From the NCBI GenBank assembly GCA_903878115.1, contig CAIRGO010000269.1:1-58939 (forward strand): 58,939 bases of DNA, written 5' to 3'. The stretch comes from Akkermansiaceae bacterium. Lineage in GTDB: Bacteria > Verrucomicrobiota > Verrucomicrobiia > Verrucomicrobiales > Akkermansiaceae. A program made the translations under genes and the position numbers. Shown one piece after another: positions 1 to 58,939 of the stretch. Position 1 is the stretch's first letter. Each line of letters opens with the position of its first letter. The notes under the pieces are model-generated. The model saw only the letters and a list, made by a program, of their open reading frames with translations. It made no database searches and was not told the DNA's origin.

Positions 1-28
1 CAATCTAATCTAGGTGAGGAAGCATTGG

Positions 29-763
29 TCAAAGATTCTGTATGGCTGACACACGCATTCCTTCGAAGGTGATGGTGGAATCTACGCGATGAATCATATC
101 GATTCCACGAGCAATCAGTGCGGCATCACCGCCCGTTGCGATCACTTTTACATCGCCAGATATTTCTGCAAGAAGTTGATGTAAAATTTCTTTTACTAAA
201 CCACGATAGCCGTAGATGGCGCCTGCGGTCATAGCCTCGATGGTAGACTTGCCAATCGCATGCTTTGGCTCTGCGAGTTCGATCAACGGCAGCAGAGCAG
301 TTTTGCGATGTAGATAATCATTCATCGCGCCCAGACCCGGTGCGATCACGCCACCGCAGTATGCTGGTTGAGCGGAAATGACGTCGAAGGTCACAGCGGT
401 GCCAAAGTCGATCACGATGGCAGGTGCAGCGTAGCGCTGCATCACACCCACTGCATTAGCGAGGCGATCCGCGCCGATTTGACGTGGATTGGGGTAGTCG
501 ATGGCAAGATTAAGTTTGCTGTCGCAGGTCAATGAATGAAAGGGAAATTGGGCAGCAAAAAACTCGCTGATGATGGCAGCCTTTGGTGGGACTACTGAAC
601 ACAAGAGCACTGCGTCGAAAGTAATGCCGCCGGTGATGGTGGCGAGTGCCTCTGCCGAAATATCCGCAGTGGGCAACCATTGCTGCCAATCTAGTAATTC
701 ATCCTGATTCGCTAAGCAAAATTTGGTGCGTGTGTTGGAGTTATCAATAAGCAGATAGTTCAT
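29..763 (-). CDS. coaX: type III pantothenate kinase
   Basis: Catalyses the first step of coenzyme A synthesis, ATP-dependent phosphorylation of pantothenate, in the cytosol. The N-terminal phosphate-binding motif DNSNTRTKF, the central PNPRQIGADRLAN and IDFGTAVTFD motifs, GGVIAPGL and a late ATGG follow the order of the CoaX (ASKHA-fold) family. The length of 244 residues is normal. The frame is open from a TTG at 775, but the ATG at 763 is preferred because the protein then begins MNYLLIDNSN, as in other CoaX proteins. It lies 5 bp after a small membrane-protein gene on the same strand and is probably co-transcribed with it. No terminator is visible before the window edge. Confidence 0.95.
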   Translation of the reverse strand: MNYLLIDNSNTRTKFCLANQDELLDWQQWLPTADISAEALATITGGITFDAVLLCSVVPPKAAIISEFFAAQFPFHSLTCDSKLNLAIDYPNPRQIGADRLANAVGVMQRYAAPAIVIDFGTAVTFDVISAQPAYCGGVIAPGLGAMNDYLHRKTALLPLIELAEPKHAIGKSTIEAMTAGAIYGYRGLVKEILHQLLAEISGDVKVIATGGDAALIARGIDMIHRVDSTITFEGMRVSAIQNL

Positions 764-768
764 GATTG

Positions 769-1182
769 TTACCAATTGGTGTGAGAAAAGATTCGTTCTG
801 TTTGATCGGGCAGTTCAAACTCACCGTATTTTTTAACCTGCAATCGACCAGTAGGGAATTGTAACCACAGGACGTTTTGCATATAATTTTTTTCTAACCA
901 AAAACGCGCAACGAATTGCTTGGTTTGGCTAATGTATCGAATGTCTGCGGCATCGATTGATTCTCCAGAATTCGTGATCAATTGCATTTTTTCCACCATA
1001 TCACTGCTTGGTGAATCCAAGGAAATGGTAATCCAATAGTAGTTGGTGTCGCGTTTGACGGTTACTTCATGAATTCGATAGAGGTTCGATTCATCAACAC
1101 CGAGTTGATAGGGTCTTAGCCATTGCCATGCGGAGCACAGAGCAACAAGTATAAAGCTCAAAAGAAAAATAACTAACCGCAT
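769..1182 (-). CDS. hypothetical single-span membrane or secreted protein
   Basis: About 137 residues beginning MRLVIFLLSFILVAL, a hydrophobic segment that serves as a signal anchor or uncleaved signal peptide, followed by a soluble domain rich in alternating polar and hydrophobic residues, suggestive of beta structure. No family is recognised. The open frame extends upstream to 1398, but that part overlaps the amtB terminator and the end of amtB and has serine-rich, noise-like composition, so the start at 1182 just before the hydrophobic segment is chosen. Its stop lies 5 bp before the coaX start, suggesting one transcript. Nothing shows a functional link to CoA synthesis. Confidence 0.6.
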   Translation of the reverse strand: MRLVIFLLSFILVALCSAWQWLRPYQLGVDESNLYRIHEVTVKRDTNYYWITISLDSPSSDMVEKMQLITNSGESIDAADIRYISQTKQFVARFWLEKNYMQNVLWLQFPTGRLQVKKYGEFELPDQTERIFSHTNW

Positions 1183-1224
1183 TTTTGGCACGCACTGATC
1201 AGAATCGTTCGCGCTGAAGAATGC

Positions 1225-1260
1225 AAATAAAAAAGGCGGACTGCACTCGCAGTCCGCCTT
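1225..1260 (-). terminator. intrinsic terminator of amtB
   Basis: A perfect 12-bp stem (1233-1244 with 1249-1260) encloses the 4-nt loop ACTC. Read on the minus strand it is followed by a run of six T and further A/T bases. It lies about 20 bp after the amtB stop, so it should end the amtB transcript before the coaX pair. Confidence 0.92.
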
Positions 1261-1279
1261 GCTATAGAAACAAATGGAA

Positions 1280-2848
1280 TTAATGTTCGTAACCAGCTTC
1301 GTCGTGGTCTGAGAGGTCGAGTCCGATGGACTCAGCTTCTGGAGTTGGACGGAGGCCGATGATAAACTTGACGATGAGTGTGATGACAAAAGTAGCAACG
1401 ACGCTCAGGATGATGGTCAAGCCGCATGCTTTCAACTGATTCATCAGAATGCCGCCAGTGCCACCTGCATCAACGATCAGTTGAGCCATGTCTTTATTCA
1501 CATAGGTGTTCACCGTGGTGAGGTTGCCATTGATGCTGTTGTTAGCGAAGATACCAGTGACGAGCGCACCCATGGTGCCACCGACGCCGTGAATGCCGAA
1601 GGTATCAAGAGCATCGTCATAACCGAGTTTGCTTTTCGCAAAGACAACGGCGAAGTAAGGAACCACAGCGGCGAGGACGCCGATGATCATGGCAGCTTTC
1701 GCATCGACGAAGCCAGCAGCTGGAGTGATGACAACCAGACCTGCAACGGCGCCAGAGCAGAAACCAAGGATAGAAGGTTTGCCTTTGTGGAGTTTCTCGA
1801 TTAGTGCCCATACGAAGCAGGCTGTCGCGGCGGCCAAGGTGGTAGTCATGAAAGCGTTAGCTGCGAGTCCGTCAGCAGCAAGAGCGGAACCAGCATTGAA
1901 GCCATACCAACCGACCCAGAGCATGCCGGTGCCGACCATGCAAAGAACCATGCTGTGCGGGGACATTTTTTCTTTGCCGAAGCCTGTGCGTTTGCCGAGC
2001 ATGATGCAAAGAACAAGAGCAGACCAACCGGAGGACATGTGAACCACGGTTCCACCAGCGAAGTCAATGGCTGGAAGAGCTGAAGCGCCGTTCCAAACGC
2101 CGTTCATCAGACCATCGAAGCCCCAAACCATGTGGGCAAGAGGGAAGTAAACAACGAACATCCAGATGCCAACGAAGAGCATGACCGCAGTGAATTTCAT
2201 GCGCTCTGCAATGGCTCCTACGATAAGAGCTGGGGTGATGATCGCAAACATGAGCTGATACATCGAGAACACGGATTGGCTAGGCCAGCCTGCGTAGTTC
2301 GTGTTTGGTGCTGCACCTACGCCTTCAAGGAAGAAGTATTTGAAGCTACCGAGGTATGGCGCCCAGGAAGGCGCGCCTTCTGCTGGATGCTCACCAAATA
2401 CGAACGAGTAACCCACAAAGTACCAGAGGATCGTAACGAGACCAGCAATGCCAAGGCATTGTGCAAGCACGCTAAGCACGTTCTTCGAACGGACCAGGCC
2501 GCCGTAGAAGAGAGCCAGACCAGGAAGGGTCATGAAAAGCACGAGAGCTGCGCAGATCATCAAGAAACCGTTATGGCCAGGACCAGAAAGGTTTGCTAGT
2601 TTTCCGTCTGCCGCAGGAGCCATGTTATTGAAGTATTGCTCTACATCTGCGATCCGTTTTTCCAATGCCTCAGGCGTTGGTGGTGCAACGGGTGCTTCTG
2701 CGGTAGTTGTCTCAGCGGGTGCAGTAGCCTCAACAGCTGCTGGTGGTGGTGTTTCTTGGGCATGCACCATCGAGAGGAGCGGGCCCAGAATCGCGGCCCC
2801 GAGCAAAAGGAATTTTGCCGGGCTGGTTAGGTAGGATCGTATAGTCAT
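1280..2848 (-). CDS. amtB: ammonium transporter with N-terminal extension
   Basis: Inner-membrane Amt/MEP/Rh-family channel for ammonium uptake. The family core starts near residue 92 and has the signature TLPGLALFYGGLVRSKN, the DFAGGTVVHMSSG segment carrying the first pore histidine (about residue 268) and FGIHGVGG carrying the second (about residue 419), with roughly eleven membrane spans. At 522 residues it is longer than the usual 400-450, because a signal peptide (1-30, ending near VHAQ) and a Pro/Ala/Thr/Glu-rich linker with a short helical stretch precede the channel. No glnK is adjacent. A consensus sigma54 element about 60 bp upstream predicts control by nitrogen status. A strong terminator follows. 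Confidence 0.96.
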   Translation of the reverse strand: MTIRSYLTSPAKFLLLGAAILGPLLSMVHAQETPPPAAVEATAPAETTTAEAPVAPPTPEALEKRIADVEQYFNNMAPAADGKLANLSGPGHNGFLMICAALVLFMTLPGLALFYGGLVRSKNVLSVLAQCLGIAGLVTILWYFVGYSFVFGEHPAEGAPSWAPYLGSFKYFFLEGVGAAPNTNYAGWPSQSVFSMYQLMFAIITPALIVGAIAERMKFTAVMLFVGIWMFVVYFPLAHMVWGFDGLMNGVWNGASALPAIDFAGGTVVHMSSGWSALVLCIMLGKRTGFGKEKMSPHSMVLCMVGTGMLWVGWYGFNAGSALAADGLAANAFMTTTLAAATACFVWALIEKLHKGKPSILGFCSGAVAGLVVITPAAGFVDAKAAMIIGVLAAVVPYFAVVFAKSKLGYDDALDTFGIHGVGGTMGALVTGIFANNSINGNLTTVNTYVNKDMAQLIVDAGGTGGILMNQLKACGLTIILSVVATFVITLIVKFIIGLRPTPEAESIGLDLSDHDEAGYEH

Positions 2849-2907
2849 ATATTATAATCGGGTTGGATCAGCAATGGTGTATCGTTGCCGATGTTCTTCG
2901 GGGTTTA

Positions 2908-2923
2908 AGCAAGCAATGTGCCA
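2908..2923 (-). promoter_or_regulatory. sigma54 (-24/-12) promoter for amtB
   Basis: On the minus strand the sequence reads TGGCACA-N4-TTGCT, one base from the RpoN consensus TGGCACG-N4-TTGCW and with exact GG-N10-GC spacing. Transcription would start about 12 bp downstream, leaving a leader of roughly 50 nt before the amtB ATG. No NtrC-type palindrome was recognised upstream. Confidence 0.82.
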
Positions 2924-3296
2924 ACTTTGTTGCGTTATGAGTTCATCTTCTACATTTACGAGAATTGATGTTTTGGATTTGTTAAATAAATGTATTTTTT
3001 CCCTTGATTCATGAAAGGAAATCATACCTTGGGGATGTGAGAGGAAAGATAGATTTTTTTCCGTTCCATCGAGATAATGCTCTAGATTATTGTTTTTTTG
3101 TGTGTGAATGCCAGATTTTAGGGTCGCTGCTTGTCATTTTTGTTGTTAAAAAAACATTCTTTTGTTTTTTAGGGTATAAATTGATTGCTCACACGGTTAT
3201 TGGCAAGCCAGGGATTCATTTATTTGCGACCATTTTCCTTAATGAATCATGGATTTTTAGAATTTGAGCATGAGCGAATCAGTATTATTTTTCATC
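2924..3296. other. A/T-rich divergent intergenic region
   Basis: The stretch between the two opposed sigma54 elements is A/T-rich with several T and A runs, suited to a bendable enhancer region. The only frame of note (3004-3267, plus) has no recognisable product and low-complexity Phe/Cys-rich composition. No classical NtrC site (GCAC-N5-GTGC type) was found by eye; enhancer sites for a different activator cannot be excluded. Confidence 0.6.
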
Positions 3297-3312
3297 TGGC
3301 ACGATTTTTGCT
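3297..3312 (+). promoter_or_regulatory. sigma54 (-24/-12) promoter for the first porin
   Basis: TGGCACG, four bases (ATTT), then TTGCT: an exact match to the RpoN consensus with correct spacing. The predicted start near 3324 gives a leader of about 50 nt. That leader contains a small perfect hairpin (GGTTC-TC-GAACC, 3348-3359) ending 13 nt before the porin ATG. Confidence 0.88.
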
Positions 3313-3372
3313 AGTTGCTTTCTAGCGGCTGCTTGTAAAACATCCGCGGTTCTCGAACCAAACTACTACAAC

Positions 3373-4206
3373 ATGAATATAACATCCAAAAAATTGATGG
3401 GCCTAATCGCACTTGCATCACCTATGCTCGCGACTCTGGCGTCTGCTGAATCCACCTCACCGTTCTCGAATATCACTGGCAGTATTTCTGGCGGTTATGA
3501 TTCAGAGTATTATTTCCGTGGTCTCTGGTTCTCGAGCAACAATGCTTGGGCCGGCGTGAACCTATCGATGCCAGTGGCAGAAAAGCTCACCTTGAACTTC
3601 GGTGCTCTCTACACCAATGGTCTTGACACCGACATTGATGGTGTTGGAAACCTTAACTACTCAGAGATGGATCTGATGGCATCGTTGAACTACGATGCAG
3701 GTTGGGCCAAATTCGGTGCGGTTTACACAAACTATACTTTCTTTGATACTTTCTCTGGTGCATTAGACGACGGCACTAGCAACGGATTCGGTGGCGAAGA
3801 TGATTCTTTCGTCAAAGGTGTTGGTGAAGTGGGCCTCACCATGGCAATTCCACTCGGCGCCTTCAATGTTTACTTGGCTGGTTACTATGACATCAAGATC
3901 GAAGCTGCTTATTTCGAAGTTGGTGCAGACTACACGTATGCTGTCAACGATAAGCTATCTCTGGTTCCTTCAGTACAACTCGGCTATGCGGGTGGAGAAT
4001 ACTACACCTACCCATCTGTCTCTAACGACGACAATGGCTGGACCCACATTCGTGCTGGTATCACCGCTCCTTACAAAGTTACTGATGCTTTGACGATTAC
4101 TCCTTACATCGCATGCAACTTTGCCTTGGAAGCTCGTAAAGACATCAACACCGCAAGAGACAAAAACGATCTGTTCGGTGGGATCTCTGCGACTTACGCA
4201 TTCTAA
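3373..4206 (+). CDS. TorF-like outer-membrane porin
   Basis: A 277-residue secreted beta-barrel protein. A signal peptide ends near LASA/ESTS. The mature N-terminus has SGGYDSEYYFRGLWFS, matching the family pattern of Gly-Tyr-x-Ser-x-Tyr-x-Phe-Arg-Gly seen in TorF/Gcw_chp putative porins. The rest alternates hydrophobic and polar residues in strand-length segments, and the chain ends in Phe (TYAF), as expected for BAM-assembled barrels. A sigma54 promoter lies upstream and an intrinsic terminator follows, so it is probably monocistronic. The position opposite amtB suggests passage of a nitrogenous solute across the outer membrane; the substrate is not shown by the sequence. Confidence 0.85.
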   Translation: MNITSKKLMGLIALASPMLATLASAESTSPFSNITGSISGGYDSEYYFRGLWFSSNNAWAGVNLSMPVAEKLTLNFGALYTNGLDTDIDGVGNLNYSEMDLMASLNYDAGWAKFGAVYTNYTFFDTFSGALDDGTSNGFGGEDDSFVKGVGEVGLTMAIPLGAFNVYLAGYYDIKIEAAYFEVGADYTYAVNDKLSLVPSVQLGYAGGEYYTYPSVSNDDNGWTHIRAGITAPYKVTDALTITPYIACNFALEARKDINTARDKNDLFGGISATYAF

Positions 4207-4252
4207 TAGATCCTTGAGCTGTTTCGCACTCAATACAAAATAATTGAATCAT

Positions 4253-4288
4253 AGCCCGTCTGGTGGAAACACTAGACGGGCTTTTTTC
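4253..4288 (+). terminator. intrinsic terminator of the first porin
   Basis: A 13-bp stem (4253-4265 with 4270-4282, one G-T wobble) closed by a GAAA tetraloop, followed directly by six T. It lies about 45 bp after the porin stop. Confidence 0.92.
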
Positions 4289-4620
4289 TTTCTCTCACCT
4301 TAGCTAGATGAGTGGTATATTTAGGATCGCTGTTTATTTTGCCAAAGGGAATGATGTTGTTGCGTTTTACCATGATCGGGATCAAAATCTTGTCCCAATC
4401 TTGTCCCAATCTTGTCCCAATCTTGCCTGGGATTGTCACTGCGGGTTAAATTATTTCGGATATTCGAAATATAAATATCTTTTTTCTTGTTTTTATGAAT
4501 TAAATTCATTAGGATGTGCTCGGCAACGAAGAATGATGATTTTTTCATTTTATTTGCCGTTAGTAATTTCCTTTGCCCAAGTGCCGAGGAACAACCAAAA
4601 AAAGTAAACATACAGAAAAT
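4289..4620. other. intergenic region upstream of the second porin
   Basis: About 330 bp without a credible gene. Frames on both strands (4308-4607 plus, 4321-4611 minus) overlap each other and give no recognisable protein. It holds the 11-bp direct repeats at 4388-4427. A weak sigma54-like GG-N10-GC arrangement (4428-4442, 7 of 11 conserved positions) abuts the repeats but would leave a leader of about 170 nt. The last 150 bp are very A/T-rich. Confidence 0.5.
4388..4427 (+). repeat. 11-bp direct repeats (iterons)
   Basis: TCTTGTCCCAA is repeated three times head to tail without interruption (4388-4420), with a partial fourth copy (TCTTGCC, 4421-4427). The 11-bp period puts each copy on roughly the same helical face, as in tandem operator sites or iterons. 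It lies between the first porin terminator and the second porin. Confidence 0.9.
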
Positions 4621-5373
4621 ATGCTCAATAACAATACAACTAAAACTATTGGCGCCTTCTTGGCAGTAGCAGCCCTTTCATCAGGTGCTGCCATGGCAGA
4701 AATTGAAGGTGATATTTATGCAGGCTATGCCACGCAATACAACTTCCGTGGTGTCAACAACGGGGATGACCTTGGAGAAGCTGGCGTTAATCTATCCACC
4801 AAATGTCCTCTTACGGGAGGTACCATCACCGCTGGTGTCTGGTACGGTTCAGTTAATGCCGATGATCGTCTTCTCGACAATCAGATGATTTCTACATTGG
4901 GAATCAGCAAGCAGTTCGATGCCGTTGATGTTGGCTTTGGGTTTATCCGCTACGACTTTGATAATGGTGGCAGGTCTTTTTTCTCCGACACCAGCGAAAT
5001 TTACCTTTCCGCTGCTACTGACCTCTATGCTGGGGTGCGTGGTAAAGTAGCTGCTTACTACGACGTAGAAATAAACGATGGCTGGTATTTGGAAGGTACG
5101 CTCTCGAAGTCTTTTGAAATCAACGAAACAGTGGACTTGACTGTTACCGGTGGTCTCAGCGTTTATCAAAGCCATGCATCTAATACGGATGGTCTCAACC
5201 AATTGTTTGTTACAGTAGCAATGCCTTGGGCCGTTAAAGATAATGTTACTCTGACTCCTTACGTGAAATATTCGGATGTTGACAGCGATCAATTTTCCGG
5301 CATCAACGGTGGTGATCTAGACAGTGGCGATAACGAATTCTTCGGCGGTATCCGCTTGAGTGTGTCGTTCTAA
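4621..5373 (+). CDS. TorF-like outer-membrane porin, second copy
   Basis: A 250-residue paralogue of the preceding porin. The signal peptide ends near AAMA/EIEG. The mature start has IYAGYATQYNFRGVNNGDD, the same Gly-Tyr...Phe-Arg-Gly signature, and the protein ends in SVSF with the terminal Phe of outer-membrane barrels. The frame is open from 4573, but the ATG at 4621 is preferred because the signal peptide starts there. The two porins are clearly diverged outside the N-terminal motif, so the duplication is not recent. It has its own terminator and a repeat-containing upstream region, implying regulation separate from the first copy. Confidence 0.83.
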   Translation: MLNNNTTKTIGAFLAVAALSSGAAMAEIEGDIYAGYATQYNFRGVNNGDDLGEAGVNLSTKCPLTGGTITAGVWYGSVNADDRLLDNQMISTLGISKQFDAVDVGFGFIRYDFDNGGRSFFSDTSEIYLSAATDLYAGVRGKVAAYYDVEINDGWYLEGTLSKSFEINETVDLTVTGGLSVYQSHASNTDGLNQLFVTVAMPWAVKDNVTLTPYVKYSDVDSDQFSGINGGDLDSGDNEFFGGIRLSVSF

Positions 5374-5398
5374 TTTTTGCCTCATACTCTTAATTCAT

Positions 5399-5429
5399 GG
5401 CGATCATCTTCGGGTGATCGCCCTTTTTA
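5399..5429 (+). terminator. intrinsic terminator of the second porin
   Basis: An 8-bp stem (5399-5406 with 5415-5422) extended by two inner pairs around a TTCG tetraloop, followed by CTTTTTATT. It lies 26 bp after the porin stop. Confidence 0.9.
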
Positions 5430-5438
5430 TTGATTAGT

Positions 5439-6032
5439 TCATTTGATGAACGCATTCATAAAATCCTCGAGAGACTTATGATCTTGATCATCATAGCGGT
5501 GACAATGGAATCCATGTCGCATACCCTCATCGATGTTTGCTGCCAGATCATCAATATAGATCGTTTCTGCGGGATCGAGTTGATACTCGCGTATAGCATG
5601 TTGGTAAAAACTCTTGTCAGGTTTCATGCATCCAATCTGGTAGGACATCACGGCTCCGTGAAAATGCGTAAACCCGGGATATGCCTCGTAAATCCATGGG
5701 CAGTGGATGGGATTGATATTGGAAAACAAAATCAAGCGATGCCCCTGCATCGCCAGTCTCTCAGCCAACTGCCACATTGGAATGATCGGTGTAAATATCG
5801 AACGCCAGGCTTTTTCGAATTCTTCTGGAGTGGCATTCGATTCGAGCGTCAGCAGTGCCCAATCAATAAAGTCATCGGCGTTGATGCGTCCAGATTCTAG
5901 ATCATCACGTTTTGCCTCCAAACGCCGGAAGCGCTCTTGTGCATCGGCACAATCATCCGGAATGAGCGAGTAAAGTTGCGCTTTGTAGTCGAACCGCAGC
6001 AGTACGTTGCCAATATCGAAAAGAAATGTCAT
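5439..6032 (-). CDS. HAD-superfamily phosphatase, YihX-like
   Basis: A 197-residue cytosolic haloacid-dehalogenase hydrolase. Motif I is FDIGNVLLRFD, where the second Asp of the usual DxD is replaced as in the YihX subgroup. Motif II is LFSNIN, motif III is the Lys in GCMKPD and motif IV is YIDDLAANID. An alpha-helical cap of about 80 residues sits between motifs I and II. YihX-type enzymes act on sugar phosphates such as glucose-1-phosphate; the substrate here is unknown. It is transcribed convergently with the second porin. Confidence 0.85.
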   Translation of the reverse strand: MTFLFDIGNVLLRFDYKAQLYSLIPDDCADAQERFRRLEAKRDDLESGRINADDFIDWALLTLESNATPEEFEKAWRSIFTPIIPMWQLAERLAMQGHRLILFSNINPIHCPWIYEAYPGFTHFHGAVMSYQIGCMKPDKSFYQHAIREYQLDPAETIYIDDLAANIDEGMRHGFHCHRYDDQDHKSLEDFMNAFIK

Positions 6033-6130
6033 GGCGTGAAGCTGCTTAAATTTAAGGAAGAAAGAAAGCCGATTTTTTTACTGATTTGCATTGAGTTTAC
6101 AATAAACAAAACTAGACTGCGCCGGAGATT

Positions 6131-7072
6131 ATGAAACGATTACAAAGACTTCTGTTAGGAATCCTTGGCACGATGATGCTTAGCGTTGTGACAGCTCTGG
6201 AGGCATTCATGGTTGTGGAAGCTCATTCAGGTAAAGTATTCATGGCGCAGAATTCGAACGTAAAACGACCAGTCGCAAGCCTAACAAAAATTGCCACTGG
6301 TGTGGTCGCCACTGATTGGGCCATCGCGACGGGGCAAGATTTGAAAAAAGTGATGGCCACAGTGCCTGAGTCAATCACTCGCGTGGGAGGGCCAAATCCT
6401 CTGAACTTGCAGCCTGGTCAGCAAATTTCTCTATCGGATGCATTGTATGCCGCATTGTTAGGCTCTGATAATCTTTCCGCGATGACGATTGCTGACCATA
6501 TCGGCAGAGATATCAATAATCGACGCGGGAAAAATGGTGAACCGATCTGGACCTTCGTTCAGGAAATGAATGAGCTTTCTCGTGTATTAGGGATGAAAAG
6601 CACCAAATTTCTCAATCCCCATGGATTAGAGTTACCGAAGCAGGAAGGTTTTTCTACGGCGGCCGATATGGCAAGGTTATCGATTTTTGCGATGCGTCGC
6701 CCAGCGTTTTCATTTTTTGTTAGACAGAAATCACGTACGATTACCGTGAATGGAAAATCATTCACTCTTACTAATACGAACCAACTAGTAGGAGAAGAAG
6801 GCATTCACGGAATCAAGACTGGTCAAACAACACCTGCGGGACCTTGCCTCGCCACCAGCATGGACAAAGATCCCTTGGTAAGAAATAAACCTGATGGCAC
6901 TAAGGGAGCCACCCCGCGGCGGATGATTGTGGTATTGCTCAATAGCCCTGATCGATTTGGCAGAACACGTGGGTTCCTCAACAGTGCTTGGGGTCAATAT
7001 GATCGCTGGATCGCTGCCGGAGCGCCAGTACAGGATCGCAATCGCGAAATGTTATCCGTGCCTAATTTCTGA
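6131..7072 (+). CDS. D-alanyl-D-alanine carboxypeptidase (peptidase S11)
   Basis: Periplasmic penicillin-binding protein that trims the terminal D-Ala from peptidoglycan stem peptides. The N-terminal hydrophobic stretch (about residues 1-25) is a signal peptide or anchor. All three active-site boxes are present and ordered: SLTK (SxxK), SDN (SxN) and KTG in GIKTGQT. At 313 residues it lacks the full C-terminal beta domain of PBP5. The sequence GGAGAT lies 5 bp upstream of the ATG as a plausible ribosome-binding site. It starts a run of five plus-strand genes with gaps of 4-61 bp. Confidence 0.93.
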   Translation: MKRLQRLLLGILGTMMLSVVTALEAFMVVEAHSGKVFMAQNSNVKRPVASLTKIATGVVATDWAIATGQDLKKVMATVPESITRVGGPNPLNLQPGQQISLSDALYAALLGSDNLSAMTIADHIGRDINNRRGKNGEPIWTFVQEMNELSRVLGMKSTKFLNPHGLELPKQEGFSTAADMARLSIFAMRRPAFSFFVRQKSRTITVNGKSFTLTNTNQLVGEEGIHGIKTGQTTPAGPCLATSMDKDPLVRNKPDGTKGATPRRMIVVLLNSPDRFGRTRGFLNSAWGQYDRWIAAGAPVQDRNREMLSVPNF

Positions 7073-7125
7073 TTTTAGCACAGATAATGCTTACATTTAT
7101 ACATTCTTATTAGACAAACAGATTT

Positions 7126-8199
7126 ATGAAAATTGGTATATTAAATAGTGGCGGAGATTGCCCTGGATTGAACGCCGTGATTCACGGTGTAGTAGGAGCG
7201 GCTGCCGAATTGGGATGGGAAGTCGTGGGCTTCCGTGATGGCTTTGAAGGATTACTTCCTCCAGGTGATTTCATGATGCTCAATCCCGCTGATACGGTGG
7301 GTATTTTGAAATTAGGTGGCACGATTTTGGGCACTACTAACAAAGGACATTTCGCCGCGAAAATTGGCGTCAACGAAGTCAGCGGAGTGCCTGCGGAAAT
7401 CGTAGCGAAAGCTAAGCGAACCATGGAGAAATTAGGCATCGGTGCTTTAGTAGTTGTTGGCGGCGATGGCTCGCTTACTACCGGATTGCAACTCTATCGC
7501 GAAGGCTGGCCCATCATCGGTGTGCCGAAAACGATTGATAATGATCTTCGTGCCACCGCGATGACATTTGGTTTTGATAGTGCTGTCTGCTCTGTAGTGG
7601 ATGGTCTCGATCGATTGCACACCACGGCTGCCAGTCACAAACGTGTGATGGTGTTGGAGGTGATGGGGCGGCATGCAGGCTGGATTGCCCTCTGGGGCGG
7701 CATGGCGGGTGGTGCTAATGTGGTTTTACTTCCGGAAATTCCTTTTGATATGGCTAAAGTAGCCGAGCACATCAAAGCTCGCGAGGCTGCGGGCTTTCAT
7801 AGCACCTTGGTAGTAGTTGCTGAAGGTGCGCGACTTCCTGATGGCCATGTGATGAGCATCGACGACAATGCCGGTGGCGAAATTCGGCTCGGTGGCATGG
7901 GCGACTATGTGGCACGGAAAATTGAACAACTCACAGGAAAAGAAACCCGTTCTTGCACACTTGGGCATTTGCAGCGTGGCGGTGCGCCGACTTCACTCGA
8001 TCGCATCCTTGGCGTGCGCTTCGGTGTGATGGCGGTAAAATTGGCCGCAGAAGGCCGCTTCGGTCGCATGGTCAGTTATCAATCATATCATGTTGATTCA
8101 GTGCCCATCGAAGAAGCGGTGGACCAACTACGTTTGGTAGATCCCCAAGGCGAAATGGTACAGGCCGGGCGAGCCATTGGCATTTGTTTTGGAGATTGA
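7126..8199 (+). CDS. pfkA: 6-phosphofructokinase
   Basis: Phosphorylates fructose 6-phosphate in glycolysis. The N-terminal GILNSGGDCPGLNA loop, GGDGS near residue 110, PKTIDND near residue 134, and MGRHAGW are all PFK-A family motifs. The pair of Gly in GGDGS and Lys in PKTIDND matches group III enzymes such as actinobacterial ATP-dependent PFK. A pyrophosphate-dependent enzyme would usually carry GGDD. ATP use is therefore favoured on residue evidence alone. The length of 357 residues is usual for this group. It lies 53 bp after the carboxypeptidase gene. Confidence 0.94.
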   Translation: MKIGILNSGGDCPGLNAVIHGVVGAAAELGWEVVGFRDGFEGLLPPGDFMMLNPADTVGILKLGGTILGTTNKGHFAAKIGVNEVSGVPAEIVAKAKRTMEKLGIGALVVVGGDGSLTTGLQLYREGWPIIGVPKTIDNDLRATAMTFGFDSAVCSVVDGLDRLHTTAASHKRVMVLEVMGRHAGWIALWGGMAGGANVVLLPEIPFDMAKVAEHIKAREAAGFHSTLVVVAEGARLPDGHVMSIDDNAGGEIRLGGMGDYVARKIEQLTGKETRSCTLGHLQRGGAPTSLDRILGVRFGVMAVKLAAEGRFGRMVSYQSYHVDSVPIEEAVDQLRLVDPQGEMVQAGRAIGICFGD

Positions 8200-8260
8200 T
8201 CATTTAGCGATTTAGCATTTGGTGTTGCAAGAACGTGGGAATCTGCTTGAATCCCGCGCC

Positions 8261-8746
8261 ATGTCAACCGATCCATTATTGGAATTACTCCGCTCCAAAG
8301 CTCGTCACACCCATGAGGAGCTTGCTGAATTGCTTGCGATGAGCGAGCAAGCAGTCAGCGCAAAAATTGCCGCATGGGAAAAAGACGGCATCATCTTAGG
8401 CTATCACGCAGTGGTAAATGCGGAGCGAGCGGGAGATCTCAATGTCCAGGCATTCATCGAGGTAAAAGTCACCCCAGAACGCGGCGGCGGTTTTGATCGA
8501 CTTGCCTTACGCATCGCGCGCTTCGATCAAGTGGTGAGTTGCTATCTCGCGAGTGGTGGCTACGACTTGATGGTGGTAGTGGAAGGCACGGATCTACGCG
8601 AAGTAGCGCGATTTGTTTCGGAACGACTCAGCACGCTCGACGGTGTGCTCTCCACAGCCACCCATTTCCTGCTGAAAACCTATAAACAAAACGGCTTCCT
8701 TTTCGAGGGCGAAGGTGGCGTGGAACGTTTGGTCGTTAGCCCATAA
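8261..8746 (+). CDS. Lrp/AsnC-family transcriptional regulator
   Basis: A 161-residue regulator with an N-terminal winged helix-turn-helix (about residues 1-55, with LAELLAMSEQAVSAKIAAWEKDGII) and a C-terminal RAM/AsnC ligand-binding domain that includes ASGGYDLMVVVEG. These proteins bind amino acids and form octamers or dimers on DNA. The ATG at 8261 is chosen over an upstream one at 8219 because the helix-turn-helix then begins at the family position. It sits 26 bp before an aminotransferase gene, so control of that gene or of its substrate pool is likely but not shown. Confidence 0.9.
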   Translation: MSTDPLLELLRSKARHTHEELAELLAMSEQAVSAKIAAWEKDGIILGYHAVVNAERAGDLNVQAFIEVKVTPERGGGFDRLALRIARFDQVVSCYLASGGYDLMVVVEGTDLREVARFVSERLSTLDGVLSTATHFLLKTYKQNGFLFEGEGGVERLVVSP

Positions 8747-8772
8747 AAAAACTTTTGTTAGAAAATTGAATC

Positions 8773-9939
8773 ATGGATTACTCCTCAATCATTGCGAAGC
8801 ATATTGCTTCCATTCCCCGCTCCGGTATTCGCGACTTTTTTGAACTAGTGCAAGGGCGGGATGATGTCATCTCGCTTGGTGTCGGCGAGCCAGATTTTTC
8901 CACACCGTGGCACATCCGCGAAGCGGCGATTTACTCGTTAGAAAAAGGTCAGACTGGTTACACCTCCAATCTTGGACTATTATCATTACGCAAATCGATC
9001 GCTAAGTATGTGAGCCGATTTTTTCACGTTGATTACATCGCCGATAAAGAAGTTCTCGTCACTGTAGGAGTGAGTGAAGCCATTGATCTCGCCCTGCGTG
9101 CCCTGCTAAACCCCGGCGACGAGGTGATTTATCATGAACCGTGTTATGTTTCCTATAGTCCCAGCATTGTCATGGCCTACGGCAAACCAGTAACAGTCGT
9201 GACGAAAAAAGAAGATGGATTTTCTCTGAAACCTGAAGCTGTGGCTGCTGCGATCACGCCGCGCACACGCATGGTGATGTTGAATTTTCCGACCAATCCC
9301 ACCGGTGCTTGTGCTACCCGCGCTGATCTTGAGGGCATTGCCAAACTCTGCATCGAACATGATTTGATCGTGATGACCGATGAAATTTATAGCGAGCTAC
9401 GTTATGATGGCGAAGAGCACTTAAGCATCGCTGCCCTTCCCGGAATGAAGGAACGGACGATTTTGTTGCACGGATTTTCCAAAGCTTTCGCGATGACTGG
9501 CTTCCGCCTCGGTTATGCTTGCGCGCCGCAACCAATCATTGAGGCGATGATGAAAATTCACCAGTATGCGATGCTCTGTGCTCCGATCATGAGTCAAAAC
9601 GCGGCGATCGAAGCGTTGGAAAATGGCACCCCATCGATGGAGAAAATGCGCGATAGCTATCATCAACGCCGTGACTATGTGGTCAAGCGACTCAACGAGA
9701 TGGGCATCGAATGCCATACTCCAGGTGGTGCTTTTTACGTCTTTCCTGACATCAGTAAATTTGGTCTCAGCAGCAAAGAGTTTGCGATGAAATTGTTAGA
9801 GCAAGAAAACGTCGCCGCCGTGCCCGGCACCGCATTCGGTGAATGTGGCGAAGGCTTTCTGCGCTGCTGTTATGCCACTGGTTTTGATGACTTAAAGATC
9901 GCGATGGATAAGATCGAGCATTTCATTTCGCAGTTCTAA
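8773..9939 (+). CDS. class I/II PLP-dependent aminotransferase
   Basis: A 388-residue fold-type I aminotransferase of the aspartate/aromatic subgroup. The N-terminal SLGVGEPDFSTP motif, FPTNPTGA, the MTDEIYSELRY Asp-x-x-Tyr motif and the PLP Schiff-base Lys in HGFSKAFAMTGFRLGYA are all present, followed by the conserved C-terminal FLRCCYA Arg. The amino-donor specificity cannot be read from the sequence. Pairing with an upstream Lrp-type regulator is common in this family. It is separated by only 4 bp from the downstream CPBP gene. Confidence 0.92.
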   Translation: MDYSSIIAKHIASIPRSGIRDFFELVQGRDDVISLGVGEPDFSTPWHIREAAIYSLEKGQTGYTSNLGLLSLRKSIAKYVSRFFHVDYIADKEVLVTVGVSEAIDLALRALLNPGDEVIYHEPCYVSYSPSIVMAYGKPVTVVTKKEDGFSLKPEAVAAAITPRTRMVMLNFPTNPTGACATRADLEGIAKLCIEHDLIVMTDEIYSELRYDGEEHLSIAALPGMKERTILLHGFSKAFAMTGFRLGYACAPQPIIEAMMKIHQYAMLCAPIMSQNAAIEALENGTPSMEKMRDSYHQRRDYVVKRLNEMGIECHTPGGAFYVFPDISKFGLSSKEFAMKLLEQENVAAVPGTAFGECGEGFLRCCYATGFDDLKIAMDKIEHFISQF

Positions 9940-9943
9940 CAAG

Positions 9944-10720
9944 ATGTCGAAACAAGCATATGAGTTGCGTGTGAGTCAGCCGAATCAATGGTCTCGCGCG
10001 CACGTCGTTCCGTTTGTGATTTTCATGAGTATGTTGTTGCTGCTGCAATTCGGCGGTGAATTGTTTAAGTGGGATCATCCCGCAGCGCCGTGGTGGCGAC
10101 GCTGGCCAGAGCAATGGATCTATCCGCTGCAAACGCTGATTTGTCTAACATATTTGATCAAACATTGGCGCTTTTATGAGTTCCGCTGGAATCTCAAATG
10201 GTCGCTCATTGGCATCGTTTTTGGTGCGATAGGTATTGGCTTTTGGCTTTTGCCGACTATGATCTACGATCACCTGCACTTGACCGATGAAACATCCGGT
10301 TGGCTGAAATGGCTCGGCGTGAAACAGCGCATCGATGGTTTCGACCCCGGAGTTTTTTCGCAACCAAGCGCCTACTGGTTTTCGTTAGTCATGCGTTTTG
10401 TCAGAGCAACCATCGTAGTCGCACTGATCGAAGAAATCTTTTGGCGTGGATTTTTGATGCGCTTCATCGCCGACATGGATGGCAGTTACTGGAAGTTACC
10501 CTTCGGCAAACACACCTGGCGCGCCTTTGTGGTATGCACGTTCGCCTTCACCATTGCCCACGCACCCGTGGACTATACCGCCGCCCTAATCTACGGCTCA
10601 CTGACCTATCTTCTCTGCATCATTAGCAAAAATCTAGGTGCCTGTGTTATCATGCACGCCACCGCCAATTTTTTCATGGGCTGCTTCATTATTGCCTACG
10701 GGAAATTTGGGTTGTGGTAA
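9944..10720 (+). CDS. CPBP-family intramembrane protease (CAAX prenyl protease-related)
   Basis: A 258-residue polytopic membrane protein with about seven hydrophobic segments. The glutamate motif EEIFWRGFLMR, the first histidine in TIAHAPVDY and the second in MHATANF are the three catalytic elements of the CPBP/ABI (Rce1-like) family. The overall pattern fits the CAAX prenyl protease-related subfamily described near exosortase genes. No exosortase or PEP-CTERM protein was seen in this window. It starts 4 bp after the aminotransferase and probably ends that operon. Confidence 0.82.
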   Translation: MSKQAYELRVSQPNQWSRAHVVPFVIFMSMLLLLQFGGELFKWDHPAAPWWRRWPEQWIYPLQTLICLTYLIKHWRFYEFRWNLKWSLIGIVFGAIGIGFWLLPTMIYDHLHLTDETSGWLKWLGVKQRIDGFDPGVFSQPSAYWFSLVMRFVRATIVVALIEEIFWRGFLMRFIADMDGSYWKLPFGKHTWRAFVVCTFAFTIAHAPVDYTAALIYGSLTYLLCIISKNLGACVIMHATANFFMGCFIIAYGKFGLW

Positions 10721-10877
10721 AAGCTCGATTTCATTAATGTAAGAGACAAAAATAAATTTACGTAATGAAGAAAAAATAATTTCCGCAAATCCATGTCTAT
10801 GCTAGCTGAAAATCGAGTTCAAAACTTTCCCCACTCTGTATTCACTCTTAGCGAATGACCGGAGTCGTCACGATTCA

Positions 10878-11234
10878 TTATCGATACCGAGCAACAAGGA
10901 TAATGAAACCAATCATGATGACGATTGGTGCCAGCAAAAGTACATCAACGCAGCGACGATACAGTGTGTCAGATGCATGAGTTTGAAATAGAGTGGAATG
11001 CAGTTCTATTTTTCCGCCAGGACAGTTCATTTTTTTTGTGCCTTTCAGCGTTTTAGCTCGTTTGGGAATAGGACGGTGTACGAAGACTTTAGAACATCCC
11101 GATGTGTTGCTGGGACTACGAAGGTGCTTGATGCTAATTAACATAGCCATGCGTTTATCATAGTAAATTCCTACATGTGCACCATTCCAAAACGTGACCT
11201 TGTTTGTAAGTGGCGGCAGACTCAGTATGAACAT
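10878..11234 (-). CDS. doubtful small protein with C-terminal membrane segment
   Basis: A 118-residue open frame with no recognised family. The last 25 residues (VDVLLLAPIVIMIGFIILVA followed by RYR) form a convincing transmembrane helix, which would make it a tail-anchored or small membrane protein. Later ATG codons would give shorter versions of about 90 or 50 residues. The middle is basic and low in family-like features. No ribosome-binding site or neighbour supports it. Confidence 0.3.
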   Translation of the reverse strand: MFILSLPPLTNKVTFWNGAHVGIYYDKRMAMLISIKHLRSPSNTSGCSKVFVHRPIPKRAKTLKGTKKMNCPGGKIELHSTLFQTHASDTLYRRCVDVLLLAPIVIMIGFIILVARYR

Positions 11235-11319
11235 AAGCGATGCTTCAAAAGTTTTTTAGATTGTCGGGTCCATCTCATACAAATAATCAGACGCTTGTTT
11301 CCAGGCGGTGTGATGCCTT

Positions 11320-11419
11320 GCACCCTATGGGTGCGGCAGGATTTTCTTTTGTATGGGATTTTCCCTAGGGTAGAAACGAGGTTTCAACCCTAGGCTATGG
11401 GACGTAACCACTTTGTGGT
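11320..11419. repeat. three-hairpin palindromic element (REP-like)
   Basis: Three hairpins lie in tandem: GCACCC-TAT-GGGTGC (11320-11334), a long one with CCTAGGGT and GAAAC arms against GTTTC and ACCCTAGG (11364-11394, one A-A mismatch), and ACCAC-TTT-GTGGT (11407-11419). The centre, with AACCCTAGGCTATGGGACG after the arms, resembles dispersed palindromic repeats associated with REP-associated Y1 transposases in Planctomycetes, Verrucomicrobia and other phyla. Only one copy is present in the window and no transposase is adjacent. It could also act as a bidirectional terminator for the thioredoxin-fold gene, though no long T run follows. Confidence 0.7.
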
Positions 11420-11455
11420 AGTTGAGTGAAGAGCAATATGAATGAGCCCATGAGA

Positions 11456-11881
11456 TTATTCGCCCGTAGCTTCTTTGACGGTGGCTTCGAATGCTTTTGC
11501 TTTGTCGCGGTCAGGTGCGCCATCGATGCTGGCGATGACTTTTTCGCAAGCTGCATCTGTCACGACGATGCGTGGTAGTTTTCCTTGCGCAGCTACCGTG
11601 CTAGGAAGTTTATCCAAGTCTTTATCTCCCTTTTCAATTTCCACGACTTTGACTGACGAACTAGGAATCGCTTTTTCGATGGCGGCATTGTTTGCATTGA
11701 CGGTTTGCAAGCACTTGGGGCAATTCGGATCCCAGTAATCTTGGAGAAAAACAAACGCGATGGCACGCCCTTGTGAGGCCGCGGATTTTTTAGCGGTCTC
11801 AAGTTTACGTTCGGAAAAACCGGCGAATGCCGAACTTAGACTCAACAATAGCGTAAGACAGATGGTGATGGATGATTTCAT
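11456..11881 (-). CDS. secreted thioredoxin-fold protein
   Basis: A 141-residue protein with a signal peptide ending near SAFA/GFSE. The mature part has a thioredoxin-like arrangement: a helix, then FVFLQDYWDPNCPKCLQ with a CPKC redox centre in place of the usual CGPC, a helix, and KLPRIVVTD with the probable cis-proline. A third Cys lies in DAACEKV. It likely acts as a periplasmic thiol-disulfide or metal-handling protein; the direction of electron flow is unknown. It is the last gene of a minus-strand group and is 83 bp after the lipoprotein gene. Confidence 0.72.
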   Translation of the reverse strand: MKSSITICLTLLLSLSSAFAGFSERKLETAKKSAASQGRAIAFVFLQDYWDPNCPKCLQTVNANNAAIEKAIPSSSVKVVEIEKGDKDLDKLPSTVAAQGKLPRIVVTDAACEKVIASIDGAPDRDKAKAFEATVKEATGE

Positions 11882-11964
11882 GTGTTCAGATGCTTTGATT
11901 TTATTTGAATGAATTGTTATCTATCGCTAGGAAATTCAGGCCATTGATTCATTGTTCAGGTGTC

Positions 11965-12582
11965 TCAATGCCCGAGCATTGAGCGAGTCTGATTTACATC
12001 CATGGAGCGTTGGGCTTTCCAATCGATAATGCTAGGCTCTGCGAATACACGGCGGCGGATGTCGGTTTCGGCATCGCTGGAGTGCTGCATGCGTGCGCCA
12101 TTTTCTTCGATGGCGGATTTCCGTGCGATGGATTCTGTTTCATAACGTCGTCCAGCGTCGCGGGATGTTTGCTTGCCTTCATCGGCTGACTGATCGCTAT
12201 ACTGGGATTTTGTCAAAAAACGATTGGCATCAGTGTTGCCTGCATAAACTTTTTTGTTGTAGTCGCGATCACCCCACCATGATTTTTTCTTCACCTCACC
12301 TGGGTTGTATTGCTTGGCGCTGTATTCGCGCTTTGCGAGCGATGACGCACCTTTGGACTCGAATGAGCTTCTTTTGTTGCTATTTGCTTTCCAGTTGCCT
12401 TCGGAGTCTTTGAAGTAGCCGATCTTTTCTTTCGAATTAAATCGTTGTTCCATGGTGCGTGGTTTTGCTGCTTCCATGGCGGCGTTACTTTCCTCCTTAC
12501 TGCCACCTGCGCATGAGCACGCGATCAATGCATAGGCGGCAATGATCAACGGTGAGATAATCTGGAGGAAAGGGAATTTCAT
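11965..12582 (-). CDS. hypothetical lipoprotein
   Basis: About 205 residues starting MKFPFLQII, with a lipobox ending LIAC (acceptor Cys near residue 23), so it is probably anchored in the outer or inner membrane. The mature chain is hydrophilic, rich in Lys, Arg, Ser and Asn, with spaced Trp/Tyr motifs such as SWWGDRDYNKKVYAGN and few predicted secondary elements. No family is recognised. The longer frame to 12645 is rejected because it runs into sufT. It starts 8 bp after the sufT stop, so it is co-transcribed. Confidence 0.72.
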   Translation of the reverse strand: MKFPFLQIISPLIIAAYALIACSCAGGSKEESNAAMEAAKPRTMEQRFNSKEKIGYFKDSEGNWKANSNKRSSFESKGASSLAKREYSAKQYNPGEVKKKSWWGDRDYNKKVYAGNTDANRFLTKSQYSDQSADEGKQTSRDAGRRYETESIARKSAIEENGARMQHSSDAETDIRRRVFAEPSIIDWKAQRSMDVNQTRSMLGH

Positions 12583-12590
12583 AAAAAAAT

Positions 12591-13136
12591 TTATACCATG
12601 CCGAGTTTCATGCGGCCTTCTTCTGAGATCATGTCTTGATTCCATGCGGGATCCCAGACGAGATCGACGCGGGCTTCATCAATTTCGGGAAGTGTCATGA
12701 TGCGTGCTTGGGCATCGGCCGCGATGACGGGACCCATGCCACAACCTGGTGCGGTTAGAGTCATCTTAATGGCGACGACTTTTTTTCCGTCGTGATCTTC
12801 GATCGCGCAATCGTACACCAAACCAAGATTGACGATGTCTACGGGGATTTCTGGATCATAAACTCCTTTTAATTGTGCCCAGACTTGTTCTTCTAGCGGG
12901 GCATCTTTGAGTCGCTCGTATTCTTCGTGTTTCTTTTGTTCAACTTCTGGATTGATGCCTAGGGCATCGGCATCCTGCGATGAGATACGGGCTAGCCCAG
13001 CAGAAGTGGCGACGGTGTATGTGCCACCGAGGCGTTGGGTGACGTAAACCACTGTGCCAATCGGCAACGTGAGGCTGTCGCCACTGGGGATTTGAATGGC
13101 GTCAACGTCGCGAGTTAAAGTGATTTCTTCGTGCAT
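12591..13136 (-). CDS. sufT: Fe-S cluster assembly protein SufT (MIP18/DUF59)
   Basis: A 181-residue SufT protein. The C-terminal MIP18 domain begins around residue 84 with a family-typical VYDPEIPVDIVNLGLVYD, followed by MTLTAPGCGMGP with its conserved Cys and ending VDLVWDPAWNQDMIS. The N-terminal 75 residues form the SufT-specific extension. The family supports maturation of Fe-S proteins under high demand. No other suf gene is in the window. It is 54 bp after the Ser/Thr kinase gene on the same strand and 8 bp before the lipoprotein. Confidence 0.92.
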   Translation of the reverse strand: MHEEITLTRDVDAIQIPSGDSLTLPIGTVVYVTQRLGGTYTVATSAGLARISSQDADALGINPEVEQKKHEEYERLKDAPLEEQVWAQLKGVYDPEIPVDIVNLGLVYDCAIEDHDGKKVVAIKMTLTAPGCGMGPVIAADAQARIMTLPEIDEARVDLVWDPAWNQDMISEEGRMKLGMV

Positions 13137-13190
13137 GCAGATGGATAAGGTGCTGGGTAATCGGTGTAAGTCAAGAGTAGCGTAGAATGT

Positions 13191-16085
13191 TTATTTTTCT
13201 TCTTCAGTTTTTTTGTCGTCTTTTTTGTCTTCCTCATCTTCATCCTTTTTGGGGGCGAGACGAGCTTTGGAACGCATGCGGTCTAATGCTTTTCCGGCGA
13301 GGTCAATGACGCGATCACTCTCCGCTTTATCTTGGAAATACTCGACTACCACCGTTGCCCAATCGGCGGTGTTGTTAGACAGAGCACGGATCACAGCTTC
13401 TTGCTCTTCATCGGTTTTTGCATTTTTTGAGAGCATGCGCCAAAGTTCCTCGCTGCTGGCATCATCGCGCTTGCTTTCGAGAAGAAGAAATTCACGAGCG
13501 GCACCGAAAATACGTGGTCGTACGGTGTCATCGGTATTCTCTGAGAGGATGTCCATGACTTCTTCAAAAAGAGTATCGTCTGGCCAGTTTTTCGAGGCAT
13601 TTGCCGAGGAGATTTGCATGGTTTTTTCGCTGCCTTTGAGTCCTCCGAGGATGGCTGCTTTTGCAGAGTCTGACCCCGTCGCTCCAAGAATGCGCAGAAG
13701 CCCTTGTTTGACTTCTGGGCTAGAGGCCGATTCATAGGCGGGAGTGATGTTATCGCTGAAGGATTTAGGATTGCTCGATTTTTTAATCAAGGTCACGAGT
13801 GCTTCTTCGCAGCGCAAGCGAATGCTTGTATCGTTAGAGAACTGCATGATGCTGAGAAACTCTGGCACGTCTTTTTCCTGAGCCATCGTCCGCGCAGCTT
13901 CCAAAGCAGCAGCGGCACTTTCTGGTTTTGGATTGGATTTGACGAAATTGATCAAGGTTCCAAGAACGACAGGGTTTTTTCTACCACCGAGCACACGTTT
14001 TAAAATGTTGGCGCGGATGTCTTCTGGGATTGCGGCTTTGGTGATGAAATCTGCGATCACGGTATCGACATCAGTGCCATCAGTAGATTTCGCGATGTAG
14101 AGTGCTTTATAGACTGTTTCACGGCTGTTTGCCACAGAAATGGTGGTGGCAGCATTGAGTAAAATATCGAGATCCGCTGCGTTCACAGGTAGTTCTTTGA
14201 TGGTGGCATCTGCTGCTTGAGCGACGAGCTGATTGTAGCGGACGTTGGTTTTGCTTTCTGAATTACTCGACAACAAATAAATAATAAGACAGACCACAAT
14301 GAGTCCTAACGTAGTGGCGATGGCAGCTTTGGCTCCATTGCTTAGGCCTTTTTTCTGAACTGGACCAGTAGTGCTGAGCTGAGTGGTAGGTCTGTCTTGA
14401 GCAGGTGCTGCAGCAGGCCGAGTCAGTCCAGGGCGTTGCATTGCTGGTGCAGGGCGGACCATGGAAGGAGGCGCTGTTGCTTGTGTGGGTGAGGAGATTT
14501 GCAATGGCACAGTTTGCGGTTTTGTTGCTACTTGTGCTGTTGCCACAGGACGAGCGATTTGCAGTGGAGTTGGTCCAGCTTGCAAGGCTGGCTTGACAAT
14601 AGCTGGAGCTACTACGGGCGGAGCTTCAATGATTGGGCTTGCCACAACTGGAGTAACCACAGGCGGGGCGACTACCTCTACTACAGCTGGCTCTACTGAC
14701 TCGATCGGCGTTACGATGACTGGTGCAGTAACAGCGACGGGAGTAATAATCTCTGGAGTCTCAGCAGGGGGCTTAGAACTGGGGATCAACAGACGAGGTT
14801 TTGGCTTAGGCGGTGTATTTTCGCTCATATTATTGGTATTGATTGGAGTGGCAGAGGATACGAGAGGAGTTGGTTCAGGGACAACCACTGCTGGCGGCTG
14901 AGTATTGCTGGCAACAGTTTCGCTGGTTGATGTGAGAGGTGCGGGATGTAAAATTTGAGATAATTCAGGCGTCGGCTCTGGTAAAGCAACGGCAATAGGA
15001 ACTGGTGGTGTATTCGGGGTAACAATCGCGGCTGGCACGGGTGCATTTGGTGCGGCGACGAATTCACCGCTGTCGATCATTTTTGGCTGAGATGTCGTAT
15101 GCACGCTAACACGGCCAAAACTTTCTGGAGGTAAAATGGGCTGCGGCGCCGTTTTGATCATGGCGGACATGTTTGGATTGATACCCGCCGCCATGGCTGG
15201 CATGAGATTGGCGGGTGTTACGGTGTCTTGCGCACTAGCTTGAAAGGAATTTGAAGGGGTGTTGGCGTCGCTTTGGATAAAAAATGAAAGTGATTCACGT
15301 GCATTATTGGGGCGATGTTCGGTCTTGCGATTGATATGCCACATGACCCAATCAGAAACCCAGCGTGGAAGATCAGGACGGATCTCGTGGAGGGGAAAAA
15401 CGCGATGGTCTAAATGCGCGACCATCACTTGGGGTCCAGTTTCACCATTGAAGGGATGAACGCCAGTGAGTGCGTAGTAATAAACGCAACCGATCGAGTA
15501 CATATCAGTGCGAGTATCGAGCTCAATGCGCTCAAACTGTTCTGGTGACATGAAGAAAATGGAGCCGAAAATCGAGTCTTTTTGATCGATCGTTTGCAAA
15601 GATGGCTTGGGGCTGAATTTCGCTAATCCAAAATCCACAATTTTCACTTGGAATTTGCCCGAGGGCAACCAAGTGAGCATGACATTCGTCGGTTTGAGAT
15701 CGCGATGGACAATGTTCATGTCCTGCGCCGCGATCAATGCTTCTTGCGTTTGCATTGCAAATTCACGGAAATCAGGCCATGTCAAGCTGGCTTTTTCTAC
15801 GACTTCATCGATGGTTTTTCCATGGAGCAATTCCATGACCACATAAGGTCCATCTTCGTCAATTCCAACATCATAAATGGTGACGATATGAGGATGTTGC
15901 AACGCCGACAATGCACCTGCCTCCTTGGTGAGTTGGCGTGTGGCTTCCTTTTCCAAATCGACGCCTCCTTCGGGGAGTATGCGTTTGATCGCAACTTCAC
16001 GGCTTAGGTTTTTGTCATAGGCGCGATAAACCGCACCGATGCCGCCTTGGCCAATTTTCCCTCGAATTTCGTAACGTTCATCCAT
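13191..16085 (-). CDS. transmembrane Ser/Thr protein kinase with HEAT-like ectodomain
   Basis: About 964 residues. The first 270 form a Hanks-type kinase: glycine loop GQGGIGAVYRAYD, VAIKRI lysine, HRDLKPTNVML catalytic loop, DFGLAKF, and a FFMSPEQ activation-segment end. A Pro/Ala/Val-rich linker of roughly 300 residues follows, then one membrane helix near residues 585-606. The C-terminal 350 residues consist of helical pairs resembling HEAT repeats and end in an acidic/basic Lys-Glu-Asp tail. In this topology the kinase is cytosolic and the repeats face the periplasm, so it may sense an envelope ligand. An ATG at 16085 is preferred over an upstream GTG at 16106. sufT follows on the same strand. 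Confidence 0.92.
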   Translation of the reverse strand: MDERYEIRGKIGQGGIGAVYRAYDKNLSREVAIKRILPEGGVDLEKEATRQLTKEAGALSALQHPHIVTIYDVGIDEDGPYVVMELLHGKTIDEVVEKASLTWPDFREFAMQTQEALIAAQDMNIVHRDLKPTNVMLTWLPSGKFQVKIVDFGLAKFSPKPSLQTIDQKDSIFGSIFFMSPEQFERIELDTRTDMYSIGCVYYYALTGVHPFNGETGPQVMVAHLDHRVFPLHEIRPDLPRWVSDWVMWHINRKTEHRPNNARESLSFFIQSDANTPSNSFQASAQDTVTPANLMPAMAAGINPNMSAMIKTAPQPILPPESFGRVSVHTTSQPKMIDSGEFVAAPNAPVPAAIVTPNTPPVPIAVALPEPTPELSQILHPAPLTSTSETVASNTQPPAVVVPEPTPLVSSATPINTNNMSENTPPKPKPRLLIPSSKPPAETPEIITPVAVTAPVIVTPIESVEPAVVEVVAPPVVTPVVASPIIEAPPVVAPAIVKPALQAGPTPLQIARPVATAQVATKPQTVPLQISSPTQATAPPSMVRPAPAMQRPGLTRPAAAPAQDRPTTQLSTTGPVQKKGLSNGAKAAIATTLGLIVVCLIIYLLSSNSESKTNVRYNQLVAQAADATIKELPVNAADLDILLNAATTISVANSRETVYKALYIAKSTDGTDVDTVIADFITKAAIPEDIRANILKRVLGGRKNPVVLGTLINFVKSNPKPESAAAALEAARTMAQEKDVPEFLSIMQFSNDTSIRLRCEEALVTLIKKSSNPKSFSDNITPAYESASSPEVKQGLLRILGATGSDSAKAAILGGLKGSEKTMQISSANASKNWPDDTLFEEVMDILSENTDDTVRPRIFGAAREFLLLESKRDDASSEELWRMLSKNAKTDEEQEAVIRALSNNTADWATVVVEYFQDKAESDRVIDLAGKALDRMRSKARLAPKKDEDEEDKKDDKKTEEEK

Positions 16086-16146
16086 GCTGGCGGCAGGAAT
16101 TTGCACGAAATTTTGTGATAGGGAAAGCAGGAAATGCTTGCCAATG

Positions 16147-16174
16147 AAAATGTTTACCAGATGCGTCTGGTAAA
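16147..16174 (-). terminator. probable terminator after the CotH-like gene
   Basis: A perfect 9-bp stem (16153-16161 with 16166-16174) with a 4-nt loop. On the minus strand it is followed by CATTTTC, a weak T run. It lies 19 bp after the stop of the large gene and before the kinase start. Confidence 0.55.
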
Positions 16175-16192
16175 TGAAGCTTTTCTATAGAT

Positions 16193-19100
16193 TCACGGAT
16201 TAATTTTCACTCTAAGGCGGAGAAATTCTTTGTTTAGAATTCCGAATGGTTGTGTGCTACGATAGCTAACCGTCTCAGTGCCGTCACCATTGTTCACAGG
16301 TGTGTTCAAGAGAATGGTATGCGGACTATCTTGATTCCACGTTGCTAGATTTTGCGAAATTTCTGCATTCATTTCGATTTCGAGATTGGCAACACGCCGG
16401 CGATAGGAAAGGGCCTGATAAAATTGGTCAGCATGAGCCACTTTCGACACTATCACAGGAGGGGAGGCTCGATTCGAAACTAAAGGATTGGTTTTAGTAG
16501 CATATTCAATCAAATTGCTGAAGTCATCTCCATCAGGGTCTGCTTGGTCGCCAGAAATAAGTTCGTCTAACAATTGTGTCGATGAAAAGGAGGTTTTTCG
16601 CCATAGACTATTATTGTAACTACGCGTTACCGTAACTGTTCTCTCGATGTTATTTGCCGGGAGAAAAAAACTATCTCCAGTCTGGGAAGCTCGTATGGTA
16701 ATTATGCCACTGCTACTAGGAGTGATTGCGTTTCCCGCAAGATTCGCGGAACCATTCAGTAACGAAAAGCTAACTGGAAGACCGCTAGAACTGCTGGCAG
16801 ATAGATTGAGCGAAACGCCATCTAAGGGGAAATCTGCTAGAGGAGGGAAGTTGATGGTTTGCGTGATCTTCTCGATGACCATTGTGGCGCTAGCGCTTCC
16901 TAAATAGTTAGGTGCTGTGAGGCTGACGATCACATTGTAAGATCCGATAGCTGTCGGAGCGATCGAAGAATTATCATAGGTAATAGTAATGGGTAGATTT
17001 GTCGGTGTGGTGGATACGGTTGCCTGTTGTGCTGTGCCAGTATAAGTTTTTGTTAGGTCGGAAATCGTGATGACGGCAAATACATCAGCAGAACCAGGAG
17101 ATCCATTAATGGAGGGGCTCATGCACCAACACGTGGAGCTTCCCATGGCTGAATCCAAGGTGGATGTCATTCGCAATACCAAAGAGTAGCCGCCTGCGTC
17201 AGTGATCGGATACCAAGTGTCATTGTAGGAAAAATCAGTGACCACTTCCCCGGAGCTTTCTGTTAGTTCGATGCGTTCACCAGTATTGCTCAGATTGTCG
17301 TCATAGCCACCAAGTAGTCCAATAAAATTTGGATGTCGCAGCAAAAATGCTGATGGATTTTTCGCAACGACCACACGTGCATTTGCGGCGATTGATGACG
17401 GAGGAAAAGTGTATGCTACACCCGCAGTAAATGACATATTTGTTAGGTCGATAGAATTATTTCCGGTGTTAACGATTTCAATGAATTCAAAGTCATCGTT
17501 ATTGATGCCGGGCATAGCGGCTAATTCGTTTACTGTTGGCGGAGCTGGATTGTAATTGATTTCGCTAATGCGAAGTTGTAACTGAGCTGTGGTAGGATTT
17601 CCTTGATAGGTGAATGATGAGATAATCTCGTCAGAAGCGTTGCTCAAGGTCAGCAATTCACCACGAGAGGAAAGTTGGCCAGAATAGTTTCCTTGAATCA
17701 AACGTTTTTCTCCTCCTCTTGGTCCGCTAGTGCGCGCGCGAAATGCGGCTGCATTTTTGACGATATGTAACAATCCTTTGTATTCTACTTCTGCGGTTCC
17801 TGCTCCTGCAGGAATGACAGTGCCAGGGGTGAAAATGTGATCAATGGCGCCTGTCAATTTCCAACCCGTAAGATCAATGGCTTCACTGCTTGTATTTTTA
17901 AGAATAATGTATTCACTATTTTGCGATTCAGAAGACGGGAAATAATCGATCACATCAATTATGATAGACCCAACTCCTGCATCCTGTGGATTGTTGGGGA
18001 TTGGTGTGCCAGTGGTGACTATGCTTTTTCTAACCAACGGGCGGGTGGGTGTTTGATCATAGAGAAAGGTCCTACGTTGCGGGAAGTAGCTGGTGAAAAC
18101 TCGTGTGACTTCTTCACGCGGACGATTGTCGATTGAGAACCCGTTACCCCATTTAGCTCGATCTAAATCCCCATCTGTGAGAGGAGATGGATTGGTTGGA
18201 TCAGGATCAATGAGCGCTACGATTTCTGACATTTTGTTTTGTATATATCCATTCGCAGATCCTGGCGGCCCGAGTAAGGCATCCATCGCAGTGCGCATTC
18301 TCCGTGCAAACATTTCTTGGAACTCAGGTGACTCTAAAATGAGGTTGTAGAGATTGTTGTTAGCGCTATGTGTAAAAAATTGGTTATCGGTTATCATGTT
18401 GTCATTGAAGTAGCCACCAGTTCCGTTATTTCCATTCCACTGATGGCCTTGTGTAAGATCTACATCCCACACGATGGGTTGCCATTCGCCAGTAGTATTG
18501 CTATTACGATAAAGATAGTAGTTTTTATGGCCATGATCGCCATCACTGTTTAGTTGCCTAGTTACTAGATAATTTACGGTGGCTGGAATATTAACATTGT
18601 CGTAGGCAAAAGTGCGTCGCGCAGCAAGCGTGTTGGTGTTGAGCAGTCCATTCGCGAGATTAGCCAAGTCTGTATTTGTTTCATCAAGACGAGTTTTTTT
18701 CTCTACAGAGCTAGTCATATTCTCTGAGTATATTTTATAAAAAGCTCCTTCTGGATCTAGCTGATTACGCTCCAAAAATCGATCATCACCATCTTCGAGC
18801 AGATCCATGACGCCGTGAAATACTCCATTCAAATGCACTCTTACGGGATTTGCATGGTGATAGGGGGTTCCCATCATCCTCCCAACGTCATGAGATACAG
18901 TATTTCGTGTTTTGGTTTTATCTGCATAGTTGCTGAGTAGGTTGAGATCTTTTGATCGCGTTTCTCCCTCTTTCCATAAAAAGCGGTAGCCAGAATTGGA
19001 ATCGAAATCGTAGCTTTTTTTTGCAAATCCTGCAGTGGATTGTCCGTGAATTTTGTGTCCAATGTTGTCGTAGAAATTGCCTAAGTAGTAGAGAGATCCT

Positions 19101-21034
19101 CGGTATGGTTCAAAAATGGACCCGTTGCCTACGTATGTGCTAGTTACATCCGCGGACGTTGCAGAGTTAGCAATTCCTGCAGAAGTGAAATTTGCTAGCG
19201 CAATGTTTAGCGTGCTATCTGGTCCTTGATTGGTGGAATCTGGCAGATAAATAAGTGCTATTGCGCTGCCACTTCCTTTGATCAAAAAGCGTGATTTGAT
19301 GGTGGCATTGGCATTTAATGCAGCACGCGCTTTAGAGGCAATCGTAGATGAGTTGTCATTGAGAGCTACAGCAAAGTCGATCGTTAGCGGGCTACTGGGA
19401 ATCAGAGTGCTGGTAATTGTCATGCGAGCATTCCCTGCGGTGGTCACGGTGCCGGCGGCAGTCGATTGTTCTGCTTGCATACCTACAAACCACTCGAATG
19501 GAACGATCTGGCTGTTCGCAGCAAGTGAGCTTTGCGCCACTGTCCCAAAATACTTCGGTGCATCTAACGCATCCAAAAATGCAGGTAATTTGGCGATCGT
19601 CCCTACGGCATCTTGGGCCTCGAAACGCCAACGCAGCATCGCTGCGGGACCCACTGCTGAGGTTGGTATAGTTCCTGTGTAGATACCGTCTGCTGCGATG
19701 AGATCAGGAGCGACTCCATTATCAAGCAGCGTAATGGCAGCCATTTCGCTATGATACATGATGCGCGGAATGACGCGGACTTGTGAAATATTTTGCGCCG
19801 TTTTGATGACCTTGCAGGATACAGTAAGTGCGGGGCTTGAAGCGTTTCCAGTTGGCCTTGGTATGCCTGGATCTTCAGGAGTGGCCGCGAACAGAATGGG
19901 TCCAGATGATGGCGTTCCATTGGAGGCGCTGGGAGTGCTCAGAGAAAAATAGCCAGGGCTTCCAGGGGCGCTAAGCGTGACAGCTTCGATGACCGGTAGA
20001 ATGAGGAAATCAGAACTTCCGATGCTTGAGTTCATGCCTTGTATGGCGAGAAAATTGTCACCTGCGATCATGCTAGATGAGGGAATTACTGTTTCCCACC
20101 ACTGGGACCATGTTGTAGAGGCTGCGTTGGATGATGAGAGAGAATTGAAGGCAAGAACGGCAGGTGCCGCATGGGAGGCAACCGCAGTGTAATTACCATT
20201 TAAAAATACAGCACATCCATCTTCGTACTTCATTTTCAACTTAAAGCTGGTGTAGAGCGAAGGGTTGGGAATATTGAATTTCACGCGAAAAAGAATCGAT
20301 GGATTTATGTTTCTTAGTTGCGATTGCACATTGGTGCTCACGAGCGAACTCAAGAGCCCATTTGCATCGTAGCCGATGCCACTGGAACAAGTAGTCCACC
20401 CGCTGTCATTGAATGAGAGACTTCGATTCCAGCCGTTGATATCACCGTGACCGATTTCGCCAGCGGCATAATTGGTTCCTGAATACTGCGTGGCGCTTGT
20501 GGGCACGAAGTATTTTCCCTCAGTTCCAGCCGCAAGAATCGTGGTGGAAGTAGTGGCGAAAGTTTTCCCATAGGAAACATCGGATGCTTGCGCGGGAAAA
20601 GTAGGGCCATATTCATCCATTAACGCCGGCAATCCAGTGATCGGTGCGGGTTTGTATAAACCTAAATATTCACCAGATTTTGCTAAGCTGAAATTTGTAT
20701 GCAACGGTTGCCCCGAGACTCGACGATTTTTTCCCGAAGCCCAAATAATCATCGTATTTCCTGCGCCGAGAGATACGCTGGGAAGTTGCCATTTTGCCGT
20801 ATTGGAGAGGTCGTCAGTGAGCCACCATCCGTTGAGGTTTACTGCCGCAGCGCCTGCGTTATAAAGTTCAATCCAATCTTGGCGTGTATCATTTTCGTCT
20901 TTGATACCGTTGACATTGTCGGCCATGAACTCAGAAACATAGATTTGAGCGCATGCCATTTTGAGGCAGAGCAATAAAGTGCTTGTGAGTAAAAAGAAAC
21001 GCATGAAGTGAAGGTTTATTTTTTGCAGTTTCAT
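16193..21034 (-). CDS. giant secreted CotH-kinase/lamin-tail surface protein
   Basis: A 1613-residue exported protein. The signal peptide ends near MACA/QIYV. Three lamin-tail domains lie near residues 30-140, 1026-1120 and 1153-1260. A CotH-type kinase domain spans about 650-990, with VRVHLNGVFHGVMDLLEDGD and the metal-binding WDVDL. An MBG-type immunoglobulin-like domain follows near 1328-1394 (TYTGTAQQATVS). The C-terminal part has a DPDGDDFSNLIEYATKTNP calcium-binding-like motif common in verrucomicrobial exoproteins. The ATG at 21034 is chosen for the AGGA sequence about 9 nt upstream. It probably decorates the cell surface; whether the kinase domain is active outside the cell is unknown. 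Confidence 0.88.
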   Translation of the reverse strand: MKLQKINLHFMRFFLLTSTLLLCLKMACAQIYVSEFMADNVNGIKDENDTRQDWIELYNAGAAAVNLNGWWLTDDLSNTAKWQLPSVSLGAGNTMIIWASGKNRRVSGQPLHTNFSLAKSGEYLGLYKPAPITGLPALMDEYGPTFPAQASDVSYGKTFATTSTTILAAGTEGKYFVPTSATQYSGTNYAAGEIGHGDINGWNRSLSFNDSGWTTCSSGIGYDANGLLSSLVSTNVQSQLRNINPSILFRVKFNIPNPSLYTSFKLKMKYEDGCAVFLNGNYTAVASHAAPAVLAFNSLSSSNAASTTWSQWWETVIPSSSMIAGDNFLAIQGMNSSIGSSDFLILPVIEAVTLSAPGSPGYFSLSTPSASNGTPSSGPILFAATPEDPGIPRPTGNASSPALTVSCKVIKTAQNISQVRVIPRIMYHSEMAAITLLDNGVAPDLIAADGIYTGTIPTSAVGPAAMLRWRFEAQDAVGTIAKLPAFLDALDAPKYFGTVAQSSLAANSQIVPFEWFVGMQAEQSTAAGTVTTAGNARMTITSTLIPSSPLTIDFAVALNDNSSTIASKARAALNANATIKSRFLIKGSGSAIALIYLPDSTNQGPDSTLNIALANFTSAGIANSATSADVTSTYVGNGSIFEPYRGSLYYLGNFYDNIGHKIHGQSTAGFAKKSYDFDSNSGYRFLWKEGETRSKDLNLLSNYADKTKTRNTVSHDVGRMMGTPYHHANPVRVHLNGVFHGVMDLLEDGDDRFLERNQLDPEGAFYKIYSENMTSSVEKKTRLDETNTDLANLANGLLNTNTLAARRTFAYDNVNIPATVNYLVTRQLNSDGDHGHKNYYLYRNSNTTGEWQPIVWDVDLTQGHQWNGNNGTGGYFNDNMITDNQFFTHSANNNLYNLILESPEFQEMFARRMRTAMDALLGPPGSANGYIQNKMSEIVALIDPDPTNPSPLTDGDLDRAKWGNGFSIDNRPREEVTRVFTSYFPQRRTFLYDQTPTRPLVRKSIVTTGTPIPNNPQDAGVGSIIIDVIDYFPSSESQNSEYIILKNTSSEAIDLTGWKLTGAIDHIFTPGTVIPAGAGTAEVEYKGLLHIVKNAAAFRARTSGPRGGEKRLIQGNYSGQLSSRGELLTLSNASDEIISSFTYQGNPTTAQLQLRISEINYNPAPPTVNELAAMPGINNDDFEFIEIVNTGNNSIDLTNMSFTAGVAYTFPPSSIAANARVVVAKNPSAFLLRHPNFIGLLGGYDDNLSNTGERIELTESSGEVVTDFSYNDTWYPITDAGGYSLVLRMTSTLDSAMGSSTCWCMSPSINGSPGSADVFAVITISDLTKTYTGTAQQATVSTTPTNLPITITYDNSSIAPTAIGSYNVIVSLTAPNYLGSASATMVIEKITQTINFPPLADFPLDGVSLNLSASSSSGLPVSFSLLNGSANLAGNAITPSSSGIITIRASQTGDSFFLPANNIERTVTVTRSYNNSLWRKTSFSSTQLLDELISGDQADPDGDDFSNLIEYATKTNPLVSNRASPPVIVSKVAHADQFYQALSYRRRVANLEIEMNAEISQNLATWNQDSPHTILLNTPVNNGDGTETVSYRSTQPFGILNKEFLRLRVKINP

Positions 21035-21117
21035 GATAACTGTCCTAATAATAAATGCAAGCAAATAATGTAGCAGTTTCTTGACGCTGGGGAATGTTCT
21101 GGCATGCTAATGACCCC

Positions 21118-23034
21118 ATGAAATGGCTCGCAACTTTACTTTTTTCCCTTGTGGGACTGCTCCCCCTGCAGTCGCGCCCTTGGTCGGAGGATGTCATTTA
21201 TTTTGCGCTCACCGATCGCTTTTATGACGGTGATCCAAACAATAATTCTCCCGTCGGCTGCGATCCCGCGCTCTATGATCCTGCCCAAAAAAATATTAAT
21301 TGCTACCAAGGTGGTGACTTACGTGGTCTCGAGAAGGCACTGGCAGCGGGGTATTTTACTGATCTTGGGATTACCGCACTGTGGATCACGCCGCCTGTAA
21401 AAAATTCTTGGCGATCAGGATTTGATCTTGGTGGATGGAAAACAGGTTATCACGGCTATTGGGCGCAGGATTTTTTGGATATTGATCCTCATCTTGTGAG
21501 TCGTAAATCAATCAATGGTGTGGAGTATCCAGATTCACGTGAGGGGCGTATGCAGCACTATCGGGATTTTGTGAAACTGGCACATTCGCGAGGAATAAAA
21601 GTGATCCAAGATGTCGTGCTCAATCATGTCGGTCCGCTTTTTTACTACGATACCAATGGCGATGGCTCTTTCCAGGTAGATGCAGAGAGCGAATGGGTGC
21701 GACCATACAAAAAAGAGGGGTTCTATGATACAGCGCGCTGGGCAGACATTCCCAAATGGAATCTCACGAAAGCCGGTCCATCAGGACCCATGTCGTTGCT
21801 TGGCAGAAAAATCAATACCACAGGGTTGCTAGGGGATTTGTCCAATTACAGCCGAAAAGGATTTAATTGGGATAGCTTGGGTTCGAACGATGGACAGGAA
21901 ATGCTTTGCGATTTCTTCTCCTTGCGCGATATCTGGACTGGCCCTGGAGCTTCGATGGAGCGACTTGCCGAAGAATTCGCTGAGATCTATGCATTTTACA
22001 TGGATACTGTCGGTGTTGATGGTTTGCGCATCGATACCGTAAAGCATGTTCATCAGTCTTTCTGGGATTCGTTTACAGAAAAGCTCCGCAAAAAGTTAGG
22101 ACCCCGTGCAGCTGAAGTCATCATCTTCGGTGAAGTGTTCGACGGAAATCCTGCTCGCTTAGGTCAATATACCTACCGCCATGATTGGCCAGAAAACCAA
22201 GGGCCTGAACTGGATTCTGTGTTAAATTTTCGTTTCTGTTTTACGGCGCGTGAGTATTTGCGAAAAACTAACGATGCATTCGGTACTGCGCATCAATTAG
22301 AAACTGCGATTCGGGAACTTCACGGAAAGGATCCACAAGGGCGTCCTTGGTATAATCAATCAAAGGGTTTGGATGGATTAAACGCTTCGCAAAAATCAAT
22401 CACGTTCATCGAGAATCATGACGGCATCAATCGTTTCAGAGTAAAAGATGTGAGTGAGGAAAAACATCGACTGGCACAAGCACTGGTGCTGCTTAGCGAA
22501 GGCATTCCTTGTTTATACTATGGGGCAGAAATAGCCATACAAGATCCCATCGGCGAAGTAGGGCAAGATACTGAAACAGGTCGGACTATGTTATTCCCCC
22601 ATAGCAATAGCGATGCCGTTGCAGATGCCAAAAAACATCTGGTGTTTCGTGAATTGCATGACTTGATCACATTGCGTAACAAGACTGAAGCTCTGCGTTC
22701 AGGTATTAGTATTCCCTTATGGGCAGATAGTGAGAGTCGTGACGATGATGATGGGGTTTTTGCTATGGCAAGGACAATGGTTCGTGGGGATAAATTTGAC
22801 GCTACTACGACTGCCGTAGTCGTTTTTAATGCATCCAATACCACTCATCAGACAGGTGAAGTAGAGCTAATGAACGAAGGCCAAGTTCTCGCTCCTGCGG
22901 GTAGCGTGTTTGTTGGCCAAGTAGTCGTGGGTAGTGGGAGTGTTGAAAAAGTAACGCTTGCAGAGGGAGCCAAAGCCGTCTTCGTAGCTCCAGCCAACTC
23001 TGCAGTGGTTTATACATTGGAAAAAAATGAGTAA
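21118..23034 (+). CDS. secreted alpha-amylase (GH13)
   Basis: A 638-residue glycoside hydrolase with an N-terminal signal peptide (MKWLATLLFSLVGLLPLQS). The GH13 regions are present in order: DVVLNHVG, the nucleophile Asp in DGLRIDTVKH, the acid/base Glu in IFGEVF and the transition-state Asp in FIENHDG. A C-terminal beta domain of about 90 residues follows. It should hydrolyse alpha-1,4-glucans in the periplasm or outside. The ATG at 21118 is preferred over 21094 because it starts the signal peptide directly. The gene diverges from the CotH-like gene and overlaps the next gene by 8 bp, so the two are coupled. Confidence 0.93.
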   Translation: MKWLATLLFSLVGLLPLQSRPWSEDVIYFALTDRFYDGDPNNNSPVGCDPALYDPAQKNINCYQGGDLRGLEKALAAGYFTDLGITALWITPPVKNSWRSGFDLGGWKTGYHGYWAQDFLDIDPHLVSRKSINGVEYPDSREGRMQHYRDFVKLAHSRGIKVIQDVVLNHVGPLFYYDTNGDGSFQVDAESEWVRPYKKEGFYDTARWADIPKWNLTKAGPSGPMSLLGRKINTTGLLGDLSNYSRKGFNWDSLGSNDGQEMLCDFFSLRDIWTGPGASMERLAEEFAEIYAFYMDTVGVDGLRIDTVKHVHQSFWDSFTEKLRKKLGPRAAEVIIFGEVFDGNPARLGQYTYRHDWPENQGPELDSVLNFRFCFTAREYLRKTNDAFGTAHQLETAIRELHGKDPQGRPWYNQSKGLDGLNASQKSITFIENHDGINRFRVKDVSEEKHRLAQALVLLSEGIPCLYYGAEIAIQDPIGEVGQDTETGRTMLFPHSNSDAVADAKKHLVFRELHDLITLRNKTEALRSGISIPLWADSESRDDDDGVFAMARTMVRGDKFDATTTAVVVFNASNTTHQTGEVELMNEGQVLAPAGSVFVGQVVVGSGSVEKVTLAEGAKAVFVAPANSAVVYTLEKNE

Positions 23035-23791
23035 CCAGCGTGATGCGATTGATTTAACTGATTATTTTCGTGAGCTTAATGGGCTTTTCGAGAACACGGG
23101 TTTTTCTTGTGAAACGATCGTCAAGACAGCCGCTGGTTCGGTTGATATGTGGACGCGGATATATGCCGCAGATGCTCCCACTGTTTACCTCTCTGCAGGT
23201 ATGCATGGAGATGAGCCCGCTGGTCCCTTGGCGATTCTGGCACTGTTGCGCAGGAAAGAGTTAGCTCCCGTGAATTGGATCATTTGTCCGATGCTTAATC
23301 CCACAGGATGCGCAGCTTATACTCGTGAAAATGACAGAGGAATTGATCAAAATCGTGATTACTATGAACGTAGTAGTATAGAAATTTTTCACCACGCTGC
23401 ATGGTGGGAAAAACAGCATCGCATGCCTGATTTGTTTCTGAGTTTGCATGAAGATTGGGAGTCGAGTGGTTTCTATTTTTATGAGATTAACTTGCACGAA
23501 GATTACCCCGCGATGGCGAGAGAGATGCTTGCTGCTGTATCACCGATTGTGTCTATTGAACCAGAAATAGTCGTAGATGACCATCAAGTGAGAGAGCCTG
23601 GTTGGATATTCCATGAAGCGGAGGCTGATTTTCCTGATTTGTGGCCAGAGGCAATTTTTATGGCGAAACTTGGTTGTCCACTGTCATTTACTTTAGAGAC
23701 GCCAAGCTTGGCAAGAAAGCTAGATCAACGTATCAGCGCTCATTTGGCGGCCATTGACGTTGCCACTTCCTTGGCTTTTAAAGGAGTCTGA
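23027..23791 (+). CDS. M14-family succinylglutamate desuccinylase/aspartoacylase-like hydrolase
   Basis: A 254-residue zinc hydrolase. The zinc ligands are in GMHGDEPAG (His and Glu) and SLHEDWE (His), and the catalytic Glu is in FTLETPS. The Asn-Pro-x-Gly and Asn-Arg segments (LNPTG, DQNRDYY) fit the AstE/ASPA branch of M14. It has no signal peptide. The substrate cannot be assigned; carboxypeptidase and N-acyl amino acid deacylase roles are both possible. Translation is likely coupled to the amylase by an 8-bp overlap. Confidence 0.83.
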   Translation: MSNQRDAIDLTDYFRELNGLFENTGFSCETIVKTAAGSVDMWTRIYAADAPTVYLSAGMHGDEPAGPLAILALLRRKELAPVNWIICPMLNPTGCAAYTRENDRGIDQNRDYYERSSIEIFHHAAWWEKQHRMPDLFLSLHEDWESSGFYFYEINLHEDYPAMAREMLAAVSPIVSIEPEIVVDDHQVREPGWIFHEAEADFPDLWPEAIFMAKLGCPLSFTLETPSLARKLDQRISAHLAAIDVATSLAFKGV

Positions 23792-23819
23792 TTTTATCCT
23801 GTGTTCTTTGCATAGAGAT

Positions 23820-23848
23820 TTGACACCTTACTAGCTTTCTGCTACGAG
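23820..23848 (+). promoter_or_regulatory. candidate sigma70-type promoter
   Basis: A perfect TTGACA is followed after 17 bp by TACGAG, a poor -10 (3 of 6). The predicted start would fall within a few bases of the ATG at 23858, giving a nearly leaderless message. The -35 box and spacing are good and the -10 is weak. Confidence 0.4.
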
Positions 23849-23857
23849 CTTTCGCCG

Positions 23858-24439
23858 ATGCGCATACTGCCATGTTTGGGAATCTCCATTACTGCCCTGA
23901 TGTTTCAGGGATGCGCGTTGCTTTCACAAGACGAAGCATTATGGAAAAGTGCGGTGAATCGCCAATCAGCGCAACTTGGTTTCCGTAATTGGATTGTTGT
24001 CGCAGAGGCCTCATTCCCCGCTTTTTCGCGCACTGGAGTTCATCAAGTCCCAGCGAATGTTGAAATTCCTGAGGCTCTTGATTATGTTCTCCAAGCAATC
24101 GATCAAACTCAGCACGTAAAGCCAAATATATATATCACCAGAGAATTGCGTTCAATGTCTAACGATTCAGCTCCGGGAATTGATGAGTTGCGTGAACGTT
24201 TGGAGACCTCATTGCACGGCTTGGAGAATACAAGTTTGGAGCAAGATTCATTGATGACTTTGCTCACTGATGCGAATCGGAGTTTTGATGTGCTCATCAT
24301 TCGCACTACCTCGGCATTGCCTTATGGCAGTGTATTTATTGAGCTTCAGCCTGGCTACTGGGATGCCGAAGCCGAGCAACAATTGCGTGAACGTATGGAA
24401 AGTGAGCGATTGAAAAAAATTATGCCTGGGCAGCATTAA
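23858..24439 (+). CDS. lipoprotein with degenerate RbsD/FucU-like domain
   Basis: A 193-residue protein with a lipoprotein signal (MRILPCLGISITALMFQGC, acceptor Cys 19). The mature part aligns by eye with the RbsD/FucU sugar mutarotase fold. SAQLGFRNWIVVAEASFP matches the RbsD segment around LGHTDTLVVCDAGLP, the next block matches up to AEEI, and VLIIRTTSALPYGSVF matches AVIRSGECSPYANII. The catalytic His of LGH is Phe, the Asp of CDAG is Glu, and the Asn after Pro-Tyr-Ala is changed. It is therefore probably not an active mutarotase but may bind a sugar at the envelope. It follows the amylase pair and has its own candidate promoter. Confidence 0.68.
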   Translation: MRILPCLGISITALMFQGCALLSQDEALWKSAVNRQSAQLGFRNWIVVAEASFPAFSRTGVHQVPANVEIPEALDYVLQAIDQTQHVKPNIYITRELRSMSNDSAPGIDELRERLETSLHGLENTSLEQDSLMTLLTDANRSFDVLIIRTTSALPYGSVFIELQPGYWDAEAEQQLRERMESERLKKIMPGQH

Positions 24440-24472
24440 CGTTCTTACTATTTCCGTTTAAAACTATTTTTC

Positions 24473-24766
24473 ATGAGTAATTCAAAAGCAGATCAAATCC
24501 GTGCCGAGCGCGAAAAAGCATGGATAGGCGACGCCGTGCTCGCCTTGTTTGCCAGAAAATATGTGCTGCGTGAGCGCGGCTGTATGGACGGCGAATGGTT
24601 TACAATGTTAACCTCTAACGGTTTTCTAACAGCCTTCGGTAATCCAACAAGTGTCGAGGCAAAGATTGGTGAAATTTACACAGAAGAGGGGCTAGACGCT
24701 GCTTTTCTATGGATCGACGAAACTTTTGTTCCGCTGTTTCGGAAACAGATGAACAAGCGGAAATAA
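24473..24766 (+). CDS. minimal RNase III-like domain protein
   Basis: A 97-residue protein. AWIGDAVLALFARKYVL matches the signature helix of RNase III and Mini-III enzymes, keeping the metal-binding Asp of GDA. SVEAKIGEIY matches the second catalytic helix with its Glu. There is no double-stranded RNA-binding domain. At 97 residues it is shorter than Mini-III (about 130), and two of the four acidic residues of classical RNase III are replaced, as in Mini-III. A role in rRNA maturation or structured-RNA cleavage is possible. It is 33 bp after the RbsD-like lipoprotein. Confidence 0.72.
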   Translation: MSNSKADQIRAEREKAWIGDAVLALFARKYVLRERGCMDGEWFTMLTSNGFLTAFGNPTSVEAKIGEIYTEEGLDAAFLWIDETFVPLFRKQMNKRK

Positions 24767-24818
24767 GATCATGGAGTTTCACTACCGTTGCAGACGGGCA
24801 ATGGGAAATTTGAGTGAC

Positions 24819-25226
24819 TTAGTCCATGAATCCACGGGCTTTCGCTTCTGCGATGGGGATGGCTTTCGCTTGGCAAACCTGTCGCCAACCAGGAAAGTTC
24901 CATTTGTTAGGAAAACCTCGGCATTGTTCTGGTTTTACGGGGTGAATGCGGCAAATATTGCCATCTAACATAATACACTCGTGATTCTCTTTTTCTAACA
25001 ATGACAGGCCTTGGCGATTGGTTCTGAGTCGGGTGTATTGTTGTAAAAACTCATCCTCGCTAAGTTGCAGGAAATCGGCGATCGGCTTGATTTCATCATC
25101 TTCTAGTCTTACATCTCCTGGCCATTTGCAGCAGGCGGTACAACGATCACAGATATAGTAATTTTCTGCATAAAGATGCACATCACGGTTTCCGGGACTG
25201 CCGTTAGGGAGTTGCTCATTCATCAA
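24819..25226 (-). CDS. YkgJ-type Cys-cluster protein
   Basis: A 135-residue cytosolic protein of the YkgJ/UPF0153 family, thought to bind zinc or an Fe-S cluster. The cysteine pattern is CDRCTACC near the N-terminus, then Cys in HECIML, NICRIHP and EQCRGFP, and a final Cys in WRQVCQA. The function of the family is not established. Its start overlaps the stop of the amidase gene by 4 bp (ATGA), so the two are translationally coupled. Confidence 0.86.
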   Translation of the reverse strand: MMNEQLPNGSPGNRDVHLYAENYYICDRCTACCKWPGDVRLEDDEIKPIADFLQLSEDEFLQQYTRLRTNRQGLSLLEKENHECIMLDGNICRIHPVKPEQCRGFPNKWNFPGWRQVCQAKAIPIAEAKARGFMD

Positions 25227-25963
25227 CTCTGCATTTGACGGTAGTAGTAGTCAATTTTCCCCAAAAAAGCTTTCCACTTACGGCCAGGTTTTCCATTTTC
25301 CATAAGGAAATGTGGACAATTTTTGTTAGGTGGATGAGCACCGCGGCGCGGCCAATGATAATGCGGTACCACATTGCGCAGAGGGATGTTATTTTTGATC
25401 ATCAGATAGGCTGCCAATTTCGCCGTGCGGTCCATTGTCGCATTCAGATTGCTACCGCGTTGTTCACACATTTCGATACCAATACTGTAGTTATTTCCAG
25501 GGCCATTAAAGTCTGCATGCTCACCCTGCTCATTGGTAGGTAAGTGCTGAACGGCAACTTTATCATCGACAGTGAAATGCCAAATCAAATAGCCGATCCG
25601 ATTACCTCCTTTGCGTTTGGGCGCACGCAAGGCACCATTTTTCAATGCTCGGGAATGTTGCCAGGCATCAGCGGTCCAGTTCTGTGTGCTATGAATCGTA
25701 ATGTAGCGTGGCGACATGGGGCGGACAACTCGGCGTCCCACAGTGCCTTTCGGAACAAGATCAGATTTTAGATTTACACCGCGCATGATCGAACTCATCG
25801 ATCCACCACCACTGCCACTGGTGGGTGTGACACGACTGCCATTGGCCCACTCAATCGGGCGGTCAGCTCCTCCTCCTATAGGCGCAATTGGAGTGCAGCA
25901 CACGGCAGCAATCACAATCGCCAAGGCAATGAGTGGCGCAATGATGAAATGATTCCTCACCAA
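25223..25963 (-). CDS. lipoprotein N-acetylmuramoyl-L-alanine amidase (Amidase_2)
   Basis: A 246-residue amidase. The N-terminal hydrophobic segment ends with VIAAVCC, a probable lipobox, so the enzyme should be membrane-anchored and face the periplasm. A Gly/Ser-rich linker leads to the amidase_2/PGRP-like domain with zinc ligands in ITIHSTQN, VPHYHW and NCPHF. It would cleave the amide between MurNAc and the stem peptide or act on anhydro-muropeptides. A YkgJ-type gene overlaps its end and another lies 47 bp upstream. Confidence 0.88.
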   Translation of the reverse strand: MVRNHFIIAPLIALAIVIAAVCCTPIAPIGGGADRPIEWANGSRVTPTSGSGGGSMSSIMRGVNLKSDLVPKGTVGRRVVRPMSPRYITIHSTQNWTADAWQHSRALKNGALRAPKRKGGNRIGYLIWHFTVDDKVAVQHLPTNEQGEHADFNGPGNNYSIGIEMCEQRGSNLNATMDRTAKLAAYLMIKNNIPLRNVVPHYHWPRRGAHPPNKNCPHFLMENGKPGRKWKAFLGKIDYYYRQMQS

Positions 25964-26010
25964 GCAAGCTTAGATGAGTCTCAGCTTGATGAAAAGTAAA
26001 AATAACGAAA

Positions 26011-26472
26011 TTACGTGAGGAAATCACGCACCGCTATCGGTAAGTTCACTCCACCTCGACCACCGAGTCGTTGATCAATTTCTTCTAAGCGCTGAATCAG
26101 ATCACGCACCATCGCCCGGGGTGCTGGACCACCTGCGGCATCGCAAAAATGCGTGCGACAGGCGAACGGGCGGCTATCATAAATTTGGCACTTCCCTTGA
26201 AGCAAAAATGGACAAGAAGGTGCGTCTATAGCGATGGTTTTTCTGCCGGCCGCCCTCCATCCTTTTGCTGCTAAAATGGCTTCTCCCTTTGTTATATAGG
26301 GTGTTTTCCCCGTTAGCGTGAATTGGCAACATGTCGAGCGGCCGATACAGGATCGCTCTAACTCACGACCCGACCATTCTTGGTAGATTGCTTTCACTTC
26401 GTTGACTATGTCACTGTGATCAGCAATCGCACCTTTGTTACGGGCATTTTTTTTCTGTGAAGAATGTTTCAT
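26011..26472 (-). CDS. YkgJ-type Cys-cluster protein, second copy
   Basis: A 153-residue protein with a Cys pattern typical of the family: SCIGRSTCC, then Cys in APSCPFL, GKCQIY, FACRTHFC. The ATG at 26472 (MKHSSQKKN) is chosen over a frame start at 26559, which would extend into the divergent uvrB start region. It is only moderately similar to the first copy, differing in Cys spacing. It is divergent from uvrB with about 107 bp between starts. Confidence 0.83.
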   Translation of the reverse strand: MKHSSQKKNARNKGAIADHSDIVNEVKAIYQEWSGRELERSCIGRSTCCQFTLTGKTPYITKGEAILAAKGWRAAGRKTIAIDAPSCPFLLQGKCQIYDSRPFACRTHFCDAAGGPAPRAMVRDLIQRLEEIDQRLGGRGGVNLPIAVRDFLT

Positions 26473-26579
26473 GCAGTGGTCTGGCGAGATGATACATAGT
26501 CTAGAAAATGACGCGAGTGCTATCGGATATATTTCCGTTGCGGCTACCGCCATTCGCAAGCATAGTGGTGTTTTCCTAT

Positions 26580-28736
26580 ATGCGTTTTGACCTATCTAGT
26601 GACTATACTCCCAGCGGTGATCAATTTCAGGCGATTCATAAATTGGCGCGCTCGATTGCTGCAGGGAACGGCCATCAAACACTATTAGGCGTTACTGGTT
26701 CTGGGAAAACCTACACCATGGCGCAGCTCATTCGTGAAGTGGATCGCCCGACGCTAGTGATGAGTCATAATAAAACTCTCGCGGCACAGTTGTATTCTGA
26801 ATTTAAAAATTTCTTCCCTAATAACGCCGTCGAATATTTTGTCTCTTACTTTGATTATTACCAACCAGAGGCATACATTCCGCGCTCTGATACATACATT
26901 GAAAAAGATTCGTCAATCAATGATGAGATTGAGCGGCATCGCCTTAGCACCATGGGGTCATTGCTTACACGACCTGATACAATTGTAGTAGCCTCTGTTT
27001 CGTGCATCTACGGCTTAGGTTCTCCGGATGATTATCAAAACATGATGTTCCCCATTCAAAGTGGACAATTGCTGGGTCGTGATCAGCTGATTGCCGAACT
27101 TTGTGCTATGCTTTTTGAGCGTAATGACATCGCATTTGCACGTGGTAAATTTCGTGTGCGCGGCGACGTGGTTGAAGTTCACCCAGCCTACCTTGATCAA
27201 ACTGCCATTCGTGTAGAATTTTTTGGGGATGAAATTGAGCGCATCAGTAGCATCGATTCACTAACGGGAGCGATCATGGAGCGTCTCGACCAGTATGTGT
27301 TTTTCCCCGCGAAGCAATTCGTCACTCCGGCAGATAAAATGAAAGTTGCGATGAAATCCATCAGTGAAGAATTAAAAAATCGAATCGCGGAGTTAGAGTC
27401 TCAAAATAAATTGATTGAAGCACAACGCATCAAAATGAGAACTGAATACGATCTCGAAATGATGAATGAAATGGGATTTTGCCAAGGAATTGAGAACTAC
27501 TCACGGCACATTACTGGGCGAGAGATTGGCGCGCGTCCCTACACCTTGTTGGATTTCTTCCCGCGCGATTTCCTATTGTTAGTTGATGAAAGCCACGCCA
27601 CGATTCCACAGATCGGCGGAATGTATGAGGGAGATCGTTCGCGGAAAACTGTTCTCGTAGATCATGGATTTCGATTGCCGAGTGCACTTGATAACCGCCC
27701 GCTCAAATTTGCCGAATTCATGGAAATGACTTCGCAGAGAGTGTATGTGAGTGCCACGCCAGGACCGTTTGAGATCGTGAATTCGCGGCCTGATAATAAA
27801 ACGTTCATCGCAGTGAAAACAAAGCCTGATCAAGTAGGCTATGTGGATCGTAAAAAGCTCAATATTCGTCCTAGCGGCACGGATGATCCTGTGGAGTCGT
27901 TTGAAGTGAGAAAAGCGGGATCGCAATTGATCGTGGAACAAATCATTCGGCCAACGGGCTTGCTAGATCCTGTGATTGAGCTTCTTCCATTGAAAGGGCA
28001 AATCGATGCGACGATAGAACTCTGCCGCCAACGAGTTCTCAAGGGTGAGCGAGCATTAGTCACCACGCTCACAAAAAAAACAGCCGAAGACTTGAGTGAA
28101 TATCTGCAAAATACTGGTCTTAAAGTGCGCTATATTCATGCTGATATTGATACCATCGAACGGGTAGAAATTTTACGTCAACTGCGTGCGGGTGCATTTG
28201 ATGTGCTGGTGGGAATCAATCTACTGCGGGAAGGTCTTGACCTGCCGGAAGTTTCGTTAGTGTGTATTCTTGATGCCGACAAAGAAGGTTTTTTACGCAA
28301 TGATACCTCGCTGATTCAGACAGCGGGTCGCGCGGCACGCCACATCAATGGAGTGTGTTATCTTTTCTGCGATGTAGTTACTGATTCGATTCAAAAGTTG
28401 TTAGATATTACTGCGAAACGTCGCTTGCGTCAGCAGGCTTTCAATGAGAAGCATGGCATTATCCCGCAAAGTGTGGTTCGTGGCATACAGGAGTCTTTGG
28501 CAGATAGCGCTGGAGAAAAATCCTCAACCGCAGAAATGATGGCGATGGTTGGTGAAGATGAAGCGGCCTATGATCGCCCTCGAATGATTGCGGAATTAGA
28601 GACGCAGATGCGTGCTGCTTCTTCCCAGCTTGAATTTGAACTCGCGGCTCATTTACGCGATCAAATCAAAGCATTAAAGGAAAATACACTGCCGCCCCCG
28701 CCACCGAAAGTGGTGAATTATCGACGTAAAAAATAA
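26580..28736 (+). CDS. uvrB: excinuclease ABC subunit B
   Basis: The damage-verifying helicase of nucleotide excision repair, 718 residues. The N-terminus matches UvrB (DYTPSGDQFQAI), with Walker A GVTGSGKT, the beta-hairpin region YFVSYFDYYQPEAYIP, the Walker B DESHAT, motif VI QTAGRAARH and a C-terminal UVR motif (MIAELETQMRAAS...) for UvrC contact. At 718 residues it is longer than E. coli UvrB (673), mainly through a C-terminal linker and tail. The ATG at 26580 is chosen as the family start. uvrC lies 8.6 kb downstream on the same strand. No uvrA was seen. Confidence 0.97.
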   Translation: MRFDLSSDYTPSGDQFQAIHKLARSIAAGNGHQTLLGVTGSGKTYTMAQLIREVDRPTLVMSHNKTLAAQLYSEFKNFFPNNAVEYFVSYFDYYQPEAYIPRSDTYIEKDSSINDEIERHRLSTMGSLLTRPDTIVVASVSCIYGLGSPDDYQNMMFPIQSGQLLGRDQLIAELCAMLFERNDIAFARGKFRVRGDVVEVHPAYLDQTAIRVEFFGDEIERISSIDSLTGAIMERLDQYVFFPAKQFVTPADKMKVAMKSISEELKNRIAELESQNKLIEAQRIKMRTEYDLEMMNEMGFCQGIENYSRHITGREIGARPYTLLDFFPRDFLLLVDESHATIPQIGGMYEGDRSRKTVLVDHGFRLPSALDNRPLKFAEFMEMTSQRVYVSATPGPFEIVNSRPDNKTFIAVKTKPDQVGYVDRKKLNIRPSGTDDPVESFEVRKAGSQLIVEQIIRPTGLLDPVIELLPLKGQIDATIELCRQRVLKGERALVTTLTKKTAEDLSEYLQNTGLKVRYIHADIDTIERVEILRQLRAGAFDVLVGINLLREGLDLPEVSLVCILDADKEGFLRNDTSLIQTAGRAARHINGVCYLFCDVVTDSIQKLLDITAKRRLRQQAFNEKHGIIPQSVVRGIQESLADSAGEKSSTAEMMAMVGEDEAAYDRPRMIAELETQMRAASSQLEFELAAHLRDQIKALKENTLPPPPPKVVNYRRKK

Positions 28737-28776
28737 TGTGCGGAATTTACCTTAAAAGACCGCTGGACATTGGCTT

Positions 28777-29514
28777 ATGATTCATTATGATGGTGTCATG
28801 ACATATCATAACCCAGACACCGTCAAAAAAATGCAATCATCTAAGGGTTTTACCTTAGTGGAATTATTGGTAGTGATCGCGATCATTGTTACTCTTGCAG
28901 CCGCACTAATTATTGGCGTTAGAGGCGCAATGCTAAAAGCGCAGAAAACCCAGTGCCTCAACACGATGCGCTCAGTCACCACTGGACTCACTGCCTTCAC
29001 CTTTGAATATGGTAAGCCACCGATTCCTGAGAGCAAGGCATTACCGGGGCAAGAAGTTGATACTATTTTCGGAGATCCCGGTGGTTTGTATAAAAACGAT
29101 TACATCGTCGCTGTATTAGAAGGCACTGACAGAAGATTTACTTTTGGTGGAGAAGTATGGGATGTCGCTCGGGTGAATCCTAAATTGGAAACATACACCA
29201 CTTTTGAGCGCTCTCCCATGAAAAAAAATGGTGTATATGAAGTAGAGGGAGACGCTAATTCGGGGCAGCTGTATGATCCTTGGCAGAAAACCATTCTCAT
29301 TGCAATTAATGTTCCACCTTATGCTGTGGACAGCGCGGATGGTCTGCGCGATAAGCTAATGCATACGTGGGGACTGGCAGAATATGCCGATACCAAGCCT
29401 AGAGAAGAGCAGTTTATCATCTGGTCTTATGGCAAAGATGGAGTGAAAGGCACCGCTGGTAAGGCAGTCAATCAAAATACCTACAAAGGATCCGATGACG
29501 TGATTTCTTGGTAG
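28777..29514 (+). CDS. type II secretion/type IV pilin-like pseudopilin
   Basis: A protein of 245 residues or fewer with a prepilin N-terminus: SSKG/FTLVELLVVIAII, with cleavage after Gly and Glu at position 5, then a hydrophobic helix and a globular PulG-like domain. Such lone pseudopilins are abundant in Verrucomicrobia and Planctomycetes. The start is uncertain: ATG codons at 28777, 28798 and 28831 are all possible, the last giving the shortest leader peptide. The cysteine pair and glycine-rich C-terminus suggest a calcium or disulfide-stabilised minor pilin. No secretion ATPase or platform gene is near. Confidence 0.86.
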   Translation: MIHYDGVMTYHNPDTVKKMQSSKGFTLVELLVVIAIIVTLAAALIIGVRGAMLKAQKTQCLNTMRSVTTGLTAFTFEYGKPPIPESKALPGQEVDTIFGDPGGLYKNDYIVAVLEGTDRRFTFGGEVWDVARVNPKLETYTTFERSPMKKNGVYEVEGDANSGQLYDPWQKTILIAINVPPYAVDSADGLRDKLMHTWGLAEYADTKPREEQFIIWSYGKDGVKGTAGKAVNQNTYKGSDDVISW

Positions 29515-29555
29515 GAATTCTTGCTTATTTGTTACCATACTACTACTCATCGTGC

Positions 29556-30476
29556 ATGGCGAAAATGCGAGCAGGAGTGGCTGGAGCGGGTGCAATGGGA
29601 CGAAACCACGCGCGTATTTATTCTTTGTTAGAAAACGTCGAGCTTGCCGCAATTTACGATGCTGATCGTTCTCGTGCCGAAGCGGTTTGCCAGGAGTTCG
29701 GAGGAGTGGCAGTAGATAATTTAGCTGATTTGGCAAAGATGATTGATTTGGCGAGCGTGGCCGTTCCTACCATAGCACATCGTGAAGTTGGTTGCACATT
29801 GTTAGAAAGTGGCGTTCATGTGTTAATTGAGAAACCGATTGCTGCCACCGTAAGTGATGCACGCACGCTTGTGGACACGGCAAAACGCTGTGAGCGTTTG
29901 CTTGCTGTAGGTCATGTAGAACGTTTCAATCCAGTGTTGAAGCAGCTAGAGGAAAAACTCACACATCCACGATTTATAGAGGCGCATCGCCTTTCCCCTT
30001 TTCCGAATCGAAGCATGGATATTGGCGTAATTTTAGACCTGATGATCCATGATTTGGAAGTCATTTTGCACTTGGTGAAAAGTCCAGTTGTAGCGATCGA
30101 TGCTGTCGGCGTGGCTGTTTTGACGCAAACCGAAGATATTGCAAATGCGCGTATTCGTTTTGAAAATGGTTGCGTGGCAAACGTCACCGCTAGTCGCATC
30201 AGCCCTGAGCGCATGCGAAAAATTCGTGTATTCCAAGAAGATTGTTATCTATCCTTAGACTATCAACAGCAAGAAGGGCAGATGTATGGCAAAGACTCTA
30301 CCGGCATTGTAAAGTTTGACGTTGAGATCGATAAAGGCGAATCATTGTTGATGGAATTGCAATCATTCGTAGATGCAGTATCGCGCGGTGAAAAACCAGC
30401 AGTGACGGGACAACAGGGGATGGCAGCGTTAGAGCTAGCGCTTAAAGTTACTGAACTAGCTCGATTGGGAATGTAA
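29556..30476 (+). CDS. Gfo/Idh/MocA-family oxidoreductase
   Basis: A 306-residue NAD(P)-dependent oxidoreductase. The Rossmann motif GVAGAGAMGRNHAR, the EKPIA motif with the catalytic Lys, and an alpha/beta C-terminal domain with MDIGVILDLMIHDLEV (conserved Asp and His) are present. It probably oxidises a sugar or nucleotide sugar; the subgroup is not resolved. The ATG at 29556 is chosen because the Rossmann strand follows directly. It starts 41 bp after the pseudopilin stop and converges with holB. Confidence 0.9.
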   Translation: MAKMRAGVAGAGAMGRNHARIYSLLENVELAAIYDADRSRAEAVCQEFGGVAVDNLADLAKMIDLASVAVPTIAHREVGCTLLESGVHVLIEKPIAATVSDARTLVDTAKRCERLLAVGHVERFNPVLKQLEEKLTHPRFIEAHRLSPFPNRSMDIGVILDLMIHDLEVILHLVKSPVVAIDAVGVAVLTQTEDIANARIRFENGCVANVTASRISPERMRKIRVFQEDCYLSLDYQQQEGQMYGKDSTGIVKFDVEIDKGESLLMELQSFVDAVSRGEKPAVTGQQGMAALELALKVTELARLGM

Positions 30477-30530
30477 TCATCAAGTTACCCTCAGTCGCAA
30501 TAGCAGCGGAGCTAAGATAAGCAAAACGAT

Positions 30531-31538
30531 TCAACCAAAGGCTTGGAGAAATCCGCACTCGATGGCGAGTTGCTCTGAGGCATTAGTCTCTAACGTTGAG
30601 CGCAATTCTTCGAGAGCTTCGACGCGTTTTAGTAATGAACTAGTCGTTTCTTTATCGCTGATTTTTGCGATCAAACTCGCTACCTCGGGGAAATCTTCAC
30701 ACGGACAGCCGTTTTGACAACGCAAGGCATCTGCCATCCATGCCATCAAGACATCGAAGTAACGCGAGCGCTCTCCGATATAGGCAGAACGCGCGGCGGC
30801 TTTGTGTTCTTCTTCACGTTCTTTCAACCAGCGACCATCGGTCGTCTGCGCGTAGTGCTTTTTCTCCGCGCCATAGTTTTCATCTTCTAGCTTTTCTAAT
30901 TCCACTTTCCTCCGATCGAGTACTTCCGTGAATGCGGACTTTATGGTAAGCGCCCCCCATGGCGTGCCAAAACTTTCCGAAGCTACTCTGTTGAGGGTCT
31001 TCACTAGTTCATCTCCGCCTTTACTTCTATAGTCGGTTTTACCCAACAGCGGTAGCTGAACGCAGCGTGATAGAATTGTTGGTAGTAACTTTTGGGGTTG
31101 CGAAGTGAGCAATAGTAAAATGGTGCTATTTGGTGGCTCTTCTAATGTTTTGAGAAAGGCATTTTGTGCTTGTGGATTCATGCGATCAGCATCTAACAAA
31201 ACAACAATCTTCCAGACATTCTTTCCTGAAACCATATGCAGTCGTTGCTCTACTTCACGAATGCGATCAACATTGATGACTCGTGAATTTTTTTCTGGTC
31301 GCACCAATTGCACTGCATCATTTTCCTGTTCTTCAAGCGGAAGTGGTTCAGTGATCACGGCATCGCCGAACAAATCAGTGCCGCCGTTTGCCTTTCCTTG
31401 AAGTAACCAAGAAACCTTGGCAGCTAGTGCTTCTTTACCACTGTCTTTTACACCTGAAATAAGTAAGGCATGCGCTAATCGACCATGCTCATGCGCTTTT
31501 GCTATATGCTCGTAAGCTCGCTCTGCGGTAAAGGCCAT
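30531..31538 (-). CDS. holB: DNA polymerase III subunit delta prime
   Basis: A 335-residue clamp-loader subunit. AHALLISGVKDSGKE is a P-loop-like segment, IVVLLDADRMNPQAQNAF leads into the diagnostic NAFLKTLEEPPNSTI, and LPTILSRCVQLP carries the SRC trigger motif. The C-terminal collar region is divergent, as is usual. It lies 18 bp after the Minf_1886 gene and is probably co-transcribed with it. Confidence 0.92.
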   Translation of the reverse strand: MAFTAERAYEHIAKAHEHGRLAHALLISGVKDSGKEALAAKVSWLLQGKANGGTDLFGDAVITEPLPLEEQENDAVQLVRPEKNSRVINVDRIREVEQRLHMVSGKNVWKIVVLLDADRMNPQAQNAFLKTLEEPPNSTILLLLTSQPQKLLPTILSRCVQLPLLGKTDYRSKGGDELVKTLNRVASESFGTPWGALTIKSAFTEVLDRRKVELEKLEDENYGAEKKHYAQTTDGRWLKEREEEHKAAARSAYIGERSRYFDVLMAWMADALRCQNGCPCEDFPEVASLIAKISDKETTSSLLKRVEALEELRSTLETNASEQLAIECGFLQAFG

Positions 31539-31556
31539 GACGTTCAGTGGGCGAGA

Positions 31557-31967
31557 TTACGCACGGCGCGATAGCGTGGTTGTGCCCGCTGGCTGGAATG
31601 GCGAGACAAAGGTATCGTGAAAGGAATATACATCTGCAAAATCTTCTTTAGTGTCAGAGTCTTGCTTACCAAAGGTTCCCACTTCGATCAACAGAAAAAC
31701 CATTTCTCCGACGTCGGAACATGATTTAATGCCCCACTCAGCCAATAGCGTTGCTGCCATAGGACCAAATGTTTGCAAGGCAAGATCGCGGAAGCCTGCA
31801 AGCAGTTCTGGTCCACTGACGTGACGTGCTTGACCAAGGTTCGCTTCGGTAATGCGATGCAGAGTAAAGTCTAACGCTTCTTTGAGAAAAATGTATGCCT
31901 GAGGATGAAAGCGCGGGTCACGATTGATGATCGCTTGGATGGCGTGTTCATACGGCAGTGCTTGCAT
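31557..31967 (-). CDS. Minf_1886 family protein
   Basis: A 136-residue member of the Planctomycetes/Verrucomicrobia-restricted family TIGR04138. The core RHVSGPELLAGFRDLALQ, FGPMAATLLAEWGIKS and EDFADVYSF segments match my recollection of the family pattern. Function is unknown. It is a useful marker of the phylum. It is immediately upstream of holB on the same strand. Confidence 0.87.
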   Translation of the reverse strand: MQALPYEHAIQAIINRDPRFHPQAYIFLKEALDFTLHRITEANLGQARHVSGPELLAGFRDLALQTFGPMAATLLAEWGIKSCSDVGEMVFLLIEVGTFGKQDSDTKEDFADVYSFHDTFVSPFQPAGTTTLSRRA

Positions 31968-32038
31968 GCGTGTAGGATAGCGAAACTTTTTTGATTCGTA
32001 AAGATGTTAGGTGAATAGAATGCAAAATTTATTTTCCG

Positions 32039-33034
32039 TTAGATTTGCTCTAGGAAAAATTGGCACATGTCTGCGTAGAGTGCCGTGGATCCTGTGGACA
32101 AAGTGTTTTGATGCCCAGCCTTGGGAATCATTTTCAAACACTTGTGTGAATTTGGAATCGCATGATAAATTTCCTGCGCTTGAGAGGGTTCGACAAAGTC
32201 ATCCTCTGTGCCATGAGCCATAAATACTGGAATGGTGATGTGTGAAGCCGCTGACAGCGGGCTGCAATCAGATGGTAAAAATCCTGCTCGGCAGTAGATA
32301 CCAAGCGCACAAGCACGCGATGTAATGGGCGTCAGGTCTCTTACAATAAATGGTAAGTGACTCGCTGAGGAGCAAATAGGCCGATCCAATGAGGCGAATG
32401 AACTTACGCTGGCGCAGGCACGCAATGGAATTGAGGAATGCGCAGCAGCTTGCAAAGTAATAGCTCCACCTTGTGAGTAACCAAACATGAATACTGGTCC
32501 TTTGCTTTGCGGATAGCGGTGTTGAAAGTCTAACCAAATCGAATCAATGATGGCGACTTCTTTGATGCCAAATGTAGTGTATGGGGATGGATTGTCTCCA
32601 TGCCCTGGGAGGTCGATGCACAAACAGGCAAAACCCGCGGCACAGAATCTTTCGCAAATTGGTAAATGATCTTCCTTTCTGCCCTTGTGTCCATGCAGCA
32701 TAATAACCGTGCCTTGAATCTCTCCCCACGGGAGAAGTGCGACATTGCGTCTCGTAAGCTCATCACGTAATTGGTGTGATTTGACGGCAATGTTCGATGT
32801 TACAGGCGAGCAAACAATGCATGGTGTATTGGCTCTACTCGTGAACGAACGAATTGTTAATCCGAAATCGTCAGGTGATTGAATAATCTTCGTGTGATAG
32901 TCCTGAAGAATTCGACGCTTCGGTGAAAGTGTTTCAGATGATCCATAGACTGCAATGGTGATGAATAGAGCGAGAAAAAGAAAAGCAACGCTAGAGATAA
33001 TGCGTATGATCCAGCGCTTGGTTTTCACAGACAT
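32039..33034 (-). CDS. membrane-anchored alpha/beta hydrolase
   Basis: A 331-residue serine hydrolase. An N-terminal membrane helix (residues about 10-30) is followed by the alpha/beta fold: oxyanion segment MLHGHKGRKEDH, nucleophile GYSQGG, acid in HGTEDDFVEP and His in KAGHQNT. The ATG at 33034 is preferred over the frame start at 33121, which lies within the upstream gene. Substrate unknown; it resembles secreted BAAT/acyl-CoA thioester hydrolase or prolyl-oligopeptidase-like lipases. The start is 2 bp after the stop of the zinc-ribbon membrane gene, so they are coupled. Confidence 0.84.
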   Translation of the reverse strand: MSVKTKRWIIRIISSVAFLFLALFITIAVYGSSETLSPKRRILQDYHTKIIQSPDDFGLTIRSFTSRANTPCIVCSPVTSNIAVKSHQLRDELTRRNVALLPWGEIQGTVIMLHGHKGRKEDHLPICERFCAAGFACLCIDLPGHGDNPSPYTTFGIKEVAIIDSIWLDFQHRYPQSKGPVFMFGYSQGGAITLQAAAHSSIPLRACASVSSFASLDRPICSSASHLPFIVRDLTPITSRACALGIYCRAGFLPSDCSPLSAASHITIPVFMAHGTEDDFVEPSQAQEIYHAIPNSHKCLKMIPKAGHQNTLSTGSTALYADMCQFFLEQI

Positions 33035-33036
33035 GA

Positions 33037-33513
33037 TCAAGAGCGTTGATGATCTGATGGGTAAGTTCCCCTGCGCTGCTTGGAAGAAGATACTTTCAAT
33101 AAATCGTATTTTACCCCGCAATACATACAGCTAAATTTTTGCGTAAATACAATACTTATCACGGCCGTGTATCCGTGATTGAGCGGTGGGATACACTGCG
33201 ATTTTTGATGAACGCGTGCACCATTGCTTAGTAATGGCGTACCACGGCAAAGCGGACAGAGAGCATTTCTTCTTTTAAAAAATGAAATGATCAAAGAGAG
33301 AATCGAAAACAGGATGCCGATCAAAACAGCGTACAGAAAAGAATGGCTCGTATTGTCTTTATGATAGAGTAAAAACAATACCACTGCGGTAATAGTCGTA
33401 ATAAGCCAGAAAATATGAAACAATGTCCAAAATGTAGCCACGTAGAATACGCCCCGATACGGCATCGATCGGGAACGTGTTGTTTGATGTTCTACAGGAT
33501 CTGTTATGCCCAT
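33037..33513 (-). CDS. two-span membrane protein with zinc-ribbon-like cysteines
   Basis: A protein of 158 residues (169 if begun at 33546). Two membrane helices lie near residues 25-45 and 55-80, followed by a cytosolic or periplasmic domain with CPLC and CMYC about 45 residues apart, a probable zinc ribbon. No family is recognised. Its stop lies 2 bp from the start of the hydrolase gene. Confidence 0.62.
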   Translation of the reverse strand: MGITDPVEHQTTRSRSMPYRGVFYVATFWTLFHIFWLITTITAVVLFLLYHKDNTSHSFLYAVLIGILFSILSLIISFFKRRNALCPLCRGTPLLSNGARVHQKSQCIPPLNHGYTAVISIVFTQKFSCMYCGVKYDLLKVSSSKQRRGTYPSDHQRS

Positions 33514-33594
33514 TATAGTATAGTGTGAAACGAAGTAGTCACACATTTTCAGACTATCGACAAGCGTTAGATTTGAAAAACTTAAGTTTTCTTC

Positions 33595-35970
33595 TTATTC
33601 TTCGAATTTCCATGTAGGAAACTTGGTAACAAGCTCGTTACGATACTTCTCAGCAAGAGCGGTTTCATGATTGGCTTCCAACGCTTTGATGATTTTGTAA
33701 GTTGCTAAGGGACGTAAGCGCGCATCCTCAATCGAGATGACGATGAATGAGTATTTTTCCTTAGCTTCTGCTGGTTTATCCTGTGCCATGCAGATGTCAC
33801 CAAAGACGATACTGGCCTCGGCTTCGAGTGCTCCCTGCGGGCGTAATAGGAAGCATGCTTCGATGGAGGCCCGAGCTTTTGTGAGGTCTTTTAAGGCTAA
33901 GTGGCAGCGTGCTTGATCCACTAAGGCATCAGCCTTGGCCATGGTGTTGTCTTCTACGGCCAGGACGTTATCAATTGGCGCAAGAGCACGCTGGTATTCT
34001 TTGCTTAAAATTAATGCTTTTGCTAAATTGCGCCAAACATCGCGTGGCGTGCGACGTGGTTCCTCTGGATTACTGATCAACATGAAAAAACGCGATGCTT
34101 GTTCCGCTTTTTTCAGTCCTAATGCTTGAACACCAGCCCATGATACCAATGCGGGTGATATCTTATCGGAATACCCTGAGTCGATTGCTTTATCAATTTC
34201 TTCTGCAAGGGGATCGATTTGCTCCATCAAAAAATGACAGGAAATGAGCAATAATCCAGCGCGTTTCCCGTAGGTCTTTTCATCGAGTTCGCGGGCCTTT
34301 TGCAGATGCGGCACGGCGTCTTTATTATTACTTTGTTTCTGCAATCCATAGCCTATAAAAAACTCGGCGTTGGCAACGGTGTCCGAAGGAAGATCTTTGT
34401 AGCGCTCGAGCATTGTTTTGTAGCAAGTCACCATGCCAGGAAGATCGTTATTTTGCTTTTTGACGATCGCTGATTTTTGCCACGCATAAGCTTCGAGTTT
34501 AGGGCCAGGCTTGATTTCGATGAGCTTGTTAAAATCTTTAAGCGCAGAATCACGATCTCCTGATTCGAGATGTGAATCACCTCGCAAGGCGATAGCTTCT
34601 GGAGTGCGTTTGTCGGAAGCATAATCGTCGATGAATTTTGTCAACGAGCGAATTGCTCCTTGGTGATCATCTGAATTGGCAAGACACCAACCGCGTTGAT
34701 AGAGGAAATTGGCGCGATTCGATTCGGCAATTAGACTCGCATCGATAAGATTGTATACTTCTGCAGCTTCTTTAAGCTTGCCTTCGTTTTGCAAAGCACC
34801 AGCTTTCATCATTAGGGCGGCATGGATGCGAGGGTGAGTTTTGCGACTTTTTCCATAAATGTCGATGAATGCATCTACTTGTTCTACGATATGCTTACCA
34901 TCAATTTTATAGAAGCACAGCAATCGATTATAAGACGCGTCGAAAGCAATTTCATCATCGGGTAGTAGTTTTTGAACATCTAAGAATAGTGGAATTGCAT
35001 CCATGAAATTGCCAAGAAGCATGTAAGATCTGGCAGCTATGTTCGATCGGCGAGCTTGACGTTCATCGCCCGAGTTGATCGGATTGGATTTGTGAATTTG
35101 AATGACTTCAATGTAGTTTTTTTTGTTAAAACGAATCTGCATCATCGAGGTTAATGCGTCATCGTGGTAGAATCTCCAGTCCTCGGATTTGTTAGATAAA
35201 ATGGATTGAAAATAGCGCTCTGCAGCAGGCTCATCTTCCATCTGTAAGGTGGTAATGCCAGCGTAGAGTGATGCTTCAGCACGCATTTTTTCCGAGGCTG
35301 CTGATTTGATGAGCGCCTCAAAATAGGGAAGTGCATCTTTCGGTTGATTCATTTTAAGCAATAAAGCGCCAACCGCCTTACGACTGTCGTTAAGGTAAAC
35401 ACTGTTGGCAGAATCCGGATCATTAACTATTTTTTGATAAGCAGCTAGAGCATCTTTTTCTTTGTTCTGATAATGGTAACAAAGTGCTTCGTAGTATAAT
35501 CCACGCAAGCGATCAGCTGGACGAGGAGCATTCGCAGAGAGTTTTTGAAACAGCACTGCAGCAGTAGCGTATTCTTTTTTCTCAAAGGCATCGTGCGCTA
35601 ATGACGAACTCGCGGCGGCAACATATGGTCCATTACGCTGAGTATTGATGATTGAGGAAAATATTCGTTTCGCATCATCGATACGGCCAGTGTGATAAAA
35701 GCACAGGGCATAGTAATACTCGGCAGACTTCACATTGGCATCGCGAGGAAATTCATTGAGGAACTCAGCAAAAATTTCACCCGCTTTGGTGATGTATTCG
35801 ATACGTTGCTCAAGGTTGCTGCTCGCTTGTCCTGAATCGTAGAGGTTTTTCGCCCGGCCATACAATCCTTCGGCGCGGTCTGCCTGCAGTGCTTGCTCAG
35901 GAGTGGCAGCTTGTTGCGCACATGCAAATGATGCAGTGATGAGGAGAATGGCGATAATGTAACTTTTCAT
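33595..35970 (-). CDS. secreted TPR-repeat protein
   Basis: A 791-residue exported protein: the signal peptide ends near FACA/QQAA, then TPR-like helical pairs fill nearly the whole chain (for example RIDDAKRIF, EKEYATAAVLF, PKDALPYF, KLKEAAEVYNLID). Such proteins often form scaffolds with ExbBD/TolQR motors in Bacteroidetes and Verrucomicrobia. It is 27 bp after exbD and belongs to the same operon. A role as the periplasmic partner of the motor is inferred from position only. Confidence 0.88.
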   Translation of the reverse strand: MKSYIIAILLITASFACAQQAATPEQALQADRAEGLYGRAKNLYDSGQASSNLEQRIEYITKAGEIFAEFLNEFPRDANVKSAEYYYALCFYHTGRIDDAKRIFSSIINTQRNGPYVAAASSSLAHDAFEKKEYATAAVLFQKLSANAPRPADRLRGLYYEALCYHYQNKEKDALAAYQKIVNDPDSANSVYLNDSRKAVGALLLKMNQPKDALPYFEALIKSAASEKMRAEASLYAGITTLQMEDEPAAERYFQSILSNKSEDWRFYHDDALTSMMQIRFNKKNYIEVIQIHKSNPINSGDERQARRSNIAARSYMLLGNFMDAIPLFLDVQKLLPDDEIAFDASYNRLLCFYKIDGKHIVEQVDAFIDIYGKSRKTHPRIHAALMMKAGALQNEGKLKEAAEVYNLIDASLIAESNRANFLYQRGWCLANSDDHQGAIRSLTKFIDDYASDKRTPEAIALRGDSHLESGDRDSALKDFNKLIEIKPGPKLEAYAWQKSAIVKKQNNDLPGMVTCYKTMLERYKDLPSDTVANAEFFIGYGLQKQSNNKDAVPHLQKARELDEKTYGKRAGLLLISCHFLMEQIDPLAEEIDKAIDSGYSDKISPALVSWAGVQALGLKKAEQASRFFMLISNPEEPRRTPRDVWRNLAKALILSKEYQRALAPIDNVLAVEDNTMAKADALVDQARCHLALKDLTKARASIEACFLLRPQGALEAEASIVFGDICMAQDKPAEAKEKYSFIVISIEDARLRPLATYKIIKALEANHETALAEKYRNELVTKFPTWKFEE

Positions 35971-35997
35971 GAGATGATGTATGTTAGTTGGCTCATG

Positions 35998-36414
35998 TTA
36001 CTTGTCCTTAGGACGCTGGGTTGCGAACGAAATGTTCCAGATGCCGGCCTTGGTGCAGGTAGAAATCACGCTAATCACATGCTGGTATTCCGTTTTCTCA
36101 TCGGCGCGGAGGCGTATCGGTTGGTTTTTATACAATTCAGCAAGATTTTTCATTTTGACGTAGAGCTCCTCTTGTGTTAATGGCGTTTTATCGATGATGA
36201 CCGTTCCATCGATGAGCACATTGATGATTTTTTCGCCTTGTACGCGCACTGGTTCAGCTCCTTCTGCTGTGGTGGGTACTGATACGTCTAGCTCTGTTTC
36301 ATTGCGCGACCATTGCCAAGTGATAATGAAAAAGGTCAGTAGTAGAAACACAATATCGATCATGGGCGCCATTTGAAAGGCGGCTGGCTCTAGCGTTTTC
36401 TTTTGAAATTTCAT
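35998..36414 (-). CDS. exbD: biopolymer transport protein ExbD/TolR
   Basis: A 138-residue inner-membrane motor component. The N-terminal helix MAPMIDIVFLLLTFFIIT carries the conserved Asp for proton movement, followed by the periplasmic domain (LIDGTVIIDKTPLT...). It lies 15 bp after exbB. No tonB is in the window, so partner and target are open. Confidence 0.93.
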   Translation of the reverse strand: MKFQKKTLEPAAFQMAPMIDIVFLLLTFFIITWQWSRNETELDVSVPTTAEGAEPVRVQGEKIINVLIDGTVIIDKTPLTQEELYVKMKNLAELYKNQPIRLRADEKTEYQHVISVISTCTKAGIWNISFATQRPKDK

Positions 36415-36429
36415 GACGGTAGAAGGATG

Positions 36430-37224
36430 TTACATTTCCTGTGGGGAAGGCATTTGGTAATCCTTACCACGATTGTTACCGTTACCATTGGTGTTTGTTT
36501 GTGGGCGTACCGTGAGGGTCTGGAGAAGCGCCACAAGATGGCTTGATGCTGCTTCTAGTTCGCCAATGTAGCGCTGGGTGCGAGTGCGGAAAAAAGCGTA
36601 AGCGAGCATGGTAGGGATCGCGATGATGAGTCCCGCTGCCGTGGTGATAAGAGCTACGGAAATACCAGAAGAGAGTTCCATTTGTTTTACGCCTTCGGTT
36701 CCATGTGATAGGTCGAAAAATGCCTGAATCATCCCGAGCACAGTTCCTAACAAACCTAACATAGGCGCTACGTTGCCGATATCAGAGAGATAACTCACGC
36801 GTGCCGTGAGAATTCCCGCTTGGCGCGATCCCTCGGATTCTGTAATTTCGCGGACTTCTGCTAGCGTCACACTCGGGTTGGCAATGATAAAGTCCAATAC
36901 TCGCTGGGTGATACGCGCCATGCATTCGGATTGGCGACGACTAAATGCGGTCAAGCCCTGCAGATCACGTGAACGAATCAGCGACTCCGCTTCATCCATG
37001 AAACGATCTGAGACCACGGAGTTTTGACGAATTGTAAAAAGATAGAGCAGGCAGAGCGTAGCCGCGATCACCGAGAGACCCGCTAGCGGATACATGACCG
37101 GTCCGCCTTGAAAGAATAGATCCATGATATTGAACTGTTCTTTATTGGGCTGAGCGTCCGCGCCGAAGGCAGATGTGGCTGATAATAGGCCGATGATAGC
37201 GCTAAGAGAAATAATACGGTTCAT
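36430..37224 (-). CDS. exbB: biopolymer transport protein ExbB/TolQ with signal peptide
   Basis: A MotA/TolQ/ExbB proton-channel protein of 264 residues. It has a cleavable-looking signal (MNRIISLSAIIGLLSATSAFGA), found in ExbB proteins of several phyla, then FQGGPVMYPLAGLSVIA, and the paired pore helices with GNVAPMLGLLGTVLGM and ALITTAAGLIIAIP. The start at 37224 is chosen over 37263 for the signal peptide. It heads the exbB-exbD-TPR operon and diverges from uvrC. Confidence 0.92.
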   Translation of the reverse strand: MNRIISLSAIIGLLSATSAFGADAQPNKEQFNIMDLFFQGGPVMYPLAGLSVIAATLCLLYLFTIRQNSVVSDRFMDEAESLIRSRDLQGLTAFSRRQSECMARITQRVLDFIIANPSVTLAEVREITESEGSRQAGILTARVSYLSDIGNVAPMLGLLGTVLGMIQAFFDLSHGTEGVKQMELSSGISVALITTAAGLIIAIPTMLAYAFFRTRTQRYIGELEAASSHLVALLQTLTVRPQTNTNGNGNNRGKDYQMPSPQEM

Positions 37225-37314
37225 GTTAGGAGTGGATTGTATCATGGAATTAGGGAAGAGCAATCGCGGAAAAAGCGTTGCTGGGGAGCGGCAATGGCAA
37301 ATTGTGAATAATAT

Positions 37315-37342
37315 TTGTGATTCGGTGGGACTCAGTTACTAT
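37315..37342 (+). promoter_or_regulatory. candidate uvrC promoter
   Basis: TTGTGA, 16 bp, TACTAT: 4 of 6 matches at each box. The predicted start lies roughly 10-15 bp before the chosen uvrC ATG. No LexA-like palindrome was recognised nearby. Confidence 0.35.
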
Positions 37343-37360
37343 AGTTGCGCAATAGAGAAC

Positions 37361-38920
37361 ATGGAAAAAGCTGATTTTAGAATAAAATTGAGAGAGGTGC
37401 CCCATCAGCCAGGTGTTTACCTGATGAAGGATCGCATAGGCTCAATTATCTATGTCGGAAAGGCAAAAGATCTACGTAAGCGGCTGTCCAGTTATTTCAT
37501 GGCATCGCGAAAAATGCGCGCGGATGCTAAAACACGCGCTTTAATCGAGGCGATATGGGATTTTGAAATCCATGTGGTTCGCAATGAACAAGAATCGCTG
37601 TTGCTAGAAGGGAAGCTCATCAAGGACTATCGTCCTCGCTATAATGTGGCATTTCGCGATGATAAACAATTTTTGCTGCTGAAAATCAACGTGCTAGATC
37701 CGTGGCCACGCTTGATGATGACGCGATTAAAAAAAGATGACCAAGCCCGATATTTTGGTCCTTTTGCTCATTCCACCGCTCTGCGTGCCACCGTGGAATG
37801 GCTGAATCGTAGTTATGGATTGCGCGTCTGCCGACCTAATGAACCTGGTGAAGTCGAATACAAACATTGCAATGCAGATATCATCAGAAATTGCTCAGCG
37901 CCCTGTGTGGCGAGGATCACACGTGAAAAGTATCATCAAAGCATCGATGAAGTTTGTCGATTGTTAGAGGGAAAAGGTCGCCGGGATAAGCTCGATGAAT
38001 TGCGTGAGGAAATGTCCAGAGAAGCGGAAGCAATGCATTTTGAAAAAGCGGCCTTGTTGCGCGATGTGATCCAAAATTTGGAAATCACCTTGAATCCCAC
38101 GCGACAATTTAGCCGGGGCCGGGGACTTCCAAGTACCGTGAAGCCAACCGAAGACCTAGCCGAACTTGGCGAATGGTTGCATTTGCCTAGCCCTCCGCGA
38201 GTCATGGAGTGTTTTGATATTTCTAACGTTTCTTCCAATCACATCGTAGCATCTATGGTGCGATTCGTCGATGGAGTGGCGGATAACCAAGCGTATCGTC
38301 GCTACCGCATCAAAACAGTGACTGGACAAGATGACTTCGCCAGCATGGCGGAAGTGGTGCGACGTCGCTATTCGCGGATACTATTAGAAAATGCCCAAGC
38401 CAATCCTGATATTGCAGCAGAAAGCCAAGAAAATGTGATAGAGATTCAACGTCGACTAGCACGAGAAGGCAAAGCCAAAGTGCTACTGCCCGATCTCGTC
38501 ATTGTCGATGGTGGCAAAGGACAACTTAGCATGGCGGTGGCGGAATTGCGAAAATTGAAACTCCATGAGTTGCCTGTGATCGGTCTCGCCAAACAGCGGG
38601 AGGAAGTTTTTCGCCCGGGGCATAGTGAGCCGATTCTTATTCCCCACGATCGCGGCGCTTTAAAGTTGCTACAACGCATTCGCGATGAAGCCCATCGATT
38701 TGCCAATGGCTATAATTCACTGCTGCTGCGCCGTCGTATGAAGGAAAGTGTCTTAGATGATTGCCCGCTGATCAATGCAGCAAGAAAAAAATCGTTATTC
38801 AAGCATTTCGGTTCCGTCACAGAATTACGCAAAGCAACCTGCGCAGAAATCGAAGCATGCCCCGGAATCAACAAAGCGGTTGCTCAAGCACTATTTGCGT
38901 GGTTGGAAGTGAGGAAATAA
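37361..38920 (+). CDS. uvrC: excinuclease ABC subunit C
   Basis: The dual-incision nuclease of nucleotide excision repair, 519 residues. The N-terminal GIY-YIG domain has QPGVYLMKD and IIYVGKAKDLRKRL. A Cys cluster (HCNADIIRNCSAPC) follows, then the UvrB-binding UVR motif, and the RNase H-like domain with ECFDISN and VIVDGGKGQL. The C-terminus has a single recognisable helix-hairpin-helix (ACPGINKAVAQALF). It is shorter than E. coli UvrC (610). The ATG at 37361 is chosen, and the 62-residue upstream extension lies over the exbB start and has no family match. Confidence 0.95.
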   Translation: MEKADFRIKLREVPHQPGVYLMKDRIGSIIYVGKAKDLRKRLSSYFMASRKMRADAKTRALIEAIWDFEIHVVRNEQESLLLEGKLIKDYRPRYNVAFRDDKQFLLLKINVLDPWPRLMMTRLKKDDQARYFGPFAHSTALRATVEWLNRSYGLRVCRPNEPGEVEYKHCNADIIRNCSAPCVARITREKYHQSIDEVCRLLEGKGRRDKLDELREEMSREAEAMHFEKAALLRDVIQNLEITLNPTRQFSRGRGLPSTVKPTEDLAELGEWLHLPSPPRVMECFDISNVSSNHIVASMVRFVDGVADNQAYRRYRIKTVTGQDDFASMAEVVRRRYSRILLENAQANPDIAAESQENVIEIQRRLAREGKAKVLLPDLVIVDGGKGQLSMAVAELRKLKLHELPVIGLAKQREEVFRPGHSEPILIPHDRGALKLLQRIRDEAHRFANGYNSLLLRRRMKESVLDDCPLINAARKKSLFKHFGSVTELRKATCAEIEACPGINKAVAQALFAWLEVRK

Positions 38921-38943
38921 TTAGTTTTTGAATCATATCATTT

Positions 38944-39201
38944 TCACTCTTCTTCACTATCGTCTTCGCATATTAATGGGTTTACAAATCTCTCTAACAA
39001 CGTTCGATGCTTGGTGATGCGACCGGTGACCCGCTTGCGCCATAGCCGGAAGCTGGCTGGTTTTAGCTCTTGGCGCATCAGATCAATCACTTCGCTCTCG
39101 CTTAAGCCACTGCGTTTTTTTATCTCTTCAAAGCTAGTGCGATCATGCCATGCCAGACGGATGATTCCAGAAATCCATTCTTTGGTGTGCGTTTTTTTCA
39201 T
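38944..39201 (-). CDS. TIGR03643 family protein
   Basis: An 85-residue basic protein beginning MKKTHTKEWISG. The core IIRLAWHDRTSFEEI and LMRQELKPASFRLWRKRVTGR fits TIGR03643, a small family of unknown function that looks like a DNA-binding or helical regulator. Its ATG overlaps the TGA of the photolyase-like gene by two bases (ATGA), so the two are translationally coupled. This supports a joint function. Confidence 0.84.
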   Translation of the reverse strand: MKKTHTKEWISGIIRLAWHDRTSFEEIKKRSGLSESEVIDLMRQELKPASFRLWRKRVTGRITKHRTLLERFVNPLICEDDSEEE

Positions 39202-40418
39202 AATAAAGTAGGTTGTGCTAAATATTGGCTCATTTTTTTCCAATAAGGGAAAAAGCCTGATTGAGCATAGGAGTAAGTATCGTGATCACTTCTGCGACGC
39301 ACGAATTGCAGTAAAATATTATTTTTTGTTAGAGCGTCTGTCAGACTTGGTAGCATGTCACGCGCCGCGCCTATCGTCGGCGCAAAGGCAATGATTTCAA
39401 GCAATTGGTTACTCTTCGCCCAAGCGAGAATTTCTTGGATCGCCTCATGTTGATCGAGGCGCGTTACAGGGAGATTGAAATGTTCTGTGGCACGTTTGAC
39501 AGCATCGGCAGTAACCGCCGCGAGAGCTTTTTGCCTAAGCCCGCTGATTCCCTTGATTTCACAACTCTGCACCGCAATCGCTTCACCTTGCCAGCGGGAA
39601 AATGGACCCACTTCAGGCAGTAGATCTTCGCTATGCAACCACAGACCGCTGCGCAAATTATTCTCCGTAAGTGTATCAGGATAGTGTAACCGCTCTGCGC
39701 AATGTAGATCAGCCGTCTCTTCCTGAGCTTGGGATGCGAAAGCGCCATCAGCGATTCGCTGGTTACCCGCTGTGTGCTGAAGCAATGAATCATCGGCGTA
39801 TTTTTCCAGATTAGACAATCGCACGGTATAAGTTTTGCCAAATGTCTGTAAGCCGGCAACCCAGCGCCACGAGAGGGTATTACTGGCGGGATCTGCATCT
39901 AACAAATGTCGATAGAAAAAATCAGCACCCAGTTCCCATGGTAATTTCTCCGCATGAATCCAAAAACTAGCCCACCACATGCGTGCATGATTGTGCAAGT
40001 AACCTTTCTCCACCAACTGATGTGCCAATGCATCCATGCAAGCCACACCGCTCTGACCAGTGGCGACTTTGGCGGCACGATCAAGCACCTCGGCGGAAAA
40101 AATTTGTGTGGATTGCTCCACGCGGTTTCTCCATGAAGTCCACACATCGGGTCGTCTCTCTAACCATCCTTTCCAGTATCGCCGCCAGCAGATTTCCTGT
40201 AGCCATTTTTCGGCGGTGGAAAAGGAATAGCGGTTTAGGGTTTCATCGATGATTTGATCTTCGCTGATCAACCGATGCCGAATCGCCGTGCTTAATAAGG
40301 AAACATTACGATGCTGTTCATGGACATAATTTCGGTCTTTTGCATACCTGCCGACGCGCGGCAAAAATTCTCGCCAAATGGCTAAGGCATCTGTGCGCGT
40401 GAGTGGTATTTCAATCAT
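39198..40418 (-). CDS. photolyase/cryptochrome-like flavoprotein with inverted domain order
   Basis: A 406-residue protein. Residues about 1-215 match the FAD-binding helical domain that forms the C-terminus of DNA photolyases: RNVSLLSTAIRHRL, ICWRRYWKGWL, HNHARMWWASFWIH, LDADPASNTLSWRWVAGLQ. The remaining 150 residues look like the alpha/beta (antenna) domain that is normally N-terminal, ending with ARDMLPSLTDAL and GFFPYWKKM, comparable to the end of that domain. The order is thus reversed. FAD binding is likely; repair of light damage or signalling is inferred. It is coupled to the TIGR03643 gene. Confidence 0.78.
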   Translation of the reverse strand: MIEIPLTRTDALAIWREFLPRVGRYAKDRNYVHEQHRNVSLLSTAIRHRLISEDQIIDETLNRYSFSTAEKWLQEICWRRYWKGWLERRPDVWTSWRNRVEQSTQIFSAEVLDRAAKVATGQSGVACMDALAHQLVEKGYLHNHARMWWASFWIHAEKLPWELGADFFYRHLLDADPASNTLSWRWVAGLQTFGKTYTVRLSNLEKYADDSLLQHTAGNQRIADGAFASQAQEETADLHCAERLHYPDTLTENNLRSGLWLHSEDLLPEVGPFSRWQGEAIAVQSCEIKGISGLRQKALAAVTADAVKRATEHFNLPVTRLDQHEAIQEILAWAKSNQLLEIIAFAPTIGAARDMLPSLTDALTKNNILLQFVRRRSDHDTYSYAQSGFFPYWKKMSQYLAQPTLL

Positions 40419-40470
40419 AAACAGCGCAATCTACACAGGATGCACCGCGTGTAAAATAGGAATTTATGAG

Positions 40471-41241
40471 TTAAACACCAGCATCGCGATAGAGTTCCCC
40501 CATCCGGGTTAGCGATCCATCGGCTGTGAGCAGGCTGTGTTCTTTGCCTTTTCCAGGCTCGAAGTATGCGTATCGCTCGATACTTTTTTCTTTTTCGAGA
40601 AATTTTAGTGCTGATTTGAGAAACGCATAATTTTCTTTTTCTGTGCCACTCCAGCCATTGAATTCTGTTAGCCAAATCGGTAATCGATGTTCCCTCGCTA
40701 GTCCTTTGAGGAATGCTTCAAAATCGCCCGCATCTCTTCCTCGATACCAGTGCATCGCGATGAAATCCACACGCAATTTTAAGCGTTTGGCCTCCTTCAT
40801 GAATTCGGCAAACCACGCGAGGCCCTTGCCATCTGACGAGGTACAAGGGCTACCTAACGGAATATTTTTCGCTTCAGCGATAGCTTGCAATTTAGGCCAG
40901 TGCTTGAGCGCATCAGCCACGCTGAGATTCCCCTGATCGCCACGTTCTGGTTCATTATAACCTAGCAGGTGCTTGATGTTTTTTGCGTTCCTTAACTGAT
41001 TGAGAGAATTTTCGCCTTCCACATCTTTACGATTTTTGATCATCGGCACGAATTCGATCTCTTGATTGCCATCACCCCCGGCCCACCACGTATAATACCA
41101 ATGCGCGCCAAACAGTTTATGAAGGCGAGCATCTCCTCCCGCCCAGCCTTTTTTTTCAGTGGCGACAGATCTTTCGAGCGAGATCGCTGGCGTGACAAAA
41201 AGCGAAGGAGCCAAGATGCGCAATGCAGTTCTTCTATTCAT
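40471..41241 (-). CDS. GH128-type glycoside hydrolase (Asl1-like)
   Basis: A 256-residue secreted hydrolase with an N-terminal signal (MNRRTALRILAPSLFVTPAI). The TIM-barrel catalytic glutamates appear in LLGYNEPER and WLTEFNGW, as in the glycosyl hydrolase catalytic-core (Glyco_hydro_cc, GH128) family, which acts on beta-1,3-glucan. HWYRG and AYFEPG are other expected barrel segments. It precedes the photolyase-like gene on the same strand by 52 bp; no functional link is evident. Confidence 0.85.
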   Translation of the reverse strand: MNRRTALRILAPSLFVTPAISLERSVATEKKGWAGGDARLHKLFGAHWYYTWWAGGDGNQEIEFVPMIKNRKDVEGENSLNQLRNAKNIKHLLGYNEPERGDQGNLSVADALKHWPKLQAIAEAKNIPLGSPCTSSDGKGLAWFAEFMKEAKRLKLRVDFIAMHWYRGRDAGDFEAFLKGLAREHRLPIWLTEFNGWSGTEKENYAFLKSALKFLEKEKSIERYAYFEPGKGKEHSLLTADGSLTRMGELYRDAGV

Positions 41242-41356
41242 CGCTGACTTTTATAAGGGGCGATCGCGCTGGCGACAAGGTGATAGTGTTGCATGACACG
41301 GGCATTTTCCATTCTTGTGCTTGCAAGAAATGGCAGCATTGGATTGTATCACTGCG

Positions 41357-43396
41357 ATGCGAATACTAATAATCATGGCTCTTTGCTCGCTGCCAGTGAT
41401 GGCGGAACACGGGGGCACGAACGAATTTGAAAAAGTGACGGGACAGTGCTTTGGACCATCTCAGACCAAGGTGAAAAATCTAAAAATACAGACCGAATGG
41501 TCGGGCGATGAAACAAGTCTCTTTTATCGCTACGAAGATGAAACAGGTCAGCAAGTAACGAAAAAGTACGAATTGAGTAATGGCAAAGAAGCCATCGTGA
41601 CTGAACAACTGCCGGCCCAAACCGATAATCCACAAGTTCGCGGCGAAGGTCCGTATTCTTATGAAAATGATACGTCACCGGATAAGGAATGGACCGTGAT
41701 CAAAAAAGACGGATCCGTGATCTTACGAAATGTAAAATCTAACGAGGAAAAAACTGTAGCCAAAGCCGCTGATGGGCGAGAATTTACGGGACGCGCACAG
41801 TGGTCGCCCGATTCGAATATGTTTATCCTCTGGGATACAAAATTTGAGCTATCGCGCAAAGTGAACTATACCCGCTCATCACCGAAGAACAGCGATCAGC
41901 CAGAATTTTTTTCTATCGATTATCCGAAGCCTGGTGATAAGTTGACGGAGAGAATCCCAATGATTTTTTATACAGATGATCGTAAGCCGATGACTGTTGA
42001 TTCATCGTTGATCCCCAACCCATTTGAAGTGAAAAATCTCCACTGGCGCAGGGACTCGCAACGTTTAACTTTTGATTACATCGAGCGTGGTTTTGGTAAA
42101 ATGCGAGTGGTGGAAATGAATGCTGCTACAGGCAAGCAGCGGGTGCTGATCAATGAAGAAAGTGAGACGTTTATCTACGTTTATGGTTATGGCTTTCGTT
42201 ATGATCTTACCGATGGCAAGGAGGTCTTGTGGTTATCGGAACGTGATGGTTGGAATCATCTGTATCTGATGGAAGGCACTAGCGGAGCTATCAAAAAGCA
42301 ACTAACTAAAGGCAATTGGGTGGTGAAAAAGGTCATGCAAGTGGACGAAAAAAAACGGCAGGCGCTCCTTCAAGTGTGCGGCTGTTATCCCGCACAAGAT
42401 CCCTATTTTGACCATTACGTAACGGTGAATATCGATAGTGGAAAAATGATTGCGCTCACAAGTTCCGCTGGTGATCACGAGGCACCGAATTTTTCTCCGC
42501 AAGGGAATTATTATGTTTGCCGTTGGTCGCGCATAGATCATCCGCCAGTTTATGAATTGCGCCGTACGGCAGATGGCAAACTTCTGAAAGTTTTGTCGGA
42601 AGCAGATGCCACCGATTTAAACAAAAACTGGCGCACACCTGAGCCATTCATGGCGAAAGACCGAGAGGGAAAATTTGATATTTATGGAATCATCGTTAGG
42701 CCGCCGAATTATGATCCAAAGAAAAAATACCCGATTGTCGAATATATCTATGCTGGTCCGCAAGATGCGTATGTGAAAAAAAGTTGGTCACCATGGATTG
42801 TGCCGATGCATGAAATTGCGTCGTTTGGATTTGTAGTGGTGCAGATCGATGGGCGCGGCACAGCTCATCGCGGCAAGGAGTTTCACAATCAATGTTATAA
42901 AAATCTCAAAGATGCAGGATTCCCAGACCGCATTGCGTGGATGAAATCAGCTGCTGCGAAATATTCCGAAATGGACATTTCCCGAGTCGGTGTTTTTGGC
43001 GGTTCAGCAGGTGGGCAAAATGCCCTTGGCGCATTGCTTTTCCATAGCGATTTTTATAAAGCTGCTGCGGCAGATTGTGGTTGTCATGATAACCGCATGG
43101 ATAAAATTTGGTGGAACGAACAATGGATGGATTGGCCTATCGGTCCAGAATATGTTGATAATTCTAACGTAACTCATGCTAAAAATTTGCAAGGCGCCTT
43201 GTTCATAACGTTCGGAGAGGTAGACACCAATGTTGATCCATCTTCTTCCATGCAAGTCGTGAATGCATTATTGCAGGCCGATAAGGATTTTGAAATGTAC
43301 ATCGTGCCCAATGGTCAACATGGCTGCGGTGAGTCGCGGATGATGCAACGCAAACGGATTGATTTTTTCCGTAAAAGTCTTGGCGGCCCACTCTAA
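41357..43396 (+). CDS. S9-family (dipeptidyl-peptidase IV-like) peptidase
   Basis: A 679-residue exported peptidase with a signal peptide ending near PVMA/EHGG. The first 400 residues form the DPP-IV-type beta-propeller, and the C-terminal alpha/beta-hydrolase domain has the Ser in GVFGGSAGGQ, Asp in FGEVDTNVDP and His in PNGQHGCG. Such enzymes remove dipeptides or cleave small proline-containing peptides in the periplasm. The ATG at 41357 is chosen for the signal peptide over one at 41315. The BASS transporter gene follows by 15 bp, suggesting uptake of a product. Confidence 0.93.
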   Translation: MRILIIMALCSLPVMAEHGGTNEFEKVTGQCFGPSQTKVKNLKIQTEWSGDETSLFYRYEDETGQQVTKKYELSNGKEAIVTEQLPAQTDNPQVRGEGPYSYENDTSPDKEWTVIKKDGSVILRNVKSNEEKTVAKAADGREFTGRAQWSPDSNMFILWDTKFELSRKVNYTRSSPKNSDQPEFFSIDYPKPGDKLTERIPMIFYTDDRKPMTVDSSLIPNPFEVKNLHWRRDSQRLTFDYIERGFGKMRVVEMNAATGKQRVLINEESETFIYVYGYGFRYDLTDGKEVLWLSERDGWNHLYLMEGTSGAIKKQLTKGNWVVKKVMQVDEKKRQALLQVCGCYPAQDPYFDHYVTVNIDSGKMIALTSSAGDHEAPNFSPQGNYYVCRWSRIDHPPVYELRRTADGKLLKVLSEADATDLNKNWRTPEPFMAKDREGKFDIYGIIVRPPNYDPKKKYPIVEYIYAGPQDAYVKKSWSPWIVPMHEIASFGFVVVQIDGRGTAHRGKEFHNQCYKNLKDAGFPDRIAWMKSAAAKYSEMDISRVGVFGGSAGGQNALGALLFHSDFYKAAAADCGCHDNRMDKIWWNEQWMDWPIGPEYVDNSNVTHAKNLQGALFITFGEVDTNVDPSSSMQVVNALLQADKDFEMYIVPNGQHGCGESRMMQRKRIDFFRKSLGGPL

Positions 43397-43411
43397 CGAA
43401 ATCACTAACTT

Positions 43412-44356
43412 ATGAAATTTCTGATCAAATGTAGCGAATGGTTTCCTTTGTGGATTGTGCTCGGTTGTTTATGGGCTTGGCTGTCTCCCCAAGATTGGAT
43501 TTGGTTTAAGCCGTTTGTGCCGCGTGGCCTTGGTGTAATTATGTTAGGTATGGGCATGACCCTCAGATTCGCTGATTTTGCAGATATTATGAAGCAACCT
43601 AAGCTCATCGCACTCGGCGTGGGCGCGCAGTTTTTGATCATGCCATTAGCGGCCTATGTCTCGGCTAAATTCTTTGCTCTGCCCGCAGATCTAGCGTTGG
43701 GGTTGATCTTAGTCGGTTGCTGCCCGGGCGGCACCGCTTCTAACGTGATTTGTTACTTAGCGCGGGCGAATGTTGCCTTGAGCGTCCTTCTTACTATGTG
43801 CTCTACCTTCATCGCGGTGGTGATGACTCCTATTCTAACAAAATTGCTAGCTGGCCAGTTTATGGAGATCAATGCATGGGATTTGTTTCGCTCGATGATT
43901 GAGGTGGTATTGATTCCATTGTTGTTGGGATTATTGATCAATACTTTAGTTGATCGCTTACGGAATAAGGATAAAGTAAGAGAAATCGTTGGTGTGGTCG
44001 GGCCTCTGTTAAGCGTAGCGCTCATTGTTCTCGTCGTGGGCAGCATTGTGGCCAGCGGAAAAAAGGAAATTGCACTGGCTGGTTATACTTTATTCGCCGC
44101 CGTGTTCGCCTTGCACGCGTTGGGATTCGGATTGGGATATCTGATGTCAAAAGCCTTTGGTTGTTCCCTAGCAGTGTGCCGCACCGTCTCCGTAGAAGTG
44201 GGCATGCAAATCAGCGGGCTAGGCGCATCGCTGGCGCAGAAACATTTCGCCTCATTGTCCATGGCTCCTATACCTGCCGCGATCTCTGCTGTTTTCCATT
44301 GCTTAATCGGAAGTTTTCTTGCTTGGATTTGGAGCAAGAATACTGATAAACTATGA
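43412..44356 (+). CDS. bile acid:sodium symporter family (BASS) transporter
   Basis: A 314-residue membrane protein with about ten spans. GLILVGCCPGGTASNVICYLARAN is the family hallmark (shown here in part as GCCPGGTASN), and CRTVSVEVGMQISGLG matches the second conserved crossing region. Bacterial members carry organic anions such as pantoate, pyruvate or keto acids with sodium. The substrate is not known. It is 15 bp after the S9 peptidase gene. Confidence 0.9.
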   Translation: MKFLIKCSEWFPLWIVLGCLWAWLSPQDWIWFKPFVPRGLGVIMLGMGMTLRFADFADIMKQPKLIALGVGAQFLIMPLAAYVSAKFFALPADLALGLILVGCCPGGTASNVICYLARANVALSVLLTMCSTFIAVVMTPILTKLLAGQFMEINAWDLFRSMIEVVLIPLLLGLLINTLVDRLRNKDKVREIVGVVGPLLSVALIVLVVGSIVASGKKEIALAGYTLFAAVFALHALGFGLGYLMSKAFGCSLAVCRTVSVEVGMQISGLGASLAQKHFASLSMAPIPAAISAVFHCLIGSFLAWIWSKNTDKL

Positions 44357-44383
44357 ATATAGTAGTTTGTTTTTCCTTGGAAA

Positions 44384-45133
44384 TTAATGTTTTTTCACGA
44401 AGCTTCTAACGCTAATTTTGTCCCATAAGGTGCGATCTCGCGCCGAATTAAAATGTCCTTTCCAATGTTGAAGCGCTGAACGGTGCAAAAGTTGGTTGCC
44501 ACCGCAAAGAGTTTCATTGAGACCGTCAGGCGTGCGCACTTCTTTACATTGGGAAAAAGTGCTGCGGAATAGTTTGCGGATGTTGCTTTGTAGGGTGCGG
44601 TGTCCCTTACCGCGGATCAGATTGGTTAGTAAAACGCCATCTGGCTTTAGCAGTTTTTTCAGATCATTGATCGCTTGTTGATCCCATGTGCCAGGGCGAA
44701 AAACATCTGCGGCACCAGCGAGATAGACGTCGTCGATGACGACATCATAGCGCTTGCTGCACGATTGTATCCATTCGTAAGCATCGGCGATGTGAATCTC
44801 GCAACCCAAGTCATCGAGATGCATGTGGCGTATTGCCAAGTTGACCACTTCTCCATCAATATCAACGGCCGTAAGTTCGGCGCTAGGTAGCAAATGCCGA
44901 AGCGCATGGAATGTAGTGCCGCCAGCTAGACCTAACATTAAGATTGATTTCGGTAGTCCGGAGGGATGCAGCAACGTGGCGGCGATCATATTATCCCATG
45001 CTAAGCCTGTGAGAAAACGTTGCTGATGCCACCAAGCATGCACGGCTTTTTCTACACGAAATTCCACTTGCATCGCGGATTTCCACACTTCGATGCGTTG
45101 ATAGGCGGTCTGAACTGTTTCAATGCGATGCAT
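44384..45133 (-). CDS. spermidine synthase-like methyltransferase-fold protein
   Basis: A 249-residue Rossmann-fold protein. ILMLGLAGGTTFHAL is the glycine loop, LTAVDIDGEVV the acidic strand, and DVVIDDVYLAG the third conserved block, following spermidine/putrescine aminopropyltransferase-type proteins. It lacks the N-terminal beta domain of full spermidine synthases. Whether it makes polyamines or acts as a plain methyltransferase is undecided. It is convergent with the BASS gene. Confidence 0.78.
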   Translation of the reverse strand: MHRIETVQTAYQRIEVWKSAMQVEFRVEKAVHAWWHQQRFLTGLAWDNMIAATLLHPSGLPKSILMLGLAGGTTFHALRHLLPSAELTAVDIDGEVVNLAIRHMHLDDLGCEIHIADAYEWIQSCSKRYDVVIDDVYLAGAADVFRPGTWDQQAINDLKKLLKPDGVLLTNLIRGKGHRTLQSNIRKLFRSTFSQCKEVRTPDGLNETLCGGNQLLHRSALQHWKGHFNSARDRTLWDKISVRSFVKKH

Positions 45134-45252
45134 GAATAATCTTTGCGTAAATCACGGCTTATGGGAATCAAAATGATTGCCAACAATCGAGGGAAATCCA
45201 TTGACCGCGATGATTTTCTCTCCATGCTTCTTGTGAACAGCGGTGTTACAGA

Positions 45253-45750
45253 ATGGCAATTCCTAAAAAAATACAATCACCTGAAAAAGAAATGCGTTTT
45301 ACCCGTGCGGCACAGGGACGCTTGTTTTTGGTTGTAGCTGCTGTTATGATTGCTATTTCGTTTGGTCTATGGGTTCTTGCTACTCAGGGGACTGAGTTTG
45401 AGGCTCCGCGTCTAGAAGGCTATGCGTGTACGGCACTGCTGCCGTGGCCCGTGATCTTTTTGCTGCTGCGCTTGGCAGTGCGTTGCATTCGTCACGCCTA
45501 CTTGATTTTTACCCCACTGGGGATTGAGATTTTCCCGCTTTTTCGACCTGAAAAACACATGACGTTGATTACCTGGCAGGAGATTTTTCTGGTAGACGTT
45601 GATCTGCCGACACAGCGCATGCTGCTTCATCACAATGCCGAAAAAACCTCTGGCATCGTTCTGAGTCTTCGTCCTATACTTCCCGCCCAGCAGCGCTTAT
45701 TGGCTCACGCTATGCAGACACTCATGCAAAAACGTGCTGCTGCTTGTTAG
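45253..45750 (+). CDS. hypothetical two-span membrane protein
   Basis: A 165-residue protein with two membrane helices (about residues 22-45 and 60-80) followed by a soluble domain of about 85 residues that resembles the PH-like fold of bacterial membrane-associated proteins (YLIFTPLGIEIFPLF, ITWQEIFLVDVD). The start may be at 45253 or at 45292 (MRFTRAAQG), which has AAAGAA just upstream. It overlaps the frame of the next gene slightly (45744-45750). Confidence 0.68.
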   Translation: MAIPKKIQSPEKEMRFTRAAQGRLFLVVAAVMIAISFGLWVLATQGTEFEAPRLEGYACTALLPWPVIFLLLRLAVRCIRHAYLIFTPLGIEIFPLFRPEKHMTLITWQEIFLVDVDLPTQRMLLHHNAEKTSGIVLSLRPILPAQQRLLAHAMQTLMQKRAAAC

Positions 45751-45767
45751 TTTATCTTTATTCTGTT

Positions 45768-46283
45768 ATGCGAGCTCCATCTTTACAAATTCTTTCTGTC
45801 GAAAATACCTTTGGCGTCAATGGCTGGCACTGTGAACTTCTTGAAGGTCGCGATGTCATCCGTGCTCAGTTTAATGCTCATCATACGCGCATTGTCCTTC
45901 ACGCTCAATCCTACACTCCGATCAATGCTCTCTCGGTCGTGGGTGAATGCCCTCTGCGGATTTCTGAAGATCATCAGGCGGCCATTTTAGAGTTGCTCAA
46001 TCGCGCGAATAAGAATCTGAACCTAGGATCTTTTGAATTCGATATTGATCGTCAGCAACTGTGTTTTCGCATTACTAACATGTTCGAGCGTGAAAAATAT
46101 GACGCTGATATCGTAACTTCTATGGTGCATTGTGCCATTGCCGAATTGGATCGGATTACTCCGTATGCAGCGATTGTGCAGCGCACTCGTGCCGATTTGT
46201 TAGATGATCTCGATCTAGTGCGTTTGTTAGAACGCGAGGACTTAATTCCTCCTGTGCCAGGTGACGACGATGATTTACCTTAA
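45768..46283 (+). CDS. YbjN-domain protein
   Basis: A 171-residue cytosolic protein. The block LLNRANKNLNLGSFEFDIDRQQLCFRI resembles YbjN/T3SS-chaperone-like domains, which have an alpha-beta layout, followed by a helical region and an acidic tail ending PGDDDDLP. The domain's role is uncertain. The start at 45768 (MRAPSL) is chosen over the frame start at 45744, which overlaps the upstream gene. Confidence 0.6.
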   Translation: MRAPSLQILSVENTFGVNGWHCELLEGRDVIRAQFNAHHTRIVLHAQSYTPINALSVVGECPLRISEDHQAAILELLNRANKNLNLGSFEFDIDRQQLCFRITNMFEREKYDADIVTSMVHCAIAELDRITPYAAIVQRTRADLLDDLDLVRLLEREDLIPPVPGDDDDLP

Positions 46284-46349
46284 GCCACAAGATCATTCTG
46301 ACTTAATTTGGATTGTTTTTCTGGTGATGATCTGATTCACTGTGCGGGT

Positions 46350-47228
46350 ATGAATTTGACACATTCCACTGCAAAGGCCGAGGCCTTGATCGAAGCGCTG
46401 CCGTATTTGCAGGCGTTTCGTGGGAAGACTGTATTGGTGAAAATGGGAGGCTCGGCAATGGAGGATCCTGAGTTGGTCGCCAAAGTGATGCGCGATATCG
46501 TTTTTCTTGAAGTCGCTGGAATTAATCCGATTGTCGTTCATGGCGGTGGCAAGGCCATCTCAGCCGCGATGAATTCGGCTGGCTTAGAAGCGAAATTTGT
46601 CGGTGGTTTTCGGGTCACGACCGATGAGGCCATTTCGATTGTAGAAAATGTTCTTTCGGAAGAAATCAATCCGAATTTGGTGCGAATGATTCGTGAGTTC
46701 GGAGGAAAAGCAGTCGGTATTCCTGGCACTGATGTATTTCTCGGAGAGAAAATGAAAGTGACCGACAAAGAAGGCAATCGTGTTGATATTGGCCGTGTCG
46801 GTGAAGTAGTTGGTTGTCAACTCGGCCGCATGGAGTCTGCGCATAATGCTGGCATCGTGCCGGTGATTTCTCCCTTGGCGGCGGAACTTTCCACTGGTAG
46901 GCCGCTCAATATCAATGCTGACTTAGCAGCTGCGGCTCTCGCGAAAGAATTGCGCGTGGCGAAATTGGTCTATCTATCGGATGTTCCCGGCTTGATGAGA
47001 GATCCTTCCGATCCATCGACCTTAATCAAATCAGTCAATCGCGCGCAGGCCGATGCGATGATCGCCGATGGGACAATTTCTGGGGGCATGATCCCGAAAA
47101 TCAAGAGTGCGCTCGATGCATTAAACGCTGGTGTTCGCAAAGTTCACTTTATTGATGGTCGCTTGCCACATGCGCTGTTGTTAGAAATTTTCACCGAGTC
47201 AGGTATCGGCACCGAGATCTCGCGCTAA
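46350..47228 (+). CDS. argB: acetylglutamate kinase
   Basis: Second step of arginine synthesis, phosphorylating N-acetylglutamate. The 292-residue chain has the phosphate-binding VKMGGSAM, HGGGKAISAAM, a VYLSDVPGLM nucleotide segment and SGGMIPKIKSAL. The N-terminal extension of about 20 residues before the core is typical of arginine-sensitive hexameric enzymes, though feedback inhibition is not proven. No other arg gene is in the window. The ATG at 46350 is chosen over 46308. Confidence 0.96.
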   Translation: MNLTHSTAKAEALIEALPYLQAFRGKTVLVKMGGSAMEDPELVAKVMRDIVFLEVAGINPIVVHGGGKAISAAMNSAGLEAKFVGGFRVTTDEAISIVENVLSEEINPNLVRMIREFGGKAVGIPGTDVFLGEKMKVTDKEGNRVDIGRVGEVVGCQLGRMESAHNAGIVPVISPLAAELSTGRPLNINADLAAAALAKELRVAKLVYLSDVPGLMRDPSDPSTLIKSVNRAQADAMIADGTISGGMIPKIKSALDALNAGVRKVHFIDGRLPHALLLEIFTESGIGTEISR

Positions 47229-47436
47229 CTACTATCGCCTACCATCCATGATGGTACGTAAACTGCAAGGAATTTGCTGCGTCGATATGGGCCGAGGGAT
47301 GTGTCTGCGATGTTGTCGGCTTAACCACCAAATCTGGATTGTAAAGCCTGAGATTATCGACCCCAACTATTTCCAATTATGAATGACAGAGCGATAGATC
47401 TAAATAAAAGCATAAGTATGACTCGATCGACAGAAT

Positions 47437-48660
47437 ATGATCGTCAATCCATCAAGCTTATCTAACACCGAAGCGAGTGTGACTCCCGCCTTACCCCAAC
47501 GTCTGTCATCGATGGACGCTTATCGCGGTTTGGTCATGCTGCTGATGATGGCTGAGGTGATACAATTTTCGAAAGTCGCGCAGGCGTTACCCGGTAGCAA
47601 GTTTTGGAGTTTTCTCGACTGGCATCAATCCCACGTTGATTGGGTCGGTTGCTCGTTGCACGATCTGATTCAACCTTCCTTTTCGTTCCTCGTCGGCGTG
47701 GCCTTGCCTTTCTCGCTGGCTCGCCGCACGGCAGAGGGTCAACCACAATGGCACCGCACCGTGCATGCATTTGGGCGAGCGCTGATCTTGGTACTGCTCG
47801 GCGTGATCCTGCGCTCGAACGAGTGGCCTCACACCAACTGGACTTTTGAAGATACGCTGACCCAAATCGGCCTAGGGTATGGCTTTCTCTATATCATTGG
47901 AATGCGTTCGTTGCGCGTGCAGTGGATCGCATTGGTCGTCATTCTGGTGGGCTACTGGCTCGCCTTCGCCACCCACCCCTTGCCAGGGCCTGACTTTGAC
48001 TGGAGCAAAGCCGGAGTAAAATCGGACTCGCCGCATCATCTAACTGGTTTTGCCGCTCACTGGAATCTCAATACCAATTTCGCATGGAGATTCGATACCT
48101 GGTTCATGAATCTATTCCCTAGGGCAAAGGACTTCACCAACAACCGTGGCGGTTACTCCACGCTCAATTTTATCCCTACCTTGGGCACCATGATTCTCGG
48201 GTTGCTTGCGGGCGGTGTGCTACGAAGCAACCGTTCGTCATTGCAGAAAATTCAATGGTTGGTTTGTGCCGGGCTGATCGGCCTTACCAGCGGCTGGCTG
48301 TTGGGTGCCGCAGGCATCTGCCCAGTGGTGAAGAAAATCTGGACACCCAGCTGGGTTCTGTTCAGCGGCGGTTGGTGCTTTCTGATTCTCGCTGGATTCT
48401 ATCTGGTCATGGACGTGTGGAATCGCCGGGCATGGGCATTTTTCATGATGGTCGTGGGGATGAATTCGATCGCCGCCTACCTCATCGCCCATTTGTTCGT
48501 GTCGTTCATCCAAAACGCGCTACCACGACACTTCGGAAACAGCTGGTTCACATTCGCTGGAAAACCCTATGAGCCATTTCTGTTAGGCGTGGGTGTGTTG
48601 GCGGTCGAGTGGCTGATTCTCTGGTGGATGTATCGTAAAAAAATCTTCATCCGGATCTGA
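47437..48660 (+). CDS. DUF5009/HGSNAT-like membrane acyltransferase
   Basis: A 407-residue multi-span membrane protein with RLSSMDAYRGLVMLLMM at the start, as in heparan-alpha-glucosaminide N-acetyltransferase-like and DUF5009 families. His and Asp residues follow in HQSHVDWVGCSLHDLIQPSF. About ten hydrophobic segments are present. It likely moves an acetyl group across the membrane onto a sugar. It is the first gene of the G+C-rich island and precedes a degraded sialate O-acetylesterase remnant. Confidence 0.84.
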   Translation: MIVNPSSLSNTEASVTPALPQRLSSMDAYRGLVMLLMMAEVIQFSKVAQALPGSKFWSFLDWHQSHVDWVGCSLHDLIQPSFSFLVGVALPFSLARRTAEGQPQWHRTVHAFGRALILVLLGVILRSNEWPHTNWTFEDTLTQIGLGYGFLYIIGMRSLRVQWIALVVILVGYWLAFATHPLPGPDFDWSKAGVKSDSPHHLTGFAAHWNLNTNFAWRFDTWFMNLFPRAKDFTNNRGGYSTLNFIPTLGTMILGLLAGGVLRSNRSSLQKIQWLVCAGLIGLTSGWLLGAAGICPVVKKIWTPSWVLFSGGWCFLILAGFYLVMDVWNRRAWAFFMMVVGMNSIAAYLIAHLFVSFIQNALPRHFGNSWFTFAGKPYEPFLLGVGVLAVEWLILWWMYRKKIFIRI

Positions 48661-48789
48661 ATCGAGGGCTTGGTCTGAATGGTTTCGATCTTGTTAGTAT
48701 CCGCGATGGGGAGGGCCAAGAAATTGTCTTCGTTACCCCATCTCAACTGGCTCGGCTGTAGCGGCAAGTATCGCCCCGGCAATGAATGC

Positions 48790-48882
48790 AACAAAGGGTA
48801 TGCGTGGGTCTCAAATCCCGCGGGCGCGATTCTGGTGAATGGCGAGCGTTTACCAGCATCGCTGTTTCGCACGGATGACTAG
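48790..48882 (+). pseudogene. remnant of a sialate O-acetylesterase C-terminus
   Basis: Translation of this stretch gives GYAWVSNPAGAI followed by NGERLPASLFRTDD, matching the C-terminal end of sialate O-acetylesterases (compare the intact homologue in this island, AVRYASSNLPVGG and ELPAFPFRSDNW). No upstream part is in frame and no start is plausible. The coding remains are on the opposite strand from the intact gene, so this is a separate copy left from a deletion or rearrangement. Confidence 0.58.
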
Positions 48883-48997
48883 ACGCTGATGACGGAACCA
48901 TCAGAGAATCCGCCCGCCGGTTTTGGAATCAGGAGCCACGTCCGCAATCGTGCCCTGACTCTTGTTGTCTTCCGCCGCTCACAACCTTTGTCCTCCT

Positions 48998-50611
48998 CTA
49001 GATCGCCCTGGGAAACTGGATTTTTTTTCCGTCCAACTGGATTTCTTTCAATTTTCCATTAAGGGTGACTCGCACTTTTTCCACGGCTTTGGCCGGGTCG
49101 ATCCAATAGTTCTTTTCATCACAGCCAAATTTCCAGCAATTGCCGAGATGCCAGAAGGGCATGGACGCTTCTTTGATAGAAGCAGGGATTTTCGGGTTCC
49201 AGTTGATTGTGCCATCAATGGTATCGTCAACCCCGAAAAGTCCTTTGGCGGTGCACCATAATAAGCCACCGGCGTGTTCGAGATAGTTGCCTTGACCGCT
49301 TGTTCCGCGCTGTGCCTTGCCATCCATGTCGAGGCATTCGGTTAGGGTTCCGGAATCGGAAACGACCTTGGCATACTTGTTGATGAGGTTGAAGGCATGT
49401 TCCTCTTGCCCCGTGCGATAGCGTGCCAAAATATCACCCGAGCCCAGCCTGCCAAACCAGGTGAATTGCCTGAGTTCGGGGCGTTTGGTATCGGCGTATT
49501 TTCCCCCATGAAGATAACGTGGGTCTTCTTCTCCGGGCTTGATCGGAGCGCACCAACGCAATGGCATGCCTTCAAAGATTTCAGGTTCAGCATCAATTCG
49601 GCCAAATATTTTTGACGCCTGTTGTTCGGAAGAGAAGCCGAAGGCGATGGGCCAAATCTGCGAATCGCACCAAAAACGACCGACTTTTTCGCCTTGAAAA
49701 TTCAGGTTGTCCCAATACGCATCGCCATTCCAGAAATGCTTCGTGAGCACCTGTTGCTGGCGATTCATTCTCTCCTCACAAAGTTCTTTGGCGGGCAAAT
49801 CGCCAAGAATTCCGAAAATCCGCGCGCAACCACGCAGCGCATGGGCATACCAAGTGTGATACACACAGGTGGAACCTTCCATGCGTTCCGGACACCAGTC
49901 CACCCAATCGGCTCCTTCGGAATACTGCCAGTCATCGGGATCGACCTGAGTGACGATGCCTTGTGCATCGGTGCGACTTTCAATATAACCCAGGCAGTGT
50001 TTCAGCGGTTCATGGTGAAATGTTAGCATCTTTTTGTCACCCGTGGAAAGGTAAAGTTCCCAAACCCAGATCAGGTAAACCACTTGGCTAAACACACGCC
50101 CTGCGCCGGCTAACATATCTTCATTGATGAAAAACTTGCCATTGCGACGCATGTTTCGTGGCAAAAAATTCATGTGCCCGATGAATGTATCCAAATAATC
50201 CCTGTTTTCCATGAACCTGCTGCCAAGCATACCGAACGTTAAATCAGGGCTCATGCACAGGGCCACCGGAAAACCGTTAGGCGAGACAGTCATCCGATAA
50301 CCGGAATCATTGGTGCGACTCAACATGTCCTTCACTCGATTGGGCGCATAGGTATTCGCCGCAAGTTGCATGGCATTGCGCAGGTGCGACGGACCTCCAA
50401 AAACAATCGATGACTCTTTGTTGTCGATATTTTTTTCAGCGGCTTCAGCGACTGCATTTTCGGCGACTGCTTTGTGATAGCTCATGCCAAGAGCCCCGAA
50501 TGTGCCGGCCCATAGTCCCGTTTTAAGAAAATTTCTGCGCTCGAGATTAATGCTTTTGCCTGGGGGAGGAGTGGATCCCGTTAGGCTTTGATCCGGCTCA
50601 CTTTCTTTCAT
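48998..50611 (-). CDS. TAT-exported six-hairpin glycosidase
   Basis: A 537-residue protein. The N-terminal ERRNFLKTGLWAG is a twin-arginine signal followed by a hydrophobic core. The rest resembles an (alpha/alpha)6 six-hairpin glycosidase: VVYLIWVWELYLSTGDKKML, DWQYSEGADWVDW, WYAHALRGCARIFG and NYLEHAGGLLWCTAKGLFG. It is related to GH15/GH63/GH78-like and MGH1-type fold proteins; the family cannot be pinned down. The ATG at 50611 is chosen to leave 10 bp after the esterase stop. It is probably co-transcribed with the esterase upstream. Confidence 0.76.
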   Translation of the reverse strand: MKESEPDQSLTGSTPPPGKSINLERRNFLKTGLWAGTFGALGMSYHKAVAENAVAEAAEKNIDNKESSIVFGGPSHLRNAMQLAANTYAPNRVKDMLSRTNDSGYRMTVSPNGFPVALCMSPDLTFGMLGSRFMENRDYLDTFIGHMNFLPRNMRRNGKFFINEDMLAGAGRVFSQVVYLIWVWELYLSTGDKKMLTFHHEPLKHCLGYIESRTDAQGIVTQVDPDDWQYSEGADWVDWCPERMEGSTCVYHTWYAHALRGCARIFGILGDLPAKELCEERMNRQQQVLTKHFWNGDAYWDNLNFQGEKVGRFWCDSQIWPIAFGFSSEQQASKIFGRIDAEPEIFEGMPLRWCAPIKPGEEDPRYLHGGKYADTKRPELRQFTWFGRLGSGDILARYRTGQEEHAFNLINKYAKVVSDSGTLTECLDMDGKAQRGTSGQGNYLEHAGGLLWCTAKGLFGVDDTIDGTINWNPKIPASIKEASMPFWHLGNCWKFGCDEKNYWIDPAKAVEKVRVTLNGKLKEIQLDGKKIQFPRAI

Positions 50612-50621
50612 ATTCTGTCGA

Positions 50622-52319
50622 TTACTTGCTTTCCTTGGTTCGCACATAAGACCCCGTTGATTGATGCGGTGTGATCGGCCAATTGTCGGAACGAAACGGG
50701 AACGCGGGCAGCTCGCGGTGATTCATCAGTCCGCCCACCGGCAGGTTGGACGAGGCGTAGCGGACGGCGACAGGGTGAGTCACGTTCTCACTCCAGACGA
50801 TGAGTTGCTCACCTTTTTCTTTGGATTGGGCAATGCGAGCGTGCGCGTTGTGAAAGACTTTGTCCTCGCCTGCCACTACGAATCCGAGATCGGTGTCTTT
50901 GTCGAGATGCAGTCCTTGGCTGCCAACTTTCTTGAAGGTGACAATCGCTTGACCGTTGGCGAACTCGGTGGCGTCGTATACCGGGCCATGCCATGGTAAG
51001 GGCTCGTTTGATCCGGCACTCTTGGCCGCATAGACCTCCGACAATGCCCAGCGGGCTGAACGCTCACCGACGGGTTGTTTGTTGGCCGGGTGGATGTTTC
51101 CATCGGAGTTGGCATCGAAACTCACGATAAGACCAGTATTCGGCGTGTTTTGCCAGACATCGAACTGAACCTCGCGAACGATGTTGCAGTGGTGGTTCAT
51201 GTCGTATTCCATCGTCCGGCGAGTGCTCCATCCGGCGATTTGAATGATGCCAAAGGGCAATGTTGGATCGCCAAATGCCGACCGCCAATCGGAGATCACG
51301 GCGGGAAGAGTGTTGCGATAGGGTTTCCAAGCTTCGCCAAAGGCATTGTTCTCCCCCTGATAAAATAGCGCGCCGCGTATGGTCAGCTTGGTGAACGGTG
51401 CGAGCGAGCCATTGAACATGCCGCCGGGTTGGTGGCCGAGTGCTGGGTCGGTGTAACTATCGGGATTCGGCCGACCCGGTGCACGTGCCCCCTTGGCAAT
51501 GGCGGCGGCACTGTCCTTTTCCCACTGTGCCACATCAGCAGCTAAACGTTTTTGCGCTCCTTCTTCGCGCCCGCCGTCGTTCCATTCCTTGCACTTGTTT
51601 TCAAATGTCGCGATGTCCCCGCGCATCTCGGCGATCCCAGCGAGAGATTTTTTGTTGCACCAATGCTGCGCAAGTGTGCCGCCCCATGAGTTGTCGATGA
51701 TCCCGACGGGGACTTTCAAGTTCCATTGTAGGCGTCGGGCAAAATAGTAACCAACGCTAGTGCAGTTCGCTACTTGCTCGGTGGTGGCGGCGCGCCAGTT
51801 GCCAGTGGGGCTGTTTGCATTTTCCACCGGGAAATCATCCTGCGCTTCGCTGTTAGCGACCTTGGGTAGTCGGATAAAGCGGATCGCTGGATAGTCGGCA
51901 GCTGTTAGATCAATGTCGGCATCCAGTGAGCTGCTCAGTGTGCGTTCCATGTTGCTCTGTCCGCCGCAGACCCATACTTCTCCGATTAAGACATTGTCCA
52001 GCGTGAGCTTTTGCTCCGCTGTTCGCACCACGAGGTTCCCTGGTGTAAACGAGGCGTTCATCGCGTCCAGTTGCACTGTCCATTTCGCTTCAGTCGTAGC
52101 AGTCGCCGATTTCGTCTGTCCCGCAAATTCAATCGTGACCTCCGCTGCGGGCTTCGCCCAACCCCAGACCGTGACGGGTTTTCCCTGCTGCAGCACCATG
52201 CCATTTCCGAAAATATGGGGCAAGCGCAGATCGGTGGTTGGGGCGGCAATACACCATGTGGCAGAGACCGCGAGGGTAATAATGAATGAAACAGGACGGG
52301 TGAAAAACGTAAACTGCAT
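50622..52319 (-). CDS. sialate O-acetylesterase-like SGNH esterase
   Basis: A 565-residue secreted esterase. The signal peptide MQFTFFTRPVSFIITLAVSATW leads to a beta-rich segment (FGNGMVLQQGKPVTVWGWA) and the split SGNH domain: GGQSNM (nucleophile Ser), FYQGENNA, and DGNIHP (Asp-x-x-His). The closing region resembles the degraded copy at 48790. It removes O-acetyl groups from sugars such as sialic acid or xylan. The ATG at 52319 is chosen over 52379. The gene lies between the esterase and the glycosidase, with 10 bp to the latter. Confidence 0.9.
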   Translation of the reverse strand: MQFTFFTRPVSFIITLAVSATWCIAAPTTDLRLPHIFGNGMVLQQGKPVTVWGWAKPAAEVTIEFAGQTKSATATTEAKWTVQLDAMNASFTPGNLVVRTAEQKLTLDNVLIGEVWVCGGQSNMERTLSSSLDADIDLTAADYPAIRFIRLPKVANSEAQDDFPVENANSPTGNWRAATTEQVANCTSVGYYFARRLQWNLKVPVGIIDNSWGGTLAQHWCNKKSLAGIAEMRGDIATFENKCKEWNDGGREEGAQKRLAADVAQWEKDSAAAIAKGARAPGRPNPDSYTDPALGHQPGGMFNGSLAPFTKLTIRGALFYQGENNAFGEAWKPYRNTLPAVISDWRSAFGDPTLPFGIIQIAGWSTRRTMEYDMNHHCNIVREVQFDVWQNTPNTGLIVSFDANSDGNIHPANKQPVGERSARWALSEVYAAKSAGSNEPLPWHGPVYDATEFANGQAIVTFKKVGSQGLHLDKDTDLGFVVAGEDKVFHNAHARIAQSKEKGEQLIVWSENVTHPVAVRYASSNLPVGGLMNHRELPAFPFRSDNWPITPHQSTGSYVRTKESK

Positions 52320-52412
52320 GAGAGAAAAAATCGTTAAATGAGAGGTGGTGCTACGGGCCAGCACTGCCCTTCCTTTCAAGCGTTTCCGTGGAAGCGAATG
52401 CCGCGGTTCGTT

Positions 52413-53483
52413 CTAGTTCTTGTTTTTGCGCAAATTGGAGGGAGGGAGCGCAGCGTATTTCGCAACATCACGAGCGGCTTTGGTTTCAACACCGCGGGCG
52501 CCGAGAAATTCTAAATCTCGCAGCCAGTCGAGAAAGCGTTCCCGCCAAGCACCGTAGGGGATCGTTTCGCGATCTTTCCCGCTTACACCATGGCCACCGC
52601 GACCGTAGATGTGCATCTCTAGATTCGGCACGGAAGCCTTTAACATAGGTGTAAAATACTCTGTCGCCCACACGGCATGCACTTGATCGCCAGACCCCGC
52701 ACAGGCGATGAAACTGGGCGGCACAGTGGCAGGAATGGCAGTGTCCGGCGCTTTGGTAAATGGCGTGGGACCTGGGTAGATGACACCGACGAAGTCGGGT
52801 CGGGCGGAAATACTGGCCAGTGGATCGCTTGCTTGCTGGTGATTTTTTTCATATTGATCAAAAAACAACGCGGCTGGCGCGGACAGTTCTGCCCCTGCGG
52901 AGAAGCCGATGATGCCGATCTTTGCGGGGTCGATCGCCCACTCGGCGGCGTGAGAACGGACCAAACGAATGGCCTGAAATGCATCATTTACAGCATCGAT
53001 GGTGGGTTCGTAGCCATCCACGCGCAGACGATTTCGCAATATGATAGTGGAGACTCCCGCTTTGGCAAAAAAGGGCACATAATCAGCACCTTCTGGTCCG
53101 ACCCAGAGAATTTTGTGTCCGCCTCCGGGCACCACGATGACTACGGTGCCGGTGTTGGCTTGGCCTTTTGGCACAAGGTGCACCTCGATCGAGGGGTTGT
53201 GAATGTTGATCACATTGATGATAGGCCCCTTGCCACTGTTGCCACCACCAGCGCTATTGGATATTTCCGCTTCATGAATGCGCTCTTTTTTCAACATCGG
53301 TGAATCAGGCGCATAGAGCGGCAATAAAAGACCACCGGGCATGATGAGTTTTGGCGTATAAGGACCATCGGAAGGCTTGCGCGGGGCTTCAGTCTGCGCC
53401 AAGCAAGGCAGAACTGCGCAGCAGATCAATACGAGGAAATGTGTTTTCTCTGCTAGGAATTTGCGTTTAGGGTTGATGTGCAT
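52413..53483 (-). CDS. secreted alpha/beta-hydrolase carbohydrate esterase
   Basis: A 356-residue esterase of the BD-FAE/acetylxylan-esterase-like type. The signal peptide ends near CLAQ/TEAP. Oxyanion VVPGGGHKIL, nucleophile IGFSAGAE, acid around AGSGDQVHA and the His in GRGGHGVSG are present. The frame is open to 53720, but the ATG at 53483 begins the signal peptide and the upstream part has no family match. It heads the three-gene minus-strand run of the island. Confidence 0.86.
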   Translation of the reverse strand: MHINPKRKFLAEKTHFLVLICCAVLPCLAQTEAPRKPSDGPYTPKLIMPGGLLLPLYAPDSPMLKKERIHEAEISNSAGGGNSGKGPIINVINIHNPSIEVHLVPKGQANTGTVVIVVPGGGHKILWVGPEGADYVPFFAKAGVSTIILRNRLRVDGYEPTIDAVNDAFQAIRLVRSHAAEWAIDPAKIGIIGFSAGAELSAPAALFFDQYEKNHQQASDPLASISARPDFVGVIYPGPTPFTKAPDTAIPATVPPSFIACAGSGDQVHAVWATEYFTPMLKASVPNLEMHIYGRGGHGVSGKDRETIPYGAWRERFLDWLRDLEFLGARGVETKAARDVAKYAALPPSNLRKNKN

Positions 53484-53913
53484 GGGAAAGAAAAGGAGAT
53501 GTTCTGAGGGTGGAAAAAAGGGGGGGAGTGAAAGGTGACGAACAAGCATTGAGCAGTCAATAAAATAGCTCAAAATAGCCCAGTTGACGACATTGCATGA
53601 GGTTATAAGACTGATCTTCATTGAAGGCGAAACTATTTTTCCCGTTCGCCCCGTCAAGATTGTTTTGACAGCGGTATTTTTGTGAATCGTTTGCATGGGT
53701 AATAAAATCGGGGAGCACACTATTTCGGCCTAGCTAATAAAAATGTCCGAGCCACTTAGGGAGGATGGCCGTCTCGTCCACCTGCCTATGGGAAGTGCAA
53801 GAAAAGAGCCTCGCATCGTCATTTTTCCTATATCTTGCTAAGAGTGTTACTGGAATGTTGCGGGCTGCCGGTAACGAAATACGAAAGTAAAAAAAGATAA
53901 CCGTTGGCATCGC
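53484..53913. other. intergenic region at the right island edge
   Basis: About 430 bp between the esterase start and the end of a small gene. It contains no recognisable gene. A weak minus-strand promoter candidate (TTGACG, 16 bp, TAGTTT) lies near 53630-53660, and TCAAGATTGTTTTGA there is a partial inverted repeat. No attachment site or transposase remnant was recognised, so the island boundary mechanism is not visible. Confidence 0.45.
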
Positions 53914-53918
53914 TTATC
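53889..53918 (-). terminator. weak terminator after the small prfA-coupled gene
   Basis: GATAA and TTATC arms (53914-53918 with 53896-53900) enclose an imperfect stem on the minus strand and are followed directly by a run of seven T. It overlaps the gene's stop codon. The stem is short, so support is modest. Confidence 0.3.
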
Positions 53919-54147
53919 CAGCGATGATGTTGCGCAATCGTTGATGCAGTATCGCTGGGATTTCGCGGGAAAAGGTGGTTTTCCCATTGTCTGAAATCCA
54001 TATTTCGGCATGGTGGATTTCCTGTTCTCTGAACTCATCCGCGATGCTGTGAAGTTGCCATTGCAGGATCTGTCCCTTGCGGCACGTGGCGGTGTCGTGC
54101 GAATATGTGATGCACCGCGTGGCGGTAAATCGTCTGATCCAGTTCAT
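53914..54147 (-). CDS. small protein coupled to prfA, DUF3634-like
   Basis: A 77-residue protein whose ATG overlaps the prfA stop (ATGA), supporting a real coupled gene. The C-terminal EIWISDNGKTTFSREIPAIL then HQRLRN vaguely resembles the DUF3634 family pattern of a beta hairpin followed by an Ile-Pro and Gln-Arg-Leu-Arg-Asn helix; this is from memory and uncertain. The N-terminus is basic with His/Cys residues. Function unknown. An association with peptide-chain termination is only positional. Confidence 0.5.
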   Translation of the reverse strand: MNWIRRFTATRCITYSHDTATCRKGQILQWQLHSIADEFREQEIHHAEIWISDNGKTTFSREIPAILHQRLRNIIAG

Positions 54148-55223
54148 TTCGTGAGAGTAGCTTCCGCAAGGCGTTCTGCGATTTCTTCTTTTTGCAATGC
54201 GGCAGTGAGATCAAATACATCGCCGTCCATGAGTGAGGCTAAATTGTGAGCGGTGTAGCCGATGCGGTGATCGGTAATGCGCGATTGAGGAAAATTATAG
54301 GTGCGGATTTTTTCGGAACGATCGCCAGATCCGATCAGTGAGCGGCGGTGCTCTGAGTATTGTTCTGAAACCTCGCGCTGTTTCATTTCAAACAACTTCG
54401 TGCGCATGATCTGTAAGGCTTTTTCTTTGTTTTTCCCCTGCGAGCGTCCTTCTTCACAGCGCACGTAGAGTCCGGTGGGAAGATGGAATACTTGTACTGC
54501 GGACTCAGTACGATTCACGTGCTGACCACCGGCGCCGCCAGAGCGACAGACTTCGATTCGTAAATCGTTTGGATTCAGTTGCACGTCAACTTCTTCAGCT
54601 TCTGGCAATACTGCTACGGTAACCGTTGAAGTATGAACTCGTCCTTGCGCTTCGGTTTCAGGAACGCGTTGCACGCGGTGAACTCCTGATTCGTATTTAA
54701 GAAAACGAAAAACCTCATCTCCAGTGACGCGGAGAATGACTTCTTTAAATCCACCCACTTCAGATGGTGATGATTCTAAATGTTCCGTTTTCCAGTTGCG
54801 ACGTTCAGCGTAGCGTTGATACATGCGTAATAGTTCTGCTGCAAAGAGTGATGCTTCATCACCGCCAGCGCCAGCGCGGATTTCGATCAACGCATCGCGG
54901 TCCTCATTCGGGTCAGCGGGTAGCAGTGCGTATTGTAGGTCATTTGTGAGACGAGGAATTTCCGCTTCTAGATGAGGAATTTCCGCGGCAGCCATCTCGG
55001 CGAATTCGATATCGTCGCCTTTGGCTAGTTCGAGATTTTCTGTCAGTTGTTTTTTACACTCATCGAGCTGATCGGCGATGGCGAGGGTTTGTTGTAGTCG
55101 GCGATGTTCTCTCAGTGTCTCGGTGGCTCGCTTAGGATCAGCAAATAGATCAGGGTCACCGATGGCGTGTTCCAGTTCGGAAAATCGATGTTTTCGCTGT
55201 TCGATGAGTGCTGTGTAGTCCAT
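54144..55223 (-). CDS. prfA: peptide chain release factor 1
   Basis: Recognises UAA and UAG and releases the nascent chain at the ribosome. The 359-residue protein has the catalytic GGQ loop in GGAGGQHVNRTESAV, an N-terminal coiled region (RTETLREHRRLQQTLA-type helices), the C-terminal RTYNFPQSRITDHRI segment and the class I release-factor layout. The full length is normal. The ATG at 55223 is supported by the family start. It lies 73 bp after the methionine synthase gene and overlaps the downstream 77-residue gene. Confidence 0.96.
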   Translation of the reverse strand: MDYTALIEQRKHRFSELEHAIGDPDLFADPKRATETLREHRRLQQTLAIADQLDECKKQLTENLELAKGDDIEFAEMAAAEIPHLEAEIPRLTNDLQYALLPADPNEDRDALIEIRAGAGGDEASLFAAELLRMYQRYAERRNWKTEHLESSPSEVGGFKEVILRVTGDEVFRFLKYESGVHRVQRVPETEAQGRVHTSTVTVAVLPEAEEVDVQLNPNDLRIEVCRSGGAGGQHVNRTESAVQVFHLPTGLYVRCEEGRSQGKNKEKALQIMRTKLFEMKQREVSEQYSEHRRSLIGSGDRSEKIRTYNFPQSRITDHRIGYTAHNLASLMDGDVFDLTAALQKEEIAERLAEATLTK

Positions 55224-55279
55224 GAGGCGGTATGTGGGGGCAGGAGACTACAGAATATTTCAGAAAATGGCAGCGTTTT

Positions 55280-55309
55280 TTTCAATACCCTAACTTTCAA
55301 TACCCTAAC
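55280..55309. repeat. 15-bp tandem duplication at the metH stop
   Basis: TTTCAATACCCTAAC occurs twice without a gap (55280-55294 and 55295-55309). One copy contains the last codons and the stop of the methionine synthase gene, the other lies just downstream. This is a simple duplication with no visible role; each copy contains GTTAGG on the minus strand. Confidence 0.9.
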
Positions 55310-58017
55310 CAAGGGCCTAGCCATCGTTCAGCTTCTTCGAGAGTCATGCCCTTACGCTTGGCGTAATCTTCTACCTGGTCACGTTGCAGATCACTCAATG
55401 CGAAATAGTGACTTTCTGGATGGGAAAAGTAAATGCCACTCACCGCTGAAGCGGGATGCATAGCGTTGGACTCAGTAAGGCTAACTCCGATTTTCGCAGT
55501 GGCATCCAGTAAGTCAAAAAGGATTGGTTTTTCTGTATGATCTGGCTGAGATGGGTAGCCAGGTGCGGGACGAATGCCGCGGTATAGCTCTTTGATGAGT
55601 TCGTTATGATTGAATTCGTTAGGCCGTTCATAACCCCAAGCGACGCGAGCTCGGTGATGCAGAAGTTCGGCAAATGCTTCGGCAAAACGGTCAGCGATCG
55701 CTTTTACCATGATCGCGGAGTAGGGGTCATTTTGTTTTTCTAGTTCCGAGGCATATTCGTCTGCACCGTGAATGCCAATCACAAAGCCACCAATATAATC
55801 CGTAACATTGTATTCTTTTGGAATCACAAAATCAGAGAGTGCTACGTTTGGCTTGCCAGAGCTTTTGTCGATTTGTTGGCGCAGTGTGTGCAGGCGGTAG
55901 CGCTCTGCAGTTTTGTGCTCGTCGGTCCATACGATTACGTCATCCCCTACGGCATTGGCTGGAAAAAAACCGTAGATACCATTGGCGTTAAAGCGTTTTT
56001 CAGCAATGATTTTTTCGATCAATTCGAGAGCGTCGGCATGGATTTTTTTTGCTTCGATTGCGCCTTCGGGATTTTGTGTTTTGAGTGTTTGGGTTTCCGG
56101 TTGCCAAACGCCGCGGATTTCCCAAGCATGGAAAAACGGTGTCCAGTCGATGTAGTTTGCGAGTTCTCGCAGCGATTGATTTTCAATAATTCGTGTGCCC
56201 AAGAATTCTGGCACGGCAGGCGTATAATGTTCCCAATCGCAGTTGAATTTATTTGCTCTGGCTTTTTCTAACGAAATCGTTGGTTTCTTGTTTACCCCTT
56301 TGGCATAATCGACTCTGATTTTCTCTTGTTTATCACGATTGGCGGTGGCAAATGCTTCGCGGTTATCCTTTGATAATAACGATGTTGTCAATGGCACGGA
56401 ACGAGATGCATCCAGCACATGAACAACAGGGCCTGAGTAGTGTTCCGCAATTTTGATGGCGGTATGTGCTGCTGATGTCGTCGCGCCGCCAATCAGTAAT
56501 GGTGTAGTCATGCCGGCTTTTTCCATCTCCTTGGCAACATACACCATTTCATCCAGCGATGGAGTGATGAGACCAGAAAGGCCAATGATGTCCGCGCCTA
56601 TTTCTCTCGCTTTGGCGAGGATTTTATCACAAGAGACCATGACCCCCATATCAGTCACCTCGAAGCCATTGCATGAAAGTACCACGCCGACGATATTTTT
56701 GCCGATGTCATGAACATCGCCCTTTACTGTGGCGATGAGAAATTTTCCTGCTGAGTTAGAAGATTGAACTTGTTCCGGATGTTCTTTTGCTTTTGCGAGC
56801 TTCTCTATTTCCATGAAAGGCTCCAGCCAGGCCACGGATTTTTTCATCACGCGGGCGGATTTGACCACTTGCGGAAGAAACATTTTCCCTGCACCGAAAA
56901 GGTCGCCGACTACGCCCATGCCATCCATCAGTGGTCCCTCGATCACTTTAAGCGGCACGCCGTATTTGAGTCGGGCGGCTTCTGTGTCTTCATCGATGAA
57001 GCGGTCGATTCCTTTGAGTAAGGCATACTCGAGGCGTTTTTCTACATCTTGATTACGCCAAGAAAGATCCTCTTCGATTTTTTTGCCACTGACATTTTTA
57101 AATGATTCTGCAAGGTCCAGCAATCGTTCGGTCGCATCTGCGCGACGATTCAGGATTACGTCTTCGACTTTTTCTAACAAATCTGGTTTGATTTGGTCGT
57201 AAACTTCTAACATGCCAGCATTGACAATGCCCATGTCCATCCCCGCTTTGCAGGCGTGATAAAGAAATACCGAGTGCATGGCCTCGCGCATCACGTTATT
57301 GCCGCGGAAGGAGAAAGAAATGTTAGAAACGCCGCCACTGACTTTCGCGTAGGGAAGATTTTCTTTGATCCAACGAGTAGCGTTGATGAAGTCTAGCGCG
57401 TAATTATTATGCTCATCGATCCCCGTGGCGACGGTGAGAATATTCGGGTCGAAAATAATGTCTTGCGGAGGGAATTGAACTTCATCGACGAGAATCCGAT
57501 AGGCCCGTTCACAGATGCGAATTTTTTCGTCATAGGTGGCAGCTTGACCTTTTTCATCAAATGCCATCACCACAACTGCTGCTCCAAATCGTTTGATGAG
57601 GCTTGCGCATTCGCGAAATTTTTCTTCGCCTTCTTTGAGCGAAATGGAGTTAATGATGCCTTTTCCCTGCAAGTATTTTAGACCCTCTTCGAGAATTTCC
57701 CATTTCGAGGAATCGATCATGATCGGCACTTTGGCAATATCTGGTTCGCTTTGCAAAAGCTGAAGGTATCGTGCCATCATTGCTTTGCCATCGATCAAAC
57801 CATCATCAAAACAAATATCAATTACGTTGGCACCGTTTTCGACTTGTTGGCGCGCAACATCGAGTGCGTCTTCTAGTTTTCCAGCACGAATGAGTTTCGC
57901 AAATTGCGGTGATCCAGCGACGTTGGTGCGTTCGCCGATCATGAGGAAATTTTTGTCCGGTGTGTGATTGTATGGCTGTGAACCGGAGAGTCGCAAGAGA
58001 CGAGGGATAGTTTTCAT
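55297..58017 (-). CDS. metH: methionine synthase, folate, cobalamin and activation modules
   Basis: A 906-residue protein equivalent to MetH without its first (homocysteine) module. The folate-binding barrel starts near residue 27 ([14 protein letters not shown]), the cap and B12-binding modules follow with the cobalamin motif [10 protein letters not shown] and its lower ligand His, and the C-terminal AdoMet activation module has RPAPGYP. It supplies methyl transfer from methyltetrahydrofolate via cobalamin to homocysteine, with the homocysteine module in the adjacent ORF. The ATG at 58017 is chosen. It starts 14 bp after the upstream stop in a different frame, and prfA follows 73 bp later. 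Confidence 0.94.
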
Positions 58018-58031
58018 CAAAAAATAAATTG

Positions 58032-58939
58032 TTAGGCAAGTGTGGGTACTTCGCGTGGAGCAATATTTTTAACTGCCGCGGCAATGGCAGCAACGTGTTC
58101 GGGAGTGTTGCCACAGCAGCCGCCGGCGAAATTCAGCAATCCAGCGTTGGCGAAATCAGCGAGCCAGCGATTCATGTCTGCGGGGGTCATGTCAAAACCT
58201 GTAGGCGCAAGGGGATTGGGCAATCCTGCATTTGGGTAGCAGGAAATGTGGGTGGTGGCAGCAGCGGAAAGCTCTTCAAGAAATGGCTTCATCAAATCCG
58301 GCCCTAAGGAACAGTTTAGCCCAATGGCTAATGGATTCACATGTGCTACGGCATTCCATAATGCTTCAGATGTTTGTGCGGAAATCATCGTTTCTCCGCC
58401 GCGACCGACCGCCGCCGAAACGATGATCGGTAAATGGATATGATCTTGCTCAAACACTTCCTGAATCGCCACCAAGGCCGCTTTCGCATTCAGCGAATCA
58501 AAAATAGTTTCTACCATTAGCAAATCAGAACCGCCAACGATCAGGGCGCGGACCTGTTCTTTGTAAGCGTGCAGCACTTGATCAAACGTAATGACACGAA
58601 ATCCCGGATCATTGGCATCAGGTGAATTTGTTAGAGAAACAGTAAGTGGCCCTATGGCTCCTGCCACATAGCGTTTGATGCCGCTATCGCTGCCGATGTT
58701 GTCAGCCCATTTGCGAGCCAATTTGGCAGATTCGTAATTGATCTCCCATGCCAAATCGCGCAGAAATGGATCCTCGATAATCCCTTGGAAAAATTCAGGA
58801 TCTTTTTTGCCTCCATGCTCTCGTGGGTCATCGACGAAAAATTCCGATTGCGAGATAGAAGTCGCCGAGAAATTGTTCGTTTCTACAATGTCCGATCCAG
58901 CCTCATAAAATCGCTTATGAATGTCCCCGATGACATCTG
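58032..58939 (-). CDS. homocysteine S-methyltransferase (MetH N-terminal module), 5' truncated
   Basis: The reading frame is open to the window edge (at least 302 residues), so the N-terminus is missing. It begins here with [21 protein letters not shown], matching the barrel of the homocysteine module of MetH. The zinc ligands are Cys in GLNCSLGP and Cys-Cys in [10 protein letters not shown]. The ending [13 protein letters not shown] is a natural terminus. With the next ORF it reconstitutes methionine synthase as two separate proteins. Confidence 0.9.

Follow-up and report, generated by a model that had tools for sequence, protein, structure and literature searches.

An Akkermansiaceae genome encodes a photolyase-like protein whose domains stand in inverted order, with the helical FAD-binding domain first and the alpha/beta domain last. 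We consider it highly probable that this gene specifies a photolyase that is functional and belongs to the inverted-topology (NewPHL) class, in which the counterpart of the classical N-domain packs at the C-terminal end and TIGR03643 is a co-transcribed, repair-associated protein. The first-pass annotation of the window (the whole 58,939-nucleotide stretch of contig CAIRGO010000269.1 that was analysed) had called the domain order inverted and unusual. Structure, profile comparison and phylogeny agree that the inversion is real, and this order has already been described, in NewPHL and in Phr4/5/6.

Results

Gene and locus

The open reading frame at 39198-40418 on the minus strand is intact and encodes 406 amino acids (coding part 39201..40418), with its ATG at 40418 and its TGA stop at 39198-39200; the plus strand of the same interval is full of stops. 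The protein consists of an N-terminal helical FAD/catalytic domain (residues 1-233; 39720..40418, minus strand), a variable linker seen in both the alignment and the structural model (residues 234-255; 39654..39719, minus strand) and a C-terminal alpha/beta "Z" domain that resembles the photolyase N-domain (residues 256-401; 39216..39653, minus strand). This whole layout is common to 86 full-length homologues. Since these come from many assemblies and agree, an assembly error was ruled out as the source of the domain order.

A small gene of the TIGR03643/DUF2805 family (85 amino acids plus stop; 38944..39201, minus strand) follows directly. Its ATG overlaps the photolyase stop in an ATGA, as the first reading of the locus had it. 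Further downstream lies uvrC (excinuclease subunit C; 37175..38920, plus strand; coordinates of its longest listed open reading frame), identified by the Pfam domains UvrC_RNaseH, GIY-YIG and UVR. It is convergent, tail to tail, with the TIGR03643/photolyase pair, and genes of light and dark repair are thus side by side; we regard uvrC as a repair-gene neighbour and do not claim it as a member of the unit. A gene of glycosyl-hydrolase fold is found 52 nt upstream of the photolyase gene on the same strand.

FAD domain and active site

The FAD-binding domain, placed by the first-pass annotation at residues 1-215, proved to be a photolyase FAD domain spanning approximately residues 1-233. Pfam assigned PF03441 (FAD_binding_7) to residues 72-204 (E 1.9e-22), and the NCBIfam photolyase and DASH models matched solely with the positions that cover the FAD part, C-terminal in these models. 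An alignment of the window protein with 49 homologues (n=50) was the input for an AlphaFold model of the 406-residue protein. The model is confident (pLDDT 94.6, pTM 0.91) and displays the two expected folds in inverted order, with helices up to residue ~222 and five strands with helices over residues 257-401. Superposition of residues 1-233 of the model on the FAD domains of photolyases and cryptochromes with solved structures gave a Z score of 18.4 (rmsd 2.5 A over 218 residues, chain 209..483).

The 50 sequences were then placed on the photolyases of E. coli and A. nidulans. In CPD photolyases, five residues (E274, W277, N341, M345 and W384 in E. coli numbering) hold the lesion. Their counterparts E75, W78, N143, M147 and W186 are invariant in 50/50 sequences, as is N180, the asparagine facing N5 of FAD (E. 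coli N378); this invariance is as expected for repair. Also invariant in all 50 are D174, D176, Y25, R79 and S40, and the FAD-contact residues are kept except for T234, which is replaced by V. The class I tryptophan triad W382-W359-W306 is incomplete in the FAD-first family: the inner tryptophans W184 and W161 are invariant (n=50), and the outer one (E. coli W306) is not conserved in the 50 sequences, its position being the variable Q105. Relative to E. coli photolyase, H144 replaces an R, H155 a K and A165 an E, all three changes being invariant. None of the cysteines in the 50 aligned sequences is invariant or close to it, and an Fe-S cluster is therefore most likely absent.

On the strength of these residues, the window protein most likely repairs cyclobutane dimers. 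The N-terminal helical domain would bind both FAD and the cyclobutane pyrimidine dimer. Under blue or UV-A light, FADH- would donate an electron to the flipped-out dimer, which would then split, while the C-terminal alpha/beta domain, predicted to dock onto the FAD domain, would close the FAD site. By analogy to characterised NewPHLs, from which a preference for single strands is drawn, the substrate is possibly single-stranded DNA.

The C-terminal alpha/beta domain

The last ~150 residues, which had been proposed to resemble the alpha/beta domain of photolyases, form a five-strand alpha/beta domain in the AlphaFold model and fold confidently when modeled alone (pLDDT 91.3). The best solved matches of the isolated domain are N-terminal domains of photolyases (Z 11.5, 11.2 and 11.2), led by 1iqr (Z 11.5) and including 5kcm (Z 11.2, rmsd 2.4, chain 2..134). 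The outcome named beforehand as contradicting the reading, a C-terminal half with no structural match to a photolyase alpha/beta domain, hence did not occur. Universal-stress (USP) domains scored Z 10.3-10.6, within ~1 Z of the photolyases, so that structure by itself fixes only the fold of the domain.

The domain search on each half, as suggested in the first-pass annotation, succeeded for the N-terminal half through PF03441, but single C-domain sequences returned no PF00875 match in Pfam. A narrow profile-profile comparison, which set 50 C-domains against 20 canonical N-domains, detected no similarity (1.3%), the C-domain profile matched no photolyase among PDB sequences, and Foldseek with the C-domain alone returned nothing at E <1e-3. 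The wide comparison by hhalign, of 87 C-domains (alphaproteobacterial and split relatives included) with 48 canonical N-domains, reached 88.7% (P 2.5e-6), with an alignment that runs collinearly through the domain until, at its end, FFPFW falls on FTPF/FTPY. The score was 79.1% without the Deinococcus bridge and 81.8% with Verrucomicrobia only; 20 column shuffles stayed at <=0.5% and the reversed profile at 0.1%. As independent evidence, the split alpha/beta ORF of Deinococcus sp. QL22 matches both PF00875 (E 2.3e-4) and the window C-domain (E 9e-5). From the wide profile similarity, with its near-zero controls, and from this split ORF, we conclude that in the C-domain the N-terminal alpha/beta domain of classical photolyases has been relocated to the other end of the protein.

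Relatives and phylogeny

Family matches are common in the genus, family and order of the window genome. Full-length homologues of 34-35% identity occur in Rhodobacterales, Hyphomicrobiales and Azospirillaceae, a Sphingomonadales relative was confirmed by profile, and further relatives are present in Novosphingobium and Asticcacaulis. The alphaproteobacterial homologues are annotated as "FAD-binding domain-containing protein" at most, and otherwise not at all. In a phage collection the matches were only partial, none of them a full-length relative. A maximum-likelihood tree built from FAD domains unites all FAD-first proteins, verrucomicrobial and alphaproteobacterial, in one clade (100/100), apart from the conventional photolyases of the same genomes, and within this clade the Verrucomicrobia constitute a subclade (99/97). 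The alphaproteobacterial members presumably belong to the same lineages as the NewPHL reference species. The second photolyase of the window genome (L094) is of conventional order and falls outside the FAD-first clade. The FAD domain starts at ORF residues 6-102 in FAD-first proteins versus 174-307 in full-length conventional photolyases. One tree row among the FAD-first proteins (L050_389) was dismissed as a chance match on a long branch (length 6.21).

Several relatives depart from the single-gene arrangement. On a Deinococcus plasmid, the inverted photolyase is encoded by two ORFs, one for the FAD domain and one for the alpha/beta domain, which overlap by ATGA (L119:3890-5181), and in a verrucomicrobial genome a frame change splits it into two ORFs (L131:1402-2668). 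On a Persicobacter plasmid, a FAD-first photolyase is followed directly by one of conventional order (L121:3692-6497). At L025-L028, close relatives of the window genome encode diverged FAD-first proteins of 372-396 aa whose C-terminal domain escapes the family profile, and two of these genes adjoin a second photolyase-like gene. In several verrucomicrobial loci (L084-L090), the inverted photolyase stands in operon-like runs with DUF2256 and a second PF00875/PF03441 photolyase.

TIGR03643 and DUF2256 neighbours

With 95.7 bits against the curated cut-off of 66.55, the downstream gene belongs fully to TIGR03643/DUF2805 (PF10985). The proposal of a two-protein light or repair unit held in part. 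TIGR03643 lies immediately downstream of the FAD-first gene in 13 of the 57 database loci with enough flank, far above chance, but it is missing or elsewhere in most, and it adjoins other repair genes. With stricter flanks (54 database loci and 21 loci from relatives), TIGR03643 was within 600 nt in 13/54 and 5/21, and DUF2256 was near the FAD-first gene in 20/54 and 3/21. In the proposed check of co-occurrence, across 57 related genomes, TIGR03643 co-occurs with the photolyase family (12/24 versus 5/33, Fisher p 0.005) and is adjacent to the FAD-first gene in five of the 12 co-occurring genomes.

Elsewhere, TIGR03643 adjoins a DPRP photolyase (L153), the radical-SAM repair gene TIGR03916 (L150, L152, L155), a PF00875/PF03441 photolyase (L122) and DUF2256 (L125, L148, L149, and an Acinetobacter plasmid). 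TIGR03643/DUF2805 and DUF2256 genes recur beside the DPRP photolyase, radical-SAM TIGR03916 and a cryptochrome-like photolyase, at loci that include L160. On a Vibrio plasmid TIGR03643 is 1.4 kb from a photolyase, and on two Pseudoalteromonas plasmids no annotated photolyase is near it. Its absence or displacement in most loci and its other repair neighbours make TIGR03643 a recurrent repair-associated gene and not a fixed partner of the FAD-first architecture. The profile of TIGR03643 resembles Lrp/AsnC helix-turn-helix regions at a sub-threshold level only; the gene is probably co-transcribed with the photolyase, and its small product, which possibly contains a helix-turn-helix, is probably repair-associated. 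Our literature searches found no paper on TIGR03643, none joining DUF2256 to photolyase and no link of these small genes to photolyases; the DUF2805 papers found, a metagenome correlation study and a Nudix survey, do not concern photolyases. More tentatively, the verrucomicrobial inverted photolyase, TIGR03643 and DUF2256 might form a light-dependent repair module in which the small proteins, shared with DPRP photolyases and a radical-SAM repair protein, act as general accessories of direct-reversal repair; this proposal is doubtful.

Discussion

Three other accounts of the gene were weighed. If the C-domain were an unrelated nucleotide-binding domain of Rossmann or USP-like type that had become fused to the rear of a photolyase FAD domain, this would explain the closeness of the USP scores to the best photolyase score, the lack of PF00875 matches in single sequences and the negative narrow comparison. 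The wide profiles (79-89%), collinear down to the terminal F-x-P-F motif with controls near 0, speak against it, as does the split relative whose alpha/beta domain matches PF00875 and the window C-domain alike, and we hold this account to be unlikely.

A cryptochrome-like photoreceptor on the inverted scaffold, with FAD signalling without repair and TIGR03643 as the output partner, appears very unlikely. The missing outer tryptophan, the invariant H144, H155 and A165, and the small gene for a possible helix-turn-helix protein next to it in some genomes would all suit such a role; against them stand the invariance of all five CPD-recognition residues and of the FAD N5 asparagine, the repair genes in the neighbourhood and the lack of an adjacent TIGR03643 in most genomes. 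Most improbable is a (6-4) photolyase, or an enzyme of wider lesion range, as proposed for picocyanobacterial Phr4/5/6. These share the reversed order, and for Phr4/6 the (6-4) activity was suggested from Fe-S cysteines (PMC9426592), but the CPD quintet is intact here and the 50 homologues, lacking conserved cysteines, most likely have no Fe-S cluster. For want of these cysteines, the Fe-S (6-4) type was rejected. The reading that we favour is a CPD photolyase of the NewPHL class.

Inverted-topology photolyases are hereby extended into Verrucomicrobiota. At the level of profiles, the C-terminal domain is supported as a classical N-domain relocated to the other end, a domain permutation that occurs naturally and has split versions beside it. 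That TIGR03643 and DUF2256 are repeatedly linked to photolyases and to further repair genes offers both families a testable role, and this small-gene neighbourhood is the less explained part of the locus.

Comparison with known photolyases

Inverted-topology NewPHL photolyases were reportedly first described by Emmerich et al. in 2020 (doi 10.1093/nar/gkaa1147). The inverted order is accordingly not new, and the window protein adds a Verrucomicrobiota branch to an enzyme class that was already known. A PDB sequence search found no NewPHL structure, and a literature search for permuted photolyases found nothing relevant under that description. Both the inverted order of this class and its repair of CPDs in single strands are published (PMC9426592; PMC13274461), with reference species in Dinoroseobacter, Methylobacterium, Erythrobacter and Rhodospirillum (PMC13274461). 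Like the window protein, NewPHL has the FAD domain first and a short C-terminal domain. The clade shared in our tree is with alphaproteobacterial FAD-first proteins that presumably belong to the NewPHL lineages, and through these the window protein may share ancestry with the characterised NewPHLs; the group of the window protein is a separate Verrucomicrobiota subclade, ~34% identical to the alphaproteobacterial proteins, and some of its members, unlike NewPHL, have TIGR03643 or DUF2256 neighbours.

Picocyanobacterial Phr4/5/6 combine the reversed domain order with Fe-S cysteines (mBio 2022, PMC9426592; PMC13274461). Phr4/Phr5 and Phr6 of marine Synechococcus/Cyanobium resemble the window family in that order and in having both split and fused versions (here L119 and L131), but Phr4/6 keep four Fe-S cysteines, which the window family is without. 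Judged by its sequence, the window protein would fit NewPHL and not Phr4/6. TIGR03643/DUF2805 is a family not confined to the FAD-first architecture. The class I/III CPD photolyases (E. coli PhrB, A. nidulans, A. tumefaciens 4u63) have the same FAD fold and active-site residues as the window protein and differ from it in the outer triad tryptophan and several basic residues; their alpha/beta domain is N-terminal, whereas that of the window protein is C-terminal.
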